From NCBI RefSeq assembly GCF_002009425.1, contig NZ_CP019936.1, positions 4,575,297 through 4,639,296 on the forward strand: 64,000 nucleotides of DNA, given 5' to 3'. This document shows, one piece after another, positions 1 through 64,000 of the stretch (within the stretch, counting starts at the first letter, position 1; every line of letters starts with the position of its first letter). The notes under the pieces are model-generated. The model did no database searches and was not told the DNA's origin. It saw only the letters and a program-made list of their open reading frames with translations. The DNA comes from Thiosocius teredinicola (GTDB taxonomy: Bacteria > Pseudomonadota > Gammaproteobacteria > Chromatiales > Chromatiaceae). Made by a program: the position numbers and the translations under genes.

Positions 1-819
1 GGTCGCATTCGAGCTGGAGGTACTGAATGCAAATACCTGCGTATTGCGGATCTTGTTGAGGAACATTGCCGGGCTCAAGCCGGAAAACAGCTTCAACACC
101 GCCTGCAGTGTCACGAACAGATGGAACAGCAGCACGCCGATCAGAACCGCCACGTAACCGATCAGTTGCAACAACAGGTCCATACCCAGATCGGCCATCG
201 CCTTGGCAATCAGGCAGAACACCGCGTAAGGCGCCAGCACCATGATCAGACCAACCATCTTCATCATGACCTCGTTCATGATCTCGATGAACTCGATCGC
301 CTGCGCCGCCTTCTTGCCGACCATCAGCAGGCTGACACCGAACAGGATGGCGAAAAAGATGATCGACAACATCTCGCCTTCCGACATCGCGTTGATCGGG
401 TTACTCGGAATGATGTTGATCAGAGTGTCGGTCAGCGGCGGTGCTTCCTTGCCCGTGAATTCAGCGGCCGTGGTCGCATTCATGCCCTGGCCGATGCCGA
501 TACTGCCCGCAATCGCCAATGCAGATGCGATCGCTATCGCCGTGGTGAGCATGTAGAGGACAAACGCCTTGCCGCCGATTCGGCCGAGCAGTCGCACGTC
601 GCCGATACCGCATACCCCGGTCACCAGGGAAAACAGGACCAGCGGCACCACCATCATCTTCAGCGCGTTAACGAACATCTTGCCGGCGACATAGAACACC
701 CCGTCGACGACGAACTCGTTGATGAACGACCCTGGCGAGTTGAATCCAAGCAGGTTTATGGCAAGGCCGACAACGATCCCCAGGACCATGCCGACGAGGA
801 CCTTCATTGTGAGACTCAT
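1..819 (-). CDS. Dicarboxylate/amino acid:cation symporter (DAACS family), 3' end cut off by window edge
   Basis: This is the N-terminal 273 codons of a sodium- or proton-coupled symporter for C4-dicarboxylates or glutamate/aspartate, an inner-membrane protein. The start ATG at 819-817 follows a strong GGAGGAG ribosome site; a second in-frame ATG lies four codons later. The translation begins with hydrophobic segments (MSLTMKVLVGMVLGIVVG) and near the window edge shows the serine-rich FSTSSSNAT, the re-entrant-loop signature of the GltP/DctA family. Full-length members are about 400-450 residues, so the C-terminal part, including the second re-entrant hairpin, lies outside the window. Which substrate it carries cannot be told from this half. 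No partner gene is visible upstream. Confidence 0.85.
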   Translation of the reverse strand, partial: MSLTMKVLVGMVLGIVVGLAINLLGFNSPGSFINEFVVDGVFYVAGKMFVNALKMMVVPLVLFSLVTGVCGIGDVRLLGRIGGKAFVLYMLTTAIAIASALAIAGSIGIGQGMNATTAAEFTGKEAPPLTDTLINIIPSNPINAMSEGEMLSIIFFAILFGVSLLMVGKKAAQAIEFIEIMNEVMMKMVGLIMVLAPYAVFCLIAKAMADLGMDLLLQLIGYVAVLIGVLLFHLFVTLQAVLKLFSGLSPAMFLNKIRNTQVFAFSTSSSNAT

Positions 820-1595
820 AGCTTCTCCTCCGAGTGATACGGGACGGACGTCATCGGCTGGTTTTGACGCACCGCACCAGCGCAGTGCGCAAAACCGCTC
901 GAACCGAGCCTTTGCAAAACGCCGGCACTAACTCGGCGCGTTTTTGTCACGGATCCGTAATATGTCCGCAGGTACGGACAGTGCTAGCGGAAATCGCGTG
1001 CCTCCCCTGGGATCGGAGCATCACCGGCGCAGATGCTCGTTGCGATAAGACCGCCCGCCAATCCCATCCGGCGCCTCAGCCGACGCCGGTGTACGGATCC
1101 TGGCCGCCTAAGGACACGGATCGATACACGGCCGGAACGCCTTCGCCGGCCCGCTCAGATACTGCGCCGTTCTGCCGGAAAGTGGCAAATTCATCCGCGG
1201 TGGCGCCGATTTGGTTTTTTAAAGCATGTTAAGTTTTTGAACGGACGTTGATTTTTTTATGTTGTCGCACTAACTTCATAGCAACCGATAGGGTGCATCC
1301 CCATAAATATATAAGTGCAAAAAGCACGCTCGACCACCAATCCCATCGGTATATCGCTCGGTGCCGACACCAAGCCCAAGAAACCCTGAAGGATCAGACC
1401 GTTCTGCTTTCCGTAGGCGTCCTATGGACGCGATAACGGGCGCGCATGCCGACAGTGTCATGTTGCGTCGCACAAGAAATTGGAGAAAACGGTTACTGAG
1501 AATAGGTTTCAGTTTCAGTGTCGTGGACCGATAACTCTTCCAGGATTCGCCAGGGAAAAGGTCAACTGGTTTGCATTCCTGGAGAACCGAGGAAG
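820..1595. other. Intergenic region, no convincing gene
   Basis: About 780 bases between the symporter and the first PstS-like gene. Open frames here have unlikely composition and no ribosome sites. The only structures seen are a small inverted repeat TGTCCG-N6-CGGACA at 963-980 and the element at 1507-1535 that recurs upstream of the next two genes. Confidence 0.5.
1507..1535 (+). promoter_or_regulatory. Shared upstream element, copy 1
   Basis: Contains TTCAGTTTCA (from 1508) followed after 9 bases by ACCGATAA (from 1527), 94 bases before the chosen start codon at 1602. The same two blocks with the same 19-base offset occur at 2651/2670. Because two paralogous genes share it, it may be a conserved promoter or operator; GATAAC/GATAAT could serve as a -10 hexamer. 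Confidence 0.45.
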
Positions 1596-1601
1596 ATGAC
1601 G

Positions 1602-2489
1602 ATGCGAAAATTATTAACGGGCATGACAATGTTGATCGCAGCAGGCTTGAGCCAGGCTGCGACCGCTGAAGAAGAACCACTGCGTTGGGCAGGCTGCGGT
1701 ATCACCAAGAAGGCGTTCATGGGCGAGCTGGCAGCGGCGTACAAGCGCAAGTACGGCGTAGAGATCGTGTTGGAAGGCGGCGGCGCCACCAAGGGTATCC
1801 GCCGGATCAGCAGCAAAGAAGTCCACCTCGGCGGCGCCTGCCGGCCGAAGCTGCCTGCGAATGCCGAAGAGGCATCGGCGCAGTTGAACCCGGTAGCCTG
1901 GGACGCCCTGGTTGTGATCGTGCACAAGGACAATCCGGTCGATAACATCAGTCTGCAACAGCTCAAAGACCTGTACGACGGCAAGATCACCAACTGGAAA
2001 GATCTGGGCGGACCGGACAAGCCGATCGATCTGCTGATTCGTAAAGGTAAGATCTCGGGCGTCGGCCTGACCCTGCGCGAACTGGTGTTCCATGATGGCG
2101 ACCACGAATTCGTATCCAAGCACCAGTTTCCGTCGACCGGTCCGCTGGAAAAGGCTGCCGAACAGAACGTGAACGCGATTGGCGTCACCGGCATCAGCAG
2201 CGCCTTGAAACGCAACGTGAAACTGCTGAAGCTCGAAGGCAAAGATCCGAACTACGACAACATCCGTACCGGCGAGTACCTGCTCTACCGGCCGCTGTAT
2301 ATCGTGTTCAACCCGGCGCAGGAGCGTTACCGCGAGGTGAAGCGCTTTATCGACTTCGCCCACACCCGTGTTGGCCGCGACATCATTCGTAGTGCCGGCG
2401 CAGTGCCCTATCTCGATGCCCTGCCGCTGATCCACAAGCAGCGGGAGCAGTGGAAAGAGTCGCGCGAATCGACCTACGCTGCGCAGTAA
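1602..2489 (+). CDS. PstS-like periplasmic substrate-binding protein, paralogue 1
   Basis: A 295-residue secreted protein of the PstS-like periplasmic-binding superfamily, which binds phosphate or a similar oxyanion. The N-terminus MRKLLTGMTMLIAAGLSQA is a signal peptide with probable cleavage near ATA-EEEP. The start at 1602 is preferred over the ATG at 1596 because GAGGAAG then has 6-base spacing, and the length then matches the 294-residue paralogue downstream. Blocks typical of the family include LNPVAWDALVV, LYDGKITNWKDLGG and GVTGISSALKRN. Two cysteines (in WAGCGI and GGACRP) are shared with the paralogue and could form a disulfide. No permease or ATPase gene is nearby, so it may be an orphan binding protein or serve a distant transporter. 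Ligand unknown. Confidence 0.75.
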   Translation: MRKLLTGMTMLIAAGLSQAATAEEEPLRWAGCGITKKAFMGELAAAYKRKYGVEIVLEGGGATKGIRRISSKEVHLGGACRPKLPANAEEASAQLNPVAWDALVVIVHKDNPVDNISLQQLKDLYDGKITNWKDLGGPDKPIDLLIRKGKISGVGLTLRELVFHDGDHEFVSKHQFPSTGPLEKAAEQNVNAIGVTGISSALKRNVKLLKLEGKDPNYDNIRTGEYLLYRPLYIVFNPAQERYREVKRFIDFAHTRVGRDIIRSAGAVPYLDALPLIHKQREQWKESRESTYAAQ

Positions 2490-2496
2490 CAGCCAA

Positions 2497-2525
2497 AGTG
2501 CGGGCCGGCTGGACCGGCCCGCACT
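2497..2525 (+). terminator. Hairpin after first PstS-like gene
   Basis: A perfect 12-bp GC-rich inverted repeat (AGTGCGGGCCGG, 5-base loop, then its complement), 8 bases after the stop codon. It is followed by a run of C, not T, so it may be a weak terminator or a 3'-end-stabilising hairpin. Confidence 0.55.
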
Positions 2526-2647
2526 ACCCCCCCTCTCGAAGGCCGTCGTCCGCACGGTTTGCTAAATTCCCACTGATCCAGCTCTGTCGGCACAAAACTG
2601 AACCGGCGCACAACATTTCAAACAACCCGGTTATTTCTTTGGGTTTA

Positions 2648-2680
2648 AGGTTCAGTTTCATCGCAACCCACCGATAATTC
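2648..2680 (+). promoter_or_regulatory. Shared upstream element, copy 2
   Basis: TTCAGTTTCA at 2651 and ACCGATAA at 2670, the same blocks and offset as at 1508/1527. It lies 95 bases before the start codon at 2746. GATAAT at 2673-2678 is a candidate -10 hexamer. Confidence 0.45.
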
Positions 2681-2745
2681 CTGCACGTTTTTCTCAAGGA
2701 CGAGCACCCTGCGTCGGTTCGTCCTGATATTCCGAGGGTCTTTCA

Positions 2746-3630
2746 ATGAAGAAGTTGATCTCTGCTGCCGCGCTGATTTTCGCGGCCAGCATGGGGCAAA
2801 GCGTTTCCGCCGACGAAGAACCACTCTTGTGGGCCGGTTGTGGTATCGCGAAAAAGGCGTTCATGGAGGAACTCGCCGCTGCGTACAAACGCAAGTACAA
2901 CGTCGATATCACCCTGGTGGGCGGTGGCGACAACAAGGGACTGCGCAGCATCAACGACGGAACCGCCGATATCGGCGGCGCCTGCCGGCCAAAGATCGCC
3001 GGCATCAAGGAAGAGTCGGATGCGCAACTGAACCCGGTCGCCTGGGATGCGCTGGTCGTCATCACGCATAAGGACAACCCGGTCAACGACATCAGCCTGC
3101 AGCAATTGCGCGATCTGTACGACGGCAAGCTGACCAACTGGAAAGAGCTCGGCGGGCCCGACAAGCCGATCGAGCTGCTGGTGCGCAAGAGCAAGATCTC
3201 GGGCGTCGGCCACTCGTTGCGAGAGCTGGTGTTTCACGACCACGACCACGACTTCGTCACCACGCACGAGTTTGCCTCGAGCGGCCCGCTGGAAGACGAA
3301 ATCGAAAAGAACCCGCAGGCGGTCGGCGTGACCGGCATCAGCAGCGCCTTGAAGCGCAACGTCAAGATGCTGAAGCTGGAGGGCAAAAAGCCGAGCTACG
3401 ACACGATTCGTACCGGTGAATACGTGCTGTACCGCCCTCTGTACATCGTCTTCAACCCGGCGAGCAAACGCTACCGCGAGGTCAAACGCTTTATCGATTT
3501 CGCTCACTCGCAGGCCGGACGCGAGATCATCCAAAGTGCCGGCACGGTACCGTATCTGGACGCGCTCAGCCTTGTCAGGAAACAACGCGAGCAATGGAAG
3601 GCATCGCGCGAGCTGGGCCTGGCCCAATAA
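2746..3630 (+). CDS. PstS-like periplasmic substrate-binding protein, paralogue 2
   Basis: A 294-residue paralogue of the preceding protein; the two align end to end with long identical blocks (ELAAAYKRKY, LNPVAWDALVV, GPDKPI, GVTGISSALKRN, TGEYLLYRPLYIVFNP versus TGEYVLYRPLYIVFNP). The signal peptide is MKKLISAAALIFAASMGQSVSA. The start ATG has a GAGGG site about 9 bases upstream. The cysteine pair in WAGCGI and GGACRP is kept. It carries its own upstream element and its own terminator, so the two copies appear to be separate transcription units from a local tandem duplication. Role inferred as binding of a small oxyanion in the periplasm; no transporter partners are visible. Confidence 0.75.
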   Translation: MKKLISAAALIFAASMGQSVSADEEPLLWAGCGIAKKAFMEELAAAYKRKYNVDITLVGGGDNKGLRSINDGTADIGGACRPKIAGIKEESDAQLNPVAWDALVVITHKDNPVNDISLQQLRDLYDGKLTNWKELGGPDKPIELLVRKSKISGVGHSLRELVFHDHDHDFVTTHEFASSGPLEDEIEKNPQAVGVTGISSALKRNVKMLKLEGKKPSYDTIRTGEYVLYRPLYIVFNPASKRYREVKRFIDFAHSQAGREIIQSAGTVPYLDALSLVRKQREQWKASRELGLAQ

Positions 3631-3641
3631 CCACCTCCTCG

Positions 3642-3664
3642 GCCCGGCATCTGCCGGGCTTTTT
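3642..3664 (+). terminator. Rho-independent terminator
   Basis: GCCCGGCA, a two-base gap, TGCCGGGC, then TTTTT, 11 bases after the stop of the second PstS-like gene. Confidence 0.85.
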
Positions 3665-3840
3665 CGTTCCGGCAGTTTGAACGAAGCGATCTTGTCTCTG
3701 CTTGGTACGGCGAACGCCTCATGCGCCGCCGGCCTTTTACCCATCGACCAAGGCGCCCCGCGTCACCGACCTTTCCGGCTCGGTGCACGCCCGCACGGCA
3801 AGGCCATGTCCGGCCACAACGGCCACGGATTTCGTCACTG

Positions 3841-3863
3841 AATTCAGTTTGATTTCACGCAAC
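3841..3863 (+). promoter_or_regulatory. Possible third copy of the shared upstream element
   Basis: TTCAGTTT at 3843, then ATTTCACGCAACCC. TTCAGTTT and CGCAACCC also occur together in the copy at 2651-2669. It sits 98 bases before the start of the sulfur-globule-type gene, close to the 94 and 95 bases seen at the other two. The ACCGATAA half is not conserved, so this is weaker. Confidence 0.3.
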
Positions 3864-3940
3864 CCGGCGGAGTGATGTTGGCGTGTAAATTAACTACTAG
3901 AGGCTGTTTCTGCTCTTTGCCCGTCGACGGGAGGTGTCTT

Positions 3941-4333
3941 ATGTACAAGCGCATGGCAATCACAGCATTGGCTGGGCTGCTGTCACTGGCAGCTACATCG
4001 GCCCACGCATGGTGGGGTGGCGGCTGGAACCCCTATGATCCTTGGGATCCCCGCTACTGGATGGAAGAGTTCTTCGGCGGTGGTGGCTACTACGGTGGCG
4101 GGCCCTGGGGTTACGGTGGTGGGCCTTGGGGATACGGCGGAGGTCCGTGGGGCTACGGTGGCGGACCGTGGGGGTACACAGGACCCTGGGGATATGGCGG
4201 AGGCCCTTGGGGCGGCTACCACGGGCATCCATACTCCGGCTATGGCCCTTGGGGTTACGGCGTTCCGTACTACGGTTATCGCTATGGCCCGGCCGCCACG
4301 TCGTCGACCGCTACGACCACCGAGAGCAATTAG
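3941..4333 (+). CDS. Gly/Trp/Tyr/Pro-rich secreted repeat protein, sulfur-globule-protein-like
   Basis: A 130-residue secreted protein. The start at 3941 follows GGGAGGTG; upstream frame extensions lack a ribosome site. Residues 1-23 form a signal peptide ending AHA. The mature chain is low complexity, with four perfect GGGPWGY heptads at 52-79 and further GPWGY units at 81-85 and 102-106, then a Ser/Thr tail. Sulfur globule proteins of purple sulfur bacteria are small, secreted, Gly- and aromatic-rich repeat proteins that coat intracellular sulfur droplets. The match here is by composition and by genomic company (aprBA in the window), not by recognised orthology. A different structural or envelope glycine-rich protein remains possible. 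Confidence 0.55.
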   Translation: MYKRMAITALAGLLSLAATSAHAWWGGGWNPYDPWDPRYWMEEFFGGGGYYGGGPWGYGGGPWGYGGGPWGYGGGPWGYTGPWGYGGGPWGGYHGHPYSGYGPWGYGVPYYGYRYGPAATSSTATTTESN

Positions 4334-4427
4334 TCGCAGCAACATCCCTGCCGCGCAGCCGGCAGGGGTTTCCCTCGCCTTACGCTGCCGATAGGCTTTG
4401 TCGTCGTCAATATCGAAGTGAAAAGCT

Positions 4428-4730
4428 ATGGACGACATCATCGTCTGGATCATTATCGTCGCGTTCTACGCGCCGCTGCATTTCCTGTTGCCGACCCTGT
4501 TCCTGTTCATCACCGGCAGTGAGTCGAACGAGGTTCGACGACAATTGATCCACAAGGCATTGATCGACTCTGCGCTGTCGATGGTCGCAGCCTTTGTCGT
4601 TGTGATCCTCCTGGTTCAGGCCGACCGGATTCCACTGGCGATGCTGGTGCTGTTGTTGTCGATGGCGATTCCGTTCATTCGGATCTGGCGCTGCCGTCGC
4701 ACTATCGCCGGCGACGTACCGGCCGACTAG
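4428..4730 (+). CDS. Small membrane protein of unknown function
   Basis: A 100-residue hydrophobic protein with probable transmembrane segments near residues 4-30, 48-65 and 68-88. The middle loop (ESNEVRRQLIHKALID) and the C-terminus (RIWRCRRTIAGD) are charged, suggesting three membrane passes. The family is not recognised. It is followed directly by a strong terminator shared with the convergent YkgJ-type gene, so it ends a transcription unit. Confidence 0.6.
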   Translation: MDDIIVWIIIVAFYAPLHFLLPTLFLFITGSESNEVRRQLIHKALIDSALSMVAAFVVVILLVQADRIPLAMLVLLLSMAIPFIRIWRCRRTIAGDVPAD

Positions 4731-4754
4731 CCACATACGCCGGCCGACATAAAC

Positions 4755-4787
4755 AAAAAAACCGCAGCGTTACTGCTGCGGTTTTTC
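4755..4787. terminator. Bidirectional terminator
   Basis: AACCGCAGC, six-base loop, GCTGCGGTT, with A-runs before and T-runs after the stem. It can serve both the rightward small membrane gene and the leftward cysteine-cluster gene. Confidence 0.85.
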
Positions 4788-4810
4788 TTGGGTAAATATT
4801 TACTGTCCGA

Positions 4811-5710
4811 TCAGGTCTCGTCGCGCATCTGTTCGTCGACCTTGGCGTTGCGTGCTTCCACCTCGGCCTTGGCGCGCGCCTCCCAGACGTCTTTGCGGGT
4901 CTCCACGCGCTTTTCCCACGCGCCGCTCTGTTCCGGAATCGTCTTTTCGCCGAACAGTGCCTGGCGCATCAAACGATTGCCCAGGTCGATCAACGCCAGA
5001 TCGTCTTCGACGATCTGCTGGTAGGTCTCTTCGGGCAGATTGTAGGTCGCCTTGAAGTTGTCGCTCATAACGAACTTGCGGAACATGTCGAAATTGAACG
5101 AGGCCATGAAGAACAGCTGCAGGCTCATCTCGTTCGGCTTGCCTACGCCGGGGCCGCCGGACTTCTTCTTCAGGATCAGCTCATACCAGGCCCTGTTGTG
5201 CTCGTCGTAGTCTTCGACGCCCTGTTCCTGGCGATAGTCACGCAGGGTGATCTGGCGCGATTCGTCGTGTCCCTTACAGTGCTCTTCCTTGACCAGGGAG
5301 TACTGCTGCTTGGCCTCGTAGGTGTCCTTCTCGCGCATGTTGAGCAATGCGACCGGGTAATAGCGACACACCGTAGGACGGTCTTCGTACACGCTACAGC
5401 CATTGTCGCCGTCGAGAAACAGGCAGGCGCCGCCGTTGTCCGTGCGCAGCTTGATCCCGGGCACGCCATCCGCATCGATCTGGAAAGGTACCGTGTGTTG
5501 CTTGAGGAAGTCGGCCGAACTCATCTTCAGACGCTTCTGCAGGCGATACACGTCGTATGGCGCCAGGGTGACATCGGCGTTCTTGCAGCAGGCATTGAAG
5601 CAGGAGATGCCCTTGTAACATTTAAAATTGATAACGCTGTCTTCAGTCAGCAGAGACGGCACCGCCGGGCTGGCAAACTGTTCGGGGATATCGAATTTTC
5701 CGTCGCTCAT
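4811..5710 (-). CDS. YkgJ-type cysteine-cluster (putative metal-binding) protein
   Basis: A 299-residue cytoplasmic protein with the zinc/iron-chelating CxxCxxCC-type domain. Cysteines at 31, 37, 41 and 42 (CYKGISCFNACC) are followed by GGACLF, a GCSVYEDRP segment and VCRYYP, the usual order in this family. The C-terminal third is rich in Lys, Glu and Arg and probably helical. Family members are thought to bind an iron-sulfur cluster or zinc, but their reaction is mostly unknown. It stands alone between the shared terminator and an unrelated rightward gene. Confidence 0.8.
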   Translation of the reverse strand: MSDGKFDIPEQFASPAVPSLLTEDSVINFKCYKGISCFNACCKNADVTLAPYDVYRLQKRLKMSSADFLKQHTVPFQIDADGVPGIKLRTDNGGACLFLDGDNGCSVYEDRPTVCRYYPVALLNMREKDTYEAKQQYSLVKEEHCKGHDESRQITLRDYRQEQGVEDYDEHNRAWYELILKKKSGGPGVGKPNEMSLQLFFMASFNFDMFRKFVMSDNFKATYNLPEETYQQIVEDDLALIDLGNRLMRQALFGEKTIPEQSGAWEKRVETRKDVWEARAKAEVEARNAKVDEQMRDET

Positions 5711-5917
5711 AGGGGGTTCCTCGGCTCCGTGATTAACGTCAGGGATGACTGTCGCTGACTAACGGTAACGCACGACAGGGCCGCGCAAAGGTCGGGAATT
5801 ATACGGTTTTTCACCTGCGTTCGCCGCCTGCGATTTTCTATATCCCAATGCGTGCAAATTGGGTACGCTTTATCACGTTGACAGCGAGATTTTGGCTACG
5901 AATTTAGATCTGCCGCG

Positions 5918-6124
5918 ATGGAAGAGGATTTTGAGAGCGCCACGCGCGCACGGATACTGGAACTGCGCCTCGAGCACCGCGATCTCGACGACGCGATCCA
6001 TCGCCTCGTGCATGATCCATGTGTCGATCAGCTCGGCCTGCGACGGATGAAGAAACGCAAACTATTGCTCAAAGACGCCATCGCGCGCCTCGAAAGCAGC
6101 CTGATTCCTGACCTGGACGCCTGA
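5918..6124 (+). CDS. YdcH/DUF465 family small helical protein
   Basis: A 68-residue charged protein, almost entirely alpha-helical by appearance. LELRLEHRDLDDAIHRL and LRRMKKRKLLLKDAIARLE match the two-helix pattern of the DUF465 family, whose function is unknown. The ATG at 5918 gives a protein of normal family length (about 60-75 residues). A longer overlapping frame at 5859 is its shadow. Confidence 0.75.
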   Translation: MEEDFESATRARILELRLEHRDLDDAIHRLVHDPCVDQLGLRRMKKRKLLLKDAIARLESSLIPDLDA

Positions 6125-6356
6125 CCGCCCCCTCTCGGCCGAGCGCCCCCTACCGCGTACTAGCCATGTGCCGCAGCCGGCTTGCTGCAGCGCAATATCA
6201 ACCTGCGTCCGGCCGCTGAAACAGGTGGCATCGCCTGCATGTGCAAACTGTGGGCGTGGGTATACAGTTATTGAGGGCGGTCGCCGATCGAGCACAACGC
6301 CTGTTTTGAGGCTTAGCCGCCCAGACACTACGCCGTCAACGCCGGAGGGCATCACA

Positions 6357-6602
6357 ATGAAGACAACAATGATTGCGCTGGGATTAGCTGCATGCCTGGC
6401 TGCCCCCGCCTTACAGGCGGCATCGGGCGATGCCGGCAACGAAGTGGACGACGCCGAGAGCTACTGCGCGAAGCAGGCCGAGCAGGAGCAGGTCATCAGC
6501 GATGAGCGTGCCGACTACATGGCCGATTGCATCGCCGATCGCCGCGATACCCTGCAGAGCGACGAGGGCGACGCGGTAGACAAGGCCGCGGGCACCGAAT
6601 AA
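6357..6602 (+). CDS. Small secreted acidic protein, hypothetical
   Basis: An 81-residue protein starting MKTTMIALGLAACLAAPALQA, a clear signal peptide, at an ATG with GGAGG about 8 bases upstream. The mature part is acidic with two cysteines (in ESYCAKQ and MADCIAD) that could pair in the periplasm. It ends at the terminator shared with aprA. Function unknown. Confidence 0.65.
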   Translation: MKTTMIALGLAACLAAPALQAASGDAGNEVDDAESYCAKQAEQEQVISDERADYMADCIADRRDTLQSDEGDAVDKAAGTE

Positions 6603-6658
6603 GCCCGCAATACGCTTTCGTATTCGTCGGCCGCACCCTCAGCGGCCGATCGCATAAA

Positions 6659-6688
6659 AAAACCGGGCACCTTACGGTGCCCGGTTTA
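6659..6688. terminator. Bidirectional terminator after aprA and the small secreted gene
   Basis: AAACCGGGCACC, loop TTAC, GGTGCCCGGTTT, preceded by an A-run, so usable from both sides. It marks the end of the aprBA transcript. Confidence 0.85.
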
Positions 6689-6714
6689 TCAGTCAGCAAA
6701 CTGTCAAGCAGTGA

Positions 6715-8712
6715 TTACTTGAACAGCTTCGACTTGTCGACCAAGTCCTTGTGGGCGCGCTTGAAGCAGGTCCAGGTCTTGGTGGTCTTGTCGTAGACCG
6801 AGTTTACGAAGCACTTCCAGTTTTCTTCGTCGACGAAGTTTTTGTCCATGCGGTAGTAGAAGCCCGGGTAACGGGATTCTTCACGGAACTGGATGTGTTT
6901 CATGTGGGCTTCCGCGGTCAGGATGCGGTGGTAGTTCTCCCACGCGCGCAGCAGCTCGTGGAGGTCCTTCGCACGCATCTTCAGCGCGTCTTCCTTCAGC
7001 ATTTCCAGCTTCTGCTCCGCCAGAGCGAGCATGTGCTCGTTGGTGGTGTAGTAGGTGGCAACACCCGCGACGTATTCGTCCATGATCTTCTGCAGACGGA
7101 ACTGCAGCATCTTCGGCGTGATGTAGTTCGGGTTCACGTCGATCGCGGTGCTGTAGTCCTTGTGCTCAAGGTAGTTACGTACCGGACGGTAGATCTCTTC
7201 GATCAGCTCGTCGACCGAGGTGTCGAGCTCTGGGCTGAGATCTTTGTTGTCCATGACGTACTTGACCATCGACTTGGCACACATGCGGCCTTCGGCGTGC
7301 GAGCCGGAGGAGAACTTGTGGCCGGATGCGCCGACGCCGTCACCCGCGGTGAACAGACCGGCAACGGTGGTCATGCCACGGTAGCCCCAGTTCCAGCCAT
7401 TCGGCAGGTGACCCGGGATACCATCGCCGAGGCCTTCTTCGGTCGGCGCGCCGACGTCGGTCGGACCCGAAACCCAGATGCCGCAGCAGCCCGAGTGCGA
7501 GCCGAGCAGGTACGGTTCGGTCGGCATCAGCTCGGAGTTCTTCTTCTCCGGCTCGATGTTTTCACCCGCCCAGATACCACACTGGCCGATACACATGTCG
7601 AGGAAGTCTTCCCATGCCTCTGCTTCGAGGTGTTTTACCTCACGCGGCGACAGGGTTTCACGCAGGTTGGCCAGAGCGGTGACGGTGTCCATCCAGATCG
7701 GACCACGACCTTCACGCATCTCTTTCAACATCAGGTGGTTACGCAAGCAAGACGCAGGAACGGCAGCCTGACCGTAGGGCGGGTAGTCGTTCAGCATTTC
7801 CTTGTTGCGGTCCATGTACACTTCGCCGAAAGCGTTGGTGGCTTTCGATTTGAAGAGCAGGAACCACGCGCCAACCGGACCGTAACCGTCTTTGAAACGG
7901 GTCGGTACGAAGCGGTTTTCCATCATGGTCAGCTCTGCGCCGGCCTCTGCAGCCATGGCGTAGGTCGAACCAGCGTTCCATACCGGGTACCAGGCACGGC
8001 CCTGGCCTTCACCGACCGAACGCGGACGGAAGATGTTTACGCAGCCGCCGGCAACCAGCAGGATTGCCTTCGCTTTGTAGACGAACAGCTTGTGATCGCG
8101 AACCGAGAAACCGACAGCACCGGCGATGCGGTTCTTGTCGTTCTTGTCGTTGACCAGCTTGACGATGAAGACGCGCTCCTGGATACGGTCGGTACCCAGT
8201 GCCTTCTTGGCGGCTTCAGCGACGATCCACTTGTAGGATTCGCCGTTGATCATGATCTGCCACTTACCGGAACGTACCGGCTTGCCACCGTCTTTCAACG
8301 GGGTCATGCCCTTCGAACCGTCGTGACGCTCACCGTTCTCGTCGGTCTTCCAAATCGGCAGACCCCATTCTTCGAACAGGTGAACCGACTCGTCAACGTG
8401 GCGACCCAGGTCGTAGGCCAGGTCGTCGCGGGTGATGCCCATCAGGTCGTTCGAGACCATGCGAGCGTAGTCCGCCGGGTCCTGCTCCGAACCGATATAG
8501 GTGTTAATTGCCGACAGACCCTGGGCAACGGCACCTGAACGGTCCATTGCGGCCTTGTCGACCAGTTTCACTTTGATGTCGACACCCTGCTTCTTGGCAG
8601 CGTCGAGCCACGGACCAATCTCGTAACCGGCACCGCAGGCGGCCATGCCACCGCCGATGATGAGGATGTCTACCTCTTCTTCGACGACGTCTGGTTTACC
8701 GAATTCAGCCAT
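6715..8712 (-). CDS. aprA: Adenylylsulfate (APS) reductase alpha subunit
   Basis: The 665-residue flavoprotein subunit of dissimilatory APS reductase, interconverting APS and sulfite plus AMP in the cytoplasm. The FAD-binding motif IIGGGMAACGAGYEIG lies near residues 18-33. Family blocks include GLSAINTYIG, ENRFVPTRFKDGYGPVGAW, LLGSHSGCCGIWVSG and FTAGDGVGASGHKFSSGSHA. Length fits the family. It lies 49 bases after aprB, so the two form one operon ending at the terminator at 6659. In a thiotroph the enzyme probably runs oxidatively, sulfite to APS, ahead of ATP sulfurylase; that direction is inferred from the other sulfur genes. No aprM, qmoABC or sat gene is in the window. Confidence 0.97.
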   Translation of the reverse strand: MAEFGKPDVVEEEVDILIIGGGMAACGAGYEIGPWLDAAKKQGVDIKVKLVDKAAMDRSGAVAQGLSAINTYIGSEQDPADYARMVSNDLMGITRDDLAYDLGRHVDESVHLFEEWGLPIWKTDENGERHDGSKGMTPLKDGGKPVRSGKWQIMINGESYKWIVAEAAKKALGTDRIQERVFIVKLVNDKNDKNRIAGAVGFSVRDHKLFVYKAKAILLVAGGCVNIFRPRSVGEGQGRAWYPVWNAGSTYAMAAEAGAELTMMENRFVPTRFKDGYGPVGAWFLLFKSKATNAFGEVYMDRNKEMLNDYPPYGQAAVPASCLRNHLMLKEMREGRGPIWMDTVTALANLRETLSPREVKHLEAEAWEDFLDMCIGQCGIWAGENIEPEKKNSELMPTEPYLLGSHSGCCGIWVSGPTDVGAPTEEGLGDGIPGHLPNGWNWGYRGMTTVAGLFTAGDGVGASGHKFSSGSHAEGRMCAKSMVKYVMDNKDLSPELDTSVDELIEEIYRPVRNYLEHKDYSTAIDVNPNYITPKMLQFRLQKIMDEYVAGVATYYTTNEHMLALAEQKLEMLKEDALKMRAKDLHELLRAWENYHRILTAEAHMKHIQFREESRYPGFYYRMDKNFVDEENWKCFVNSVYDKTTKTWTCFKRAHKDLVDKSKLFK

Positions 8713-8761
8713 TGTTTATACCTCTTTGTACCTAAATCTCTTGTTTGCGGGCGGACTGCGA

Positions 8762-9229
8762 TTACTTCGCGATCAGCTCGCTCGGATCACCGGCGCGGTA
8801 GCCGTTCGCTTCAACAAAGAACTTGTTGTCAGCGATCTTGCTGATGTCAGCTTCTGGCTTGCCGCCGTAAGGATCGATAGAACCTTCCGGGGTGGTACGG
8901 ATCGGGAATTTGAAGCGCTTCATGGTGCCGTTGCGGAACTTGATGGTCCACATGATCGAGTCGGTACCACGCAGCGGCTGTACGGAGGCGCCGAGCGGAA
9001 CGATGTCAGCATACGGACGCGCTTCGATAGCGTTTTGCGGGCAGATCTTGATGCAGGAGTAGCACTCCCAGCACTGTTCCGGCTCCTGGTTGTAAGACTT
9101 CATGGCATGGCCGGTTTCCGAACCATCCTTATCCAGTTTCATCAGATCGTGCGGGCAGATATACATGCACGCCGTCTTGTCCTGGCCCTTACAGCCATCG
9201 CACTTATCGGTACGTACGAATGTAGGCAT
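8762..9229 (-). CDS. aprB: Adenylylsulfate reductase beta subunit (ferredoxin-like)
   Basis: The 155-residue iron-sulfur subunit that passes electrons between the AprA flavin and the membrane quinone pathway. The start ATG at 9229 follows AGGAGA; the longer frame to 9502 has no ribosome site and would roughly double the N-terminus. Two [4Fe-4S] cysteine groups are visible: CDGCKGQDKTACMYICP and CWECYSCIKICP. The C-terminal tail (IRTTPEGSIDPYGG and on) wraps AprA in known structures. It is first in the aprBA operon; the promoter must lie in the 427-base gap shared with the divergent thioredoxin-HEAT gene. Confidence 0.97.
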   Translation of the reverse strand: MPTFVRTDKCDGCKGQDKTACMYICPHDLMKLDKDGSETGHAMKSYNQEPEQCWECYSCIKICPQNAIEARPYADIVPLGASVQPLRGTDSIMWTIKFRNGTMKRFKFPIRTTPEGSIDPYGGKPEADISKIADNKFFVEANGYRAGDPSELIAK

Positions 9230-9656
9230 CGATGATTTCTCCTGAGGTTTACACTGCAGTGTTGACGTCGCCCGCGGGCGACAGTTCTCTAAGAAGGTCG
9301 GCAAACTCTTGTGCTGCGGAGCTTCCCGAGCGTCTTCTATTCGTGGGGCCCTCGTCTGGCAACCCGGCTTCCGGATAGCCGACCTCTGCCAGGTCAGGCG
9401 CGCACTCGTCTCTAACGCGCAGGCGCCCGGCGGGGCCTCGGGGTCGCTAAACATAGAGAGGGCGGGGAAAAAAGGCCAAACAGTTTTACGGCCGGCTGGC
9501 ATAAATTAGCCTTATTTCTTTTTCTAATACAGATCATCAAAGTTCTGTTTTTCTTCAACTTTTCAACGAGTCCAAAGCACCGTCGGGACTACCCTGCGGC
9601 GCTTGACGTGGACAAGCACGTGATACATTCCCGATAGCGATGAAGGATCTTCCCCT
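9230..9656. other. Divergent promoter region between aprB and a thioredoxin-HEAT gene
   Basis: 427 bases without a credible gene; only out-of-frame extensions of aprB cross it. The part nearest 9500-9560 is AT-rich and probably holds promoter elements, but no convincing -35/-10 pair or operator could be fixed by eye. Confidence 0.4.
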
Positions 9657-10307
9657 ATGAGCGAATCCAACCCACCGGATGCCGAGCTGTTCATCGCCTC
9701 GGGATGCGCACACTGCCCGGTCGTTCTCAGCGGCCTCGCAGAACTGGTCAAGGCCGGCAGGATCGGCCGCCTGACCGTGGTCAATGTCGCCAGCGAACCC
9801 GAAACCGCGCGCCAGCGCGGCATCCGCAGTGTGCCGTGGACGCGTATCGGACCGTTCGAGCTGATCGGCAATCACTCGCCGCAGGAGTTGGCGGACTGGG
9901 CCGAGCGCGCAGGCAGCGCGGCAGGTATCGGCGAGTATCTGACCAGCCAGCTGGCCGCCGGCGAACTCGACGCCGTAATCGCCGCCTGCCGCCGTCATCC
10001 GGTGCTGCTACCGGTGCTGCTCGAATTGGCGGCCGACCTCGAAATCCCGTTTGCCGTGCGCATCGGCATCGGCGCAGTCGTAGAGGATCTGGGCCCGCAG
10101 GGTTATCTGAATGATCACCTGGAGAATGTGCTGGCGTTGGCCGACGACCCGCAACCGCAGGTGCGTGCCGATGCCGCGCATTTCCTCGGCCTGATCGGCG
10201 GCGAGGCGGCGCATGCCAAGCTCACCGAGATGGCGAACGACGACGATGCGCAGGTGCGGGAGATCGCCACCGACTCGTTGAACGACCTTGAGACCACGCG
10301 CCGGTAA
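9657..10307 (+). CDS. Thioredoxin-fold protein fused to HEAT-like repeats
   Basis: A 216-residue protein. Residues 8-75 look like a thioredoxin/glutaredoxin fold: ELFIASGCAHCPVV carries the redox pair C17-x-x-C20, and GIRSVPWTRIG holds the expected cis-proline. Residues about 95-216 contain helical repeats, including PQVRADAAHFLGLIG and AQVREIATDSL, typical HEAT-like units. GAAGGA sits 8 bases before the ATG. The fusion suggests a disulfide reductase or sensor that docks onto a partner protein through the repeats. It is divergent from aprBA, so a redox link to sulfur metabolism is possible but inferred. Confidence 0.7.
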   Translation: MSESNPPDAELFIASGCAHCPVVLSGLAELVKAGRIGRLTVVNVASEPETARQRGIRSVPWTRIGPFELIGNHSPQELADWAERAGSAAGIGEYLTSQLAAGELDAVIAACRRHPVLLPVLLELAADLEIPFAVRIGIGAVVEDLGPQGYLNDHLENVLALADDPQPQVRADAAHFLGLIGGEAAHAKLTEMANDDDAQVREIATDSLNDLETTRR

Positions 10308-10386
10308 CATTTGATCCGCCCGACACCTCGCATTCATGGCGAGGTCGGTTAGACTTGGCGCGCTTTCTTCTATCAACCGGCACAGC

Positions 10387-10935
10387 ATGCAGATTCCCGA
10401 CCGCGAAGCGCAGATTGTCCAGACGCACGCTCCGTTCATTTGCCAGGTGGTGCAACTGATTCAGGGTGGCGACAAACCGCAACTCGACAGCGTGCTGAAA
10501 ACCGCCGCCGAGAACGGCTGGGATGCGCTGGTCGGCGCCGTCCGCCAGATAGCCGCCGGTCGTCGCGACGACAGTGTTTGCCAGGGTCTCGACGACGAAG
10601 ACCGCGCCATTGCCGAAGCCATCCTGCGCGGCCTGCAGGACCCGGCCACCCTGCCAGACCCGGCCAAAAAGGCCGACCCGACACTGGCGGCACCGGGCCT
10701 CGCCCACATGATCCATTCGGCAGCCACCGGCAACCCGCAGGCGCTGGCGTTGATCAGCCAGATGGCCGAGCAGATGAGCAAGGTGGGCGGCGACATGAGC
10801 CGTGTCGCCGGCGCCATCCGCCCGATGATCAACGGCGAACGCGACCCTGACAGGCTGTGCGCCAACATGGACGCGCGTGGCCAGCAGCTGGTGCTGCAGA
10901 TCCTCGACGAACTGGGCAAGCTGGACCTGCATTGA
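10387..10935 (+). CDS. Conserved hypothetical protein
   Basis: A 182-residue, probably helical cytoplasmic protein with no recognised domain. The start at 10387 (MQIPDREAQIVQTH) is preferred over an upstream codon at 10336 because the extra residues look non-coding. C-terminal stretches such as ALALISQMAEQMSKVGGDMS and QQLVLQILDELGKLDL are amphipathic. Its TGA overlaps by one base the ATG of the next gene, so it is translationally coupled to the DUF423 gene and the methyltransferase. Confidence 0.55.
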   Translation: MQIPDREAQIVQTHAPFICQVVQLIQGGDKPQLDSVLKTAAENGWDALVGAVRQIAAGRRDDSVCQGLDDEDRAIAEAILRGLQDPATLPDPAKKADPTLAAPGLAHMIHSAATGNPQALALISQMAEQMSKVGGDMSRVAGAIRPMINGERDPDRLCANMDARGQQLVLQILDELGKLDLH

Positions 10936-11315
10936 TGAATCGCCTGCAGCATTTCATTTTCATCGGCGCGGTCAACGGCTTTCTCGCGGTCGCCCTGGGT
11001 GCGTTCGCCGCACATGGGCTGAAGGGGCTGCTGAGCCACGGCATGCTCGACATCTTTCAGACCGGGGTCGACTACCAGGCCACGCACGCGCTCGCGCTGC
11101 TACTGGTCGGACTGCTCGGCAACCACAGCAACCACCGCTCGCTCGGCTATGCCGGCTGGGCATTCGCCACCGGCATTCTGCTGTTCTCCGGCAGTCTCTA
11201 CCTGCTCGCGGTGACCGACATCCGCTGGCTCGGCGCGATCACACCGGTCGGCGGCACACTGTTTCTGTTCGGCTGGGCCGCGCTTGCCTGGTACGGTTTC
11301 CGTAAAGACGCGTGA
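10935..11315 (+). CDS. DUF423 (YgdD-type) small membrane protein
   Basis: A 126-residue inner-membrane protein with about four hydrophobic segments. The pattern GAVNGFLAVALGAFAAHGLK at the start and YQATHALALLLVG, GILLFSGSLYLLAVT and ITPVGGTLFLFGWAAL later are diagnostic of DUF423. Function unknown. Its start overlaps the upstream stop, and its own stop overlaps the GTG of the next gene, giving a tightly coupled three-gene unit. Confidence 0.85.
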   Translation: MNRLQHFIFIGAVNGFLAVALGAFAAHGLKGLLSHGMLDIFQTGVDYQATHALALLLVGLLGNHSNHRSLGYAGWAFATGILLFSGSLYLLAVTDIRWLGAITPVGGTLFLFGWAALAWYGFRKDA

Positions 11316-12247
11316 TCGATCCAGCCCCGCTGCGCAATCGCGTGCTCAAGAATCAGCGCCACCTCGCCAAATGGGCGCGGCGCGAAGGTATCGAGGCGTT
11401 CCGCCTGTACGATCGCGACATGCCCGAGTTTCCGATGGCGATCGACCGCTATCGCGACTGGCTGCACGTGCAGGTGTTCGAGAAGAAGCGCACCTTCAGC
11501 GATCAGGAACTGGACGCGGTACGCGCCGACCTCGCCGACGCACTGGACATCCCGCCGCAGCAGGTCATCCTCAAGTACCGGCGTCGCCAGCGCGGCACGA
11601 GTCAGTACGAAAAACTCGATACGGCCACACCGTCTTTCACCGTCGAAGAGCGTGGCCTGCGCTTTGAGGTGAACCTGGGACGCTACCTGGATACCGGCCT
11701 GTTCCTCGACCACCGAGACACACGCCGCATGGTCGGCGAACTGGCCGACAACAAGACCTTTCTCAACCTGTTCGCCTATACCGGCAGCTTCACCGTGTAT
11801 GCCGCCGCCGGTGGCGCGCGGCGCAGCGTGACGGTGGACATGTCGAACACCTACCAGGCCTGGAGCCGGCGCAACCTGGTGCACAACCAACTGCAGGACG
11901 ACGAGCGGCATACCTTCGTGCAGTCGGACGTGCTCGCCTTTCTCCACCGCATGCGCGCGGCGCGCGCCCTGTTCGACCTGATCGTGCTCGATCCACCGAG
12001 CTTCTCGAACTCGAAACGCATGCGCGATACCTTCGATGTGCAACGCGACCAGGTGGCGCTGCTCGACGCCACCGTGTCTCTTCTGGCACCCGGGGGCACG
12101 CTGTTTTTCTCGAACAACCGCCAGGGATTCAAGCTCGATCCGCAGGTCGCCGATCTGGCCGAGGTCGAAGAGATCACGCAGCAGACCGTGCCGCCCGACT
12201 TTCAAAGGTTCCAGCCGCACCGCTGCTGGCGGCTGAACAAAACCTAG
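11312..12247 (+). CDS. SAM-dependent methyltransferase resembling RlmK (C-terminal domain of RlmKL)
   Basis: A 311-residue class I methyltransferase starting at GTG (11312) inside a GTGA overlap. It resembles the RlmK half of E. coli RlmKL, which makes m7G2069 in 23S rRNA: LDTGLFLDHRDTRRMV, FLNLFAYTGSFTVYAA (SAM-binding), LDPPSFSNSKRM (catalytic DPPxF) and FFSNNRQGFKLD are family blocks. The N-terminal THUMP/RlmL part of the fused enzyme is absent, so it is a stand-alone RlmK-type enzyme. Substrate base is inferred from resemblance. Confidence 0.75.
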   Translation: MIDPAPLRNRVLKNQRHLAKWARREGIEAFRLYDRDMPEFPMAIDRYRDWLHVQVFEKKRTFSDQELDAVRADLADALDIPPQQVILKYRRRQRGTSQYEKLDTATPSFTVEERGLRFEVNLGRYLDTGLFLDHRDTRRMVGELADNKTFLNLFAYTGSFTVYAAAGGARRSVTVDMSNTYQAWSRRNLVHNQLQDDERHTFVQSDVLAFLHRMRAARALFDLIVLDPPSFSNSKRMRDTFDVQRDQVALLDATVSLLAPGGTLFFSNNRQGFKLDPQVADLAEVEEITQQTVPPDFQRFQPHRCWRLNKT

Positions 12248-12300
12248 CGAGCAGAGCTACCGGCTTTCTTTCCCGGCTGGCGTGCGTCTACTATCGCAAC

Positions 12301-13662
12301 ATGAGCAAGCGCCTCCTGATTATCGAAGACGACAACGCTTTGCAGCAGATGCTCGCATTGCATTTCGAAGATCAGGGTTTCAGCGTCGACACCGCGGATA
12401 ATTGCGGTGCAGGCGAATCGCTGGCCGCCGACGCAAGCTACGACCTGGTAATGCTCGATCAGCAGTTGCCCGACGGTCACGGCATCGATCTGCTGCCGCG
12501 CTTGCGCGATCGGCTGCCCGATACCGCGATCATCATGATGACCGGGCAACACGATCTCGAACTCGCCATCGAGGCCATCAAGCGCGGCGCTGCCGACTTC
12601 GTCCACAAGCCGATCAAGACGGCCACGCTGCAGTCGACGGTCGACCGGGTTCTGGCAGCCCGCAAATCGCCCGTCGGCGATAAACCGGCGACGCCCACAC
12701 GCACCTTCGGCGACCTGATCGGGCGCAGCGAGGGCATGCTCGAGGTCAGCAAACAGATCGCCCTGTCGGCCAGCAACCAGGCGACCGTACTGATCAGCGG
12801 CGAATCGGGTACCGGCAAAGAGGTGGTCGCGCGACTGATTCATCAGCACAGCCAGCGCAGCGGTCCGTTCATCGCCATCAACTGCGCCGCGATCGTCGAT
12901 TCGTTGCTCGAAAGCGAATTGTTCGGCCATGAGAAGGGCGCATTTACCGGCGCCGACCGTAGCAAGCCCGGCAAATTCGAGTTGGCCAACAACGGCACCC
13001 TGTTTCTCGACGAGATCGCCGAACTGGCGCCGACGCTGCAAGCGAAACTGCTGCGCGCCTTGCAGGAGCGGGTGATCGAACGTGTCGGCGGCACGTCGTC
13101 GATCGAGGTCAATGCACGCATCATCGCCGCCACCCACCGCGACCTGTTCGAACGCGCGAGCCAAGGGGCATTTCGAGAAGATCTCGCCTATCGCCTGAAC
13201 GTGATCAATATCCTTATCCCGCCGCTGCGCGAACGCCGCGAAGATATCCCGCTGCTCGGCGAGGCCTTGCTGGCGAAGGTCGCCGGCCAACACGGGCAGA
13301 CCGCACCCACGCTTTCTGCGGCCGCGCTGAACCTGCTGCAAAGCCACGCCTGGCCGGGCAACGTACGTGAACTCGAAAACGTACTCACCCAGGCGTTAGT
13401 GTTTGCCCGCGGCGATAGTGAGATCACCCCGGCCCACCTCCGCCTGCAGACATCCGCTCCGGCTCGTGCGCTCGAGCCGAGCGCACCGCGCGACGACGCG
13501 CCCTTGCGAACCCTCGATGAAGTCGAAGCGGCGCATGTGCAGCGCGTGCTGGATCATACCGGCGGACACAAAGGGCGGAGCTGCGAAATCCTCGGCATCT
13601 CGCGCCCGGCACTCGACCGAAAGATCCAGAAATACGACCTGCGCCTGCCGCAGCGCGATTGA
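12301..13662 (+). CDS. NtrC-family sigma-54-dependent response regulator
   Basis: A 453-residue regulator with three domains in order. The receiver (1-120) has phospho-acceptor D53 in MLDQQLPDG and K103. The AAA+ domain (about 137-370) has Walker A GESGTGKE at 167-174, the sigma-54-contacting GAFTGA at 213-218 and Walker B around LFLDEIAEL. A Fis-type DNA-binding helix-turn-helix sits at the C-terminus (HKGRSCEILGISRPALDRKI). No histidine kinase gene is adjacent. The next gene, an ECF sigma factor, has a sigma-54-type promoter and repeated GTTAAA sites between the two genes, so this protein is the obvious candidate activator. Confidence 0.93.
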   Translation: MSKRLLIIEDDNALQQMLALHFEDQGFSVDTADNCGAGESLAADASYDLVMLDQQLPDGHGIDLLPRLRDRLPDTAIIMMTGQHDLELAIEAIKRGAADFVHKPIKTATLQSTVDRVLAARKSPVGDKPATPTRTFGDLIGRSEGMLEVSKQIALSASNQATVLISGESGTGKEVVARLIHQHSQRSGPFIAINCAAIVDSLLESELFGHEKGAFTGADRSKPGKFELANNGTLFLDEIAELAPTLQAKLLRALQERVIERVGGTSSIEVNARIIAATHRDLFERASQGAFREDLAYRLNVINILIPPLRERREDIPLLGEALLAKVAGQHGQTAPTLSAAALNLLQSHAWPGNVRELENVLTQALVFARGDSEITPAHLRLQTSAPARALEPSAPRDDAPLRTLDEVEAAHVQRVLDHTGGHKGRSCEILGISRPALDRKIQKYDLRLPQRD

Positions 13663-13673
13663 CCGCCCAACGG

Positions 13674-13731
13674 TTTAACAGATCGTTAAATCCAGGATCG
13701 ATGTAACGAAACGTTAAAACGATACGTTAAA
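13674..13731 (+). promoter_or_regulatory. GTTAAA repeats, candidate activator (UAS) sites
   Basis: An inverted repeat TTTAAC-N5-GTTAAA lies at 13674-13690. Two direct ACGTTAAA copies follow at 13711 and 13724, 13 bases apart. The array lies about 50-110 bases upstream of a sigma-54-type promoter, the usual place for enhancer sites of NtrC-type activators. Confidence 0.5.
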
Positions 13732-13783
13732 ATTCGCTTCGAGACGTCAGCATTTTTTCTTTTTAAAACAAAGCTTTAAAAAC

Positions 13784-13799
13784 TGGCACGCGGCCTGCT
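13784..13799 (+). promoter_or_regulatory. Sigma-54-type promoter for the ECF sigma gene
   Basis: TGGCACG-N4-CTGCT, with GG and GC separated by exactly 10 bases, against the consensus TGGCACG-N4-TTGCW. It sits 41 bases before the ATG at 13840. An AT-rich tract (about 13752-13781) between it and the upstream repeats could be a bend or IHF region. Confidence 0.65.
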
Positions 13800-13839
13800 C
13801 TGTCGTTCGGCAAATGAATTTTGCTGAAGGACGAAACCG

Positions 13840-14373
13840 ATGACCGCCATTGCCTACGCCGCCGAACTCACCCAGCCTGAAGCCGGGACAGAACGCAGCG
13901 ATGATCGCGAAAGCCGCTTCAACCAGCTGATCGCGGTGTACATGGATGACCTGTATCGCTACGCGCGCTGGCTCAGCGGCAATGCCGCAGTCGCCGACGA
14001 CCTGGTACAGGACACCTTGATGCGGGCCTGGCGTTCGATGGACAAGTTGAACGACCCGAAGGCCGTGAAAGGCTGGCTGCTGACGATCCTGCGGCGCGAG
14101 AACGCCCGCCGCTTCGAGCGCAAGTCGCTGCCCGAAAGCGGCGTGCCGACCGAAGAGGTGGCCGCGCAACGCGAAGAGTACGACACCTCGACCGAGGCCT
14201 TCGTGCTCCGCCAGGCGCTGGAGAAGCTGCCACCCGAATACCGTGAGCCGTTGCTGATGCAGGTGGTGTACGGCTATTCGCAGAAAGAGATCGCGCTGCA
14301 ACTCGGCATCTCGGTGGCCGGGGCCGGTACCCGCCTGTTCCGCGCACGCGAGAAACTGCGGGAGCTACTGTGA
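13840..14373 (+). CDS. ECF-type RNA polymerase sigma factor (unit without anti-sigma gene)
   Basis: A 177-residue sigma-70-family factor with region 2 (LYRYARWLSGNAAVADDLVQDTLMRAWRSM) and region 4 (LEKLPPEYREPLLMQV to SQKEIALQLGISVAGAGTRLFRAREKLREL). GAAGGA precedes the ATG. It is a close paralogue of the sigma factor at 39797, sharing PEYR-PLL-QV, the KEI motif and TRLFRAR, but no anti-sigma gene follows. A receiver-only protein overlaps its stop codon, and a sigma-54-type promoter lies upstream. This suggests control by transcription and perhaps by a phosphorylated receiver partner instead of a membrane anti-sigma factor. Confidence 0.93.
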   Translation: MTAIAYAAELTQPEAGTERSDDRESRFNQLIAVYMDDLYRYARWLSGNAAVADDLVQDTLMRAWRSMDKLNDPKAVKGWLLTILRRENARRFERKSLPESGVPTEEVAAQREEYDTSTEAFVLRQALEKLPPEYREPLLMQVVYGYSQKEIALQLGISVAGAGTRLFRAREKLRELL

Positions 14374-14753
14374 TCGCGCGCCGCCCACCGCGCAAGCGTC
14401 TGCTGATCGTCGACGATGATGCCGGCCTCTGCCAGATGCTGGCCTGGGAGTTCGAAGATCTGGGATATGACGTTGAGCTGGCGTACGACTGCCGGGAGGG
14501 CGGCCGCTGTCTGTCCGACCGCCGCTTCGACGCAATCCTGTTGGACTATCACCTGCCCGACGGCAACGGCGTGTCATTGATGCGCCAGATGCGGCACCGT
14601 CAACCGGGGGCGGTCTGGGGATTGATGAGCGCAGACAGTGTGAATGGTGGTTTGCCCGGTTGCCTGCAACACCCGCCGGTCATGCCGTTCTTCGCCAAAC
14701 CGGTGTCACCGCTGGCGGTCGATGCCGAGTTGGCCGCCATGGTGCCCGCCTGA
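14370..14753 (+). CDS. Receiver-only response regulator
   Basis: A 127-residue protein consisting of one receiver domain and no output domain. It starts at GTG 14370 in a GTGA overlap with the sigma gene stop, so translation is coupled. Acidic residues in VDDD, phospho-acceptor D59 in LLDYHLPDG, a serine in LMSADS and lysine in FAKPVSP are all in place. It resembles the receiver of the NtrC-type protein at 12301 (RLLI-DD, LPDG-G), suggesting duplication. It may act as a phosphate sink or as a partner that modulates the co-transcribed sigma factor; both are inference. Confidence 0.85.
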   Translation: MIARRPPRKRLLIVDDDAGLCQMLAWEFEDLGYDVELAYDCREGGRCLSDRRFDAILLDYHLPDGNGVSLMRQMRHRQPGAVWGLMSADSVNGGLPGCLQHPPVMPFFAKPVSPLAVDAELAAMVPA

Positions 14754-14758
14754 AGGCT

Positions 14759-15088
14759 TCAGGCTTCGCTGCCGAGCGCTTTGAGCGAGCGCTTGTGGAA
14801 AACGCTCATTTCCTTGGCGGCCTGAACGTCGCCGTTGCGTTCGGCCACTTCGATACCCTGGCGCAGCACATCGGCAGCTTCGGCATGTTCACCCTTGGTC
14901 GACAGGGCCTTGCCGAGCACCTTCCATGCAGCGGAATAGTCGGCGTCGTGTTTCAGCGCTTCGCGCAGATGTGCGATGGCGGCGTCGGCATCGCCGATCT
15001 TGAGTAGCTCATTGCCCAGCGAATAGCGCAGCAGCGCGCCATCGACACCGCGCTCCAACATGCCGTGCAGATTGTCCAACATGGTCAT
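14759..15088 (-). CDS. Tetratricopeptide-repeat small protein
   Basis: A 109-residue helical protein with about two TPR units: LRYSLGNELLKIGDADAAIA and AWKVLGKALSTKGEHAEAAD. GAGGAAA precedes the ATG. TPRs mediate protein binding; the partner is unknown. It ends 6 bases from the convergent receiver gene and is downstream of speA on the same strand, with a 163-base gap that holds a small TAGTTAG/CTAACTA inverted repeat (15172-15191). Confidence 0.8.
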   Translation of the reverse strand: MTMLDNLHGMLERGVDGALLRYSLGNELLKIGDADAAIAHLREALKHDADYSAAWKVLGKALSTKGEHAEAADVLRQGIEVAERNGDVQAAKEMSVFHKRSLKALGSEA

Positions 15089-15251
15089 GGCCGTTTCCTC
15101 GTTTTCATTATTGTCGCTGCAACTTATCCCAGGTTAAAGAGGGTGTTTTCCAGGGTAGGCAGCGCACAGCCTAGTTAGCAAGCACTAACTATCCAGAAAC
15201 TTCTATTTTGGATTATAGAAAACAGCAGATTTAGGAAGCGGCGGGCGAGTT

Positions 15252-17126
15252 TCAGGTCTTTAGGTAGGTGTAACCGCGCAATCCCGCTTTCAGCTCGCGG
15301 TAATAGCTATCGATATACGCCTCTGAAACGCCCTCGGCACGGAGTCTCTGCAGGTAGGAGGTGAGCATCGCCTCGGGATCGAAATGCACATAGCGCAGCA
15401 GTTCGTCGACCGAATCGCCGCGCTCGGGCTCTGCCAGGCGGTACTTGCCGCCGGTCTCGGTAACGACATTAACCGCGTCGGTATCACCGAACAGATTGTG
15501 CATGTCGCCGAGGATCTCCTGGTAGGCGCCAACCAGAAAGATACCGAGCAGGTAGCGCTCGCCGGCACGCGGCTCGTGCAGCATCAGGGTGTTCTCCACG
15601 CCGTCCTGGTCGACGTAGTTTTCGATACAGCCATCGGAATCGCAGGTCAGGTCATGCATCAGCGCAGCCTGGTCGGGCAATTCGTTCAGGCGCTGCAGCG
15701 GCATCACCGGAAATATCTGTTCGATCGCCCAGATGTCGGGCAACGACTGGAACAATGAAAAATTGCAGAAAACCCGGTTGGCCAACATCTCGTTGAGCGC
15801 CTCGAGCAATTCACGATGCCGCCTGGACTCCAGGCGCAAGGCCCGCTTTACCTCGCGGGCGATGGCGAAAAACAGGGTCTCGGCAACCGCTCGACTCTGC
15901 AGCGTCATCGTACCTTGCGCGAACCGTTCATTGGCCTCGGCCAACAGGTGGCGTGCATTCTGGAAGCTCTGCGTCGGCACGCCGTCGCTCACCGCAGCGA
16001 GCAGCTCTTTCAGGCGGTACAACAGATCGTCGTCGACGGGATCACCGACCTCGAGATCGACGAAAGGCTGCTCGCGCTCGATCACGTCGGTGATCAATAC
16101 CGCGTGGTGCGCCGTCATCGCGCGCCCCGACTCGCTGAACACCATCGGCTGCGGCAGATCGTGCTCTTCGCAGATGCGCGCGATCGGCCGCAGCACCTCT
16201 TCGGCATAGGCCGACAGATCGTAGTTGGTGGAGCAGTAGTGCTGTGAACGGCTCCCCTCGTAGTCGATACCGAGTCCGCCACCGACATCGATGACACGGA
16301 TATCGGCACCGAGCCGGCGCAGTTCGACGAAATAGCGGGTCGCTTCGTTGATGCCGTGATGGATATCGCGCAAATCCGGAATCTGCGAACCAATGTGCGA
16401 ATGCAGCAACGCCAGCCAGTGCAGGCAATCGCGCTCACGCAGACGCTCGACGAACTCCAGCACCTGCGACGCCGACAAGCCGAACTTGGATTTTGCGCCG
16501 CCGGAGTTCTGCCATTTGCCGGCGGCGACGGCGGCAAGGCGCACGCGCACCCCGAGCAAGGGGTCGATACCCAGATCGGCGGCTTCGGCGAATACCAAGT
16601 CGAGCTCGGTCGGCTTTTCGATCACGATATAGACCGCGTAACCGAGACGCCGCCCGATCAGCGCCAGACGGATATACTCACGGTCCTTGTAACCATTGCA
16701 GACGATCACCCCGCCCTGCGGCGCCGTCGCCAGCACCGCCATCAGTTCGGGCTTGCTGCCGGCTTCGAGGCCGACGCAGTCGCCGCCGCCGGCAACGATC
16801 TGTTCGACCACGCTACGCTGCTGGTTGACCTTGATCGGATAAACGGCGCGATAGCCGCCGGTGTAATCCAATGCAGCCGCGGCGTCGGCAAACGCCCCGC
16901 ACAGGCGTTGCACGCGATGCTGCAGGATATCGTTGAAGCGCACCAGCACCGGCAGGCGCAGGCCCGAGGCCGTCAGATCCTGCGCCAGTTCAAACAGATC
17001 GATATCGTGCTCGTGCTTGGGATGCGGGCGGACGGTCGCATGGCCATGGTCGTTGATACCGAAATAGCCTTCTCCCCAACGGCCGACGCCGTAGTTCTGG
17101 GGGACTGATGCGACCTTTGCAGGCAT
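15252..17126 (-). CDS. speA: Biosynthetic arginine decarboxylase
   Basis: A 624-residue PLP enzyme making agmatine from arginine, the first step of one route to putrescine. PLP lysine K99 sits in YPIKVNQQ. Further family blocks are GLEAGSKPELMAVL, KFGLSASQV, HSHIGSQIPD, DVGGGLGIDYEGS, FSESGRAMTAHHAVL and CDSDG. Length and order of motifs fit SpeA, not the inducible AdiA type. It is divergent from the spermidine synthase gene, 199 bases apart. Agmatinase or the agmatine deiminase genes needed to reach putrescine are not in the window. Confidence 0.96.
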   Translation of the reverse strand: MPAKVASVPQNYGVGRWGEGYFGINDHGHATVRPHPKHEHDIDLFELAQDLTASGLRLPVLVRFNDILQHRVQRLCGAFADAAAALDYTGGYRAVYPIKVNQQRSVVEQIVAGGGDCVGLEAGSKPELMAVLATAPQGGVIVCNGYKDREYIRLALIGRRLGYAVYIVIEKPTELDLVFAEAADLGIDPLLGVRVRLAAVAAGKWQNSGGAKSKFGLSASQVLEFVERLRERDCLHWLALLHSHIGSQIPDLRDIHHGINEATRYFVELRRLGADIRVIDVGGGLGIDYEGSRSQHYCSTNYDLSAYAEEVLRPIARICEEHDLPQPMVFSESGRAMTAHHAVLITDVIEREQPFVDLEVGDPVDDDLLYRLKELLAAVSDGVPTQSFQNARHLLAEANERFAQGTMTLQSRAVAETLFFAIAREVKRALRLESRRHRELLEALNEMLANRVFCNFSLFQSLPDIWAIEQIFPVMPLQRLNELPDQAALMHDLTCDSDGCIENYVDQDGVENTLMLHEPRAGERYLLGIFLVGAYQEILGDMHNLFGDTDAVNVVTETGGKYRLAEPERGDSVDELLRYVHFDPEAMLTSYLQRLRAEGVSEAYIDSYYRELKAGLRGYTYLKT

Positions 17127-17324
17127 AACGACCTCGTAAGATGGATGAGCGACCTGCCCGCTTGAAAAGAGCGCGCGAAGCGGCGGTCGGCGACAGGAGG
17201 ATTATCCGGAAATTCGGCCGTGAACGCACTGCCTCGGCCGTACTATTCAACGCGCTTGTTGCCGGACGACAATCGTGCCGCTAAGGTGCGCCGCATCGAA
17301 CCCCTGTCCCCGCTGGAGTATTGC

Positions 17325-18191
17325 ATGTCACTGGACAAAGACTGGATTACCGAGATCTGCGAAGACGGCGGCTCGGCGTTTTCATTGAAAGGCGGCGAGA
17401 AGGTGTTTGAGCAGCAATCGCCGTTTCAGAAGGTCGAGGTCTTCAAGACGGAGACCTATGGCAAGCTGATGCTGATCGACGGCTGCACCATGGTCAGCAC
17501 ACGCGAAAACTTTCTGTACCACGAGATGATGAGCCACCCGGTGCTGTTCAGCCACCACGCGCCCAAGCGCGTCGCGATCATCGGCGGCGGCGATTGCGGC
17601 ACACTCAGGGAAGTGCTCAAGCACCCTGAAGTCGAAAAAGCGGTGCAGATCGACATCGACGAAGTGGTCACGCGCGCCTCGGAGCAGCACTTTCCGGAAT
17701 TGTGCGAGCTCAACGCCGATCCGCGTGCCGAGTTGCTGTTTATCGACGGCATCCAGTGGATGAAGGATGCACCGGCCGGCTCGCTCGACATCATCATTGT
17801 CGACTCGACCGACCCGATCGGCCCCGGCGAGGTGCTGTTCACCCCCGAGTTCTACAACGCCTGCTTCAACGCCCTCGACGACGGCGGACTGGTCATACAA
17901 CAAAGCGAATCACCGCTGATTCACATGGCGATCCTCGAGCGCATGTACCGCAGCCTGAAAACGGCCCGCTTCGCCGATGCGCGCACGCTGTTCTTCCCGC
18001 AGCCGATCTACCCCACCGGGTGGTGGTCGGCCACGATCGGCGCCAAGAACACGCAGCTGGATGGTTTCCGCCGCGCAGATGCGGAAAACAAACCCTTCGA
18101 AACGACCTACTACAACGTCGAGATCCATCAGGCGGCGTTCGCCCAACCCGAGTTCTTCCGTAAGGCACGCACCGGCTGGCTGACGGATTGA
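17325..18191 (+). CDS. speE: Polyamine aminopropyltransferase (spermidine synthase)
   Basis: A 288-residue cytoplasmic enzyme transferring an aminopropyl group from decarboxylated SAM to putrescine. The ATG at 17325 follows GGAG with 7-base spacing; the frame extends to 17220 but the extra 35 residues lack family similarity. Nucleotide-binding AIIGGGDCGTLREVLKH and catalytic DSTDPIGPGE are intact. It pairs with the divergent speA as a polyamine locus; speD is not in view. Confidence 0.96.
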   Translation: MSLDKDWITEICEDGGSAFSLKGGEKVFEQQSPFQKVEVFKTETYGKLMLIDGCTMVSTRENFLYHEMMSHPVLFSHHAPKRVAIIGGGDCGTLREVLKHPEVEKAVQIDIDEVVTRASEQHFPELCELNADPRAELLFIDGIQWMKDAPAGSLDIIIVDSTDPIGPGEVLFTPEFYNACFNALDDGGLVIQQSESPLIHMAILERMYRSLKTARFADARTLFFPQPIYPTGWWSATIGAKNTQLDGFRRADAENKPFETTYYNVEIHQAAFAQPEFFRKARTGWLTD

Positions 18192-18407
18192 ACGCCGTGT
18201 GACGGGCCTCACGCGCCCAAACAAGGCGCTCGAGGTGTGATCGCGTTCGCCTAAAGTCCGCGAAACCAAAGCCGATTTAAGCTCCTGAACGGGGTATGGA
18301 TCACGTCCTCGCACCGCGGGAGCCGACAGAGCCTTGTGCTGGGCTCCGTTGCGCCATCACGATCACCGCTGTTCCTTACAGATAATTCACGCTTAACGGA
18401 GCATCCA

Positions 18408-19223
18408 ATGCGGCTTTTTCGATCACTGATGTCAGTCGCGGTGCTGGGCCTGCTCATCGGCAGTTACGCGCAGGCCGCGGGCAACGCGGAGGCCGAAGGC
18501 CGCAAACTCGCGCAGGCCGTGTACGACGCACCCGACGGTAAAGACTTCGCCTCGCGCGCCACCATGACCCTGATCGAGAAGGGTCGCGATCCGCGCAAAC
18601 GCACGATGTATACACTCAGCGTCGAACCCAAGCAGGGTGAGCGCTGGTCGCTGACGCGCTTTACAAGTCCTAACGACATCGACGGCGTCGGCCTGTTGAC
18701 CAAAGACCATCCCGGCGACGAGAGCGATCAATGGCTTTACCTGCCCGCCCTCGACCGCGTGCGCCGCGTATCCTCATCACGCAAAGGGGGGCGCTTCGTC
18801 AACTCCGACCTGTTCTTTGAAGATCTGCGCGACCGCGAAGTGGACATGGACAAGCACCTCTACAAGGGCGAAGGCAAGTTCGGCAAGCTGAAGGTCAAGT
18901 TGCTGGAAAGCACCCCGGTCGATCCGGACAACTCGGTGTACACCAAGCGCATCAGTTGGGTACACCCGAAAACCCTGATCCCGTTGCGCGTCGATTTTTA
19001 CCAGGCGCATTCAAGCAAGCCGGTCAAGCGGCTGCTGGTCAAACGTATCAAGCGCGTGCAGGGATTTTGGACCGTACTCGACAGCACGATGCAGGATCTC
19101 AAGTCAGGCCACACTACCCGTATAACCTTGTCGTCACTTAAGTATAATCAGGGGATACCCGATCGATTGTTTAGCAGCCAAGCACTGGCGGATGACCGTG
19201 CAGAAATAAAATATCGGCCGTAG
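18408..19223 (+). CDS. LolA-like outer-membrane lipoprotein-sorting-type periplasmic protein
   Basis: A 271-residue secreted protein with a signal peptide (MRLFRSLMSVAVLGLLIG, cleavage near AQA-AG). MYTLSVEPKQGERWSLTRF, DESDQWLYLPALDRVRRV and NSDLFFEDLRDREV match the LolA-like family found beside RND transporters. The fold binds lipid-like molecules between membranes. The next two genes encode a beta-barrel and an RND-type transporter, so the three probably form one export or lipid-trafficking system. Cargo unknown. Confidence 0.75.
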   Translation: MRLFRSLMSVAVLGLLIGSYAQAAGNAEAEGRKLAQAVYDAPDGKDFASRATMTLIEKGRDPRKRTMYTLSVEPKQGERWSLTRFTSPNDIDGVGLLTKDHPGDESDQWLYLPALDRVRRVSSSRKGGRFVNSDLFFEDLRDREVDMDKHLYKGEGKFGKLKVKLLESTPVDPDNSVYTKRISWVHPKTLIPLRVDFYQAHSSKPVKRLLVKRIKRVQGFWTVLDSTMQDLKSGHTTRITLSSLKYNQGIPDRLFSSQALADDRAEIKYRP

Positions 19224-19262
19224 ATCGATCGCTTCTTGAAAGGACACAAGGACTATAACCAC

Positions 19263-20744
19263 ATGTACTTTCCGCGATATACCGGGCGCGTTTTCGCAAC
19301 GCTTCTTCTCACCGCTTCTGTTTCCCCGATCGCTCTCGCCGCCGACGAGATCGTAATCGAGGAAGAAATCACCATCGACGCCAGCGACAGCGCGCCGGCG
19401 GAAGAGATCCTGATCGACGACACCGGTTCGCCGGCTATTGAGTCGGGCGATATCGTCATCGACGAACCCGCATCGGAGCAGTCCGACACGATCGTGATCG
19501 ACGACAGCACGCCGGCTGAAAGCACTGAAACCGAGATGGCGGAGTCGTCCAACTTCGACATCGGCCTGGACAAGGCACGCGTCGAATACGGTTACGTCTA
19601 CCCGTCCGACAGCGAGGCCGACAACACCTTCTACGGCCATCTCTCAGGATCGGCCAACTGGCAGCCGGACCCGTCTTGGGAGTTCCAGGCCGCAGCGCGC
19701 GTTGACGGCAACGGCCAGAGCGGCGGCGAGTCCAATGGCACTTTTGCCGGTGACTACGGCGATACCTTCGTACGCTTCCGTGGCGACACCACGCGTGTCA
19801 CGCTCGGCACCCAGACCGTGATCTGGGGACGCATGGACGAGATCCCGCTGTCCGACTTCGTCAGTACTGCCGACCTGTCGCGCTTCGTGCTCGACGACCT
19901 CGAAGACCGGCGACGTTCGAACCCGGTGCTGCGTCTCGAATCCTTCTTCGGCGCCGGCAAGCTCGACGTGGTCTGGCTGTTCGACTTCCGACCGGCGGAA
20001 CTGCCCGACCAAGACAGCATCTGGTATCCGATCAACCGCGATTCCGGTCGCATGCTCGGCTTCGATCCGGATGACATCCCCGCGGCAGCAGTCCGCGATG
20101 CCGAGATCTCGGACGAAGAGACCGAGGGCGATGGCGGCTTTGGCGCACGCTATACGCGCGCCCATTCATTTGCCGACATCGGCGTGACGGTTGCCCATGT
20201 ACGTCAGTCGACACCCTATTACCGCATGGTCGCCCCCGGCCGGTTCGAGGCCGAGTATCAGCGCTCGTGGAACTACGGTATCGACGCTGCCTTCGAGGCA
20301 ATGGGCGCCACCGTACGGGTCGAGGCCGCCTATTTCAGCGACATGCCGGTGACGCGCACCGACTTCAGCTATACGACGACCGAGGCCGTACTGTGGGGCG
20401 CCGGTGTCGAAATGCATCCCGGCGATGGCGATACCCGGGTCAATGTTCAGGTGATCGGCAGCAACCTGGTCAACGCACCCGACGTGCTCGACCGCGAAAA
20501 CGTCTACAGTCTGAATGGCGAGGTCGACGTACCGTTTGACCGTGGTCGCTGGCGTGCAAGCCTCGACTTCAACCTCGGCCTCAACGATACCGACGTGTAC
20601 CTGAACCCAGAAATCGCCTTCCTCGGTTGGGAGCCACACGAGTTGTACCTGGCGGTGCACTACTTTGACGGCGACGACGACACCCTGGGTGGCTTCCACG
20701 AAGACCATTCGTCGATCAACCTGGGTTGGCGCTCGACGTTTTAA
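19263..20744 (+). CDS. Outer-membrane beta-barrel protein with acidic repeat region
   Basis: A 493-residue protein. The ATG at 19263 (MYFPRYTGRVFATLLL) with AAGGA about 10 bases upstream is preferred over a TTG at 19236. After the signal peptide, roughly residues 28-95 form an acidic linker with five related units built on I-[VLT]-I-[DE] (DEIVIEE, EITIDAS, EILIDD, DIVIDE, TIVIDD). The rest alternates aromatic and polar residues as in porins and ends GWRSTF, with the terminal Phe used by the barrel assembly machinery. It lies between the LolA-like and RND genes and could be their outer-membrane partner. DUF1302-like proteins are one possibility. Confidence 0.65.
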   Translation: MYFPRYTGRVFATLLLTASVSPIALAADEIVIEEEITIDASDSAPAEEILIDDTGSPAIESGDIVIDEPASEQSDTIVIDDSTPAESTETEMAESSNFDIGLDKARVEYGYVYPSDSEADNTFYGHLSGSANWQPDPSWEFQAAARVDGNGQSGGESNGTFAGDYGDTFVRFRGDTTRVTLGTQTVIWGRMDEIPLSDFVSTADLSRFVLDDLEDRRRSNPVLRLESFFGAGKLDVVWLFDFRPAELPDQDSIWYPINRDSGRMLGFDPDDIPAAAVRDAEISDEETEGDGGFGARYTRAHSFADIGVTVAHVRQSTPYYRMVAPGRFEAEYQRSWNYGIDAAFEAMGATVRVEAAYFSDMPVTRTDFSYTTTEAVLWGAGVEMHPGDGDTRVNVQVIGSNLVNAPDVLDRENVYSLNGEVDVPFDRGRWRASLDFNLGLNDTDVYLNPEIAFLGWEPHELYLAVHYFDGDDDTLGGFHEDHSSINLGWRSTF

Positions 20745-20765
20745 CCACCATGGAACCTGATTGGC

Positions 20766-23700
20766 GTGATTGACGACTCCCTGCGACCGGCACATGCGGA
20801 ACGTTCCCGACAAGCGGTCGCTTTCGTTCATGAAGGGTTCTTCGTCTACGCCAATCAGCCATTCCTCGAACGCCTAGGCTACAAAACCTTCGAGGACCTC
20901 GAAGCGGTCCCGCTGCTCGACCTGGTCGAAGGAACCGACCACGAGCGTCTGCGCGAGCATCTCGAGGCTGCCAAGCAGACCGCCGGCACCGACGCCAAGC
21001 CACCCGAAGCCCGGCTGTTGCTGCGGCGCGCCGACGACCTCCCGTTATCCGGCACCTTCACCTCGTTCCGCACGCGCTACGCCGGCGAAGACTGTGTTCA
21101 GCTCAACCTGAAGACCCGCGAGGACAGCAGCCTCAAGCAGGTCGTGCAGAACCTCCCCTGGCGTCTGTATCTCAGCCTGATCTTTCTGGTGTTGTTCACC
21201 GTTCTGCCGTCGACGATGCTGCTCAAGCTCAACATCGACAACTCGCCGAGCGTGTACTTCCCCGACGACGAGCCCGCGGTGGTGCTCGACAACGAACTCA
21301 AAGAACGATTTCCCGGCGACCAGGTCTTTTTGCTGGTCTTCGACGGCGTCGCACTGTATTCCGACGGTTTCCTCGAAGCCTATGACCAACTCGGCAAGGC
21401 ACTGCACAAGCTGCCGTTGATCGATGACGTCATCTCGGTCACCAACCAGGACCACATCCGCGGCGGCAAAGACAGCTTCATCGTCGAGCCATTGATCGAC
21501 GTGCGCGAACTCGAGAACTCGCGCCCCAAGGCGCGACAGCAGCACATCCTCGGCGACCGCTTCGCCAAGGGCGCGCTGATCTCGCAAGAAGGCAATGCGC
21601 TGGCGATGGTCGTGATTCCGGGCGAGAGCGGCAACAGCCTCGAACGCCTGGAGATGGAAGGCGAGATCATGGCCGCGGTCGACGATGCGCGCCTCAGCGG
21701 CTACCTGACCGCGGTCGCGGGCTGGATTCCTGTCGACGTCGCCGAACTCAAATCGATGCTCAGCGACAACGCGGTGTTCATTCCGGCTACCGTCATCACC
21801 GGCCTGTTGTTGATCTGGTGGCTGTTCCGCCGCTGGCTGGCGGTCATCCTCGCCGGCGTGGCGATCAGCGTGGTCGTGAACTCGACGGTCGCAATCTACG
21901 TGCTGCTCGACCAGCCGTTCACGCTGGTGTCGAGCATCATCTCGCCAATGCTGTCGGCGCTGACGGTGGCGGCGCTGGTGCACCTGTTCAACGCGCTCTA
22001 CCAGGCGTCGCGCCACGGCTATACCGGTCGGGAACGCGTCGAGCGTGCGCTCGAAGAAATCGACAAGCCGGCAATGTTCGCCGCGCTCACCACGGCAGCC
22101 GGTCTGGCCTCGCTGGGCACCAGCCCGATCGTGCCGATCAAGGTCTTCGGCCTGTTCTCGGCATGCGGCGTCGCGCTGATCTACGTGGTGGTCTACCGCG
22201 TGCTGCCGAACGTGTGCGTGCGCTGGGACAGAACGCCGTGGCCGCGCGTCAAAGGCGGGTTGAGTACGATGGACCATGTCGTGCGCAGCATGGCCTACTT
22301 CGGCATGCGCCACCCGTTGATCGTGATCGTGTTCACCCTGGGCGGGCTGGCCTTCGGCTTGCCGCAGCTCGCCAAGGTCAAGGTCGAGACCAATTTTCAG
22401 GAGTACTTTCCTTACGAGCACACTGTACGCGCAGCAACCCGGCTGGTGGACGAACAGTTCGTCGGCACGATGCCGCTGGAGGTCAGCTTCAATGCCGCGC
22501 AGCGCGATGGTCTGGTCGATCATACGATCTTGCAGAAGATGCGCGATTTCCAGGCCTGGGCCAAGTCGCAGCCGGAGATCGACCGTACCTTCTCGATGGT
22601 CGACTTCATCGAAGAGATGAACTGGGCGTTCAACGCCGAAAAGCCCGAGTTCCGCAAGCTGCCCGACGATGACCAGCTGATCAGCCAGTACCTGCTGGTG
22701 TACGACGGCGAGGATCTGTTCGACTTCGTCGACCGCGACTACCAGCACGCGCACATCGTGCTGAACCTCAACGTGCATAGTGCCAACGAGATCTCCGGCG
22801 TGATGGACAAGATCCGCGCCTACCTCGGTGAGCATGTCGGCGATCAGGTCGACTGGGAGATCGCCGGTGCCGGCCGTCTGTTCGCCGACATGGAAGACCT
22901 GTTGGTGGCCGGCCAGGTCTACAGCCTGTGGGGCGCACTGGTTCTGATCTACGTCTTCATGCTGATCCTGTGGCGCACCCCCTGGGGCGCGGCGCTGTGC
23001 ATGATCCCCAACCTGTCACCGATCCTGCTGATCTTCATCATCATGGGGCTGTTCGGTATCTGGCTGGACATGGCGACCGCGATGATCGCCAGCGTCGCGG
23101 TGGGTATCGCCGTCGACGACACCATCCACGTCTACCATGGCGTGCGCAATCGCATTCAGAACGGCATCTCGCCGGTCATCGCGATGGCCCGCGCCTATCG
23201 CGAGGCCGGTCGAGCGGTGGTCGTCACCACCATCATCTTGAGCGCGCAGTTCTTGATCCTGGTGACGTCGGACTTTGTACCGACGCGTAACTTCGGCCTA
23301 CTGACCACGATCGGCCTGATTGCCGCCCTGGTGTTCGACCTGGTGTTGCTGCCGGCATTGCTGATCGTGATCTTCGGCCGCAATAGCGCGGTTGCAGCCT
23401 GGCTGGCGCGTCTGCCCTGGGCCAAAGTCAAAGCTGCGGTGCAAACCGAAGACGCAGCCGAGCCGGGCTTCGACAGACTCTACTGGACGCCCGAACGCCG
23501 GGTTGCGCTGGTACGCGAAGTGATGTCGGGCAAGATGGCGGTCGCGGCGGCGGCTCGTGAATACAACGTGCCGGAAGACAAGATCGAGAAGTGGGTCGAG
23601 CGCGTCGAACAGAGCATCAACGACACATTCAGCGACAAGCTACCGATCTCTCGGCGCGACCCGGCCAAGGTGCGCGCACTCGCCAAGGCCTATCAGAAGC

Positions 23701-23789
23701 TGAAGATCGAAAACCGCGTGCTCAAAGCCAAGACGGCGGAGTTGGAATCGGACAGCGAACTCGCCGACGAGGTCAGGCACGCTCCATAG
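20766..23789 (+). CDS. PAS domain - RND/MMPL transporter - helix-turn-helix/coiled-coil fusion
   Basis: A 1007-residue inner-membrane protein starting at GTG (20766), 21 bases after the barrel gene. Residues about 15-110 look like a PAS sensor (VAFVHEGFFVYANQPFLERLGY). From about 130 to 885 it is an RND transporter: a first membrane segment (RLYLSLIFLVLFTVLP), a periplasmic loop, a sterol-sensing-type bundle, a second loop, and a second bundle with AVGIAVDDTIHVYHG. Residues about 901-945 form a transposase-type HTH (YWTPERRVALVREVMSGK, ending DKIEKWVERV), and about 970-1000 a coiled coil (LKIENRVLKAKTAELE). Sensor and HTH would both be cytoplasmic. The HTH-plus-zipper resembles IS3-type OrfA. 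Its role may be oligomerisation instead of DNA binding. Confidence 0.85.
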   Translation: MIDDSLRPAHAERSRQAVAFVHEGFFVYANQPFLERLGYKTFEDLEAVPLLDLVEGTDHERLREHLEAAKQTAGTDAKPPEARLLLRRADDLPLSGTFTSFRTRYAGEDCVQLNLKTREDSSLKQVVQNLPWRLYLSLIFLVLFTVLPSTMLLKLNIDNSPSVYFPDDEPAVVLDNELKERFPGDQVFLLVFDGVALYSDGFLEAYDQLGKALHKLPLIDDVISVTNQDHIRGGKDSFIVEPLIDVRELENSRPKARQQHILGDRFAKGALISQEGNALAMVVIPGESGNSLERLEMEGEIMAAVDDARLSGYLTAVAGWIPVDVAELKSMLSDNAVFIPATVITGLLLIWWLFRRWLAVILAGVAISVVVNSTVAIYVLLDQPFTLVSSIISPMLSALTVAALVHLFNALYQASRHGYTGRERVERALEEIDKPAMFAALTTAAGLASLGTSPIVPIKVFGLFSACGVALIYVVVYRVLPNVCVRWDRTPWPRVKGGLSTMDHVVRSMAYFGMRHPLIVIVFTLGGLAFGLPQLAKVKVETNFQEYFPYEHTVRAATRLVDEQFVGTMPLEVSFNAAQRDGLVDHTILQKMRDFQAWAKSQPEIDRTFSMVDFIEEMNWAFNAEKPEFRKLPDDDQLISQYLLVYDGEDLFDFVDRDYQHAHIVLNLNVHSANEISGVMDKIRAYLGEHVGDQVDWEIAGAGRLFADMEDLLVAGQVYSLWGALVLIYVFMLILWRTPWGAALCMIPNLSPILLIFIIMGLFGIWLDMATAMIASVAVGIAVDDTIHVYHGVRNRIQNGISPVIAMARAYREAGRAVVVTTIILSAQFLILVTSDFVPTRNFGLLTTIGLIAALVFDLVLLPALLIVIFGRNSAVAAWLARLPWAKVKAAVQTEDAAEPGFDRLYWTPERRVALVREVMSGKMAVAAAAREYNVPEDKIEKWVERVEQSINDTFSDKLPISRRDPAKVRALAKAYQKLKIENRVLKAKTAELESDSELADEVRHAP

Positions 23790-24270
23790 TCACGAAGCTG
23801 TAGGCGTGCGGATTGCGCGCGTCGGCCTCGTGACATTCGCGTGCTACCTCTTTCCATGCATCGCGGTCGAATGCCGGGAAGCGGGTGTCGCCGTCGAAGT
23901 CATCGTGTACAAAGGTCAGGTACAGGCGCGAGGCCATCGGCAAGGTCTGCGCATACAGGTTGGCACCGCCGACGATCATCATCTCATCGGCATCACCGGC
24001 CAGCGTCAGCGCTTCATCGAGTGAACGCGCAATCTCCGCGCCTTCGGCCACATAGTCCGGGTCGCGAGTCACTACGATATGCCGACGATGCGGTAGCAGA
24101 CCGGGCAGCGACTCCCAGGTGCGTCGACCCATGATGATCGGCTTGCCCATGGTCAGGCGTTTAAAATGTCCGAGATCCGCCGGCAATCGCCAGGGAAGTT
24201 GATTGTCACGGCCGATGACGCCGTTGTCCGCCATCGCAGCGATCAGGGAAAGGTTGGGTAACACGTGCAT
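23773..24270 (-). CDS. folA: Dihydrofolate reductase
   Basis: A 165-residue enzyme reducing dihydrofolate with NADPH. LIAAMADNGVIGRDNQLPW with the proton-handling Asp in LPADLGHFK, MGRRTWESLP and MIVGGANLYAQ are diagnostic. Its 3' end overlaps the convergent PAS-RND-HTH gene by 17 bases. It lies downstream of thyA, its pathway partner, with a small acidic gene between them. Confidence 0.96.
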   Translation of the reverse strand: MHVLPNLSLIAAMADNGVIGRDNQLPWRLPADLGHFKRLTMGKPIIMGRRTWESLPGLLPHRRHIVVTRDPDYVAEGAEIARSLDEALTLAGDADEMMIVGGANLYAQTLPMASRLYLTFVHDDFDGDTRFPAFDRDAWKEVARECHEADARNPHAYSFVTMERA

Positions 24271-24359
24271 GCGCGGATTCTATCAGGCGGCGCAGCGTAC
24301 CCAGGGGGGAATGTTTGCGAACCCGCTATCCGAAGAAAGCGGGTTATCGGCACGCCAAC

Positions 24360-24491
24360 TTATTCTTCTTCATCGCCCAGCAGGTCTTCGTCAGCATCGA
24401 TCATCATCTCGATGATGGTTTCTACCTGCTCAGGTGCTTCTTCAGCCATTTCCAACAGCTCGCGGCCGTCTACTGCCAATTCGCCACTCAT
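24360..24491 (-). CDS. Very small acidic protein (43 aa), hypothetical
   Basis: A 43-codon frame: MSGELAVDGRELLEMAEE, then a stretch containing IIEMMIDAD and ending LLGDEEE. GGAG lies 10 bases before the ATG. It is strongly acidic and probably helical. It sits between thyA and folA on the same strand. No family is recognised; it could be a real microprotein or a chance frame, though the ribosome site and regular composition favour a gene. Confidence 0.45.
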   Translation of the reverse strand: MSGELAVDGRELLEMAEEAPEQVETIIEMMIDADEDLLGDEEE

Positions 24492-24660
24492 GACCGTTTA
24501 CTCCAATTAAAGTACATCGTGAATTACTTATATGCTTTATCGGCAGCGGATGCAAAAGCTCGATACGGTGTCATTTGACGGGCGTCAAATAAACTTCTGC
24601 ATTGCATCACGGGGCGAAACCAACGCCCAAAACGGCGGTCTGCGGCCGGCAGTCGCCACT

Positions 24661-25494
24661 TCAGACGGCGATCGGCGCCTTGATGTGCGGATGAAACTGG
24701 TAGTTGTCGAGCGTGAAGTCGTCGTAAGTGAAAGCGAACAGGTCGGTAACGTCCGGATTCAGCGTGATGCGCGGTAGCTCGAATGGCGTGCGCGTGAGCT
24801 GCTCGTCCGCCTGCTCAAGGTGGTTGGTATACAGGTGGGCATCGCCGAGCGTGTGGACGAACTCGCCCGCCTCCAGGCCGCAGACCTGCGCGATCATCAA
24901 GGTCAGCAAGGAGTAACTGGCGATATTGAACGGCACGCCGAGAAAGATATCGGCGCTGCGCTGATAGAGCTGGCACGACAAGCGGCCGTTCGAGACATAG
25001 AACTGGAAGAACGCATGGCACGGCGCCAGGGCCATCTTGCCGGCCGCGACGTTTTCCTGCGGCGAGCGGGTTTCGTCCGGCAGGTCGGCCGGGTTCCAGG
25101 CCGACACGATGATGCGGCGCGAATCCGGATTGTTCCTGATCTGTTCGACGACCTGTTCGATCTGGTCGATATGCCGGCCGTCCGGCGCAGGCCACGAGCG
25201 CCACTGGTAACCGTAGACCGGCCCCAGCTCGCCGTTCTCGTCAGCCCACTCGTCCCAGATCTTCACGCCATGCTCTTTCAGGTAGCGCGTATTGGTGTCG
25301 CCCTTGAGAAACCACAGCAGTTCGTGGATCACCGACTTGAGGTGGATCTTCTTGGTCGTCACCAACGGAAAACCCTGGCGCAGGTCGAAGCGCATCTGGT
25401 GACCGAAGACCGACCAGGTGCCGGTGCCGGTGCGGTCGCCCTTGAAATCGCCGAACTGGCGCACGCGATAAAGAAGGTCGAGATACTGTTTCAT
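24661..25494 (-). CDS. thyA: Thymidylate synthase
   Basis: A 277-residue enzyme making dTMP from dUMP with methylene-THF. Catalytic Cys159 is in [12 protein letters not shown]; the dUMP-binding [29 protein letters not shown] and [12 protein letters not shown] are intact. It is 13 residues longer than the E. coli protein, explained by a short insertion just before the catalytic cysteine ([13 protein letters not shown]). Its ATG overlaps the lgt stop by 4 bases, so the two are coupled, as in many gammaproteobacteria. Confidence 0.97.
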
Positions 25495-26324
25495 GCGGCG
25501 GACCTGCGATAGGCGATCAACATCAGGAAAACGCCGCCGACAATCATCGGCAGCGACAGCAACTGCCCCATGGTAACCCAGCCGAATGCCAGATAACCCA
25601 GTTGAACATCGGGCATCCGCACCAGTTCAACGGCGAAACGGAACGCACCGTAACCGATCAGAAACAGACCCGATACCGCCATCATCGGCCGCGGTTTGCT
25701 GCTGAACCACCACAGTATGATGAACAGCACCAGACCCTCCAGCGCTGCCTCGTAGAGCTGCGTGGGGTGCAGAGGCGGTGTGTATTCTGTGCCGCGCGGC
25801 AATTGCAGCTTGTCGAGGCACAGTGCCTGAAACTTTGAGCATGACACCTGCATCGCCCACGGCACATTGCCCGGCGCACCCCAGAGCTCACCGTTGATGA
25901 AGTTGCCGATGCGCCCGGCCAGCAGGCCCAGCGGCACCAGCGGCGCGGCGAAGTCGGTCAGGTCGAAGAAGCGCTTGTTGTGGATGCGCCCATACAGCCA
26001 GACCGCGACCAGTACGCCGAGAAAGCCGCCGTGGAAAGACATGCCCCCCTCCCAGATACGGAAGATCTGCAGCGGGTCGTTCATCCACTGATGGGCGTTG
26101 TAAAACAGGATATACCCGATACGGCCACCCAGGATCACACCCAGCGCACCGTAGAACAACAGATCGTCCATCTGCTTCGGGTTGACCACGGCATCGGCCG
26201 AACGCGCCCGGCGCCGCCCCAGATACCAGGCCAACGCGAAGCCGATCAGATACATCAGGCCGTACCAGCGAATGGCGACGGGGCCGAGCGATACGGCGAT
26301 GGGATCGAAGTCGGGAAAAATCAT
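25491..26324 (-). CDS. lgt: Prolipoprotein diacylglyceryl transferase
   Basis: A 277-residue multi-pass inner-membrane enzyme adding diacylglycerol to the lipobox cysteine of prolipoproteins. The family signature [13 protein letters not shown] is present, with [15 protein letters not shown] at the N-terminus and [10 protein letters not shown] earlier. It precedes thyA with a 4-base overlap. Confidence 0.97.
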
Positions 26325-26437
26325 GGCGGGCGAGTTTAACAGCTAATGACCGTCCGTCATGTGGCGAGATGTGGACTTGAACATAGACACCATCCAGGGC
26401 TGAAAGTACGCTTGACCGCATCTCTTCGGAGCCCTGC

Positions 26438-27691
26438 ATGCGCGCGCTGATCAAGCTGTTATTTTCCCTGCTGTTAATCGCGACGGTGGCCGTATTGATT
26501 CTCGGCTGGTTCGCTTTCTCCGACGAACCCGGCATTTCAGACCCGGCAACCCTGTCGCATCAGGACATCGCCCGCGCCAAAGCCATCCTCAAACAGAATG
26601 ACCCGCGCGGTTTCGCTACCGGGGCGCAGCGTGCTGTCGAGATCAATCAGGCCGACCTGAACCTCGCCAGCAATTACCTGCTCGGCAGGATCGCCCAGGG
26701 CGGCGCCAAGATCCGTTTGTCGCAGGATGCGCTGCTTGCCGATGCCACCATCCTGGTCGACCGGGTTCCGCTACGCCCCTATCTCAACGTGAAGACGCAG
26801 CTGGTCAGCGACTCGGGCACACCGCGGATCGCCGTTCTCCAGGTCGGCGATGTCGAGATCCCGGCCGAACTTGCGCAGCGGCTGGTACCGCAGCTCGTCA
26901 ACCTGCTGTTGAGCGAGGATCAACAGCAGGTCTTCATTAATATGATGGGCCCGTTGCAGATCTTCCCCGACCGGGTCCGCCTCACCTACCGTTGGAACCC
27001 CGCGGCGATAGATCAGGCACGCGATACCCTGCTGACGCCTACCGACCGCGAGGCATTGCGCTACTACCACGATCGCATCGTCGAGCTGCAGTCTCAGGGA
27101 ATCGGCCGCAACGGCTCGCTGCTCACGGTGCTGCAACCGCTGTTCGCCGACGCCAGGCGCCGCTCCGACGGCGGCGACCCGGTCGCCGAGAACAAGGCCC
27201 TGCTGACCGTCATGGGCACCTGGGGCAGCCGCCGCAACCTCGCCCAGCTGGTGCCCAACCGACCGCAACGCCCGGGCTACTTCCGCCTCAAACTCGAAGG
27301 TCGCACCGATTTCGGGCAGCACTTCGTGGCGTCAGCCGCGCTGGCGGCGCGCGGCGATCGCAGCCTGTCGGATGCCGTCGGCCTGTTCAAGGAGATCACC
27401 GACACCGATCACGGCTCCGGTTTCAGCTTCACCGACATCGCCGCCGACCGCGCCGGCACGAGGTTCGGCGAGATCGCCACCCGCTCCGAGGCCTCGGCGC
27501 GTTTCGTCCAGAAACGCCTCACCCAGGGGGTCGCCGAGACCGATATCATGCCCCCGGCGAAGGACCTGCCGGAGAACCTGCGCGGACAAGCGTTCAAAAA
27601 CCAGTTCGGCGGCGTCGGCAGCAGCCGATACCGGAAAATGATCGCCGAGATCGATGGCCGTATCGACGCCTGCAGCCTGTACCGGGAATGA
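26438..27691 (+). CDS. Membrane-anchored conserved hypothetical protein
   Basis: A 417-residue protein with one N-terminal hydrophobic anchor (LLFSLLLIATVAVLILGWFAF) and a large, probably periplasmic remainder. GGAG lies 7 bases before the ATG. No catalytic motif is recognised. The C-terminal third contains GSGFSFTDIAADRAGTRFGE, and two cysteines are few enough to argue against a disulfide-rich fold. It is transcribed away from lgt; function unknown. Confidence 0.6.
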   Translation: MRALIKLLFSLLLIATVAVLILGWFAFSDEPGISDPATLSHQDIARAKAILKQNDPRGFATGAQRAVEINQADLNLASNYLLGRIAQGGAKIRLSQDALLADATILVDRVPLRPYLNVKTQLVSDSGTPRIAVLQVGDVEIPAELAQRLVPQLVNLLLSEDQQQVFINMMGPLQIFPDRVRLTYRWNPAAIDQARDTLLTPTDREALRYYHDRIVELQSQGIGRNGSLLTVLQPLFADARRRSDGGDPVAENKALLTVMGTWGSRRNLAQLVPNRPQRPGYFRLKLEGRTDFGQHFVASAALAARGDRSLSDAVGLFKEITDTDHGSGFSFTDIAADRAGTRFGEIATRSEASARFVQKRLTQGVAETDIMPPAKDLPENLRGQAFKNQFGGVGSSRYRKMIAEIDGRIDACSLYRE

Positions 27692-27717
27692 CGTCGATAA
27701 ACGCCTAAACGCTGCCG

Positions 27718-27747
27718 TAAATTCCTGAATCTGCCCTAAATTCCTGA
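27718..27747. repeat. Direct repeat TAAATTCCTGA
   Basis: Two exact 11-base copies start at 27718 and 27737, 19 bases apart, about two helical turns. They lie 85-130 bases upstream of an XRE-type regulator gene, so they could be operator half-sites for that or another regulator. Confidence 0.5.
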
Positions 27748-27831
27748 CTTTTTGTGATCGCTCAAGTTTCCGCGACACACGCCGTTAGCTACTCCACAAC
27801 ACATTGGCAACCACTTTGGCGAGAGTTGGCT

Positions 27832-28200
27832 ATGAGGCTCATAGGCATGAATGGAACGAAGGTAATCCCGCATCATCTGCGGACGCTTGGGGAGCGCTTG
27901 CGCTACCGCAGACGTCAGATGGGCTGGACTCAGGAACAATTGGCCGTCCAGGCAGGGACGAACCAGGCGGTCATTCAGAAGATCGAGAATGGCAAGAGCT
28001 TGCGTCCGCGTAAGATCGACGAAATTGCCGCAGTGCTGGAAGTCAATCCGGCCTGGCTGATGTTCGGTGACGAAAAAGCTACGCCGCTGACCGATGATGC
28101 GCGCGAAGTCGCTGAGATCTGGATGACCCTGAGTGAAGGTGAACGCGAGCGTCTGCGCAGCGAAATGCGTCTGCTGGCCGGTCGTCGGATGTCGTCTTAA
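27832..28200 (+). CDS. XRE-family helix-turn-helix transcriptional regulator
   Basis: A cytoplasmic regulator of about 120 residues with an XRE/Cro-CI DNA-binding domain: LGERLRYRRRQMGWTQEQLA, then QAVIQKIENGK and IAAVLEVNPAWLMFGDE. The C-terminal tail (AEIWMTLSEGERERLRSEM) is helical. The start is uncertain between 27832 and 27847; neither has a strong ribosome site. Direct repeats upstream may be its operator. Confidence 0.8.
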   Translation: MRLIGMNGTKVIPHHLRTLGERLRYRRRQMGWTQEQLAVQAGTNQAVIQKIENGKSLRPRKIDEIAAVLEVNPAWLMFGDEKATPLTDDAREVAEIWMTLSEGERERLRSEMRLLAGRRMSS

Positions 28201-28208
28201 GGGATAAG

Positions 28209-29402
28209 CTAAAGCGTCGGTAACACGCGCAGAAAAAACGCCTTCAAATAGGCTGTTTCAACAATCGCGGGGTGAATCGGATGATCTGGACTTTGTTGGC
28301 CTTGCTGCAGCAGTTGAAGATGTCGATCACTATGCCGGGCAGATTGCTGCACGGTTCGCAGGAGTTGATCCCCCTGCATGTGAAAAGAACAAGACGCCGT
28401 GACTAAGATACCGTCTTTCTCAAGCAGGCCCAACGCGGCCTCGTTGAGACGTCGGTAAGCTGCCGTACCCGCTTTGAGATCCTTCTTGCGTTTGATGAAC
28501 GCCGGGGGATCCAACACAACGACATCATAGCGTTCACGCTGCCCACGCAGTTCCCGCAGCACCTCGAACGCATCTCCCTGGATGACATCGATCTGATCCT
28601 CGACCTGGTTCAGCGCCGCATTGTGCGCGACCAGGTCGAGCGCCTGTGCCGAGGCGTCGACTGCGGTAACGGCGGCAGCCCCGGCTGCCGCCGCACGTAC
28701 CGACCAGGCACCGACGTAGCTGCACACATCCAGCACGCGCAGTCCGTTCACATAGCGAACGAACTGATCGCGGTTGGCGGCCTGATCGTAGAACCAGCCG
28801 GTCTTCTGTCCTTCGCTGGCAGAAACCTCGAACCGGCACCCGCCCTCAAGCACCTCCAACCGTTCAGGCACATCGCCGTAAGCCAGTTCCACGTAACGCG
28901 GAATGCCCTCGAGCTCACGCACCGCGCTATCGTTGCGCAATAGAACCCCTGAGGGTTTGAGTACCTTGACCAGGGCCCCGACCAAGGCTTCGCGCTGCTG
29001 TTCCATACCCGCGGTGGTGATCTGCACGACGAGGTAATCGCCGAAGCGGTCGACCACTGCACCGGGCAGCCCGTCGGCCTCACCGAACAGCAGGCGGTAA
29101 TAGGGTGCGTCGTACAGCCGTTCGCGCAGCGCCAAGGCCACCTTGATCCGGTGCACGAACAATGAGACGTTGACCGCCAGTTCACGGTTGCGCGTGACCA
29201 GGCGGGCACAGATCAACGAATTGGGGTTGACGTAGCCGGCGCCGAGCCACTTGCCCTGTGCGTTCTCGACCGCCACCGGCTGGCCCACTTCGAACGACTT
29301 CAGCGGAGTCGCAGCGTTATCGACCTCGTTGGAATAGATCCACAGGTGGCCGGCCCGCAGACGGCGGTCCTGATCCTTGGCCAGACGCAATACGTCGCTC
29401 AT
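28209..29402 (-). CDS. rlmI: 23S rRNA (cytosine-1962-C5)-methyltransferase RlmI
   Basis: A 397-residue SAM enzyme with an N-terminal PUA RNA-binding domain (LRAGHLWIYSNEV, KWLGAGYVNPNSLICARL) and a C-terminal Rossmann methyltransferase. TGWFYDQAANRD, VLDVCSYVGAWSVRAA, VLDPPAFIKRKKD and TASCSFHM are the family motifs, with the catalytic cysteine in TASCS. It stands alone, convergent with the XRE gene. Confidence 0.92.
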   Translation of the reverse strand: MSDVLRLAKDQDRRLRAGHLWIYSNEVDNAATPLKSFEVGQPVAVENAQGKWLGAGYVNPNSLICARLVTRNRELAVNVSLFVHRIKVALALRERLYDAPYYRLLFGEADGLPGAVVDRFGDYLVVQITTAGMEQQREALVGALVKVLKPSGVLLRNDSAVRELEGIPRYVELAYGDVPERLEVLEGGCRFEVSASEGQKTGWFYDQAANRDQFVRYVNGLRVLDVCSYVGAWSVRAAAAGAAAVTAVDASAQALDLVAHNAALNQVEDQIDVIQGDAFEVLRELRGQRERYDVVVLDPPAFIKRKKDLKAGTAAYRRLNEAALGLLEKDGILVTASCSFHMQGDQLLRTVQQSARHSDRHLQLLQQGQQSPDHPIHPAIVETAYLKAFFLRVLPTL

Positions 29403-29468
29403 GATCGGTTCTCACGAAAACAGGCGCGCAAGCGTAGCAGAAAGCGCGCGCCTGTCGATTCGGCGACG

Positions 29469-30413
29469 TCAAAGATTATTCGCGGCGAAGGTATTGCACG
29501 CCGACAGCGTGCCCTTTTCCAGGCCGATCTTGAACCAGCGCACGCGTTGCGCCGACGAACCGTGAGTGAAGGTTTCGGGCATGGCATAGCCGCGCGCCTG
29601 TTTCTGCAAGCGGTCATCGCCGATCGCGCTGGCCGCGTTCAGACCTTCGTCGATATCCCCTTTCTCAAGCAACTGGCGGCTGCGATTCGCATGGTGCCCC
29701 CAGATGCCGGCGAAACAATCCGCCTGCAGTTCCTGTTTGACCGACAGCTGGTTCGCCTGCGCCTCATCGACGCTGCGCTTGGCCTCGCGCACCTTTTCGG
29801 AAATGCCCAGCAGCGTCTGCACATGGTGGCCGACCTCATGTGCCACCACGTACGCCTGGGCGAAATCGCCGGGTGCATCGTGACGGCGCTTCAGGTCGTC
29901 GAAGAAACTCAGGTCGAGGTAAACCTTCTGATCGGCCGGACAGTAAAACGGCCCCATCGCCGCCTGTCCGCGGCCGCACGCCGAATTGACCGCACCGCGA
30001 TACAGAACCAGCCGCGGTTCTTTGTAAGTAGTGCCCTGCTCGCTGAACAGCGTGTGCCAGGTTTCTTCGGTATCCGCCAGCACCACCGCAACGAAGGCCT
30101 TCAGCTCGTCCTCTTGCGGGGTCGACTTCACCTCGCCTTGCGGTGCGGTTTGAGTCGATTCCACCGGCGCGCCGGTCATGCCGCCCAGCAGCCCGCCCAG
30201 GCCGCCGTCGCTGAAATAGAGGTAGGCGCCGAACAGCAAGGCAACGACGATCGTGCCTTTGAACCCGAGCACGCGGAACAGCACCGGCAACAGGCGCAAC
30301 AGCCCGCCGCCCCCGCGACCACCGCTGAGCCCACCCAGACCACCGAAGCCGCCGGGCGACTGGCCGCGACGGTCTTCGATATTGCTGCTCTGTCGTCTGC
30401 CTTTCCAACGCAT
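29469..30413 (-). CDS. YpfJ-type neutral zinc metallopeptidase
   Basis: A 314-residue membrane-anchored protein. The ATG at 30413 follows GAGGAG; the frame to 30677 has no ribosome site. A glycine-rich N-terminus (20-37) precedes a hydrophobic segment (about 43-67) and a domain with the zinc motif HEVGHH at 192-197 and QELQADCFAGIWGHHA, as in the YpfJ family. Cysteine pairs (SACGRG, FYCPAD) suggest a periplasmic location. Substrate unknown. Confidence 0.88.
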   Translation of the reverse strand: MRWKGRRQSSNIEDRRGQSPGGFGGLGGLSGGRGGGGLLRLLPVLFRVLGFKGTIVVALLFGAYLYFSDGGLGGLLGGMTGAPVESTQTAPQGEVKSTPQEDELKAFVAVVLADTEETWHTLFSEQGTTYKEPRLVLYRGAVNSACGRGQAAMGPFYCPADQKVYLDLSFFDDLKRRHDAPGDFAQAYVVAHEVGHHVQTLLGISEKVREAKRSVDEAQANQLSVKQELQADCFAGIWGHHANRSRQLLEKGDIDEGLNAASAIGDDRLQKQARGYAMPETFTHGSSAQRVRWFKIGLEKGTLSACNTFAANNL

Positions 30414-30634
30414 GCTGATCTCCTCGTTCTTTTTCACGCACCGGCACGGCGCTGTCCGGTGCCGGCACATGGTGCGACGACCGAATGGCTCGGCGACGTG
30501 GGCACTGATGCAGCGAGTGTACCCGGAGTGGTGCGCTACGTGGAAACACCGCGCCAACTTCTGAACCCTGCGGCACAACGCTGCAATTTCGCGCAACTTC
30601 GGGTTAAAGTTTCGCGCAAACAACGGAGAACACG

Positions 30635-32131
30635 ATGGCTGACAACGAGATTCTGCTGGGTGGCAACGGCACGGCACAGATCAAACTCAACGCCGGCATG
30701 GCCAACCGCCACGGCCTGATCACCGGCGCGACCGGTACCGGCAAGACCGTCACCCTGCAGGTGCTCGCAGAATCGTTTTCACGCCTCGGCGTTCCGGTGT
30801 TCACCGCCGACGTAAAGGGCGACCTGTCGGGCCTGGCCGGCGCGGGCAACCCGCACCCCAAGATCGACGAGCGTCTGCAGTACATCGGCATCGACAACCA
30901 CAGCTTCGAAGCGAACCCGACCGTGTTCTGGGACGTGTTCGGCAAGCAGGGCCACCCGGTGCGCACCACCGTCTCGGAGATGGGTCCTACCCTGCTGAGC
31001 AACCTGCTGGAACTCAACGAGACCCAGGAAGGCGTCATGCAGGTCGCGTTCAGTGTGGCCGATGACGAGGGCCTGCTGCTGCTCGATCTCAAAGACCTGC
31101 GCTCGATGCTGAACTGGATAGCCGACAACGCCAAGGATCTCGAGCGCGACTACGGCCGGATATCCAAGGCCAGTGTCACGGCCATCCTACGTCGTTTGTT
31201 GATGCTCGAGGAGGCCGGTGGCGAGATCTATTTCGGTGAACCCGCGATCCGCGTCGAACACCTGATGCAGTGCGACTTCTCCGGTCGCGGCGTGATCAGC
31301 ATTCTGGATGCGACAACCCTCTATCACTCGCCACGCATCTACGCGACCTTTCTGCTGTGGCTACTCTCCGAGTTGATGGAAGAGCTACCCGAACGCGGTG
31401 ACGCCGACCTGCCGAAACTGGTGTTCTTCTTCGACGAGGCCCATCTGCTGTTCAACAATGCGCCCAAGGCATTGCTGGAAAAGATCACCCAGGTGGTGCG
31501 TCTGATCCGGTCGAAAGGGGTCGGCGTATTCTTCATTACCCAGTACCCCAACGACGTACCCGACGAGGTCATCGGCCAACTCGGCAACCGCATACAACAT
31601 GCCCTGCGCGCGTTTACGCCCAACGATCGCAAGGCACTGCAGGCAGCAGCCAGAACCTTTCGCGAGAATCCGGCGTTCGACACCGAAACGGTGATCGGCG
31701 AGCTCGGTGTCGGCGAGGCCCTGGTATCGACGCTCGACGCCAAGGGCGTGCCATCGATCGTGGAACGTACGCTGATGTCGCCGCCGCGTTCGCAGTTCGG
31801 CCCCATCGATGAGGCGAAGCGCACCGAGCTGATCTCACGCTCTCCGCTCAAAAGCGCCTACGAGCAACTCGTCGACCGCGAGTCGGCTTACGAACTGCTG
31901 CAGAAACGCGAGAAAGAGATCGCCGAGAAACGTCAGCAGGAAGCCGAAGCGGCAGCACGCGCCGCCGAAGAGGAGAAGCGCCGCAAGGAAGAAGAGAAGG
32001 CCAGCAAGCGCCAGAGCAACCGTCAGGGTGTCGGCGAGACACTGGCCAAATCGATTGCCCGCACGATCGGCTCGACACTCGGTCGACAGATCGTGCGCGG
32101 CATCCTCGGTTCGATCATCGGCCGACGCTGA
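30635..32131 (+). CDS. HerA/YjgR-type ATPase (DUF853)
   Basis: A 498-residue cytoplasmic P-loop ATPase of the HerA-like DUF853 family. Walker A GATGTGKT is at 31-38 and Walker B is [36 protein letters not shown] is typical. The C-terminus has a Lys/Glu/Arg-rich coiled coil (about 425-465) and a hydrophobic tail ([19 protein letters not shown]). Members are common but functionally poorly known; DNA translocation or repair is a family-level guess. Confidence 0.88.
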
Positions 32132-32158
32132 GCAGCGCCGAATGGCGTTATCGGTCGA

Positions 32159-32395
32159 TCAGTTCGAATATGCAGTGCACGCCGGCGCCTGGTCGGCCAG
32201 ATCCTGCTGGCACTTGCGCACCTTGCCGGTCTTGCGGTCCACCACCCACACGGCGTTGGTCGACGCGGGAATGCCTTCGTAGCGCCATCCGCCATCCTTG
32301 CCGGCGTCATTCGAATCCGCGTGGGCAAGCGACGCGGCAAGCAGCAAACCGGCTGTCATCGCCATGGCGATGACGATTGCGATTCGAAGGTTCAT
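32159..32395 (-). CDS. Small secreted protein, hypothetical
   Basis: A 78-residue protein with a signal peptide (MNLRIAIVIAMAMTAGLLLA, cleavage near AHA-DS). The mature 50 residues include AVWVVDRKTGKVRKCQ and two cysteines near the end that may pair. It lies 115 bases downstream of the bufferin-operon anti-sigma gene on the same strand and may be a last member of that unit, but no ribosome site or overlap proves this. Confidence 0.55.
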   Translation of the reverse strand: MNLRIAIVIAMAMTAGLLLAASLAHADSNDAGKDGGWRYEGIPASTNAVWVVDRKTGKVRKCQQDLADQAPACTAYSN

Positions 32396-32510
32396 AAGTC
32401 GGGGCTCCTGTGTGCATTGCTGACCGGGAAACGACCCCGGAGCTTCTCATGCCATTAGTGTGACAGCCAATCGTGCACGAAATTGCGAGCCGCTTGGGCG
32501 ATTGGCGAAT

Positions 32511-33095
32511 CTATTCCGTCGCCAGCGCGAACAGCAGCCCTCTCTCTGTCCACACGTAGACCGTCAATCCCCGCACCTCGACAACCGCAGGTTGTTGGCC
32601 GCGCGTAACGTCCGGCAGATCACCGAACAAGGCCTTATCGTAGGGCGCCTGGTAGTAGGTTTGCATATGGTCGGCCTTGTCGCGCAAGCGCAGCTGGGCC
32701 GCCGCCTTTCCCTGAATGCTGCAGTAGCGCCCCCCTTGCAAGCCGCCCATGGCCAGGGTCGCCGATGAGTCTTCCAGCAGCTGAAAGTCGAGCTCGTTGA
32801 AGTACGCCCTCACCTCGTCGAGGCTCTGACCCGCGACCTCGAGCGGCCGACGCTTGAGGTGATTCATGGCGACTTCGTCTGCAATCGCGTACGTCATGTT
32901 CGCCGGTTTGCCCGGCCAGACAATCACGGTCAATGCGACCGTCAGACCAAGCAGCAGCGCGGCCGCTACCGCCCATCGGTTGAGCGATGCAGTAGCGGGG
33001 GTTCGCTGCATGGCATCGAGCCGACGCAACTGGGCATCATCGAGCCCCTTGCTCTCGACCAATTCGACGACACGCTGTTTCAGACCGGACTTCAT
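32511..33095 (-). CDS. Probable membrane anti-sigma factor
   Basis: A 194-residue protein with a cytoplasmic N-terminus (LKQRVVELVESKGLDDAQLRRLDAM), one membrane span near residues 41-60 (RWAVAAALLLGLTVALTVIVW) and a periplasmic domain (FQLLEDSSATLAMGGLQGG, RYCSIQGKAAAQLRL). Its ATG overlaps the stop of the ECF sigma gene by 4 bases, the usual sigma/anti-sigma arrangement. No HxxxCxxC zinc motif is seen. Identification rests on topology and coupling. Confidence 0.7.
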   Translation of the reverse strand: MKSGLKQRVVELVESKGLDDAQLRRLDAMQRTPATASLNRWAVAAALLLGLTVALTVIVWPGKPANMTYAIADEVAMNHLKRRPLEVAGQSLDEVRAYFNELDFQLLEDSSATLAMGGLQGGRYCSIQGKAAAQLRLRDKADHMQTYYQAPYDKALFGDLPDVTRGQQPAVVEVRGLTVYVWTERGLLFALATE

Positions 33096-33583
33096 GGCGA
33101 CTCCGATGGCGTGACGGACACACCGTCGTTGCTGCCGAGTCGACGCCGCAGGCGATGGATGCGCGACAACACCGTGCCGCGACGACTGCCGGTGGCAGCG
33201 GCGATCTCGGCGGCAGTCATGCCGTCGATCGCCCACAGGTAGAGGATCTCTCGCTCTATCCCCTGCAACTGCGACCAGACGCGCTCGAGTTGCTGACGCG
33301 AAACCATCATCTCCTCAAGGCACTGGGTGTCGATCGCCAGTGTTTCGATATCGCCATTTGCATCTTCCACCTCCGGGCTGACCCGTCTGCGGCGCGCGAG
33401 ATCGATGTAACGATTGCGCATCACGCGGCGGGCATAACCTTCCGGACTGGTCGACTCGGCCGGCGGCTTGCGCAGGCAACGCTCGACCGTGTCCTGCAGC
33501 AGATCGTAAGCCCCGGCCTCTTCGCCCAGCAAGGCATAGGCGTAGCGGTAGAGCCGGTTGAGCATGGCGTGGTCAAACAGCAT
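33092..33583 (-). CDS. ECF sigma factor of the bufferin-type operon
   Basis: A 163-residue sigma-70-family factor with region 2 (LYRYAYALLGEEAGAYDLLQDTVERCL, RRVMRNRYIDLARRRR) and region 4 (LQGIEREILYLWAIDGMTAAEIAAATGSRRGTVLSRIHRLRRRL). It overlaps the bufC-like gene upstream by 11 bases and the anti-sigma gene downstream by 4, so all are co-translated. Neisseria carries a related ECF/anti-sigma pair with DUF692, DUF2063 and DUF2282 genes, supporting autoregulation of the operon. Confidence 0.9.
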   Translation of the reverse strand: MLFDHAMLNRLYRYAYALLGEEAGAYDLLQDTVERCLRKPPAESTSPEGYARRVMRNRYIDLARRRRVSPEVEDANGDIETLAIDTQCLEEMMVSRQQLERVWSQLQGIEREILYLWAIDGMTAAEIAAATGSRRGTVLSRIHRLRRRLGSNDGVSVTPSESP

Positions 33584-34313
33584 GTCGATGATGTGCGTAT
33601 CCGACGATCCAACGCTGTTCCACCAGCATCTTCATCAGCGCCAGGTCGAGGGTCGGATCATCAGCCAGTTGTGCGAGGGTTGCACCACTCGCACAGCGCT
33701 CGAGCAGCTGCCACGCAGACCGGTCGATCAGTCCCACCCACACGTCGAAACCACGGCGTTGAACGAGCAACCGATAATCGCCACGAACGAAGTCGATGTC
33801 CGACGCCGCCTGCGGCTCACGTTGTGACTCCCACACCAGGTGCACCGGCCATTCGCTGGCCATCAGGTTCAGCTGTCGTGAGACGCGCGGAATCATGTGC
33901 GATGGATCGACGCCGTCAACCGATGAATCACTCGTCTGGTCGTCTTCGCTGTAAGCGAGTCTATGCACCAGCCATTCCAGGCGCGCCACATCTGCAATCC
34001 AGGCAACGGAGGCCAACGACGGCTGACGTTCGGCGACCTCGGCGAGAAAACGATCGAAGCCCTCGCCGTACAGATTCAGGTCGCTACAGGTCGATGCTTG
34101 GGTCGCGATGAAGTGGCGTGCAACCCCATCGAAACAGGCATCACCGACCAAGCGACCGCAGACCGGGTAGACGCTCGCAAGGGCGGCTTGGCGCACGCCG
34201 CGACTGTTGCCACGATAGATGCTCACCGCCTCCGGGTCGAATCCTGCAGCATCGGCAACAGCGGCATCGATGAAACGCGATACCGCGTGCTGCCATTGGT
34301 GCAGCGTCGTCAT
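33573..34313 (-). CDS. bufC: DUF2063 (HvfC/BufC-type) RiPP maturation partner
   Basis: A 246-residue cytoplasmic protein. The ATG at 34313 overlaps the DUF692 gene stop by 4 bases. The N-terminal half has the DUF2063 pattern: ISIYRGNSRG-like VSIYRGNSRGVRQAAL, ASVYPVCGRLVGDACF and YGEGFDRFLAEV. The C-terminal part (DYRLLVQRRGFDVWVGLIDRSAWQLL) resembles the family's winged-helix-like end. Its known role is to present the precursor peptide to the MNIO enzyme. Confidence 0.85.
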   Translation of the reverse strand: MTTLHQWQHAVSRFIDAAVADAAGFDPEAVSIYRGNSRGVRQAALASVYPVCGRLVGDACFDGVARHFIATQASTCSDLNLYGEGFDRFLAEVAERQPSLASVAWIADVARLEWLVHRLAYSEDDQTSDSSVDGVDPSHMIPRVSRQLNLMASEWPVHLVWESQREPQAASDIDFVRGDYRLLVQRRGFDVWVGLIDRSAWQLLERCASGATLAQLADDPTLDLALMKMLVEQRWIVGYAHHRHAV

Positions 34314-35158
34314 GCGGCATCTTCCCGCACCAGAGCAACGATACCCGCCGCGGTGCTCGCCTGGGAGATCAGCACATCGAGGGTCGGTATGTTGTTGTCC
34401 CACTCGATGCATACCGGCGTCTCGGGCAACACGCGCAGACACTCACTGAACAGATCCCACACGGCGTCGCTTACCGGGTTGTTGTGTGCATCCACGAGGT
34501 ACCTTCCCTTGTCTTCATAACCGGCCAGGTGCAACTCACGCACACGGTCGAGCGGCAACGCGCCGAGCGCCTCACACGCATCGAAGCCCAGGTTCACCTG
34601 GTTGACGTAGAGATTGTTGATGTCGAGCAGCAGATCACAATCGGCTTCGGCACACACCTCGGCGATGAACTGTGCTTCGGTCATCGGCGTATCGGCGCGC
34701 ACATAGGCCGACACATTCTCCACCAGCAGGCGTTGCTGCAATATGTCCTGTGCGATCTGGATACGCGCAGCGACGTGCATCACCGCCTCGTCACTGAACG
34801 GCAAGGGCAGAAGGTCGTGATAATGGCGGCCCGCATGCGCTGTGAAACACAGGTGGTCTGAAATCCACGCCGCGCCGGTATCGCGCGCCATCTCGCCGAC
34901 GCGCTCGATATAGGTACGATCGAGTGATCCGCTGCCGCCCAGGTTCATGCCGACACAATGCAGCGTCAAGGGATAACGTTCGGCCGCGCGCTGCAACTGG
35001 TGACGCGCTATGCCACCGATCAGATAGTTGTCCGCCAGCACCTCCAGCCAAGGCACTGCCTGTCGGCCCTCCATGAGCTGGTGAAAATGGATATCGCGCA
35101 GGCCTATGCCGACACCGGACACAGACCCGCGCCCCTGTGTTTGGGGCGCGGTCTTCAT
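34310..35158 (-). CDS. bufB: DUF692/MNIO multinuclear iron enzyme (BufB/HvfB-type)
   Basis: A 282-residue TIM-barrel enzyme of the multinuclear non-heme iron oxidase family that modifies cysteines of RiPP precursors. Metal-ligand-rich blocks are visible: WLEVLADNYL, LHCVGMNLGG, ISDHLCFTAHAGRHYHDLLPLP, LVENVSAYVRA, LLLDINNLYVN, ELHLAGYEDKG and CIEWDNNIPTL. It lies 7 bases after the precursor gene. In known bufferin pathways the product is a copper-binding peptide; here the precursor type predicts the same. Confidence 0.92.
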   Translation of the reverse strand: MKTAPQTQGRGSVSGVGIGLRDIHFHQLMEGRQAVPWLEVLADNYLIGGIARHQLQRAAERYPLTLHCVGMNLGGSGSLDRTYIERVGEMARDTGAAWISDHLCFTAHAGRHYHDLLPLPFSDEAVMHVAARIQIAQDILQQRLLVENVSAYVRADTPMTEAQFIAEVCAEADCDLLLDINNLYVNQVNLGFDACEALGALPLDRVRELHLAGYEDKGRYLVDAHNNPVSDAVWDLFSECLRVLPETPVCIEWDNNIPTLDVLISQASTAAGIVALVREDAA

Positions 35159-35165
35159 AGCGACT

Positions 35166-35453
35166 CTACTTCGCCGGCTTTACTTTGGCGACCACGCCGC
35201 CGGTGATCTTTTCGCAGGTACCGGCCGGCACATAGACCCATTCCTGCGGATCGTTATCGCTCGCGGCCTGACCGGCACAATTGTGCTTGCCGTCCAAGGC
35301 ACCGCAGTCGTTCTTGCCTGCCACCGCGATGCCGGCGCATTTTTCCCAAGCCGTCGGCGCGTCGGGCACCGCAGATGCCGTGGATGCGGCCATCAAAGAG
35401 CCGGCAGCCAGCAAGGCGGCGGCAGCACCGGTGATTCGGTCATTGTGATTCAT
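35166..35453 (-). CDS. bufA: Bufferin-type RiPP precursor (DUF2282)
   Basis: A 95-residue secreted precursor with a signal-peptide leader (about residues 1-28, ending ASA) and a core with four cysteines at 39, 50, 59 and 80. [23 protein letters not shown] and [11 protein letters not shown] are the classic DUF2282 pattern. In characterised bufferins the inner cysteines are converted by the MNIO enzyme to thiooxazole rings that bind copper. It heads the operon bufA-bufB-bufC-ECF-anti-sigma. No DoxX-type bufD is seen. An ACTGT-N3-ACAGT inverted repeat (35471-35483) lies just upstream. Confidence 0.9.
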
Positions 35454-35470
35454 AGATGGGTCCTCTGGTT

Positions 35471-35483
35471 ACTGTTAGACAGT
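35471..35483. promoter_or_regulatory. Small inverted repeat upstream of bufA
   Basis: ACTGT-TAG-ACAGT, 18 bases before the bufA start codon at 35453. On the coding strand it contains GTCTAA, similar to some ECF -10 elements, but no matching -35 was found. Weak operator or promoter candidate. Confidence 0.25.
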
Positions 35484-35707
35484 GGGTTATGGCGTGCCCG
35501 CTCGGGCAGTCGCTTAATCCTTTCAACGATCGGACGGCGCATCTGATTGCACGCCTTCGCTGTTCGCTCCATAAAGACCCGTCGATCGCCGGGTTTAATT
35601 CAGACGGCGACCTCATCGTTCGACGAACTCAGCCAACGTGCGGCAGTTGATTTGGAAAGCCCGGGATATCGCCGTATGGTGCGCTTAACCCACTGTCGGA
35701 AGCACCT

Positions 35708-37756
35708 ATGACTACCCATCGCCTGCGAGACGCAACCAGCCCCTATCTGCAACAGCACGCCGACAACCCGGTCGACTGGTGGCCGTGGTGCGACGAAGCA
35801 CTCGCGCTGGCACGTTCGCAGGGCAAGCCGATCCTGCTATCGATCGGTTATTCGGCGTGCCACTGGTGCCATGTCATGGCGCACGAATCGTTCGAAGACC
35901 CACAGACCGCCGAGGTCATGAACGAGCTGTATGTGAATATCAAGGTCGACCGCGAGGAACGCCCCGATCTCGACAAGATTTACCAGACTGCCCATCAACT
36001 GCTGGCACGCCGCGCCGGGGGCTGGCCATTGACGGTGTTCCTGACGCCGGACGATCTGAGCCCGTTCTTCGCCGGCACCTATTTTCCGCCGGCGCCGCGC
36101 CACGGCCTGCCCGCCTTCCGCGACCTGTTGCAACAGATCGCGCGCGCCTACAACGAGCAGCGCGACGCCATCGATGAACAAAACGCTTCGTTGCGTCAGG
36201 CCCTGCTGCAACTCGATCGCACCGGCAGCGCGGGTGCCGCAGCGATCGACGATCAACCGATCAATGAGGCAATCAACCAGCTGGCCGGCCAGTTCGACGC
36301 CGAGTTGGGCGGATTCGGCGGCGCGCCCAAGTTTCCGCATCCGGTGACGCTGCGCTTCCTACTGGCGCAGGGCGTGCGCCGCAACGACGACTCGGCACGT
36401 CACATGGCGCTGCACACGTTGGAGAAGATGGCCAACGGCGGTATCAACGACCACCTCGGTGGCGGCTTCTGCCGCTATTCGGTCGATGAGCTGTGGATGA
36501 TCCCGCATTTCGAGAAGATGCTTTACGACAACGGCCAATTGCTCGACGTGTATGCCCAGGCGTGGGCGGCAGATGGCCAACGCCCTCTGTTCAAGCACGT
36601 CTGCGAACGCATCGCCGAATGGACCATGCGAGAGATGCAGTCACCGCAGGGTGGCTACTACGCCAGCCTCGACGCCGACAGCGAGGGTGAAGAAGGTCGC
36701 TATTACGTGTGGATGCCGGACGAGGTCAAACAGGTGCTCGACGCCGACGAGTACAAGGTGTTCGCCGCACGTTTCGGCCTGAATCGCCCAGCGAACTTTG
36801 AAGGCAGTTGGCACCTGCACGCGTACGCCGATACGCAGAAACTGGCCACGAAAACCGGCCTCGAGCCGCGCCGGATTCGCCAGCTGCTCGCCAGCGCGCG
36901 CGACAAGCTGTTCGCCGTCCGCGAGCAACGGGTACGTCCCGGTCGGGACGAGAAGATCCTGACCAGTTGGAATGCCCTGATGATCAAGGGCATGGCAAAC
37001 GCCGGGCGGCGCCTGGGTCGGCCCGAATGGATCGACTCGGCGCAGCGTGCGCTCGACTACCTGATCGCACACCACTGGCGGGACGGACGGCTGCTCGCCA
37101 CCAGCCGCGATGGGCAGGCGCAGCTCAACGCCTATCTCGATGACTACGCCTACCTGCTCGCCGCGATCCTGGAAGTGCTGCAGGCGCGCTGGCGCAGCGA
37201 CTACCTCGACCTCGCTCAGCAACTCGCCGAGCGTCTGGTCAGCCATTTCGAGGACCGCGAACAGGGCGCCTTCTACTTCACCTCGGACGACCACGAGTCC
37301 CTGGTGCACCGCCCCAAGTCGCTCGGTGACGACGCGACGCCGAGCGGCAATGCGATCGCCCTGGAGTCGCTGCAGACCCTTGCCCTGCTGGTCGGCGACA
37401 CCGACCTTCAGGACGCGACCGAGCGCACCATTGGCGCGACCTGGCAGGCCATCCAGCAGGCGCCTTACGCCCACGTCGGGCTGTTGATGGGCCTGCAGGC
37501 CTACCTCGATCCGCCGGAGCAGATCATCGTCCGCGGGCCGGCCGATACGGCGAACGACTGGGCCGCGCCGCTGGCGGGCGGATTTGCGCCGCAGCGCACA
37601 GTCTTTATCATCCCGGACGACGCCGCCGGACTGCCGGCGGGGCTGGCGGCAAAACAGGCCGCAGCGGGCAAAACGCTGGCCTACCGCTGCCGCGGGCAGG
37701 TCTGCGAACCACCGGTCGAAGAGGTCGCGAGCCTAATGGCCGACGACCACGGTTGA
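35708..37756 (+). CDS. DUF255 (YyaL/SSP411-type) thioredoxin-fold protein
   Basis: A 682-residue cytoplasmic protein. The N-terminal thioredoxin-like domain has C51-H-W-C54 in [29 protein letters not shown]-like [16 protein letters not shown] and [11 protein letters not shown]. The rest is an alpha/alpha-barrel of the N-acylglucosamine-epimerase type ([35 protein letters not shown]). Family function is poorly known. It is divergent from bufA across a 254-base gap; the two could share regulation, but no shared site is evident. Confidence 0.93.
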
Positions 37757-37784
37757 TGCAGTGCACATTTCTCCCCCGGACCCT

Positions 37785-37812
37785 GGAATAACTCGATGCA
37801 GACAGCGTCTAT
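37785..37812 (+). promoter_or_regulatory. Candidate ECF-type promoter for a leaderless sigma gene
   Basis: GGAATAA at 37785-37791, 15-base gap, GTCTAT at 37807-37812. The ATG follows 12 bases after the first G of GTCT and no Shine-Dalgarno precedes it, so the message may be leaderless. A similar GAAATAT/GTCT arrangement precedes the ECF gene at 39797. Confidence 0.45.
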
Positions 37813-37818
37813 CAGCAC

Positions 37819-38385
37819 ATGAGCAACAGTAACGGATCCCTGTTCGGACATTTCGGCCGCCGGCGCAAGCTGCGCCAGGCGATCTGTGCCGAACGCGAAC
37901 GCCTGTACCGGATTGCGTGGTCGTGGTGCCACGACAGCCACCAGGCCGACGATCTGGTGCAGGAAACCCTGACGCGCGCGCTGAGCAAGCTCGATTCGCT
38001 GCGCGAAGAGAGTCGGCTGCAGGTGTGGTTGACCCAGATCCTGGCCAACTACTACCGCGACCAGTTCCGCCGCATTCAGCCCGAGACCGGGCTGGAGAAC
38101 GAAAGCCTGATCGCCGACGACGGCGATCCGGAACACGCCGCCGACCGCACCCTGTTGATCACGCGCACGCGCGAGGCGATCGCGATGCTCAATGAAGACC
38201 AGCGCCAAGTCCTGACCCTGGTCGACGTCGCCGAGTTCAGCTATGCGGATACGGCGGCCATTTTGGATGTACCGGTGGGTACCGTCATGAGTCGGCTGTC
38301 ACGCGCCCGTCGTCGCATGCGCGAGATCCTGGAACAGCAAGGCATAGGACGTGCCGAGGTAGTACCGCTGAGGAGGCACCAATGA
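37819..38385 (+). CDS. ECF sigma factor of the DsrE-linked module
   Basis: A 188-residue ECF factor: region 2 ERLYRIAWSWCHDSHQADDLVQETLTRAL, then VWLTQILANYYRDQFRR; region 4 AIAMLNEDQRQVLTLVDV to SYADTAAILDVPVGTVMSRLSRARRRM. Its stop overlaps the next ATG by 4 bases, so it is co-translated with an unusual anti-sigma factor bearing a DsrE-like domain. The candidate promoter overlaps the start region and suggests autoregulation. The target genes are unknown; the third gene of the unit, a secreted DsrE-family protein, is probably co-transcribed. Confidence 0.93.
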   Translation: MSNSNGSLFGHFGRRRKLRQAICAERERLYRIAWSWCHDSHQADDLVQETLTRALSKLDSLREESRLQVWLTQILANYYRDQFRRIQPETGLENESLIADDGDPEHAADRTLLITRTREAIAMLNEDQRQVLTLVDVAEFSYADTAAILDVPVGTVMSRLSRARRRMREILEQQGIGRAEVVPLRRHQ

Positions 38386-39116
38386 GTTCGAATGACGATC
38401 TTGAGTTGAACGCATACGTAGACGGCGAACTGAGCAACGACCAGCAGGCCGAATTGCTCGAAGCCATGCGTGGCGACAAGGAACTATCCCGCCGGGTTTG
38501 TGAACTCGGGCAGATGAAGACCCAGGTCAGGCTTGCCTACGCGATTCCGCCGCGCCCGACGCGCCGCGGCATGAGCGGACGCAGCGGCTCGTGGCGTGCT
38601 GTGGCGGCCGGCTTTGCCCTGCTCGCCCTCGGCCTGATCAGTGGCTGGCTGCTGCACGCAAACTCGCCTGATTGGCAGTCCAACAGTCAGCGCTTCGTCG
38701 TTCTCGACCCCGATGGCCGCGGCCAGGCGCCGGCGCGCGCAGCCGACGGCGAAACCCGCATCGTGTTTCACCTCACCCAGGCCGATCAGGTGGCGGCGGG
38801 CGAGTTGCTCGACGAGGTCGAAGGACTGCTGCGGGCCTACGAGGCCGATGGCCGACTGTTGCGCGTCGAGGTGGTCAGCAACAACAACGGTCTCGACCTG
38901 TTGCGCGAGCGCCTGACCGCACACAAACAGCGTATCCACGTTCTCGCCGAGCGTTATTCGAATCTCACTTTCGTCGCCTGCAAGAACAGCATCAACCGCA
39001 TCCAGGTTGAGAAAGGCATCGAAGTAAAACTGATCCCGGATGCCGAGGTGATCGACTCCGGCGTTGATCATGTTGTCAAACGGCAACGTGAAGGCTGGTC
39101 GTATATCCGCGTCTAG
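38382..39116 (+). CDS. Membrane anti-sigma factor with periplasmic DsrE-like domain
   Basis: A 244-residue protein in three parts. Residues 1-55 resemble an anti-sigma N-terminus (LELNAYVDGELSNDQQAELLEAM) but lack a HxxxCxxC zinc motif. One membrane span lies at 72-92. Residues about 122-244 match the secreted DsrE-family protein encoded next: RIVFHLTQ, NNNGLDLL, TFVACKNSI with C200, DSGV and the end GWSYIRV. DsrE-family cysteines carry persulfides in sulfur oxidation. A periplasmic DsrE domain on an anti-sigma factor suggests direct sensing of sulfur or redox state; this function is inferred. Confidence 0.75.
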   Translation: MSSNDDLELNAYVDGELSNDQQAELLEAMRGDKELSRRVCELGQMKTQVRLAYAIPPRPTRRGMSGRSGSWRAVAAGFALLALGLISGWLLHANSPDWQSNSQRFVVLDPDGRGQAPARAADGETRIVFHLTQADQVAAGELLDEVEGLLRAYEADGRLLRVEVVSNNNGLDLLRERLTAHKQRIHVLAERYSNLTFVACKNSINRIQVEKGIEVKLIPDAEVIDSGVDHVVKRQREGWSYIRV

Positions 39117-39163
39117 CCTTTATCCACCACCTGCCGGAGAGCAGGGCCGAAGGAGTAGAGAAG

Positions 39164-39646
39164 ATGAAGCGAGTTATGAGTTTGATCCTAATAGGCTTGG
39201 TTGGCCTTATGACCTCGATGGGGGTTACTGCAGAAACGGCAGGCTACACCAAACAGAAGGTCGTCTATCACGTGAACGGGGACGACCCGAAACAACAACA
39301 AGGTGCCTTACGCAACATCCAAAACCACATCAACGCAGTCGGTGCCGACAACCTCGACCTGCGCGTTGTCATGCATGGCAATGGTTTGTCGATGGTGCTC
39401 CTGCCGGATGCAGTCAGCAAGGTAAAGAAGTTCAAATCGGGAAATGCAAACGAAGAGATGCAGGCGAAAATCGACGGCCTGCGCAACCAGGGCGTGTCGT
39501 TCAAAGTCTGCGCCAATACCGTAAAGGGACGCGGTGTGATCGTGGACGAGCATCTCTACAACGTCGACCAGGCCGATATCGTGCCGAGCGGCGTGGCGGA
39601 ACTTGCCGCCCTGCAATCCCAGGGTTTCACCTACATCAAACCATGA
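39164..39646 (+). CDS. Secreted DsrE-family protein
   Basis: A 160-residue periplasmic protein with a signal peptide (about 1-24, MKRVMSLILIGLVGLMTSMG) and an AAGGAG site. The mature part is a DsrE-like fold: KVVYHVNGDD, LRVVMHGNGLSMVL, SFKVCANTV with C116 and the end GFTYIKP. C-x-N-[ST], NGL and the aromatic-Y-I terminus are shared with the C-terminal domain of the anti-sigma factor just upstream. It may deliver sulfane sulfur to, or compete with, that sensor domain; both are hypotheses. Confidence 0.8.
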   Translation: MKRVMSLILIGLVGLMTSMGVTAETAGYTKQKVVYHVNGDDPKQQQGALRNIQNHINAVGADNLDLRVVMHGNGLSMVLLPDAVSKVKKFKSGNANEEMQAKIDGLRNQGVSFKVCANTVKGRGVIVDEHLYNVDQADIVPSGVAELAALQSQGFTYIKP

Positions 39647-39656
39647 ACCTCTAGGC

Positions 39657-39683
39657 CATATCCGTCCCTTTCCGACGGATATG
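39657..39683 (+). terminator. Hairpin after the DsrE gene
   Basis: CATATCCGTC, 7-base loop, GACGGATATG: a perfect 10-bp stem 10 bases after the stop codon, without a T-run. Probably a 3'-end hairpin or part of a double terminator with the one at 39711. Confidence 0.5.
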
Positions 39684-39710
39684 CCGAATACCCTCCGAGG
39701 TACCCGATTG

Positions 39711-39737
39711 GGCCCGCTTTATGCGGGCCATTCTTTT
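39711..39737 (+). terminator. Rho-independent terminator
   Basis: GGCCCGC, loop TTTAT, GCGGGCC, then ATTCTTTT. It ends the DsrE-linked module before the next ECF unit. Confidence 0.75.
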
Positions 39738-39759
39738 GCCGCTATCAACAACCGTGGCG

Positions 39760-39773
39760 ACGAAATATTTCGT
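39760..39773. promoter_or_regulatory. Perfect 14-bp palindrome upstream of an ECF gene
   Basis: ACGAAATATTTCGT lies 23 bases before the ATG of the sigma gene at 39797 and overlaps the candidate -35 region GAAATAT. It is well placed as a repressor operator or as part of an ECF-recognised promoter. Confidence 0.4.
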
Positions 39774-39796
39774 TCACGTTTTCGGTCTCCTTCCTG

Positions 39797-40300
39797 ATGG
39801 CAAAACTACGCACCGATTTCGACACCCTGGTCAAGGCGTTGGCGCCCGAGCTGTATCGTTACGCGATGGGCCTGTGCCACAACCCGCATACCGCGGAAGA
39901 CCTTGTTCAGGAAACGTTTTTGCGTGGTTGGCGGTCGCGTAAGGATCTGCGCGACGCCAAGGCGGCGCGCGCGTGGCTGTACACCATTTTGCGCAACGAG
40001 CACGCCCGTCTGTATGAGCGACAGCGGCCCGAGGCGCACGACCCGAACGAGCTTCCTGACGTGCCGGTGCGTGGCTATGACACGAGCGCAGCGGCCTTCG
40101 CCACGCGTCGTGCGCTGGCCGAGCTCGAGCCGGAGTACCGCGATCCTCTGCTGCTGCAGGTGATCGGCGGTTTCAGTTGCAAAGAGATCGGAGGAATCCT
40201 GGATCTCAACACGAACACGGTGCTAACGCGCCTGTTCAGGGCCCGAAAGACACTTCGGGATCGATTAACGGATCATCCACTTAAGGAGGCCGCACAATGA
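39797..40300 (+). CDS. ECF sigma factor paired with a DUF3379-type anti-sigma factor
   Basis: A 167-residue ECF factor with region 2 (LYRYAMGLCHNPHTAEDLVQETFLRGWRS) and region 4 (LAELEPEYRDPLLLQVIGGFSCKEIGGILDLN to TRLFRARKTLRDRL). It has no clear Shine-Dalgarno; GTCT lies 12 bases before the ATG, as at 37807, so a leaderless message from an ECF promoter is plausible. It is paralogous to the factor at 13840. Its stop overlaps the anti-sigma ATG by 4 bases. Confidence 0.92.
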   Translation: MAKLRTDFDTLVKALAPELYRYAMGLCHNPHTAEDLVQETFLRGWRSRKDLRDAKAARAWLYTILRNEHARLYERQRPEAHDPNELPDVPVRGYDTSAAAFATRRALAELEPEYRDPLLLQVIGGFSCKEIGGILDLNTNTVLTRLFRARKTLRDRLTDHPLKEAAQ

Positions 40301-41085
40301 ATTGCCTGGATTTCCGCCGCCGCCTGCTGGCTGATCCGTTCTGCGACGACGAGGAATTGCTCGCGCACGAGGAAACCTGCCCGGATTGCGCACCCTTTGC
40401 GCGCGAAACCCGTGCGCAGGAGATTGCGCTGAGAAACCTGTTGCAGGAAGTCACCCCGCCGGAGGGGCTGGCCGAGCGCATTCAGCTCGCTGCGCGCTAC
40501 GAACACCGGGTCGAGAGCAAGCGCCGCTGGTGGTACGCCGCGGCTGCATCAATGCTGCTGACCATTGGCGTCAGCCTGTTTTCCGTCTGGCACACCATCG
40601 ATGAGCGCAGCGACCTGAGCTTGGCTCAGTCGGTTCTCAACCATATCGACGACGAGTCGAACCACCTGCGAGAAGCCCAGCCGGTGTCGAATGGCCGGCT
40701 GAAGTTCGTATTCGATCGGTTCGATGCCGAGCTGGCAGGCGATCTGGGACAGGTTAACTTCGCGGCTGAATGCCCGATGCGTCATCGCACAGGGGTCCAC
40801 CTGGTCATGCCCGGCAAAATGGGGCCGATCACGGTGTTCTTTATGCCCGGCGAAGATACCGACGGCGTCCTGCCAATCGTTTCGGACCGATTCCAAGGCG
40901 AGATCACACCGACGGCCTGGGGCAGTATTGCCGTCGTCGGCGAGAGCGGCGAACGGTTGGACGGTATGGGTGAAGCGCTGGCCGATGCCGTACGCTGGCC
41001 AGCCAATGCGGGTGAGCTGGCCTCAGCCCTGTTCGAGCGACGACTGAGCCTCGGCCCCCGAGTCGCGCAGCAACAGGATCGTTGA
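40297..41085 (+). CDS. DUF3379-type zinc anti-sigma factor
   Basis: A 262-residue membrane anti-sigma factor. The N-terminal zinc-binding anti-sigma motif is visible: H24-EET-C28-PD-C31, with C3 upstream. A membrane span follows near residues 78-100 (WWYAAAASMLLTIGVSLFSVW). The periplasmic part includes NFAAECPMRHRTGVHLVMPGKMGPITVFFMPG, as in DUF3379 proteins. It is coupled to the ECF gene by a 4-base overlap. Its last 63 bases overlap a convergent small zinc-ribbon gene. Confidence 0.85.
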   Translation: MNCLDFRRRLLADPFCDDEELLAHEETCPDCAPFARETRAQEIALRNLLQEVTPPEGLAERIQLAARYEHRVESKRRWWYAAAASMLLTIGVSLFSVWHTIDERSDLSLAQSVLNHIDDESNHLREAQPVSNGRLKFVFDRFDAELAGDLGQVNFAAECPMRHRTGVHLVMPGKMGPITVFFMPGEDTDGVLPIVSDRFQGEITPTAWGSIAVVGESGERLDGMGEALADAVRWPANAGELASALFERRLSLGPRVAQQQDR

Positions 41086-41211
41086 GCGGCACTGCCGGCA
41101 GCGCAAAAGCTGGCTGCCCCGAAACATCCGCATCCAGAAGCTGCGGTGATAGCGCGTCATTTCAGTGCAACCACAGACGTTGCATTCGCGTTTTCGGGTG
41201 ATCCAAGCCAC
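41023..41211 (-). CDS. Small zinc-ribbon-like protein
   Basis: A 62-residue protein starting at GTG (41211) after AGGAG with 9-base spacing. Cysteines at 10, 13 and 15 (CNVCGC) and at 38 and 41 (CRQC) suggest a zinc ribbon; RGSQLLRCRQCRS is a plausible knuckle. It overlaps the 3' end of the convergent anti-sigma gene by 63 bases. It follows the moaE gene on the same strand. Function unknown. Confidence 0.6.
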   Translation of the reverse strand: MAWITRKRECNVCGCTEMTRYHRSFWMRMFRGSQLLRCRQCRSTILLLRDSGAEAQSSLEQG

Positions 41212-41351
41212 TTCGGACTCCTAAGACGGCGAGTCGATGCCGGTATGGTAACCCGTGACCCGCGTATGACCAACCCAATGCGGCCATCGTCTCGGCGCCT
41301 TGGGATCACATTTCGCCCCGGTGGCGCCCGGCCATACGGGGAGAATGGCCG

Positions 41352-41816
41352 CTAGTCCTCTTTCGACCAAGCCGCAGCCGCGGCGTCATCGCTGTCGCGT
41401 GCGTCCACCCAGCGCGCCCCCTCGGGGGTCTGTTCATGCTTCCAGAACGGTGCGCGTGTCTTCAGATAGTCGATGATGAACTCGCAGGCGCGAAATGCCT
41501 CGCCGCGGTGGGCGCTGGCAACGGCCACCAGCACGATCGGATCCTGGGGCCGCATCTCGCCGACACGATGGACCACCCGCACGGCGTCGAGCGTCCAACG
41601 CTCGCCCGCTTCGTCGACAATCTTGGCGAGCGCCTTTTCGGTCATCCCGGGATAGTGCTCGAGCGTCATGGTCGACACGGCGTCACCCTGGTTGATGTCG
41701 CGCATCAGGCCGATGAAACTGACCACCCCGCCAATGGCCGGGTTACCGTCATACACCCACGGAATCTCGCCCACCGCATCCAGCGGCTCTTGTTGCACAC
41801 GTATCTCGACCTGCAT
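41352..41816 (-). CDS. moaE: Molybdopterin synthase large subunit
   Basis: A 154-residue catalytic subunit that inserts sulfur into cyclic pyranopterin to make molybdopterin. GGVVSFIGLMRD, LEHYPGMTEKAL, VHRVGEM, VAVASAHRGEAFRACEFIIDYLK and the catalytic lysine region PFWKHE are present. It follows moaD by 15 bases. Confidence 0.96.
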   Translation of the reverse strand: MQVEIRVQQEPLDAVGEIPWVYDGNPAIGGVVSFIGLMRDINQGDAVSTMTLEHYPGMTEKALAKIVDEAGERWTLDAVRVVHRVGEMRPQDPIVLVAVASAHRGEAFRACEFIIDYLKTRAPFWKHEQTPEGARWVDARDSDDAAAAAWSKED

Positions 41817-41831
41817 GGCTACCTCGCCGGT

Positions 41832-42083
41832 TCAGCCGCCGGTCACTGGCGGAAAGAAGCCGACTTCATCCCCATCGGCAAGCGCCTGGTCAGCCGTGGC
41901 CATCTCCTGGTTCACGGCACTCAGCACCGGTTGCTTGTCACCACCGAACACCTCCGACCAGGCCTCGCCTCGCGCCGCCAGCGCAGCACGCAGGGCTGCG
42001 ACGGTTGCCGGAACGTCATCGATCGTCTCTTCGCCCGTGCCGAGCCGCTCACGCAGGCTGGCGAAATACAGAATCTTGATCAT
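41832..42083 (-). CDS. moaD: Molybdopterin synthase sulfur-carrier subunit
   Basis: An 83-residue ubiquitin-fold sulfur carrier ending in the required Gly-Gly (FFPPVTGG), where the thiocarboxylate forms. IKILYFASLRERLG at the start and DGDEVGFFPPV near the end are typical. It overlaps the moeA stop by 4 bases. Confidence 0.95.
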   Translation of the reverse strand: MIKILYFASLRERLGTGEETIDDVPATVAALRAALAARGEAWSEVFGGDKQPVLSAVNQEMATADQALADGDEVGFFPPVTGG

Positions 42084-43321
42084 GTCAGGATCTCGCTGAA
42101 CGGTAGAAACCGTACATCATCGCCTCGCTTCAAGGGGGTGTTCTCGGGGATCACGATCAGGCCATTGGCCCAGGTCATCGAGCTGAGCACGCCTGATGAA
42201 CGGCTGGGGTGCATCTTGAGCCAGGGTATCCCGGCCTCGTCGTAAAACAAGCGGGCGCGATGAAACTCGCGGCGCTTATCGGGCTTGGGCCAGTCGAAAT
42301 CCGCCTTGGCGGTCATCGGTTGCAGTCGCCAGTCATCGCGACCCTGCATGCGCAGCAGGAACGGCCTGACGAATAGAATGAAGGTGACGAAAAGCGATAC
42401 CGGGTTGCCCGGCGACCCGATGAACGGTGTCCCGCCGATCGTGCCGAACGCCACCGGTTTGCCGGGACGTATCGCGATCTTCCACAGATCGAGCGAACCC
42501 AAAGCCTCGACAGCGGGTTTCACGTGGTCTTCCTCGCCGACCGACACGCCACCCGAGGCCAACACCAGATCGGCCTGCGCGGCCGCACGCGACAAGGCAG
42601 CCTTGGTCGCTTGCAAGGTGTCTTCGACAATGCCCATGTCGATGACCTCGCAGCCCAGCGCCTGCAGCATGGCCGTCGCGCTGAACAGGTTCGAGTTGTA
42701 AATCTTGCCCGGCTCTAGCGGCTCGCCCGGCGTTACCAGCTCGTCTCCACTCGCCAGCAGGGCGACTTTTGGGGGACGCACCACGCTCAACCGAGCGCAA
42801 CCAACGGTCGCCGCCAAGCCGATATGCTGCGGCTGCAGCTTGGTGCCGGCCGGAATGACGACGCTATCGCGTTCGATGTCTTCTCCGCGGCGCCGGATGT
42901 TGCTGTCAGGCTGCACCTCGGTGTTGATCCGCACCCGGTCGTCGAGCGCTTCGCACACCTCCTGCATGACGACCGTATCGGCGCCGGCGGGTATCGGCGC
43001 GCCGGTGAAGATGCGCGCGGCCGTACCCGGCTCGAGCGGTTCGGGTGAAACACCGGCAGGCAGTCGCTGACTGACCGGCAGTTCGGCCCCGCTATGCGCA
43101 CTATCGGCCGCACGCAACGCGTAGCCGTCCATTGCACTGTAGTCCCACCCCGGCACGTCGATGCTGCTGATTACCGGCTCTGCGAGCACACAGCCGAGCG
43201 CTTCACGCAGGGGAACACTGCGGTGCTCGGTCAGGGGCTGCGCCGCGGCGACGATCTGTTCGACGGCCTGCTCATAGCTGAGCAGATCATTGAGATGGGG
43301 TGTGCATTCAGTGGCAGACAC
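42080..43321 (-). CDS. moeA: Molybdopterin molybdenumtransferase
   Basis: A 413-residue enzyme inserting molybdenum into adenylated molybdopterin. The GTG at 43321 is chosen because GGAG lies 6 bases upstream; a TTG at 43342 lacks a site. PGWDYSAMDGYALRA, RIFTGAPIPAGADTVVMQE, NIRRRGEDI, GDELVTPG, KIYNSNLF, ASGGVSVGEEDHVK and GTPFIGSPGNPVS are family motifs. Molybdopterin serves unknown enzymes outside the window. Confidence 0.95.
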   Translation of the reverse strand: MSATECTPHLNDLLSYEQAVEQIVAAAQPLTEHRSVPLREALGCVLAEPVISSIDVPGWDYSAMDGYALRAADSAHSGAELPVSQRLPAGVSPEPLEPGTAARIFTGAPIPAGADTVVMQEVCEALDDRVRINTEVQPDSNIRRRGEDIERDSVVIPAGTKLQPQHIGLAATVGCARLSVVRPPKVALLASGDELVTPGEPLEPGKIYNSNLFSATAMLQALGCEVIDMGIVEDTLQATKAALSRAAAQADLVLASGGVSVGEEDHVKPAVEALGSLDLWKIAIRPGKPVAFGTIGGTPFIGSPGNPVSLFVTFILFVRPFLLRMQGRDDWRLQPMTAKADFDWPKPDKRREFHRARLFYDEAGIPWLKMHPSRSSGVLSSMTWANGLIVIPENTPLKRGDDVRFLPFSEILT

Positions 43322-43363
43322 GCATTTCTCCGCAGCGGACAAGATGGCCGGCGATCTGAAAAC

Positions 43364-44296
43364 CTAGATCGCGAAACCGAATACCTCCTTGAATCGCGCG
43401 TCGAAATCGGCGCGACTGATGGCATGGTTCTGGGTGCCGGTATGTTCGATCTTGATCGCCCCCATCAGCGAAGCAATACGCCCGGTGACCTCCCAATCCA
43501 GGCCGTTCTGCAGGCCATACAACAGCCCGCCGCGATAGGCGTCGCCGCATCCCGTCGGATCAGCCAGCTTCTCGGCCGGCGCCAGGGGAATCTCGATCTC
43601 TTTGCCTTCGGTGTAGATCGTCGAGCCTTTGCCGCCGCGCGTCACGATAACCGCTTTCACTTCGCGCGCCATTTGCTGCGGCGATTTGCCGGTGCGCTCA
43701 GTCATCAGTTTGGCCTCGTAATCGTTGAAGGCCAGCCAACTGGCTTGCGACACGAACCGGTTCAGGTCGTCGCCGTCGAACATCGGCATGCCCTGGCCGG
43801 GATCGAAAATGAAGGGGATACCGGCGGCGGCAAACTGCTCGGCGTGTTCGATCATGCCCTGGCGGCCATCGGGCGACACCATGCCGATCGTGACCCCGGC
43901 AATGTCCGCGACCCGGTTCTGGTGGGCGAAGTTCATCGCGCCAGGGTGAAATGCGGTGATCTGGTTGTCGTCCTGGTCGGTCGTGATATAGGCCTGTGCC
44001 GTGTAGCTGTCGGCGACCTCCTGCAAGGCGTCGCGGCGAATCTCGTGTTGATCCAACCAGGCGGCATAGGGCGCAAAGTCGACCCCGACGGTTCCCATCG
44101 GCAGCCCGTCACCACCCAGAAGCTTCAAGTTATAGGCAATATTTCCCGCGCAGCCGCCAAAATTGCGGCGCATCTCGGGCACCAGGAATGACACGTTAAG
44201 GATATGAACCTGATCGGGCAGAATGTGATTCTTGAATTGATCCTGAAATACCATGATGGTGTCGAAGGCCATCGAACCACAAATCAGTGCTGACAT
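43364..44296 (-). CDS. PfkB-family carbohydrate kinase, adenosine-kinase-like
   Basis: A 310-residue ribokinase-fold kinase. GCAGNIAYNLKLLGG near the start and the ATP/anion-hole motif DPTGCGDAYRGGLLYGL with the catalytic Asp are intact. The N-terminal SMAFDTIM and FLVPEMRRNFGG resemble bacterial adenosine-kinase-like members. Substrate cannot be fixed; adenosine or a sugar is likely. It precedes moeA on the same strand by 42 bases. Confidence 0.85.
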   Translation of the reverse strand: MSALICGSMAFDTIMVFQDQFKNHILPDQVHILNVSFLVPEMRRNFGGCAGNIAYNLKLLGGDGLPMGTVGVDFAPYAAWLDQHEIRRDALQEVADSYTAQAYITTDQDDNQITAFHPGAMNFAHQNRVADIAGVTIGMVSPDGRQGMIEHAEQFAAAGIPFIFDPGQGMPMFDGDDLNRFVSQASWLAFNDYEAKLMTERTGKSPQQMAREVKAVIVTRGGKGSTIYTEGKEIEIPLAPAEKLADPTGCGDAYRGGLLYGLQNGLDWEVTGRIASLMGAIKIEHTGTQNHAISRADFDARFKEVFGFAI

Positions 44297-44487
44297 CAGA
44301 TTTCCCTTGCTAAATGTGTGCTTTCAACCGGACGGAATCGCTTCGCTACATCTCGCGCTAGTGCACGAATCCAGGCGAAATGGTACCGTATGCGGAGTTT
44401 TTTGGCCGGGCTTATCTGGCGCCGGCCGGGCAGGCACCTAGGTGCAACTGCAAACATCAAAACAATACAGAGTTACTGGAGGAACCC

Positions 44488-44802
44488 ATGCTGACGAAAA
44501 AAATCGCGTTGGCTTTGCTGATTGGTGGCTTGAGCATGAGCGGCGGTGTGTTGGCCGCTGACAAGGCCGCTGCCGATTCTGCGATCGCGGCTGCCAAGTC
44601 CGCGCAAAAAGCGGCTGCCGAAGCCGGTGGTGAGTGGCGAGATACCGGAAAGATCATCGAGAAGGCCGAAAAAGCCGCTGCCGATGGCAACTTCGGCACC
44701 GCCATGAAGCTGGCCGAACAGGCAAAAGATCAAGGTATGCTGGGCAAAGAACAGGCATCGGCCCAACAGAACGTCGGCAATCCCGAATACCTTTACAACT
44801 GA
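44488..44802 (+). CDS. SoxXA-binding-protein-like (SoxK) secreted protein
   Basis: A 104-residue secreted protein with a GGAGGA site and a signal peptide (MLTKKIALALLIGG, cleavage near VLA-AD). The mature helical chain (AKSAQKAAAEAGGEWRDTGK, AEKAAADGNFGTAMKLAEQA, NPEYLYN) matches the pattern I recall for SoxXA-binding proteins, which attach to the SoxXA cytochrome in thiosulfate oxidation. No lipobox is present, arguing against a murein lipoprotein. It is alone here, away from any sox genes, and followed by a terminator. Confidence 0.6.
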   Translation: MLTKKIALALLIGGLSMSGGVLAADKAAADSAIAAAKSAQKAAAEAGGEWRDTGKIIEKAEKAAADGNFGTAMKLAEQAKDQGMLGKEQASAQQNVGNPEYLYN

Positions 44803-44827
44803 TCAAGCCAAGCCGGCTGATACACAA

Positions 44828-44858
44828 AACCCTGCGCTGAGATGCGCAGGGTTTTTTT
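44828..44858. terminator. Rho-independent terminator
   Basis: AACCCTGCGC, 6-base loop, GCGCAGGGTT, then a run of T. It ends the soxK-like gene and may also serve the convergent dgkA. Confidence 0.85.
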
Positions 44859-44879
44859 ATGTTCGCCCGATTGTTCCAG

Positions 44880-45254
44880 CTACAGATAACGCGGCAACAG
44901 GATCAGCGCCCAGACCATGACCGCGAAGCTGATGGACAGAAACACGGCCGCGGAGCCGATATCCTTGGCGCGGCCCGATAGTTTGTGATGCTCGGGCCCG
45001 AAGCGATCGACAGTGGCCTCCACTGCCGAGTTCAGCAGTTCGACGATCATGACGATCAACCAGCTGCCGACCAGCAACGCTTTCTCGACGCCGCCTTCGC
45101 CCAACCAGAATCCCAAGGGCACCACGAACAGCGCGACGAGTACTTCCTGGCGGAACGCCGCTTCGTACTGATAGCAGGCGCGAAACCCCTGCAACGAATA
45201 ACCGAACGCGCGAAAGAGGCGCGTCAGCCCCGTCGTTTCGTTGAATTCAGACAT
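44880..45254 (-). CDS. dgkA: Diacylglycerol kinase
   Basis: A 124-residue inner-membrane lipid kinase with three hydrophobic spans. RAFGYSLQGFRACYQYEAAFRQE at the start and IVELLNSAVEATVDRFGPEHH, containing the catalytic Glu and metal-binding Glu, followed by KDIGSAAVFLS, are diagnostic. It recycles diacylglycerol to phosphatidic acid. It follows gcvPB by 86 bases. Confidence 0.95.
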   Translation of the reverse strand: MSEFNETTGLTRLFRAFGYSLQGFRACYQYEAAFRQEVLVALFVVPLGFWLGEGGVEKALLVGSWLIVMIVELLNSAVEATVDRFGPEHHKLSGRAKDIGSAAVFLSISFAVMVWALILLPRYL

Positions 45255-45340
45255 CAGTGTGACCGCCAGATGACAGCTGGTGCGCGGCGTTTCCGTTGCG
45301 CCACGCGATTCAAAACGGGCGCTACCCTACACTGAAAACG

Positions 45341-46789
45341 TCAATCCGTCTGCCAGCGAAGATCGAGTTCGCGCGCGGCCCGCACATCGTCCAACCGACG
45401 AACCGGCAGGGTATGCGGCGCTGACTTGACCGTATCGGGCGCGTTCTGCGCCTCGTCTTGAATCTTCACCATGGCCTCGACGAAACCGTCGAGCGCCGTC
45501 ATGTCTTCCGTTTCGGTGGGTTCGATCAGGAAACACTCAGGCACGAGCAATGGAAAGTACGTGGTCGGCGCGTGAAACCCGTAATCGAGCAGGCGCTTGG
45601 CGAAATCCATGGCCGTGACGTCCAGTTCCTTCGCCTGCTTTTTCAAGGTAACGATGAACTCATGCGTCGCACGCCGCTGCGGATAGGCGAGTTTGAAGCC
45701 GGCGTCGGACAAACGCTTGGCAAGATAGTTGGCGTTGAGTGTCGAGTATTCGGATACGCGCACCATGCCCTCGCGGCCCAACATGCGTGCATAGACATAG
45801 GCACGCAGCAGCACGCCCGCGTTGCCCGCGAAAGCCGAGAGCTTGCCGATCGTTTGCGGACGGTCTTTTTCGGTAATCCAGTGGTAGTCGCTGCCATCGA
45901 AACCAACCATTGGAACCGGCAGGAACGGCACCAAACGCTCACTGACACCGACCGGGCCGGCACCGGGGCCGCCACCGCCGTGCGGCGTCGAGAACGTCTT
46001 GTGCAGGTTCATATGGATGACATCGAAACCCATGTCACCCGGACGCACCTTGCCGAGAATCGCGTTGAGATTCGCGCCGTCGTAGTAAAGCAGACCGCCG
46101 GCTTCGTGAACGAGTTTGGCGATCTCGGTGATACGGCGTTCGAACACACCGACAGTCGAAGGGTTGGTCAGCATGATGCCGGCCGTTTGCGGACCAAGGG
46201 CCGCCTTCAAGGCCTCGACATCGACATCGCCGTCATCCAGCGTCGGTATCTCACGCACCTTGTAACCACACATCACCGCGGTTGCCGGATTGGTACCGTG
46301 CGCTGCATCCGGCACGATGATCTCGCTGCGCTCGGCGTCACCGCGCGCATCGTGATAGGCGCGGATCATGGCTACGCCGGCAAACTCACCCTGCGCACCA
46401 GCCGCCGGCACGAGCGACACCTGCTTCATACCGGTGACGTCTTTGAGCATTTCCTGCAGCTCGTACATGCAGCCCAGGAATCCCTGGCTATGCGAATCGG
46501 GGGCATGCGGATGACGTCCCAACAATCCCGGCAGCATCGCCAGCGAGTTACAGGCTCGCGGGTTGTACTTCATCGTGCACGAACCCAGCGGATAGAACTC
46601 AGTGTCGATCGAAAAGTTCTTCTGCGACAGCCGCGTGTAATGCCGTACCGCCTGCATCTCCGATACCTCCGGCAGTGCCGGGGGCTGCTTGCGCTGCATG
46701 CCGGCGGGAATCCCGCTCAACGCTGGTTTGTCTTTCGGCGCCTGGGCGAATGCCCGACGGCCGCTCTTGGATTGCTCGTAGATCAACAT
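45341..46789 (-). CDS. gcvPB: Glycine dehydrogenase (decarboxylating) subunit 2
   Basis: The 482-residue C-terminal half of the split P-protein of the glycine cleavage system. The PLP lysine is in [42 protein letters not shown] and [16 protein letters not shown] are typical. It works with gcvPA, gcvH and gcvT to turn glycine into CO2, ammonia and methylene-THF. A thiol peroxidase gene separates it from gcvPA. Confidence 0.97.
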
Positions 46790-46850
46790 CGCTGGTGTCG
46801 TAGGTGCTTAGGCCTGTTGGGAGGTGTGGTCGACTGCGGTGGGTGCGGTC

Positions 46851-47351
46851 TTAGCCGAGGGCCGAGATCGCAGCATCGTAGTCGGGCTCTTCACCGATCT
46901 CGCCGACCATCTGCGCATGCAACACCTTGTTGTCTGCATCGAGGGTCATCGCGGCGCGTGCGGTGATGCCGGCCAAGGGGCCATCTTCGATCAGTACGCC
47001 ATAGTCCTTTGCGAAGTTGCGCGAGCGCATCATCGACAGCGTCTTGACGTCGGCCGTGCCTTCGGCCTGGCAGAAGCGGCCCTGGGCGAACGGCAGGTCG
47101 GCCGAGATCACCAACACGACCACGTCGTCGCGCCCGCCCAGGCGCTCATTGAACACCTTGGTCGAGGTCGCACAAACGGGTGTATCCAGGCTCGGTACGA
47201 TACTCAGTATCTTCTTCTTACCGGCGAAATCGCTGAGGCGTACCTCCTTCAACTCGCCGTCGACGAGGCGGAAATCCGGTGCGGTGCTGCCGACGGCGGG
47301 CAGATCACCATTGGTGTTGATCGGGGATCCGTGCAAGGTTATCTGTGCCAT
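46851..47351 (-). CDS. tpx: Thiol peroxidase
   Basis: A 166-residue atypical 2-Cys peroxiredoxin. Peroxidatic Cys60 is in [12 protein letters not shown] and resolving Cys94 in QGRFCQAEG. It reduces lipid and other peroxides using thioredoxin. It sits between gcvPA and gcvPB, all on one strand with gaps of 61 bases on each side, so it is probably co-transcribed with the riboswitch-controlled operon. That placement is unusual. Confidence 0.96.
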
Positions 47352-47412
47352 ATCGTGTCTCCTTCAGGGGTTTATCGACACGTCGCCGTTCGCGACGCAC
47401 GCGCGTTGGTCA

Positions 47413-48828
47413 TCAATTGAACTTGGGTTCGACCGGACATCTTGCCTGGGTTCGGGCTGCCATCACCCGCGCAAGCTTGGTCGCATATTCGCTGATCTCG
47501 TTGTCGGTGCGCAGCTCGGTGGCGCACACCAGCACTGCATCGCCGAGTTCGGGGTAATCATTGCTCAGATCATATCCACCGAGCACGTTGTGCGCCGCCA
47601 GTGACCGCAGGATGTCAGCAACCGGCGCCGACAACTGCAGAACGCCTTCATGGAAGGTCGCGCTGTCGCCGAACAGGCGTGTGACACCCTCGATCGCATC
47701 GAGTAGCCCCAGCAGCTTCTGGGTATTTTCGTGGCAGTGGGCCGCGACTCGCGCAAGACCCTCACCGCCGAGCAAGGCCATGTGGATGGTAGCGGCGGTC
47801 ACCAACAAACCCTGGTTGGTGCAGATGTTCGAGGTCGCCTTCGAGCGGCGGATATGCTGCTCGCGCGCCTGCAGGGTCAAGGCATAGCCGACCTTGCCGT
47901 CGAGATCGACTGTCTTGCCGATGATCCTTCCCGGCATCTGGCGCACCAGCGCCTGTTTGGCGCACAGGAATCCGAAATACGGCCCACCCGACGACAAAGG
48001 TGCACCCAAGGGCTGACCCTCGCCGCAGGCGATGTCCGCACCGCCGTTGTTCTCGGCGTTGCCCCACTCGCCGGGCGGCGAGATCGCCGCCATCGCCAGC
48101 GGATTTACCACCGCGATCGCCAGCATGCCGTTCGCCTGAGCAAAATCGGTCATGGCATCGGCGTCTTCGAGCACGCCGAAGAAGTTGGGCTGGGGGATCA
48201 CCAGCGCCGCGAAGTCCTCACCGGCATACGGATCGAGCGCCGTCATATCGGTCTTGCCCGTCTTCGCGTCGAAAGGTACTTCGACCAGTTCGATGCCCTG
48301 GTTGCGCACGATCGCGTCCACCGTCTTGCGATAGGCGGGGTTGAGCGTTCGCGGCACCAGGATACGCCGCGACTTGGATTTGCGGTTGGCGCGCACCGCC
48401 ATCAGCACGGCCTCGGCCAGGCCCGATGCACCGTCGTACAGCGAGGCATTCGACACGTCCATCGCCATCAGTGCCGTCATCATCGACTGGTATTCATACA
48501 ACAGCTGCAAAGTACCCTGACTGGCCTCGGCCTGGTACGGGGTATAGGCGCTGTAGAACTCACCGCGGGTTGCGATCTGCCAGACGGCAGCGGGGATGTG
48601 ATGATCGTATGCACCGGCGCCGATGAAACAGACCGGCTGGCCGTCTTCGCGCGCCTTGGCGTGCATCAGCGCGGTGACTTCCATCTCCGACATGCCTTCG
48701 GGGACATGCTGCAGCGCAGCGGCGCGCAGATCGGCCGGGATCTCGTCGAAAAGATCGTCGATCGAATCGACGCCGATGACATCCAACATCTGGCGGACGT
48801 CGTCTTCAGTGTGCGGGATAAACGGCAT
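47413..48828 (-). CDS. gcvPA: Glycine dehydrogenase (decarboxylating) subunit 1
   Basis: The 471-residue N-terminal half of the split P-protein. [18 protein letters not shown] at the start, [35 protein letters not shown] and [11 protein letters not shown] are family blocks. It forms a heterotetramer with gcvPB. It follows gcvH by 38 bases. Confidence 0.97.
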
Positions 48829-48866
48829 TGGCGGTGTTTTCTAAGCGGGTGATGCAGCGTTGCGGA

Positions 48867-49265
48867 TCAGTGTTCTTCGGATTCAGCATGTTCGGCGTAG
48901 GCATCGGCGTCGAGTAGCGCCTCAACCTCCGACGGGTCGGCCAGGCGGACGCGGAAGATCCAACCGTCTTCATAGGCATCCTGGTTGATCGTCTCCGGCG
49001 CATCGGCAAGCACCTCATTGACCTCGAGCACTTCACCGGTGACCGGGCTGTAGACGTCCGATGCCGCCTTGACCGATTCGACCACGGCGCATTCGGCCCC
49101 GGCACCCAGTTCGGCGCCGACTTCCGGCAGCTCGACGAAAACCAAGTCGCCAAGCAGCTCCTGTGCATGGTCGGTGATGCCTATGGTGGCAATGCCCTCA
49201 TCATCCACACGCACCCATTCGTGCGACCGGGTGTACTTCAGTTCTGTTGGGACGTCATTGCTCAT
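48867..49265 (-). CDS. gcvH: Glycine cleavage system H protein
   Basis: A 132-residue lipoyl carrier. Lipoylated Lys66 sits in [28 protein letters not shown] and [10 protein letters not shown] are typical. The ATG at 49265 gives the normal length; the frame to 49370 is not used. Confidence 0.97.
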
Positions 49266-49354
49266 TGTTTTTTCCTCTCGGGCTCTGGCGCGATCGGCGT
49301 TGTTCACCGAACCGCTTTTCTCTAATTGCGGTCGAGCGACCGGTCCTATGTCAA

Positions 49355-50446
49355 TTACAGCGCAATACACGCCTTTCCGTTGCGCACAAACGGCATTTTT
49401 ACACGGCGCACGGTCAGTCGCTTGCCACGCACATCGACCGTGAGTTGCTCGCCGGCGTCGGCCGCAACGCGTGCCATCGCGATCGAACGTTCAAGTGTGG
49501 GCGAGAATCCGCCCGACGTCAGCTCACCGACCTCGCGATCACCGTCGAATACCTTTTGGTGACCGCGCAGCACGCCTTTGCCCTCGAGCAACAAGCCGAC
49601 AAACTTCGGCAAATCACCACCGGCACGCTGCCGCTCAAGGGCGCTGCGTCCGTTGAATGCACGGTCTTGCGGCTCCAGGGCGACCGTCCACGCCAGGCCC
49701 GACGTCAGCGGGCTCTGTGTTTCGTCCATATCGCTGCCATACAGGTTCATCCCGGCCTCGAGCCGCAGGGTATCGCGCGCACCCAGGCCGCACGGCGCAA
49801 CCCCCGCGTCGGCCAGCGCGCGCCAGAACGCCGGCGCTTCGCTTTCCGGCATCATGACCTCGAAGCCGTCTTCCCCGGTATAACCGGTTCGACCGACAAA
49901 CCATTCGCCGGCGTATGCCGCGCTGAATGGTTTCAAATCCATGGCGGAGGCCGCGAGATCACCCGGCAGCACCGTCTTGGCCTTCTCGCGCGCCTTGGGC
50001 CCCTGCACCGCAATCATGCCGAGATCGAATCGCGGCTCCACCGAGACCTCGTACGGCTTCGCCTGAGCCTCGATCCACGCGACGTCTTTTTCGGTGGTGG
50101 CGGCATTGACGACCATACGAAACCAGTTTTCGGACAAGAAATAGACGATAAGATCGTCGATAACCCCACCATCTTCGCGCAACATGCACGAATAGAGCGC
50201 TTTACCGGGGTTTTGCAGTTTACCCACGTCGTTCGCCAGCAGGTGTTGCAGGAACTCGCGGGTGCGCGCGCCACGCAGGTCGACCACCGTCATGTGACAG
50301 ACATCGAACATGCCCGCATCGTGCCTGACCGCATGATGCTCCTCGATCTGCGAACCGTAGTTCACCGGCATGTCCCAGCCACCGAACGACACCATGCGTG
50401 CCCCCATGTCGCGGTGGGTCTCGTTGAGCACAGTCTTCTTGTCCAT
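49355..50446 (-). CDS. gcvT: Glycine cleavage system aminomethyltransferase (T protein)
   Basis: A 363-residue THF-dependent enzyme. [47 protein letters not shown] and [18 protein letters not shown] are family motifs, with the catalytic Asp in the last. The ATG at 50446 follows GGAG with 6-base spacing. It is first in the gcvT-gcvH-gcvPA-tpx-gcvPB operon and sits directly after the riboswitch terminator. Confidence 0.97.
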
Positions 50447-50462
50447 CACCATCTCCAGCGGC

Positions 50463-50516
50463 CAAAAACAAAGGGGCGGTATGGCTATCGCCTGCCACGA
50501 CAACCATACCGCCCCT
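50463..50516 (-). terminator. Riboswitch expression-platform terminator
   Basis: On the minus strand, AGGGGCGGTATGG and its exact complement (13 bp) with a 19-base loop, followed by TTTGTTTTT. The 5' arm overlaps the 3' end of the second glycine aptamer (CAGAGGGG), so ligand binding can compete with terminator formation. Confidence 0.8.
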
Positions 50517-50730
50517 CTGTCCGGCGACCTGAGAGTTTGAAAGCGCTGCGCGCTCCGTGCCCCGTCGGTGGGTACCCGCGGGCACCGCTCTCCAGAGTCG
50601 ATCCGAATCCGTCCGCCGAATTCATCCCCGTGGTCCTTTTGCCTGAGCGATTCCGGGCGGAAATTGCGCCTTCGGCCTTGTCGCCCGGATCACAGTGCCG
50701 GCAACAATGTCTCCCACAGGGGTTGGGATC
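50510..50730 (-). ncRNA. Tandem glycine riboswitch
   Basis: Read on the minus strand, two glycine aptamers are visible. Aptamer 1 has GGGAGAC, then GCCGAAGGCGCAA and CTCAGGCAAAAGGACCAC. Aptamer 2 has CTCTGGAGAG, CACCGACGGGGCACGG and AACTCTCAGGTCGCCGGACAG. These are the conserved blocks of the class. It lies between a sigma-70 promoter and gcvT, with a terminator at its 3' end, and so should switch the operon on when glycine is high. Confidence 0.93.
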
Positions 50731-50739
50731 GAAGTCGCG

Positions 50740-50768
50740 ACTATATAAAGTAAACATCCGCTTGCCAA
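50740..50768 (-). promoter_or_regulatory. Sigma-70 promoter of the gcv operon
   Basis: Minus strand TTGGCA (50768-50763), 17-base gap, TATAGT (50745-50740): one mismatch in each hexamer. The start of transcription would fall near 50733, just before the riboswitch. Confidence 0.75.
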
Positions 50769-50791
50769 CTTGGACATCCCCGCAATTCGCC

Positions 50792-51949
50792 ATGGCTTTC
50801 AAGACGCCCATCGTTCGTTCCCTGATCATCCTCGCTGCGGCCGGCGTGCTCGCCACCGTGGCCGCCACGATCTATGCCCCGGATAAGGTCACACGCGCCG
50901 CCGACAAGGTCGAAAACTACCTACGCGACAAGCTCGCCCAAACCGGCATCATCGCCAGCGCAGAGGCTGCCGCATCGGACGACTGGATCATCGGCCGGGC
51001 ATCACTGAAGCGCTGGCGGGCAAACATCGACGTGGTACTGGGGCCCGGCCAGATTCGGCTCGATGGCCGCGATATGAAGAATCTGACGCAAGCTTCACGC
51101 AAAATGCGCGACGGCTCGATCCTCGAGATCGGCAGCGGCACCTACGACACCGGCATCGCGACCAAGGCGAACAACATCCTGATCATCGGACGCGGTCACG
51201 TGACCTTCCGCGGCGCCGCAGCCAAGGGGAAAGGCACCTTTATCGTCAACGGCAACAACACCACGATCGAGAACATCGAGTGTCGTGACGTGAAGGTAAA
51301 AGACGGCAACGGCGCCTGCGTGCGCCTGCAGGGCAAGAACCTGACGCTCAAACACGTGTTCTTCCATTCATCGCAACAAGGCCTGCTGACCGGCAACAAG
51401 CCGGGCAAGGTGGTGATCGTAGACAGCTTTTTCGAGCGCCTCGGGCATGGCGGGCGGGCCCACGGCATCTACCAGGGTGGCGGGGTGCTGGAGATCGATC
51501 GCAGCTATTTTCTCGGCGCCAAGAGCCAGGGACACGAAGTCAAATCCCGCGCCAAACGCACCACGATCACCAACAGCGTGATCGCCTCGATGACAAACCA
51601 GGACAGTCGCCTGATCGACATCTCCAACGGCGGCATCGCATCGATTACCGATTGCACCCTGCAACAGGGTCCGAAATCGAGCAATCTCGACGCCATCGGC
51701 TTCGCCGTGGAGAAAAAGCGCCACAAGGAAAACGCCTTCACGCTGAAGCGCAACGTGATCATCCTCGAACGCAAAGGCAACAATCGCCTGTTCCACACCA
51801 AGATCAAAGGCCTACAAGCGGACATCACCGACAACATCATCGTGTCGGAGAAGAAGACACCCTTCGCAGCCACAAACCTCGAGTTCGAAGATCGTCAGGA
51901 AGCCGGCCTGCCCGCCTATCCGGAGATTCCCGACCGTCCAACGATCTGA
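50792..51949 (+). CDS. Secreted or membrane-anchored right-handed beta-helix protein
   Basis: A 385-residue protein with an N-terminal hydrophobic segment (VRSLIILAAAGVLATVAATIY) that may be an anchor or signal. The region from about 95 to 360 shows repeated short beta-strand turns (NNILIIGRGHVTF, NTTIENIECRDV, NLTLKHVFFH, RTTITNSVIA, IASITDCTL), the pattern of parallel beta-helix proteins such as polysaccharide lyases and adhesins. No catalytic site is recognised. It is divergent from the gcv operon; the frame extends far upstream but the ATG at 50792 is the first that gives a sensible N-terminus. Confidence 0.75.
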   Translation: MAFKTPIVRSLIILAAAGVLATVAATIYAPDKVTRAADKVENYLRDKLAQTGIIASAEAAASDDWIIGRASLKRWRANIDVVLGPGQIRLDGRDMKNLTQASRKMRDGSILEIGSGTYDTGIATKANNILIIGRGHVTFRGAAAKGKGTFIVNGNNTTIENIECRDVKVKDGNGACVRLQGKNLTLKHVFFHSSQQGLLTGNKPGKVVIVDSFFERLGHGGRAHGIYQGGGVLEIDRSYFLGAKSQGHEVKSRAKRTTITNSVIASMTNQDSRLIDISNGGIASITDCTLQQGPKSSNLDAIGFAVEKKRHKENAFTLKRNVIILERKGNNRLFHTKIKGLQADITDNIIVSEKKTPFAATNLEFEDRQEAGLPAYPEIPDRPTI

Positions 51950-51963
51950 AGATCGGCGGAGGG

Positions 51964-53622
51964 TCAGCGGGCCGACTTTCGCACCAACAACACCACCGGG
52001 ATCAGGCCAACCAGCAACAGCGCGACCGCCGGCAGTGCGGCGCGCTCCCATTCGCCTTCGGACGTGAGCTCGTAGATGCGCACCGCGAGGGTGTCCCAGC
52101 CGAACGGCCGCAGCAGCAAGGTAGCCGGCATCTCCTTCATGACATCGACCAGCACCAGCAGCCCGGCCGTCAGCAGCCCCGGACGCAACATCGGCAGATA
52201 GACCCGCCAGACCGTTTCCCACTGGCCTGCCCCCAGGCTGCGTGCGGCATCGCGGATGCTCGGGCGAATGCGCTCCAGGCTGCTGTCTACCGGGCCGTAA
52301 GCAACCGCAAGAAATCGTGCGAAGTAGGCCATCAACAGCGCAACCACCGTGCCCGACAGAAGCAGGCCGATATCATGACCGGTCAGCCACTCGACCGCGT
52401 CGGCGAAACGGTTGTCGAACCAGGTCAGCGACAGCATGACGCCTACGGCCAGCACCGAACCCGGCAAGGCGTAACCCAAGGTACCGATGCGCACGCTCAG
52501 CGCGGTGGACAAATCACCGTGGTAACGCTGTGCGAACGCCAGAACGAAGGCTGCCGTGACGGTCAACACGCCTGCGATTACGCCGAGAAACAGCGTGTGT
52601 TGCAGAAGATCCCAGTACCGGCTATCCAGACCCGACGAGGTCTCCCACGCCCAACTCACAAGCTGCACAACCGGAGCGGCGAAGGCGATCGAGAACACCC
52701 CCCAGGCGAAGGCGCTGGCCGCAACGGCACGGCCACCCGACAGTCTCATGCGACGCTGCACACCGCCACGACCCGTTTCGGTGAAGCGTGCACGCTGACG
52801 AAAACGTCGCTCGATGACCAGCGCCACCAGGACCAGGGTCAACAGGATCGACGCCAGTTGCGCAGCACTTTGTAGATCGAAGAAACCGAACCATGCTTTG
52901 TAGATCGCCGTCGTGAAGGTATCGAAATTGAACACCGATACCGCACCGAAATCGGCCAATGCCTCCATCAACGCCAGGCTAAGCCCGGCAATGATCCCCG
53001 GCCGCGCCATCGGTAGTGACACACGGAAGAAGGCCGCCCACGGACCGAGACCGAGACTGCGCGCCGCTTCATAGGCACTCTGGCCCTGCCCGAGAAACGA
53101 TACCCGCGCCAGCATGTAGACGTAGGGATACAGCACCAGCGTCATCACCGCGATCACACCGAAGGTGTTGCGCACCTCGAACGACCAACTCGGCGGCAGA
53201 TCGAACAGTGCGCGCAGGCCCGCCTGGACCGGCCCGGAGAAATCCATGACACCGACGAACACAAAAGCCAGCACGTAAGCCGGCAATGCGAACGGCAACA
53301 TCAAGGCCCAGTCGAGCATGCGCCGCCCGGGAAAATCGCACATGACGGTCAGCCAGGCGAGCGAGACGCCAAGCGACAAGGTGCCCACGGTCACGCCGAT
53401 CAGCAGCCATGTCGTATTGCGCATCAGGTTAGGCAGAATTGTGCCGCCGAGATGGGCCCAGATTTCCGCGTCGACGGACAGCCAGGAACTGAAAATGACC
53501 GCCAGGGGTACGATCACGCTGACCGCGAGCAGACGCGCGGCCCAACGCCAGCGAACGCTGTCATCGCGTTCACGCGCCGCCCCGACAAAGACCTGATTTT
53601 CGGCTTCGATTCCCGCTGTCAT
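51964..53622 (-). CDS. Fe(III) ABC transporter permease (FbpB-type)
   Basis: A 552-residue fused double permease of the FbpB/SfuB type with about 12 hydrophobic segments. Both halves carry the ABC-permease EAA-type loop: EAARSLGLGPWAAFFRVSLP and DAARSLGAGQWETVWRVYLP. It follows the iron-binding protein gene by 99 bases. The ATPase subunit is not in the window. Probable role is import of ferric iron across the inner membrane. Confidence 0.92.
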   Translation of the reverse strand: MTAGIEAENQVFVGAARERDDSVRWRWAARLLAVSVIVPLAVIFSSWLSVDAEIWAHLGGTILPNLMRNTTWLLIGVTVGTLSLGVSLAWLTVMCDFPGRRMLDWALMLPFALPAYVLAFVFVGVMDFSGPVQAGLRALFDLPPSWSFEVRNTFGVIAVMTLVLYPYVYMLARVSFLGQGQSAYEAARSLGLGPWAAFFRVSLPMARPGIIAGLSLALMEALADFGAVSVFNFDTFTTAIYKAWFGFFDLQSAAQLASILLTLVLVALVIERRFRQRARFTETGRGGVQRRMRLSGGRAVAASAFAWGVFSIAFAAPVVQLVSWAWETSSGLDSRYWDLLQHTLFLGVIAGVLTVTAAFVLAFAQRYHGDLSTALSVRIGTLGYALPGSVLAVGVMLSLTWFDNRFADAVEWLTGHDIGLLLSGTVVALLMAYFARFLAVAYGPVDSSLERIRPSIRDAARSLGAGQWETVWRVYLPMLRPGLLTAGLLVLVDVMKEMPATLLLRPFGWDTLAVRIYELTSEGEWERAALPAVALLLVGLIPVVLLVRKSAR

Positions 53623-53721
53623 GTTTCGGCTTCAAACGACGACAGCGGGAAGACAGAGTCTCCCCGCTGTCAGGGGCCGGGAAGAGCTTCACCGGCCCAC
53701 ATGCAATGACGTCATTCGACG

Positions 53722-54717
53722 TTAACGATACCCGGCGCGATCCATCAACTTGATCGCGTCGCCCTGCAGACGACCCGCCTCGCTGACGTGCAGATCATCG
53801 GCTTTGAAGTCACCCCAAGAGGCAACCAGCGGGTCCGGCTTGACCTTCGCATTGACCGGGTATTCCATGTTCAACCCGGCAAAATCGGATTGCGCCTCTT
53901 CCGACGACAACCATTCCAGCAGCTTCAGCGCCGCCTCGGGGTGCTTTGCATACTTGGTGATGCCGGCGCCGGAGACATTGATGTGCACGCCGCTGCTGTC
54001 CTGGTTCGGCCAGAACAGGGCCAGTGGCACTTCCGGGTTGTCCTTCTGCAGTCGGCCGAAGTAGTAGGTATTGACGATCCCCACGTCACACTGACCGGCA
54101 GCGATCGCTTCCATTGTCTTGGTGTCGTTGGAGAACGGCTGGGTAGCGAGGTTCGCGACCCAACCCTGTACGATCTTTTCGGCTTCGGCTTCGCCGAGTC
54201 GCGCAATGAACGTGGCGACCAACGATTGGTTGTAGACCTTCTTCGACGTACGCAGACACAAGCGCCCCTTCCACTTTGGATCGGCCAGATCTTCGTAGGT
54301 GGTGAGCTCGCCCGGTTTCACCCGCTCGGTGCTGTAGACAATCGTGCGCGCGCGCTCCGACAGACCGAACCAGCGACCCTTGGCATCGCGCAGGTTGGCC
54401 GGCACGTTGGCGTTCAACACCGCTGAGTCTATCTCTGCCAACACATCGGTCTCCGCGGCATGCCACAGGTTGCCCGCGTCGACCGTGATCAGCATGTCAG
54501 CGGGCGTGCGGCGACCTTCGGCGCGCAGCCGTTGCAACAGCGGACCTTCCTTGTCGGTGATGTAGCTGACATCGATCCCCGTCTCCTTGGTGAAACGATC
54601 GAACAATGGCTTGATCAGGTGTTCTTTGCGCGACGAATAAACAACCACCTCGTCGGCAGTCGCCGTGACAGGCATAGCAACGGCAAACGCCAGTAAGCCG
54701 AACAACAGGGAACGCAT
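53722..54717 (-). CDS. Fe(III) ABC transporter periplasmic binding protein (FbpA/FutA-type)
   Basis: A 331-residue secreted protein with signal peptide MRSLLFGLLAFAVAMPVTATA and a GAGGTGA site. EVVVYSSRKEHLIKPLFDRF, YITDKEGPLLQRL, ADMLITVDAGNLW and DVGIVNTYYFGR (with a Tyr pair that binds Fe(III)) fit the family. A Fur-like box precedes the gene, consistent with iron repression. Confidence 0.93.
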   Translation of the reverse strand: MRSLLFGLLAFAVAMPVTATADEVVVYSSRKEHLIKPLFDRFTKETGIDVSYITDKEGPLLQRLRAEGRRTPADMLITVDAGNLWHAAETDVLAEIDSAVLNANVPANLRDAKGRWFGLSERARTIVYSTERVKPGELTTYEDLADPKWKGRLCLRTSKKVYNQSLVATFIARLGEAEAEKIVQGWVANLATQPFSNDTKTMEAIAAGQCDVGIVNTYYFGRLQKDNPEVPLALFWPNQDSSGVHINVSGAGITKYAKHPEAALKLLEWLSSEEAQSDFAGLNMEYPVNAKVKPDPLVASWGDFKADDLHVSEAGRLQGDAIKLMDRAGYR

Positions 54718-54745
54718 CTTCAAATCACCTCGAGAGAACAATAAA

Positions 54746-54760
54746 TGAGAATGATTTGCA
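54746..54760. promoter_or_regulatory. Fur-box-like operator
   Basis: TGAGAAT-G-ATTTGCA against the 7-1-7 Fur consensus TGATAAT-N-ATTATCA: 11 of 14 positions agree. It lies 29 bases before the iron-binding protein start, over the expected promoter. Confidence 0.6.
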
Positions 54761-54871
54761 ATGTTATTCAAATTTGCGAGCTTGTCAAACCCCGGCATGC
54801 ACGGCCGGAGTGGAAAAACGGCGCTAAATTAATGGTTTAGACAAGATACAAACGAGCTGTAGGGCATGCGA

Positions 54872-56086
54872 TCACAGCGGAGGACGACTGAGACTGGGCA
54901 GTTCGAGACCATAACCGAGGGCCACGCGTTCGAATAAGCGGCGCAACGGCGGTATCCGCCCGGCCGCCCCCAGGCCAAGATTGCGCACCGTCGACAACAA
55001 CATCGATTGATTGCTGAACAGGTGCTTGAACGCATCCATCGTCAACTGCGTTGCCGTGTTGTGGCCTTTGCGCGCGCGTTCGTATGTCCGCAAGGTCGCC
55101 AGCGAACCGAGATGGCGATCGTGCTCACGCCCTCGCTGCAGCGCATCGATCAATGCCGCAGCGTCAAGAAACCCAAGATTCACGCCCTGACCCGCCAACG
55201 GGTGGATCACGTGCGCTGCATCGCCGACCAGGGCAAGGCCTTTTTGCACGTAGCACTCGGCATGCTGAATACGTAGGGGGAACGCTGCCCGCTCGCCCAT
55301 CACGCTCATCCGTCCAAGCCGCGACTGCGCAGCTTCGGTCAGCAGCTGATTGAACTCGCTCTCGGGCAGACGACAGAGGCGCTCGGCCTCATCCGGCGTC
55401 GTCGACCAGACGATGGATACGAGATCGTCGCGCATCGGCAGCAACGCAAGTGGGCCATTCGCCATGAAGCGTTGCCACGCGGTAGCCGCGTTACCCGATT
55501 CCGTGTGCACCGTGGCGACAACGGCGTGCTGATCGTAGGGCTCGCCGCGCGTGTCGATACCCGCCAGCGCGCGCACCTGCGAATTGGCACCATCGGCGCC
55601 AGCCACCAATTGCGTCGTCAGGCGATGGCCATCGCTGAGAATCAGCTCGGTTTGGTTGTCATCTGTTTTCAGTACATCGATTGCGCCAGGCGCAATCACG
55701 CGCACACCGGCTTCGTCGAAGGTGCGCCACAAGGCGCGCACGATCACCCGGTTCTCAATGATGTGCCCGAGATCTGGCTCGCCGATATCGGCGGCATCGA
55801 AATGAATCTCTCCGACGCCGGCCCGATCCCACACATGCATGTGCTCGTACGCGGTTGCCCGGTCATCGGTGATGAACGACCACGCACCCAGATGCTGCAG
55901 CAGGTGCTGTGAAGCGCGGGTAATCGCCGACACCCGCAGATCGAAACTCTCGGTGTCCCAACTCATCGCGGGCTTGCGTTTTTCGAGCAGCACTACGGAG
56001 AATCCGCGACGTGCAAGCCCGCAGGCAAGCGCGGCGCCGACCATGCCGCCACCGACAACGCAGACATCACAACGATCTTCAGCCAA
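54872..56086 (-). CDS. ubiI: UbiH/UbiI/VisC-family FAD monooxygenase
   Basis: A 404-residue FAD-dependent hydroxylase of ubiquinone biosynthesis. It starts at TTG (56086) after GAGAGGAAAGG; the longer frame begins inside ubiH. FAD motifs are VCVVGGGMVGAALACGLARRG, VAGADGANSQVRALAG and LVGDAAHVIHPLAGQGVNLG. Order ygfB-pepP-ubiH-ubiI matches E. coli, supporting ring C5 hydroxylation. It overlaps ubiH by 8 bases. Confidence 0.85.
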   Translation of the reverse strand: MAEDRCDVCVVGGGMVGAALACGLARRGFSVVLLEKRKPAMSWDTESFDLRVSAITRASQHLLQHLGAWSFITDDRATAYEHMHVWDRAGVGEIHFDAADIGEPDLGHIIENRVIVRALWRTFDEAGVRVIAPGAIDVLKTDDNQTELILSDGHRLTTQLVAGADGANSQVRALAGIDTRGEPYDQHAVVATVHTESGNAATAWQRFMANGPLALLPMRDDLVSIVWSTTPDEAERLCRLPESEFNQLLTEAAQSRLGRMSVMGERAAFPLRIQHAECYVQKGLALVGDAAHVIHPLAGQGVNLGFLDAAALIDALQRGREHDRHLGSLATLRTYERARKGHNTATQLTMDAFKHLFSNQSMLLSTVRNLGLGAAGRIPPLRRLFERVALGYGLELPSLSRPPL

Positions 56087-57308
56087 GTGCCTTTCCTCTC
56101 GCCAATCGGGGCTGCCGGCCCGCCATACCCATGGCTGCACGAGCCAGCGAATGCTTGGCACCCGGCACAAACTCCATCGCCAGCAAGCCCAGGTTTCGTC
56201 CGACACGCAGCGGCCCTAATGGATTGCTGAACAAGCGCGCCAAGGCATCGGTTGCCAGCGCGACATTGCGTTGTTCGGCCGTCCGCCATTTCACATACGC
56301 CGCCAACGCTTCAGTACTCCCGATGTCGTCACCGCGCGCGAAACCCGTATCGATAACCTCGGCCAGCGCGGCGACGTCGCGGATACCGAGATTGAATCCC
56401 TGTCCGGCGATCGGATGCAGCGTATGCGCCGCATTGCCGATGATGGCCACTCTACCGCGAACGAACTGACGTGCGCGCAGCAGCGATAGAGCATATGACG
56501 CCCGTTTGCCGACGCGTTTGAAGCGACCCAGCCGATGCCCGAATCGGTCCTGAAAACGGCGCAAGAATGCGGTGTCGTCCAGTGCCATGACGTCGTCGAC
56601 CATGTCGTCCCGCACTGTCCAGACCAGCGCACAACGCCCTTCACTCATCGGCAGCAGCGCGACCGGCCCGGTATCGGTGAACCGCTCGTAGGCCACATTG
56701 TTGTGCGCATGCGAAGGCGTAATGTTGGCGACAATCGCAGACTGCCCGTACTGCCAACGCTGTACCGGTATATCCAGCGATTCACGGATCATCGAATCGC
56801 CGCCGTCGGCGGCAACCAGCAGTGAACAGGCGAGGGTAGTCACGACACCGTCGCGCTCGATTTCCACCTCGACCGAGTCACCCTGGTCGACGAAGTTCAG
56901 CACGCGTGCCGGCGCGACGATATCCAGCGAAGCATCACGCTGCAGCTGGTCGAGCAGAACGCGGCCCAGTTCACGGGCCGTCACCACGTAACCGAGCGCC
57001 GGCACGCCTTCATCGGCGGCATGCAGGCGGGTAAAGCCGAAATGCCCACGATCGGAGACATGAATGTCGGTTATTGCCTCGACGCGTGGCTGCAACGACG
57101 GCCAGACATCGATGGCCTCAAAGATGCGTCGCGTGCCGTAGGCCAGCGCGATGGCGCGATCATCGTAACTGGGCTGCGAATCCGCACCCGGCACATGCGC
57201 TTCAACCAGCGCCATCCGCAGCCCGCGCCGCGCGAGCGCCAGGGCGAGGCTGACACCGACCATGCCGCCGCCGACAATGATCAGGTCATAGCGCGCCGAG
57301 TCGCTCAC
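56079..57308 (-). CDS. ubiH: 2-octaprenyl-6-methoxyphenol hydroxylase
   Basis: A 409-residue FAD hydroxylase starting at GTG 57308 in an overlap with the pepP stop. LIIVGGGMVGVSLALALARRG, YDDRAIALAYGTRRIFE, LVAADGGDSMIRESL and IIGNAAHTLHPIAGQGFNLG are the FAD and substrate motifs. It acts at C4 of the ubiquinone ring. Operon position supports the assignment. Confidence 0.9.
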   Translation of the reverse strand: MSDSARYDLIIVGGGMVGVSLALALARRGLRMALVEAHVPGADSQPSYDDRAIALAYGTRRIFEAIDVWPSLQPRVEAITDIHVSDRGHFGFTRLHAADEGVPALGYVVTARELGRVLLDQLQRDASLDIVAPARVLNFVDQGDSVEVEIERDGVVTTLACSLLVAADGGDSMIRESLDIPVQRWQYGQSAIVANITPSHAHNNVAYERFTDTGPVALLPMSEGRCALVWTVRDDMVDDVMALDDTAFLRRFQDRFGHRLGRFKRVGKRASYALSLLRARQFVRGRVAIIGNAAHTLHPIAGQGFNLGIRDVAALAEVIDTGFARGDDIGSTEALAAYVKWRTAEQRNVALATDALARLFSNPLGPLRVGRNLGLLAMEFVPGAKHSLARAAMGMAGRQPRLARGKALG

Positions 57309-58609
57309 GCCATCAACGCCTCGATTTCGTCGACATGCTTGGGGACATCCTTACTTAGAACGTCCGGCTCGCCCTTGGTGACCAGTACGTCGTCTTCAAT
57401 GCGGATGCCGATGCCCTGCCACTTTTTTGCGACCCCCTTGGCGCCGTGCGGGATATACAGCCCCGGTTCCACGGTCAGCACCATGCCGGGTTCCAGCTCG
57501 CGCCAATGGCCGTCCACCTTGTAGTCACCCACGTCGTGCACGTCCATTCCGAGCCAATGGCCGGTACGGTGCATGTAGAAGCGCGTGTACGACTGGGCCT
57601 TAAGGGCCTTGGCCAAGGTGCCGCGCAGCAATCCCAGCTTCAGCAACCCTTTGGTCAGAACGCGCACCGCTGCATCGTGAGGATCGTTCCAGTGATTGCC
57701 GGCACGCACCTTGTCGATTGCCGCCAATTGGGCGTCCAATACCAGCTCGTAGAGTGCGCGTTGTGCGTCGCTGAACTGTCCGTTGACCGGGAAAGTACGG
57801 GTGATATCCGACGCATAACAATCGAGCTCACAACCTGCGTCAATCAGCACCAGGTCGCCGTCGCGTAGCGCCTCGTTGTTCTCGACGTAGTGCAGAACGC
57901 AGGCATTGTTGCCACCGCCCACGATAGACGGATAGGCCAAGCCGTTTGCGCCCTGCATCTGGCACTCATGGTTGAACACCGAAGCGAGCTGGTACTCATG
58001 CATGCCCGGCTCACAGCGACGCATGAGCTCACGATGCGCCTGCGCGGACAATTTCGCAGCGCGTCGCATGACCGACGTTTCGGCGCGACTCTTGTAAAGC
58101 CGCATGTCGTGAAGGAAATGATCCAGCGCGAGGAATTCGATCGGGCCGTGTACTCCGGCGCGCGCGCGGGAACGTACCTGGCTGACCCAGTCTGAGACGC
58201 GCTTGTCGAACGCCGGGTCGCAGCCCATGGCGAAGAAGACGCGCTCGCGCTCTTCGAGCAGCCCCGGCAGGATGTCGTCGAGGTCGGTGATCGGAAACGC
58301 ATCGTCGGCGCCGTAGTCGTCAACCGCGCCCTCCAAACCGGCGCGTCGCCCATCCCACAGCTCTTTCGTCGGATCTTTTTCGCGGCAGAACAGTATGTAT
58401 TCGCCATGCGCCCGACCGGGTACGAGCACCATGACCGCTTCGGGTTCGGCGAACCCGGTCAGGTAGTAGAAGTCACTGTCCGGTCGGAACGGGTGGTGCA
58501 CATCCCGATTGCGGATGGTTTCCGCAGCGGTCGGCAATATCGCCACGCTGCCGGGCCCCATCATGCGCATCAGCTGACGGCGGCGGCGCTTGAACTCATT
58601 CTGGTTCAC
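57305..58609 (-). CDS. pepP: Xaa-Pro aminopeptidase
   Basis: A 434-residue pita-bread metallopeptidase cleaving N-terminal residues before proline. The metal site is intact: LIDAGCELDCYASDITRTFP (two Asp), HRTGHWLGMDVHD (His), LTVEPGLY (Glu) and GIRIEDDVLVT (Glu). It overlaps the upstream ygfB gene by 4 bases and ubiH downstream by 4. Confidence 0.95.
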   Translation of the reverse strand: MNQNEFKRRRRQLMRMMGPGSVAILPTAAETIRNRDVHHPFRPDSDFYYLTGFAEPEAVMVLVPGRAHGEYILFCREKDPTKELWDGRRAGLEGAVDDYGADDAFPITDLDDILPGLLEERERVFFAMGCDPAFDKRVSDWVSQVRSRARAGVHGPIEFLALDHFLHDMRLYKSRAETSVMRRAAKLSAQAHRELMRRCEPGMHEYQLASVFNHECQMQGANGLAYPSIVGGGNNACVLHYVENNEALRDGDLVLIDAGCELDCYASDITRTFPVNGQFSDAQRALYELVLDAQLAAIDKVRAGNHWNDPHDAAVRVLTKGLLKLGLLRGTLAKALKAQSYTRFYMHRTGHWLGMDVHDVGDYKVDGHWRELEPGMVLTVEPGLYIPHGAKGVAKKWQGIGIRIEDDVLVTKGEPDVLSKDVPKHVDEIEALMA

Positions 58610-59166
58610 GCTGACTTGTCTCCCTTGAGTTCGTCACGGATCAACATGACGCCGACGCGCAGATATTCTTCGATCTCGATCAAGGCTGACTGATCTTCGC
58701 TGCTGTTGTCGACATTGTCGGTATCGAGCCGGGTGATCTCGGTGAGATCACGCAACAGTTCCTGGGCCTGTGGCGACAGACGCTGGGTCAGCGATTCGCC
58801 GCCCAGTCCGATACCGTACAGAAAGCCCTGACACCAGCCACGCACGGCCTGCAGGCGCGAAACGCTGACCTCAATGCCTTCAGGCAGGAACAGTGACAGG
58901 TGCATGGAATGCCCCGAGTCACCGACGAACACGGCGGCGAAAACGCGGTCCAGCAGGGTGCGACATTCGGCTGCAAGCACGTCGTTGGGATCGAGATCGG
59001 CATACAACTCTTTTTGCCAGAGCTGCAACGGGTTGGCGACGCCGCCGATATACAGGCCCAGCGCCAGCCCTTGGGTTTCGGCGGGGGCTTGCGGCATGCC
59101 GCAACGCTGCATGGCGGCGGCTACCGCGGTGTATTCGGGTGCGGTTTCTTCGGAGGGAACTACCAT
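58606..59166 (-). CDS. UPF0149/YgfB family protein
   Basis: A 186-residue helical protein of the YgfB type: AAAMQRCGMPQAPAETQGLALGLYIGG, FLPEGIEVSVSRLQAVRGWC and GFLYGIGLGG are family blocks. It heads the ygfB-pepP-ubiH-ubiI operon, in the same order as E. coli. Biochemical role is not established here. Confidence 0.88.
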   Translation of the reverse strand: MVVPSEETAPEYTAVAAAMQRCGMPQAPAETQGLALGLYIGGVANPLQLWQKELYADLDPNDVLAAECRTLLDRVFAAVFVGDSGHSMHLSLFLPEGIEVSVSRLQAVRGWCQGFLYGIGLGGESLTQRLSPQAQELLRDLTEITRLDTDNVDNSSEDQSALIEIEEYLRVGVMLIRDELKGDKSA

Positions 59167-59258
59167 CGGATCAAGTCACAGTTTATCGAGCCGCCAACCA
59201 TCGTATCATGCGCCGCCATTGACCCGGCTGAGCCTGCGAAACTATAGTCCACAAAGCT

Positions 59259-59492
59259 ATGAGCAATAACGATAAACAAGGCATCCAGGAACAGGACCTG
59301 CGCGCACTCGAAGTGCGCGTGGAAGAACTGATTCGCGCCTGTACCCATCTCAAGGATGAGAATAAAACGCTTCGTGCTCGTGAGCAGGAGTTGCTCGTGG
59401 AGCGCGATAAGCTGGCCAACAAGAACGACCAGGCCAAGACACGTGTCGAAGACATGATCAGCCGGCTGAAAAAGCTGGAGGATGAAGCGTGA
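59259..59492 (+). CDS. Small coiled-coil protein (TIGR02449-type)
   Basis: A 77-residue protein that is nearly all coiled coil: LRALEVRVEELIRACTHLKD, NKTLRAREQELLVERDKLAN. It resembles the ZapB-like TIGR02449 family found just before zapA. Its stop overlaps the zapA start by 4 bases, suggesting a related role in division, which is inferred. Confidence 0.8.
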   Translation: MSNNDKQGIQEQDLRALEVRVEELIRACTHLKDENKTLRAREQELLVERDKLANKNDQAKTRVEDMISRLKKLEDEA

Positions 59493-59803
59493 GCAAACCC
59501 GCCGAACCCATTGCGGTCAGCATCCTCGGCAAAGACTATCGCATCGCGTGTGAACCGGGCGACGAAGACGAATTGATCGGCGCGGCACGGTTTCTCGATG
59601 CACGCATGCGCGAGGTACGAGGTTCAGGAAAGGTTATCGGAACCGATCGAATCGCGGTCATGGTCGCGTTGAACCTCGCCCACGAACTCCTGAAGGAAAA
59701 ATCCGAGCAGGATTCTGCTGCCAGTTCTGCCAACAAGCGCATACGTTCGTTGCGCGAGCGCATCGAAATCGCACTCAACGACAGCACACAGCTGGAACTC
59801 TAG
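59489..59803 (+). CDS. zapA: Cell division protein ZapA
   Basis: A 104-residue protein that bundles FtsZ filaments. VSILGKDYRIACEPGDEDELI, AARFLDARMREVRGSGKVIGTDRIAVMVALNLAHELL and a C-terminal coiled coil are typical. It is followed by 6S RNA and ygfA, a conserved order. Confidence 0.93.
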   Translation: MSKPAEPIAVSILGKDYRIACEPGDEDELIGAARFLDARMREVRGSGKVIGTDRIAVMVALNLAHELLKEKSEQDSAASSANKRIRSLRERIEIALNDSTQLEL

Positions 59804-59830
59804 AGCGTTTGCGTTTAGCCTGTAATCAGG

Positions 59831-60016
59831 CATTCCCTGCGGTGCTCGACAGCTGGCCCGATGTTCCCTTGAGCCTATGCTTACGCACCCCGGGACCGAG
59901 CCTCGGACGCCAGTGTGCATGTCCGCCTTGTAGCGGAAAGCCTGAGGCGCCGCTTCGGTCCCACTTGAACCTCACGGTTCAAGGATAACGGCAAGTACCG
60001 GCACAGGTGGGGAATG
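59831..60016 (+). ncRNA. ssrS: 6S RNA
   Basis: About 186 bases between zapA and ygfA. The ends pair (GGCATTCCC with GGGAATGCC), and the interior carries features of the E. coli molecule: GAGCCTATGCTTACGC, GGACCGAGCCTCGGACGC, GAAAGCCTGAGGCGCCG and CACTTGAACCTCACGGTTCA. It binds and inhibits sigma-70 RNA polymerase in stationary phase. Confidence 0.93.
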
Positions 60017-60032
60017 CCGCTTTCTCTGCGCG

Positions 60033-60617
60033 ATGAGCAATCCGAAACCCCTACGTCAAACCTTGAAACGCGCTCGGCGTGAGCTCACAGACGCTGCACG
60101 TGCAAGCGCACAGGCGCGCGTCATCGAACGTATCGCGCGCTATCGCCCGTTTCTCAAAGCTCGCCGCATCGCCTTCTATGTCGGTTCAAACGGGGAAATC
60201 GACCCGATGCCCCTGGCGCAGATCGCAGCCGCGCTGGGCAAACACTGCTTTCTGCCTGTGCTGCACCCTTTCCAGCAAGGTCGGCTGTGGTTTGCGCGAT
60301 GGACACCCGACACAGCGATGATGCCGAATCGATTCGGCATACCTGAACCTGACCCACGCACAACTGTCGTTCTACCCGCGCGTGATCTCGACCTCGTTAT
60401 CGTGCCTCTGCTCGGTTTCGATACGCAGTGCCACCGACTCGGCATGGGTGGCGGATTCTACGATCGCACATTCGCTTTTCGCCGACGTCGTTCACATCTG
60501 CAACGTCCGCACCTCGCTGGCGTTGCATTCGATCTCCAACGAGTCGCTCAGATCGAACAGCAACCCTGGGACGTTAAACTCGACGCAGTTTTCACTGAAC
60601 AACGCGTTTACGCATAG
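60033..60617 (+). CDS. 5-formyltetrahydrofolate cyclo-ligase
   Basis: A 194-residue enzyme of one-carbon metabolism (YgfA/FauA). ARRIAFYVGSNGEIDPMPL, GRLWFARWTPDT, LVIVPLLGFDTQCHRLGMGGGFYDRTF (nucleotide-binding) and the AGVAFDLQRV segment are typical. It follows 6S RNA by 16 bases, as in E. coli, and may be expressed from the ssrS transcript. Confidence 0.9.
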   Translation: MSNPKPLRQTLKRARRELTDAARASAQARVIERIARYRPFLKARRIAFYVGSNGEIDPMPLAQIAAALGKHCFLPVLHPFQQGRLWFARWTPDTAMMPNRFGIPEPDPRTTVVLPARDLDLVIVPLLGFDTQCHRLGMGGGFYDRTFAFRRRRSHLQRPHLAGVAFDLQRVAQIEQQPWDVKLDAVFTEQRVYA

Positions 60618-60937
60618 GCAGTTCGCAGCCATCAGCAGGCGTTGAAAGCTGCGCTTTTAAGCCTTTTGCGCAGTTACGAAGCACGATTTCGAAATTTTTT
60701 TTGCGTTGATTTCTTGGCAACGAAATACAAGCTGCGTAGCGTTCACGTTGAATGCGAAATCGCGTTTCGCCCCGTATACATCGTGTGAACGCAACTTCAG
60801 TTGCAAAAACAAATCACAAATTTTCGCTAAAGCCTTGAAAGCAAACGTCGATAACGCCGTTGACAAACTAGTATTTTCGTTTTCCTTGTTTATACTCAAG
60901 CCATGGTCTATGGCACCTGTTCAACCGGAGGGGGTTT
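60618..60937 (+). other. AT-richer leader region with nested inverted repeats
   Basis: 320 bases before the lysine-rich gene, clearly lower in GC than its surroundings. An outer pair GCGTTCAC/GTGAACGC (60739-60746, 60785-60792) encloses an inner pair GCGAAA/TTTCGC (60754-60759, 60765-60770). CGAAAT and ATTTCG recur. TATACT near 60891 may be a -10. It may be a structured leader or a small RNA. Confidence 0.4.
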
Positions 60938-61351
60938 ATGGCAGTCAAGAAGAAGTCATCGGCAAAGAAGAAAGCGGTAGCTAAGAAAGCTTCCGTTTCC
61001 AGGAAGAAGGTCGCTGCGAAGAAGAAAGCAGCACCAAAGAAGAAGGCAGCTGCTAAGAAGAAAAAAGTAGCCGCCAAGAAGAAGGCAACCTCTAAGAAGA
61101 AAGCCACTTCGAGAAGAAAGGCGACTTCGAAGAAGAAAGCCACTTCAAAGAAGAAGGCAACTTCAAAGAAGAAGGCCGCTTCAAAGAAGAAGGCAACTTC
61201 GAAGAAGAAAGCCGCTTCAAAGAAGAAGGCAACTTCAAAGAAGAAGGCCGCTGCTAAAAAGAAAAAAGCAGCACCTAAAAAGAAAAAGGCTACCGCTAAG
61301 AAAAAAGCGAAAGCCAGGCCACGTAAGGTCACGCCTCGCAAGAAGCGTTGA
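60938..61351 (+). CDS. Lysine-rich histone-H1-like repeat protein
   Basis: A 137-residue protein made almost entirely of Lys, Ala, Ser and Thr. The repeating unit is KKKATS or KKKAAS, with more than ten copies, and the end is KARPRKVTPRKKR. GGAGGGGG precedes the ATG. It resembles bacterial H1-like and AlgP C-terminal repeats that bind DNA non-specifically. DNA-level repeats make its length prone to slippage. A terminator follows. Role in chromosome compaction is inferred. Confidence 0.75.
   Translation: MAVKKKSSAKKKAVAKKASVSRKKVAAKKKAAPKKKAAAKKKKVAAKKKATSKKKATSRRKATSKKKATSKKKATSKKKAASKKKATSKKKAASKKKATSKKKAAAKKKKAAPKKKKATAKKKAKARPRKVTPRKKR
61083..61260 (+). repeat. Tandem 18-bp repeats within the lysine-rich gene
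   Basis: About ten near-identical copies of an 18-base unit of the type AAGAAGAAGGCAACTTCA, each coding KKKATS or KKKAAS. Such arrays can change copy number by replication slippage without shifting the frame. Confidence 0.75.
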
Positions 61352-61367
61352 TCGTTTAACTGCAAAG

Positions 61368-61399
61368 AAAAGCCCGACCTGCAGGTCGGGCTTTTCTCT
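61368..61399. terminator. Bidirectional terminator
   Basis: A perfect palindrome with arms AAAAGCCCGACCTG and its complement, then CTC. It ends the lysine-rich gene and may also serve ilvA from the other side. Confidence 0.85.
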
Positions 61400-61444
61400 A
61401 CCGCTTCCGCACTAAGCTATTGTGCGGACAGGGTTTTTTGTTCT

Positions 61445-62965
61445 TCAGCCGCCCTTGGCGAACAGTCGATAGGCGATGTTCTCGGACTCATCGCTGTACG
61501 CGTATCCACTCTCTTCCATATACGCCCTGAAACTCTTCACCGACCCTGCGTCAAGCTGCAAACCGACCAGAACACGCCCATAGGCGGCACCGTGGTTGCG
61601 GTAGTGGAACAAGCTGATATTCCACCCCCGTGATAGCCCCTTGAGAAAATCCAGCAGCGCACCCGGCCGCTCAGGAAACTCGAAGCGGAAGAGCTTTTCG
61701 TTTGTCGCTTGCGGCGCATGGCCACCGACCATGTATCGGATATGCAGTTTGGCTGTTTCGTTGTCGGTCAGGTCAGCAACCTCGAACCCCTTCTCAGCCA
61801 ACTGATCCTTGAGCTCTATCCGTTCAGCGTTGCCGTTGCGCAACTCTACGCCGCAAAAGACCTGGGCATCCTGATCATCTGAAAAACGGTAATTGAACTC
61901 CGTGATGCTGCGTTTACCCAAGGCTCTGCAGAACGCGAGAAAGCTGCCGGGTTTTTCGGGTATCCGCACCGCGAACAACGCTTCACGCTGTTCACCGACT
62001 TCTGCACGCTCTGCGATATGCCGCAAACGGTCGAAGTTGACGTTGGCACCACTGAGTATGCCCACCAATGTCTGCTCTTTGGCTTTCTCGCGAGCGATGT
62101 ACTTCTTGATACCCGCCACCGCAAGCGCTCCGGCAGGCTCGGCAACACTCCGCGTATCGTCGAAGATATCCTTGATCGCCGCACAGATCTCATCGGTGGT
62201 AACCAAAATCACCTCATCGACAACCTTGCGCGCGACGCGAAATGTTTCCTTGCCGATCTGGCGCACTGCGACACCATCAGCGAACAGCCCTACTCGGGGC
62301 AACACGACACGGCGACCGGCAGCCATGGCTCGCTCCAGCGTCGGGGAATCCTCCGGCTCGACGCCGATGACTTTTATCTCCGGCCGTACGTGCTTGATGT
62401 AAGCAGCAACACCGGCGATCAGGCCACCGCCTCCGACGGGCACAAACACCGCATCGATGGGGTCTGCGTGTTGTCGCAAGATCTCCATACCGATCGTGCC
62501 TTGGCCTGCAATCACATCCGGATCGTCGAAGGGATGAATGAAGGTCAAACCTTTGGCTTCGACCAGCTTCATCGCGTGCGCGAAGGCATCGTCATAAGAA
62601 TCGCCCTGCAGCACGGCCTTGCCACCAAGGCGACGTACGGTTTCGACCTTGATGCCCGGCGTAGTCACCGGCATAACGATGGTAGTTGCAACACCGAGCC
62701 GCTTTCCGGCAAGAGCGACACCTTGTGCATGATTGCCGGCTGAAGCAGCCACGACGCCTGCAGCACGTTGCTCATGCGTCAGCTGATAGATCTTGTTGTA
62801 GGCGCCGCGCAACTTGAAAGAGAAAACCTGCTGCTCGTCTTCGCGCTTGAGCAACACCCTGTTGCTTGTTCGCGATGACAGCCGCGCAGCTGTTTCCAGC
62901 GGCGACTCGACCGCGACATCATAGACGCGAGCCCGCAGGATCTTTTCAACGTAGTTGCGTGACAT
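61445..62965 (-). CDS. ilvA: Threonine ammonia-lyase, biosynthetic
   Basis: A 506-residue PLP enzyme opening isoleucine synthesis. PLP lysine is in VFSFKLRGAYNK; AASAGNHAQGVAL, PVGGGGLIAGVAAYIK and ILSGANVNFDRLRH are family motifs. Two C-terminal ACT-like domains (LFAVRIPEKPGSFLAFCRAL and LFRFEFPERPGALLDFLKGL) allow isoleucine feedback. ATG 62965 is preferred (GAGAGAG upstream) over 62992. Confidence 0.96.
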   Translation of the reverse strand: MSRNYVEKILRARVYDVAVESPLETAARLSSRTSNRVLLKREDEQQVFSFKLRGAYNKIYQLTHEQRAAGVVAASAGNHAQGVALAGKRLGVATTIVMPVTTPGIKVETVRRLGGKAVLQGDSYDDAFAHAMKLVEAKGLTFIHPFDDPDVIAGQGTIGMEILRQHADPIDAVFVPVGGGGLIAGVAAYIKHVRPEIKVIGVEPEDSPTLERAMAAGRRVVLPRVGLFADGVAVRQIGKETFRVARKVVDEVILVTTDEICAAIKDIFDDTRSVAEPAGALAVAGIKKYIAREKAKEQTLVGILSGANVNFDRLRHIAERAEVGEQREALFAVRIPEKPGSFLAFCRALGKRSITEFNYRFSDDQDAQVFCGVELRNGNAERIELKDQLAEKGFEVADLTDNETAKLHIRYMVGGHAPQATNEKLFRFEFPERPGALLDFLKGLSRGWNISLFHYRNHGAAYGRVLVGLQLDAGSVKSFRAYMEESGYAYSDESENIAYRLFAKGG

Positions 62966-63311
62966 ACCAGCTCTCTCAAATTGAATCGACAAATTTCCGC
63001 GTTACGCCGGAACCCGCAATACTCCGGACCGGCCTCTTCGCCATGCGCGCCAACAACCGGCTTGCAACATCGAGCGCTTACCCGGCAGGCGAAAACATCA
63101 ATCGTATCAGCATTGCCTGCAACTCTGCCTGAAGTATGTACCGTCGACTTGGAGAACAGCGCAGGCCGCTGTTGTTCCGACCGCACGATGCGTACGCGCA
63201 CCCGGATTGATGCGCCGGAGTCGGCCGGCTGGCCTGCGTGCAGGCATCGGTGATACCTTCTGCGCCATCAGAAAACTCACGGGCGAAGACCCGACCAAGC
63301 AGAGGGCAGAT
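62966..63311. other. Divergent intergenic region between ilvA and rpiA
   Basis: About 345 bases with no gene of convincing composition. It must hold both promoters, but no clear hexamers or operators were picked out by eye. Confidence 0.4.
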
Positions 63312-63971
63312 ATGAACGCAGACGAAATGAAACGACAGGCGGCGCAAGCTGCGATCGAGTACCTGCCGGAAGGCGGCATCATCGGTGTCGGCACCGGCTC
63401 GACCGTCAACCATTTTATAGACGCCTTCGCAGACGTGAAGGGCCGGTTCGATGGTGCCGTTTCCAGCTCTGAGGCATCCACAGAGCGCATGAAGAAGCTC
63501 GGCATACCCGTACTCGACCTGAACGCTACCGGCGGCTTGGAGGTTTACGTCGACGGCGCAGATGAATCGAATCGCCAGCTACACCTGATCAAGGGGGGTG
63601 GCGGCGCGCTTACGCGAGAAAAGATCGTCGCGGCGGCCAGCAAGAAGTTTGTCTGCATCGCGGACGAGTCAAAGCTTGTCGACGTACTGGGCAAGTTCCC
63701 ATTGCCGGTCGAAGTTATCCCGATGGCACGCAGCTACGTCGCACGCGAACTGGTCAAACTCGGCGGCAGCCCGGTGTGGCGTGAGAACTTCGTCACCGAC
63801 AACGGCAACCTCATACTCGACGTACATGATCTCGAGATCATGGAGCCGGTGAAACTGGAAACCCAGATCAATCAGCTGGCCGGCGTCGTAACCGTCGGGA
63901 TATTTGCTCACCGCCCGGCGGACGTGCTGATTCTCGGAACGCCCGAAGGTCCCAAAGTAGTCAAACCTTGA
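63312..63971 (+). CDS. rpiA: Ribose-5-phosphate isomerase A
   Basis: A 219-residue enzyme interconverting ribose-5-P and ribulose-5-[44 protein letters not shown] (with catalytic Asp and Glu) and [12 protein letters not shown] are diagnostic. ATG 63312 follows GAGGGCAG; the frame to 63207 is extra. It supports the Calvin and pentose phosphate pathways. Confidence 0.96.
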
Positions 63972-64000
63972 CCTCGGGCTTAGCAACAGCCGCGGTTCAG

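Follow-up and report, generated by a model that had tools for sequence, protein, structure and literature searches.

We identified an ECF sigma factor and a membrane anti-sigma factor with a periplasmic DsrE-like domain in Thiosocius teredinicola, and consider that this pair is probably dedicated to the control of thiosulfate oxidation by Sox in sulfur-oxidizing Gammaproteobacteria and senses sulfur via the DsrE domain. The reading draws on the observed anatomy and conservation, the common branch of the fused domains, the linkage with Sox, and the promoter motif; the direction of control, the ligand, and the chemistry of the cysteine C200 we infer. To our knowledge, how gammaproteobacterial sulfur oxidizers detect external thiosulfate or sulfane sulfur is poorly known, and the pair offers a concrete candidate: it is widely conserved, its regulon can be predicted, and it has one testable cysteine and a promoter motif. 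DsrE has so far been known as a sulfur carrier; if our reading is true, it becomes a sensory domain.

Organization of the locus

The window (the whole 64,000-nucleotide stretch of DNA analyzed) contains one apparent operon (37819–39646) encoding the ECF sigma factor, the one-span anti-sigma factor, and a secreted DsrE protein, with the open reading frames where the preliminary description had placed this unit. Its features are as follows.

37785..37810, + strand: predicted ECF promoter of the sigma operon, GGAATA-N15-CGTCT (PWM 23.8 bits)
37819..38385, + strand: ECF sigma factor, 188 aa, regions 2 and 4 (Pfam Sigma70_r2 8e-12, Sigma70_r4_2 3.2e-17)
38382..39116, + strand: 244-aa membrane anti-sigma factor whose C-terminal part is a periplasmic DsrE domain (phmmer, AF2, Foldseek)
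38595..38657, + strand: transmembrane span, residues 72–92 (sequence; long helix 70–94 in the AF2 model)
38754..39113, + strand: periplasmic DsrE-like domain, residues ~125–244 (phmmer to 1L1S 1.8e-10; Foldseek 1.1e-9)
38979..38981, + strand: codon of C200, sole Cys of the anti-sigma periplasmic domain (84/84 distinct sequences)
39164..39646, + strand: secreted DsrE protein, 160 aa, with a signal-peptide-like N-terminus judged from the sequence (PF02635 1.2e-11; AF2/Foldseek)
39509..39511, + strand: C116 codon of the secreted DsrE protein, C-x-N-T motif (127/128 relatives, one gap)

The first base of the conserved ECF-type promoter motif, 37785, is exactly where the interval singled out in the preliminary description begins. 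Both sigma-factor matches (r2 and r4_2) exceeded the Pfam cut-offs within 188 aa, which is the region 2 and 4 architecture of an ECF factor. The sigma and anti-sigma genes overlap by 4 bp.

Anti-sigma factor and its DsrE domain

Residues 125–243 of the anti-sigma factor matched MTH1491 (1L1S; phmmer 1.8e-10), and its C-terminal half matched ST0148 (2PD2; 7.5e-5). The AlphaFold2 model (mean pLDDT 86.5, pTM 0.55) comprised a helical N-terminus (helices 3–54), one long helix (70–94), and a DsrE fold from residue 125, and it agrees with the single span at 72–92 described earlier. The best Foldseek hit of the model was 1L1S (E 1.1e-9, TM 0.88 over the target), with YchN and DsrE matching the domain at 5e-4. 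PF02635 did not match the anti-sigma factor at E ≤ 1 in Pfam; the kinship of the domain with DsrE is drawn from the 1L1S sequence match and the fold rather than from that family. These sequence and fold matches rule out a chance resemblance and bear out the earlier proposal of a DsrE-like C-terminal domain. MTH1491 and ST0148, of the DsrE/YchN family, share the fold, the position of the cysteine in the alignment, and a C-terminal G-W-x-Y-[IL], but stand alone and were deposited as hypothetical proteins or without an assigned function, whereas the domain here is part of a membrane anti-sigma factor, to which it is fused, and is predicted to be periplasmic. No DsrE-fused anti-sigma factor was found in the published literature searched.

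The small helical N-terminus, single span, and adjoining sigma gene are those of a class I anti-sigma factor, and the sequence has an Arg-rich stretch on the N-terminal, cytoplasmic side of the span. Library matches of the protein were weak and below cut-off (zf-HC2 0.012; NF052375 0.0013). The zinc motif HxxxCxxC, noted earlier as missing from the N-terminus, was found in 0/84 distinct full-length anti-sigma sequences; the protein is therefore not a ZAS factor, and a zinc-type redox anti-sigma factor is ruled out. C200, by contrast, was invariant in these 84 sequences (the window's own included). It was the sole cysteine of the domain in every one, which rules out a disulfide switch within the periplasmic domain. 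In an unrooted DsrE tree, the anti-sigma domains split off together, with all 84 of them and none of 129 others on their side (support 0.998).

Secreted DsrE protein

The secreted protein scored 45.2 bits against PF02635 (cut-off 22.7), placing it in the family, and the best Foldseek hit of its AF2 model was 2PD2 (TM 0.90 over the target). As described earlier, it has in common with the anti-sigma domain an NGL turn and a similar C-terminus (F-T-Y-I, and W-S-Y-I in the anti-sigma domain). Of 128 secreted relatives, 127 retain C116 and one has a gap there. Both proteins thus have a conserved cysteine, as persulfide-carrying DsrE proteins do, and it may correspond to the DsrE active-site cysteine.

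Since the anti-sigma alignment (A1) was too diverse, the alignment of secreted proteins (A2) was used for the collection scan, so that the named set is biased toward loci with the secreted protein. From 435 confirmed loci, 80 were kept. An anti-sigma gene was found on the DNA examined in 37 of these and was lacking from 43; as 17 of the 43 have at least 8 kb of DNA on both sides, the secreted DsrE protein also exists without a sigma/anti-sigma switch. No relative was confirmed in a scan of the viral collection, and 16 plasmid records matched, none over 80% of the query; a mobile-element origin was therefore rejected.

Gene order

We examined 40 loci anchored on the anti-sigma gene (36 genomes), hand-chosen among the better rows of the anti-sigma search. 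The sigma gene adjoined the anti-sigma gene in 40/40 by listing and in 39/40 by the distance rule, and a DsrE gene lay within 3 kb of it in 28/40. The linkage claimed for the three genes therefore holds for the sigma/anti-sigma pair and, at that distance, for DsrE in most loci, but not for the exact order: DsrE directly downstream, as in the window, was a minority arrangement (9/40), and a divergent one was commoner (20/40). Of the three outcomes that the preliminary description named as refuting its interpretation, none was observed, and the interpretation is supported.

The fold, termini, and cysteine motif common to both proteins could also mean that the anti-sigma domain serves for docking rather than sensing: the secreted DsrE protein would bind it as a feedback regulator of sigma release, the signal entering elsewhere, for example by regulated proteolysis. 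DsrE-fold proteins are oligomeric, and the secreted protein is itself a predicted target of the sigma factor. Nevertheless, 12 of the 40 anti-sigma loci had no DsrE gene within 3 kb, and the invariance of C200 is not explained by mere docking; we regard this explanation as improbable.

Two genomes (L144, L150) carry sigma–anti-sigma–soxX-Y-Z-A-B in one direction. In a third (L159), soxX to soxB, followed by DsrE, lies beside a divergent sigma/anti-sigma pair and a DsrE–porin–thioredoxin–TsuA-like transporter cluster. The pair also occurs in MAGs of symbionts that bear the name Candidatus Thiodiazotropha (L070, L104, L114) and in a cultured sulfur oxidizer, Thiomicrorhabdus arctica (L076).

Co-occurrence with Sox

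Full-length anti-sigma factors were found in 66 of 369 sampled genomes of the class (40 families), after four partial rows had been dropped (G036, G087, G090, and G259; SoxB in G087 and G090). SoxB was present in 65 of the 66 and in 88 of the 303 others (Fisher 3e-28, not corrected for phylogeny); in the one remaining genome (G055), the pair was present and SoxB was not detected. FCSD was weakly associated with the anti-sigma factor (28/66 vs 86/303, p 0.03), and a special link to flavocytochrome c sulfide oxidation was rejected. With this co-occurrence, the sigma–anti-sigma–soxXYZAB order in two genomes, and a motif common to sox upstream regions (below), the link of the switch to sulfur is stronger than the preliminary description could establish from sequence alone.

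Promoter motif and predicted regulon

The motif GGAATA-N15/16-CGTC[TA] was found upstream of sigma in 47/74 loci (shuffle mean 0.02). These loci overlap slightly, the same contig occurring in two collections; the de-duplicated count was 46/72. Of 35 divergent intergenic regions, 26 had the motif directed at sigma and 30 had it directed at DsrE (25/34 and 29/34 without the duplicate).

The Sox test set with the pair covered 63 of the 65 SoxB-positive genomes in 64 regions (G126 gave two; G131 and G290 are not among the 63), some on short contigs; the set without the pair consisted of 40 of 88 SoxB-positive genomes, picked by hand among the highest SoxB entries. The motif preceded sox genes in 23/64 regions with the pair vs 2/40 without, one of the 23 (L150) being a one-mismatch site inside the sox run; that it came before sox genes in only this minority of regions with the pair counts against our reading. 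PWM sites of at least 14 bits lay upstream of soxB in 21/64 vs 0/40 regions and upstream of soxX in 9/24 vs 2/17, and shuffled upstream sequences gave 0/142 and 0/101 at this threshold. Pattern matches before a sox gene were found in 21/64 vs 2/40 regions; two scrambled patterns occurred in 0–2 regions per set. The two exceptions, with a soxX site but without a full-length pair, were L242 and L249; the former (G064) had a weak match in the anti-sigma search (E 6.6e-4).

Sox and the pair might merely co-occur as traits of sulfur oxidizers, both being common to related taxa, with the sox sites read by another, similar sigma factor; the motif is indeed shared with ECF26. The lack of a soxB site in all 40 sampled SoxB-positive genomes without the pair and the physical proximity of the pair to sox genes in L144, L150, and L159 make this very improbable.

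The T. teredinicola genome has 17 GGAATA-N15/16-CGTC sites. Four of them precede the sigma gene of the window, soxB (site at 4457711 of the genome), a gene for a DsrE paralogue, and an operon of TlpA-like and Thioredoxin_2 proteins; 13 of the 17 have no evident sulfur-related target, and the backwards pattern gives 11. Whereas soxB has a site, the soxYZA run at ~1.06 Mb had none on the sense strand within the flanks examined.

Proposed mechanism

In the resting state, judging from family knowledge and the model, the anti-sigma factor would use its N-terminal helices to keep the ECF sigma factor tethered to the membrane. Through C200, the periplasmic DsrE domain may detect sulfane sulfur or some reduced sulfur compound, and the secreted DsrE protein, with the same cysteine, probably takes part in sensing. 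The sigma factor would then be freed, by proteolysis or conformational change, and transcribe from GGAATA-N15/16-CGTC promoters. The targets predicted from the motif are its own operon, genes for secreted DsrE proteins (with a porin of the Porin_O_P type often next in line), genes for periplasmic thioredoxins, and soxB; several genomes add operons that begin with soxX. The switch thus probably turns on thiosulfate oxidation genes. A more specific and tentative version is a sulfur relay, in which the secreted DsrE protein would pass periplasmic sulfane sulfur to C200, and the persulfide would free the sigma factor and switch sox on. Persulfidation of C200 and C116 and sulfur delivery by the secreted protein would be its chemical steps; if it is true, DsrE serves as a sensory domain, and sulfur transfer becomes a way of transducing signals across the membrane.

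Comparison with known systems

The ECF26 pairs of S. meliloti (RpoE4–SorT) and Starkeya novella (SigE–SorAB) resemble this one, in the passages cited, in combining an ECF sigma and an anti-sigma factor, a sulfur-oxidation target, and a GGAAT/CGTC promoter, and RpoE1/RpoE4 are autoregulated, as is predicted for the sigma factor here (PMC3511301, PMC6527743). Their targets are sulfite oxidases, whereas sox, DsrE, and porin genes are predicted here. The consensus given for these sulfite-oxidase regulators (−35 GGAAT, −10 CGTC; PMC6527743) is matched by GGAATA-N15/16-CGTC[TA]. This match would suit a stress sensor, in which the DsrE domain senses thiol redox or a toxic Sox by-product (sulfite, polysulfide, or H2S) and the regulon is protective as in ECF26, with sox secondary. 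RpoE1/RpoE4 are described as responding to sulfite-generating compounds (PMC3511301), and the predicted targets include thioredoxin genes. We consider such a sensor unlikely, given the soxXYZAB runs, the motif sites directly before soxB and soxX, and the sulfite-oxidase-linked anti-sigma factor of Sulfitobacter (L282), which would be an ECF26 one from its gene order. This protein, the one such protein compared, matched the A1 profile in the N-terminal and span part only (positions 1–98, E 3.8e-6) and had no DsrE match to the A2 profile at E ≤ 10. Similarity to the sulfite-oxidase-linked sigma factor was 4.8e-23 for the window's sigma factor and 9.5e-21 for an unrelated second one, and is not decisive for ECF26 membership.

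Our preferred reading, a dedicated Sox regulator, has a parallel in a different phylum, in Arcobacter butzleri. Its ECF sigma-2 activates sox genes but also controls nap, and DsrE is unmentioned in that paper's text (PMC3445524). A well-studied sox regulator, SoxR, which with SoxT1B signals external sulfur to sox expression in Hyphomicrobium denitrificans, differs in being a repressor, in having two cysteines that become joined by a sulfur bridge, and in working with a YeeE-like transporter; the passages cited name no DsrE sensor and no sigma factor (PMC11582611). The TtrSR/ThsSR two-component systems for tetrathionate and thiosulfate likewise sense inorganic sulfur outside the cytoplasm, but are described as using a histidine kinase with a PhnD-like sensor where the present system has an anti-sigma factor fused to DsrE (PMC5408782). 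TtrS/TtrR-like pairs, below NCBIfam cut-offs, were observed in other genomes next to genes of this secreted DsrE family, a TtrR-like regulator adjoining the secreted DsrE gene in 14 loci, 12 of them without an anti-sigma gene.

Three-gene unit in Thiosocius teredinicola

The three genes claimed in the preliminary description are real and well placed in the sequence; they lie among the following features.

33573–35453, minus strand: row of DUF2063, DUF692-type (MbnB/TglH/ChrH) and DUF2282 genes
35708–37756: DUF255/DsbH-type thioredoxin-domain protein, 682 aa, just upstream of the sigma promoter
37785 (first base, also that of the unit as first described): promoter motif GGAATA-N15-CGTCT, from a motif search
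37819–38385: ECF sigma factor
38382–39116: one-span anti-sigma factor with a periplasmic DsrE domain
39164–39646: secreted DsrE protein
39797–41085: second ECF sigma factor (resembles PRK12517, score below cut-off) and DUF3379 anti-sigma factor, directly after the secreted DsrE gene

Regions 2 and 4 of the first sigma factor scored over the Pfam cut-offs. The end of its gene shares 4 bp with the anti-sigma gene. As the secreted DsrE gene starts 47 bp past the anti-sigma stop codon, and a pattern search found no exact promoter motif within 260 bases 5' of the DsrE gene, all three are likely to form a single transcript. The minus-strand row has the make-up of a small gene cluster for a modified peptide, a type tied to metal handling. 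The second sigma/DUF3379 pair recurred 3' of secreted DsrE in eight loci (L039, L040, L043, L044, L045, L049, L053 and L058) of our named set, which comprised 80 of the 435 secreted-DsrE loci; L040 has this pair without the DsrE-type pair.

DsrE domain of the anti-sigma factor

DsrE was absent from the Pfam matches listed for the anti-sigma protein. Direct sequence comparison matched residues 125–243 to MTH1491 (1L1S; 1.8e-10) and the C-terminal half to ST0148 (2PD2; 7.5e-5), with the anti-sigma cysteine, C200, aligned to that of MTH1491/ST0148. The AlphaFold2 model, built from a 24-sequence alignment, had a mean pLDDT of 86.5 and comprised three N-terminal helices, a helix at 70–94 and a DsrE fold; its low pTM (0.55) is what one would expect when a span and a loose linker connect two domains. 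Foldseek ranked 1L1S, ST0148, a designed relative, a Syntrophomonas DsrE, and E. coli YchN and DsrE at the top. The 1L1S match and the predicted fold thus bear out the proposal that the periplasmic part is DsrE-like, and the secreted DsrE protein has a fold identical in kind (predicted structure, Foldseek).

C200, W239 and Y241 were invariant among 84 distinct full-length anti-sigma sequences from the loci collected by that stage, that of the window being one of them, and C200 was always the sole cysteine of the periplasmic part. The corresponding cysteine of the secreted protein, C116, was kept in 127 of 128 relatives, the remaining row being a gap, so the cysteine is conserved as postulated; the zinc motif, said to be missing, occurred in 0/84 anti-sigma sequences. 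In an unrooted FastTree phylogeny of 213 DsrE domains, the 84 anti-sigma-fused domains were split from the 129 others with a support of 0.998, for which a single fusion event, kept since, would be the simplest reading. A Thiomicrorhabdus MAG carries the anti-sigma gene in two frames (L071:574-1264), which appears to be a decayed or frameshifted copy. At L124 and L125, two sigma/anti-sigma(DsrE) pairs adjoin and are flanked at either end by DsrE genes.

Distribution and gene neighbourhood

In an even sample of the Gammaproteobacteria, anti-sigma matches at E≤1e-3 occurred in 107/369 genomes, many to the DsrE part only; full-length proteins were present in 66 genomes of 40 families, excluding four partial rows. 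In the phylum sample, 3/398 genomes had full-length matches, all in this class and including the window's own; in one further genome of the class the match was partial and N-terminal, and in one genome from a different class the frame was interrupted. SoxB was encoded by 65 of the 66 genomes versus 88 of the 303 others in the class sample; the comparison is not corrected for kinship, but the 66 genomes span 40 families. The association with FCSD was weak.

We examined 40 hand-chosen anti-sigma-anchored loci from 36 genomes. The sigma gene adjoined the anti-sigma gene in all 40 locus listings (39 by the distance rule), and 28 loci had a DsrE gene no more than 3 kb away, with downstream genes in 9 and divergent ones in 20. 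Of the proposed three-gene linkage, the sigma/anti-sigma pairing is conserved and a DsrE gene is often near, whereas the window's layout, with DsrE directly downstream, is found in 9/40. In the named set, L039, L045 and L058 have a tandem pair of secreted DsrE genes 3' of the anti-sigma gene. Porin genes of one cluster, whose relatives carry Pfam Porin_O_P, lay within 3 kb of the anti-sigma gene in 17/40 loci.

Two loci, L144 and L150, comprised the run sigma, anti-sigma, soxX, soxY, soxZ, soxA, soxB, with DsrE and porin genes divergent. NCBIfam models recognised SoxB in both loci. In L150 they also identified SoxA and SoxX, and Pfam identified SoxY and SoxZ; the other sox genes of L144 were assigned by likeness to L150. 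L159 has a soxX-to-soxB run with a DsrE gene after it, next to sigma/anti-sigma. DsrE, porin, thioredoxin-like and Sulf_transp (PF04143) genes lie divergently from these, the last resembling TsuA with a score below the NCBIfam cut-off.

Promoter motif and predicted regulon

Enriched word pairs 5' of sigma genes yielded the motif GGAATA-N15/16-CGTC. The version in which T or A follows CGTC was present in 47/74 sigma upstream regions (shuffle mean 0.02; 46/72 without duplicates) and 15/80 DsrE upstream regions (14/78). A PWM built from sigma sites only (threshold ≥14 bits) gave sites toward sigma in 26 and toward DsrE in 30 of 35 divergent sigma/DsrE intergenic regions (25/34 and 29/34 without a duplicate).

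PWM sites preceded soxB in 21/64 SoxB regions from genomes with the pair versus 0/40 without, and soxX in 9/24 versus 2/17; shuffled sox upstream regions had none at ≥14 bits (0/142 and 0/101). Overall, 23/64 versus 2/40 regions had a PWM site before a sox gene, and the pattern G[GA]AATA-N15/16-CGTC gave 21/64 versus 2/40. L150 and L232 have one-mismatch sites found by the PWM only; L242 and L249 are the two exceptions with a site in genomes lacking the pair.

The T. teredinicola genome contained 17 matches to GGAATA-N15/16-CGTC (reversed pattern, 11). Four precede fitting genes; most others lie inside long ORFs.

Pattern matches before fitting genes
Before the sigma gene itself
217 bases before the soxB start
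46 bases before a DsrE paralogue whose start resembles a signal peptide
36 bases before a TlpA-like thioredoxin gene, followed by a Thioredoxin_2 protein gene

The examined flanks of the soxYZA run at 1.06 Mb had no sense-strand site, so its control, if any, would be indirect or via a weaker site.

Comparison with known systems

ECF26 regulators of sulfite oxidation share the promoter consensus of our motif (PMC6527743) and respond to sulfite-generating compounds (PMC3511301), and sigma-2 of Arcobacter butzleri activates sox genes (PMC3445524). A plasmid of Sulfitobacter encodes a sigma factor, an anti-sigma factor, a cytochrome and a sulfite oxidase, and the oxidase gene is preceded by a GGAATA/CGTC site. 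The anti-sigma factor of this plasmid matches our profile in the N-terminal and span part only, without a DsrE match. No DsrE-fused anti-sigma factor was described in the literature searched, which was mainly titles and abstracts, with subscription journals mostly outside it. From these comparisons, the switch type and promoter are already known, whereas novelty appears to lie in the sensory domain and in the sox regulon of this class.

The pair is best read as a real, conserved and dedicated regulator of Sox oxidation, which we consider probable. From its anatomy and conservation it follows that the DsrE domain is the sensor. An attractive mechanism, which we advance tentatively, would be one in which the secreted DsrE protein supplies the sulfur for a persulfide on C200.

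Secreted DsrE family without the switch

In the named set, 37/80 loci had an anti-sigma gene in the examined flanks. A TtrS-like sensor kinase carrying a PhnD-like domain was found in 14 (13 without anti-sigma), a TtrR/FixJ-like regulator in 14 (12 without), a TlpA-like thioredoxin gene in 18 (nine with, nine without) and a SoxH-related metallohydrolase in eight, all without. Examined representatives scored below the curated NCBIfam cut-offs for the TtrS, TtrR and SoxH-related models, and we therefore class these genes only as relatives. The secreted DsrE family thus also adjoins, and may be controlled by, another type of sulfur sensor, TtrS/TtrR-like; we found no description of this arrangement in the literature searched. 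L063, L064, L095, L110 and others place secreted DsrE beside TtrS/TtrR-like two-component genes, and part of these loci add a TlpA-like thioredoxin and a SoxH-related metallohydrolase.
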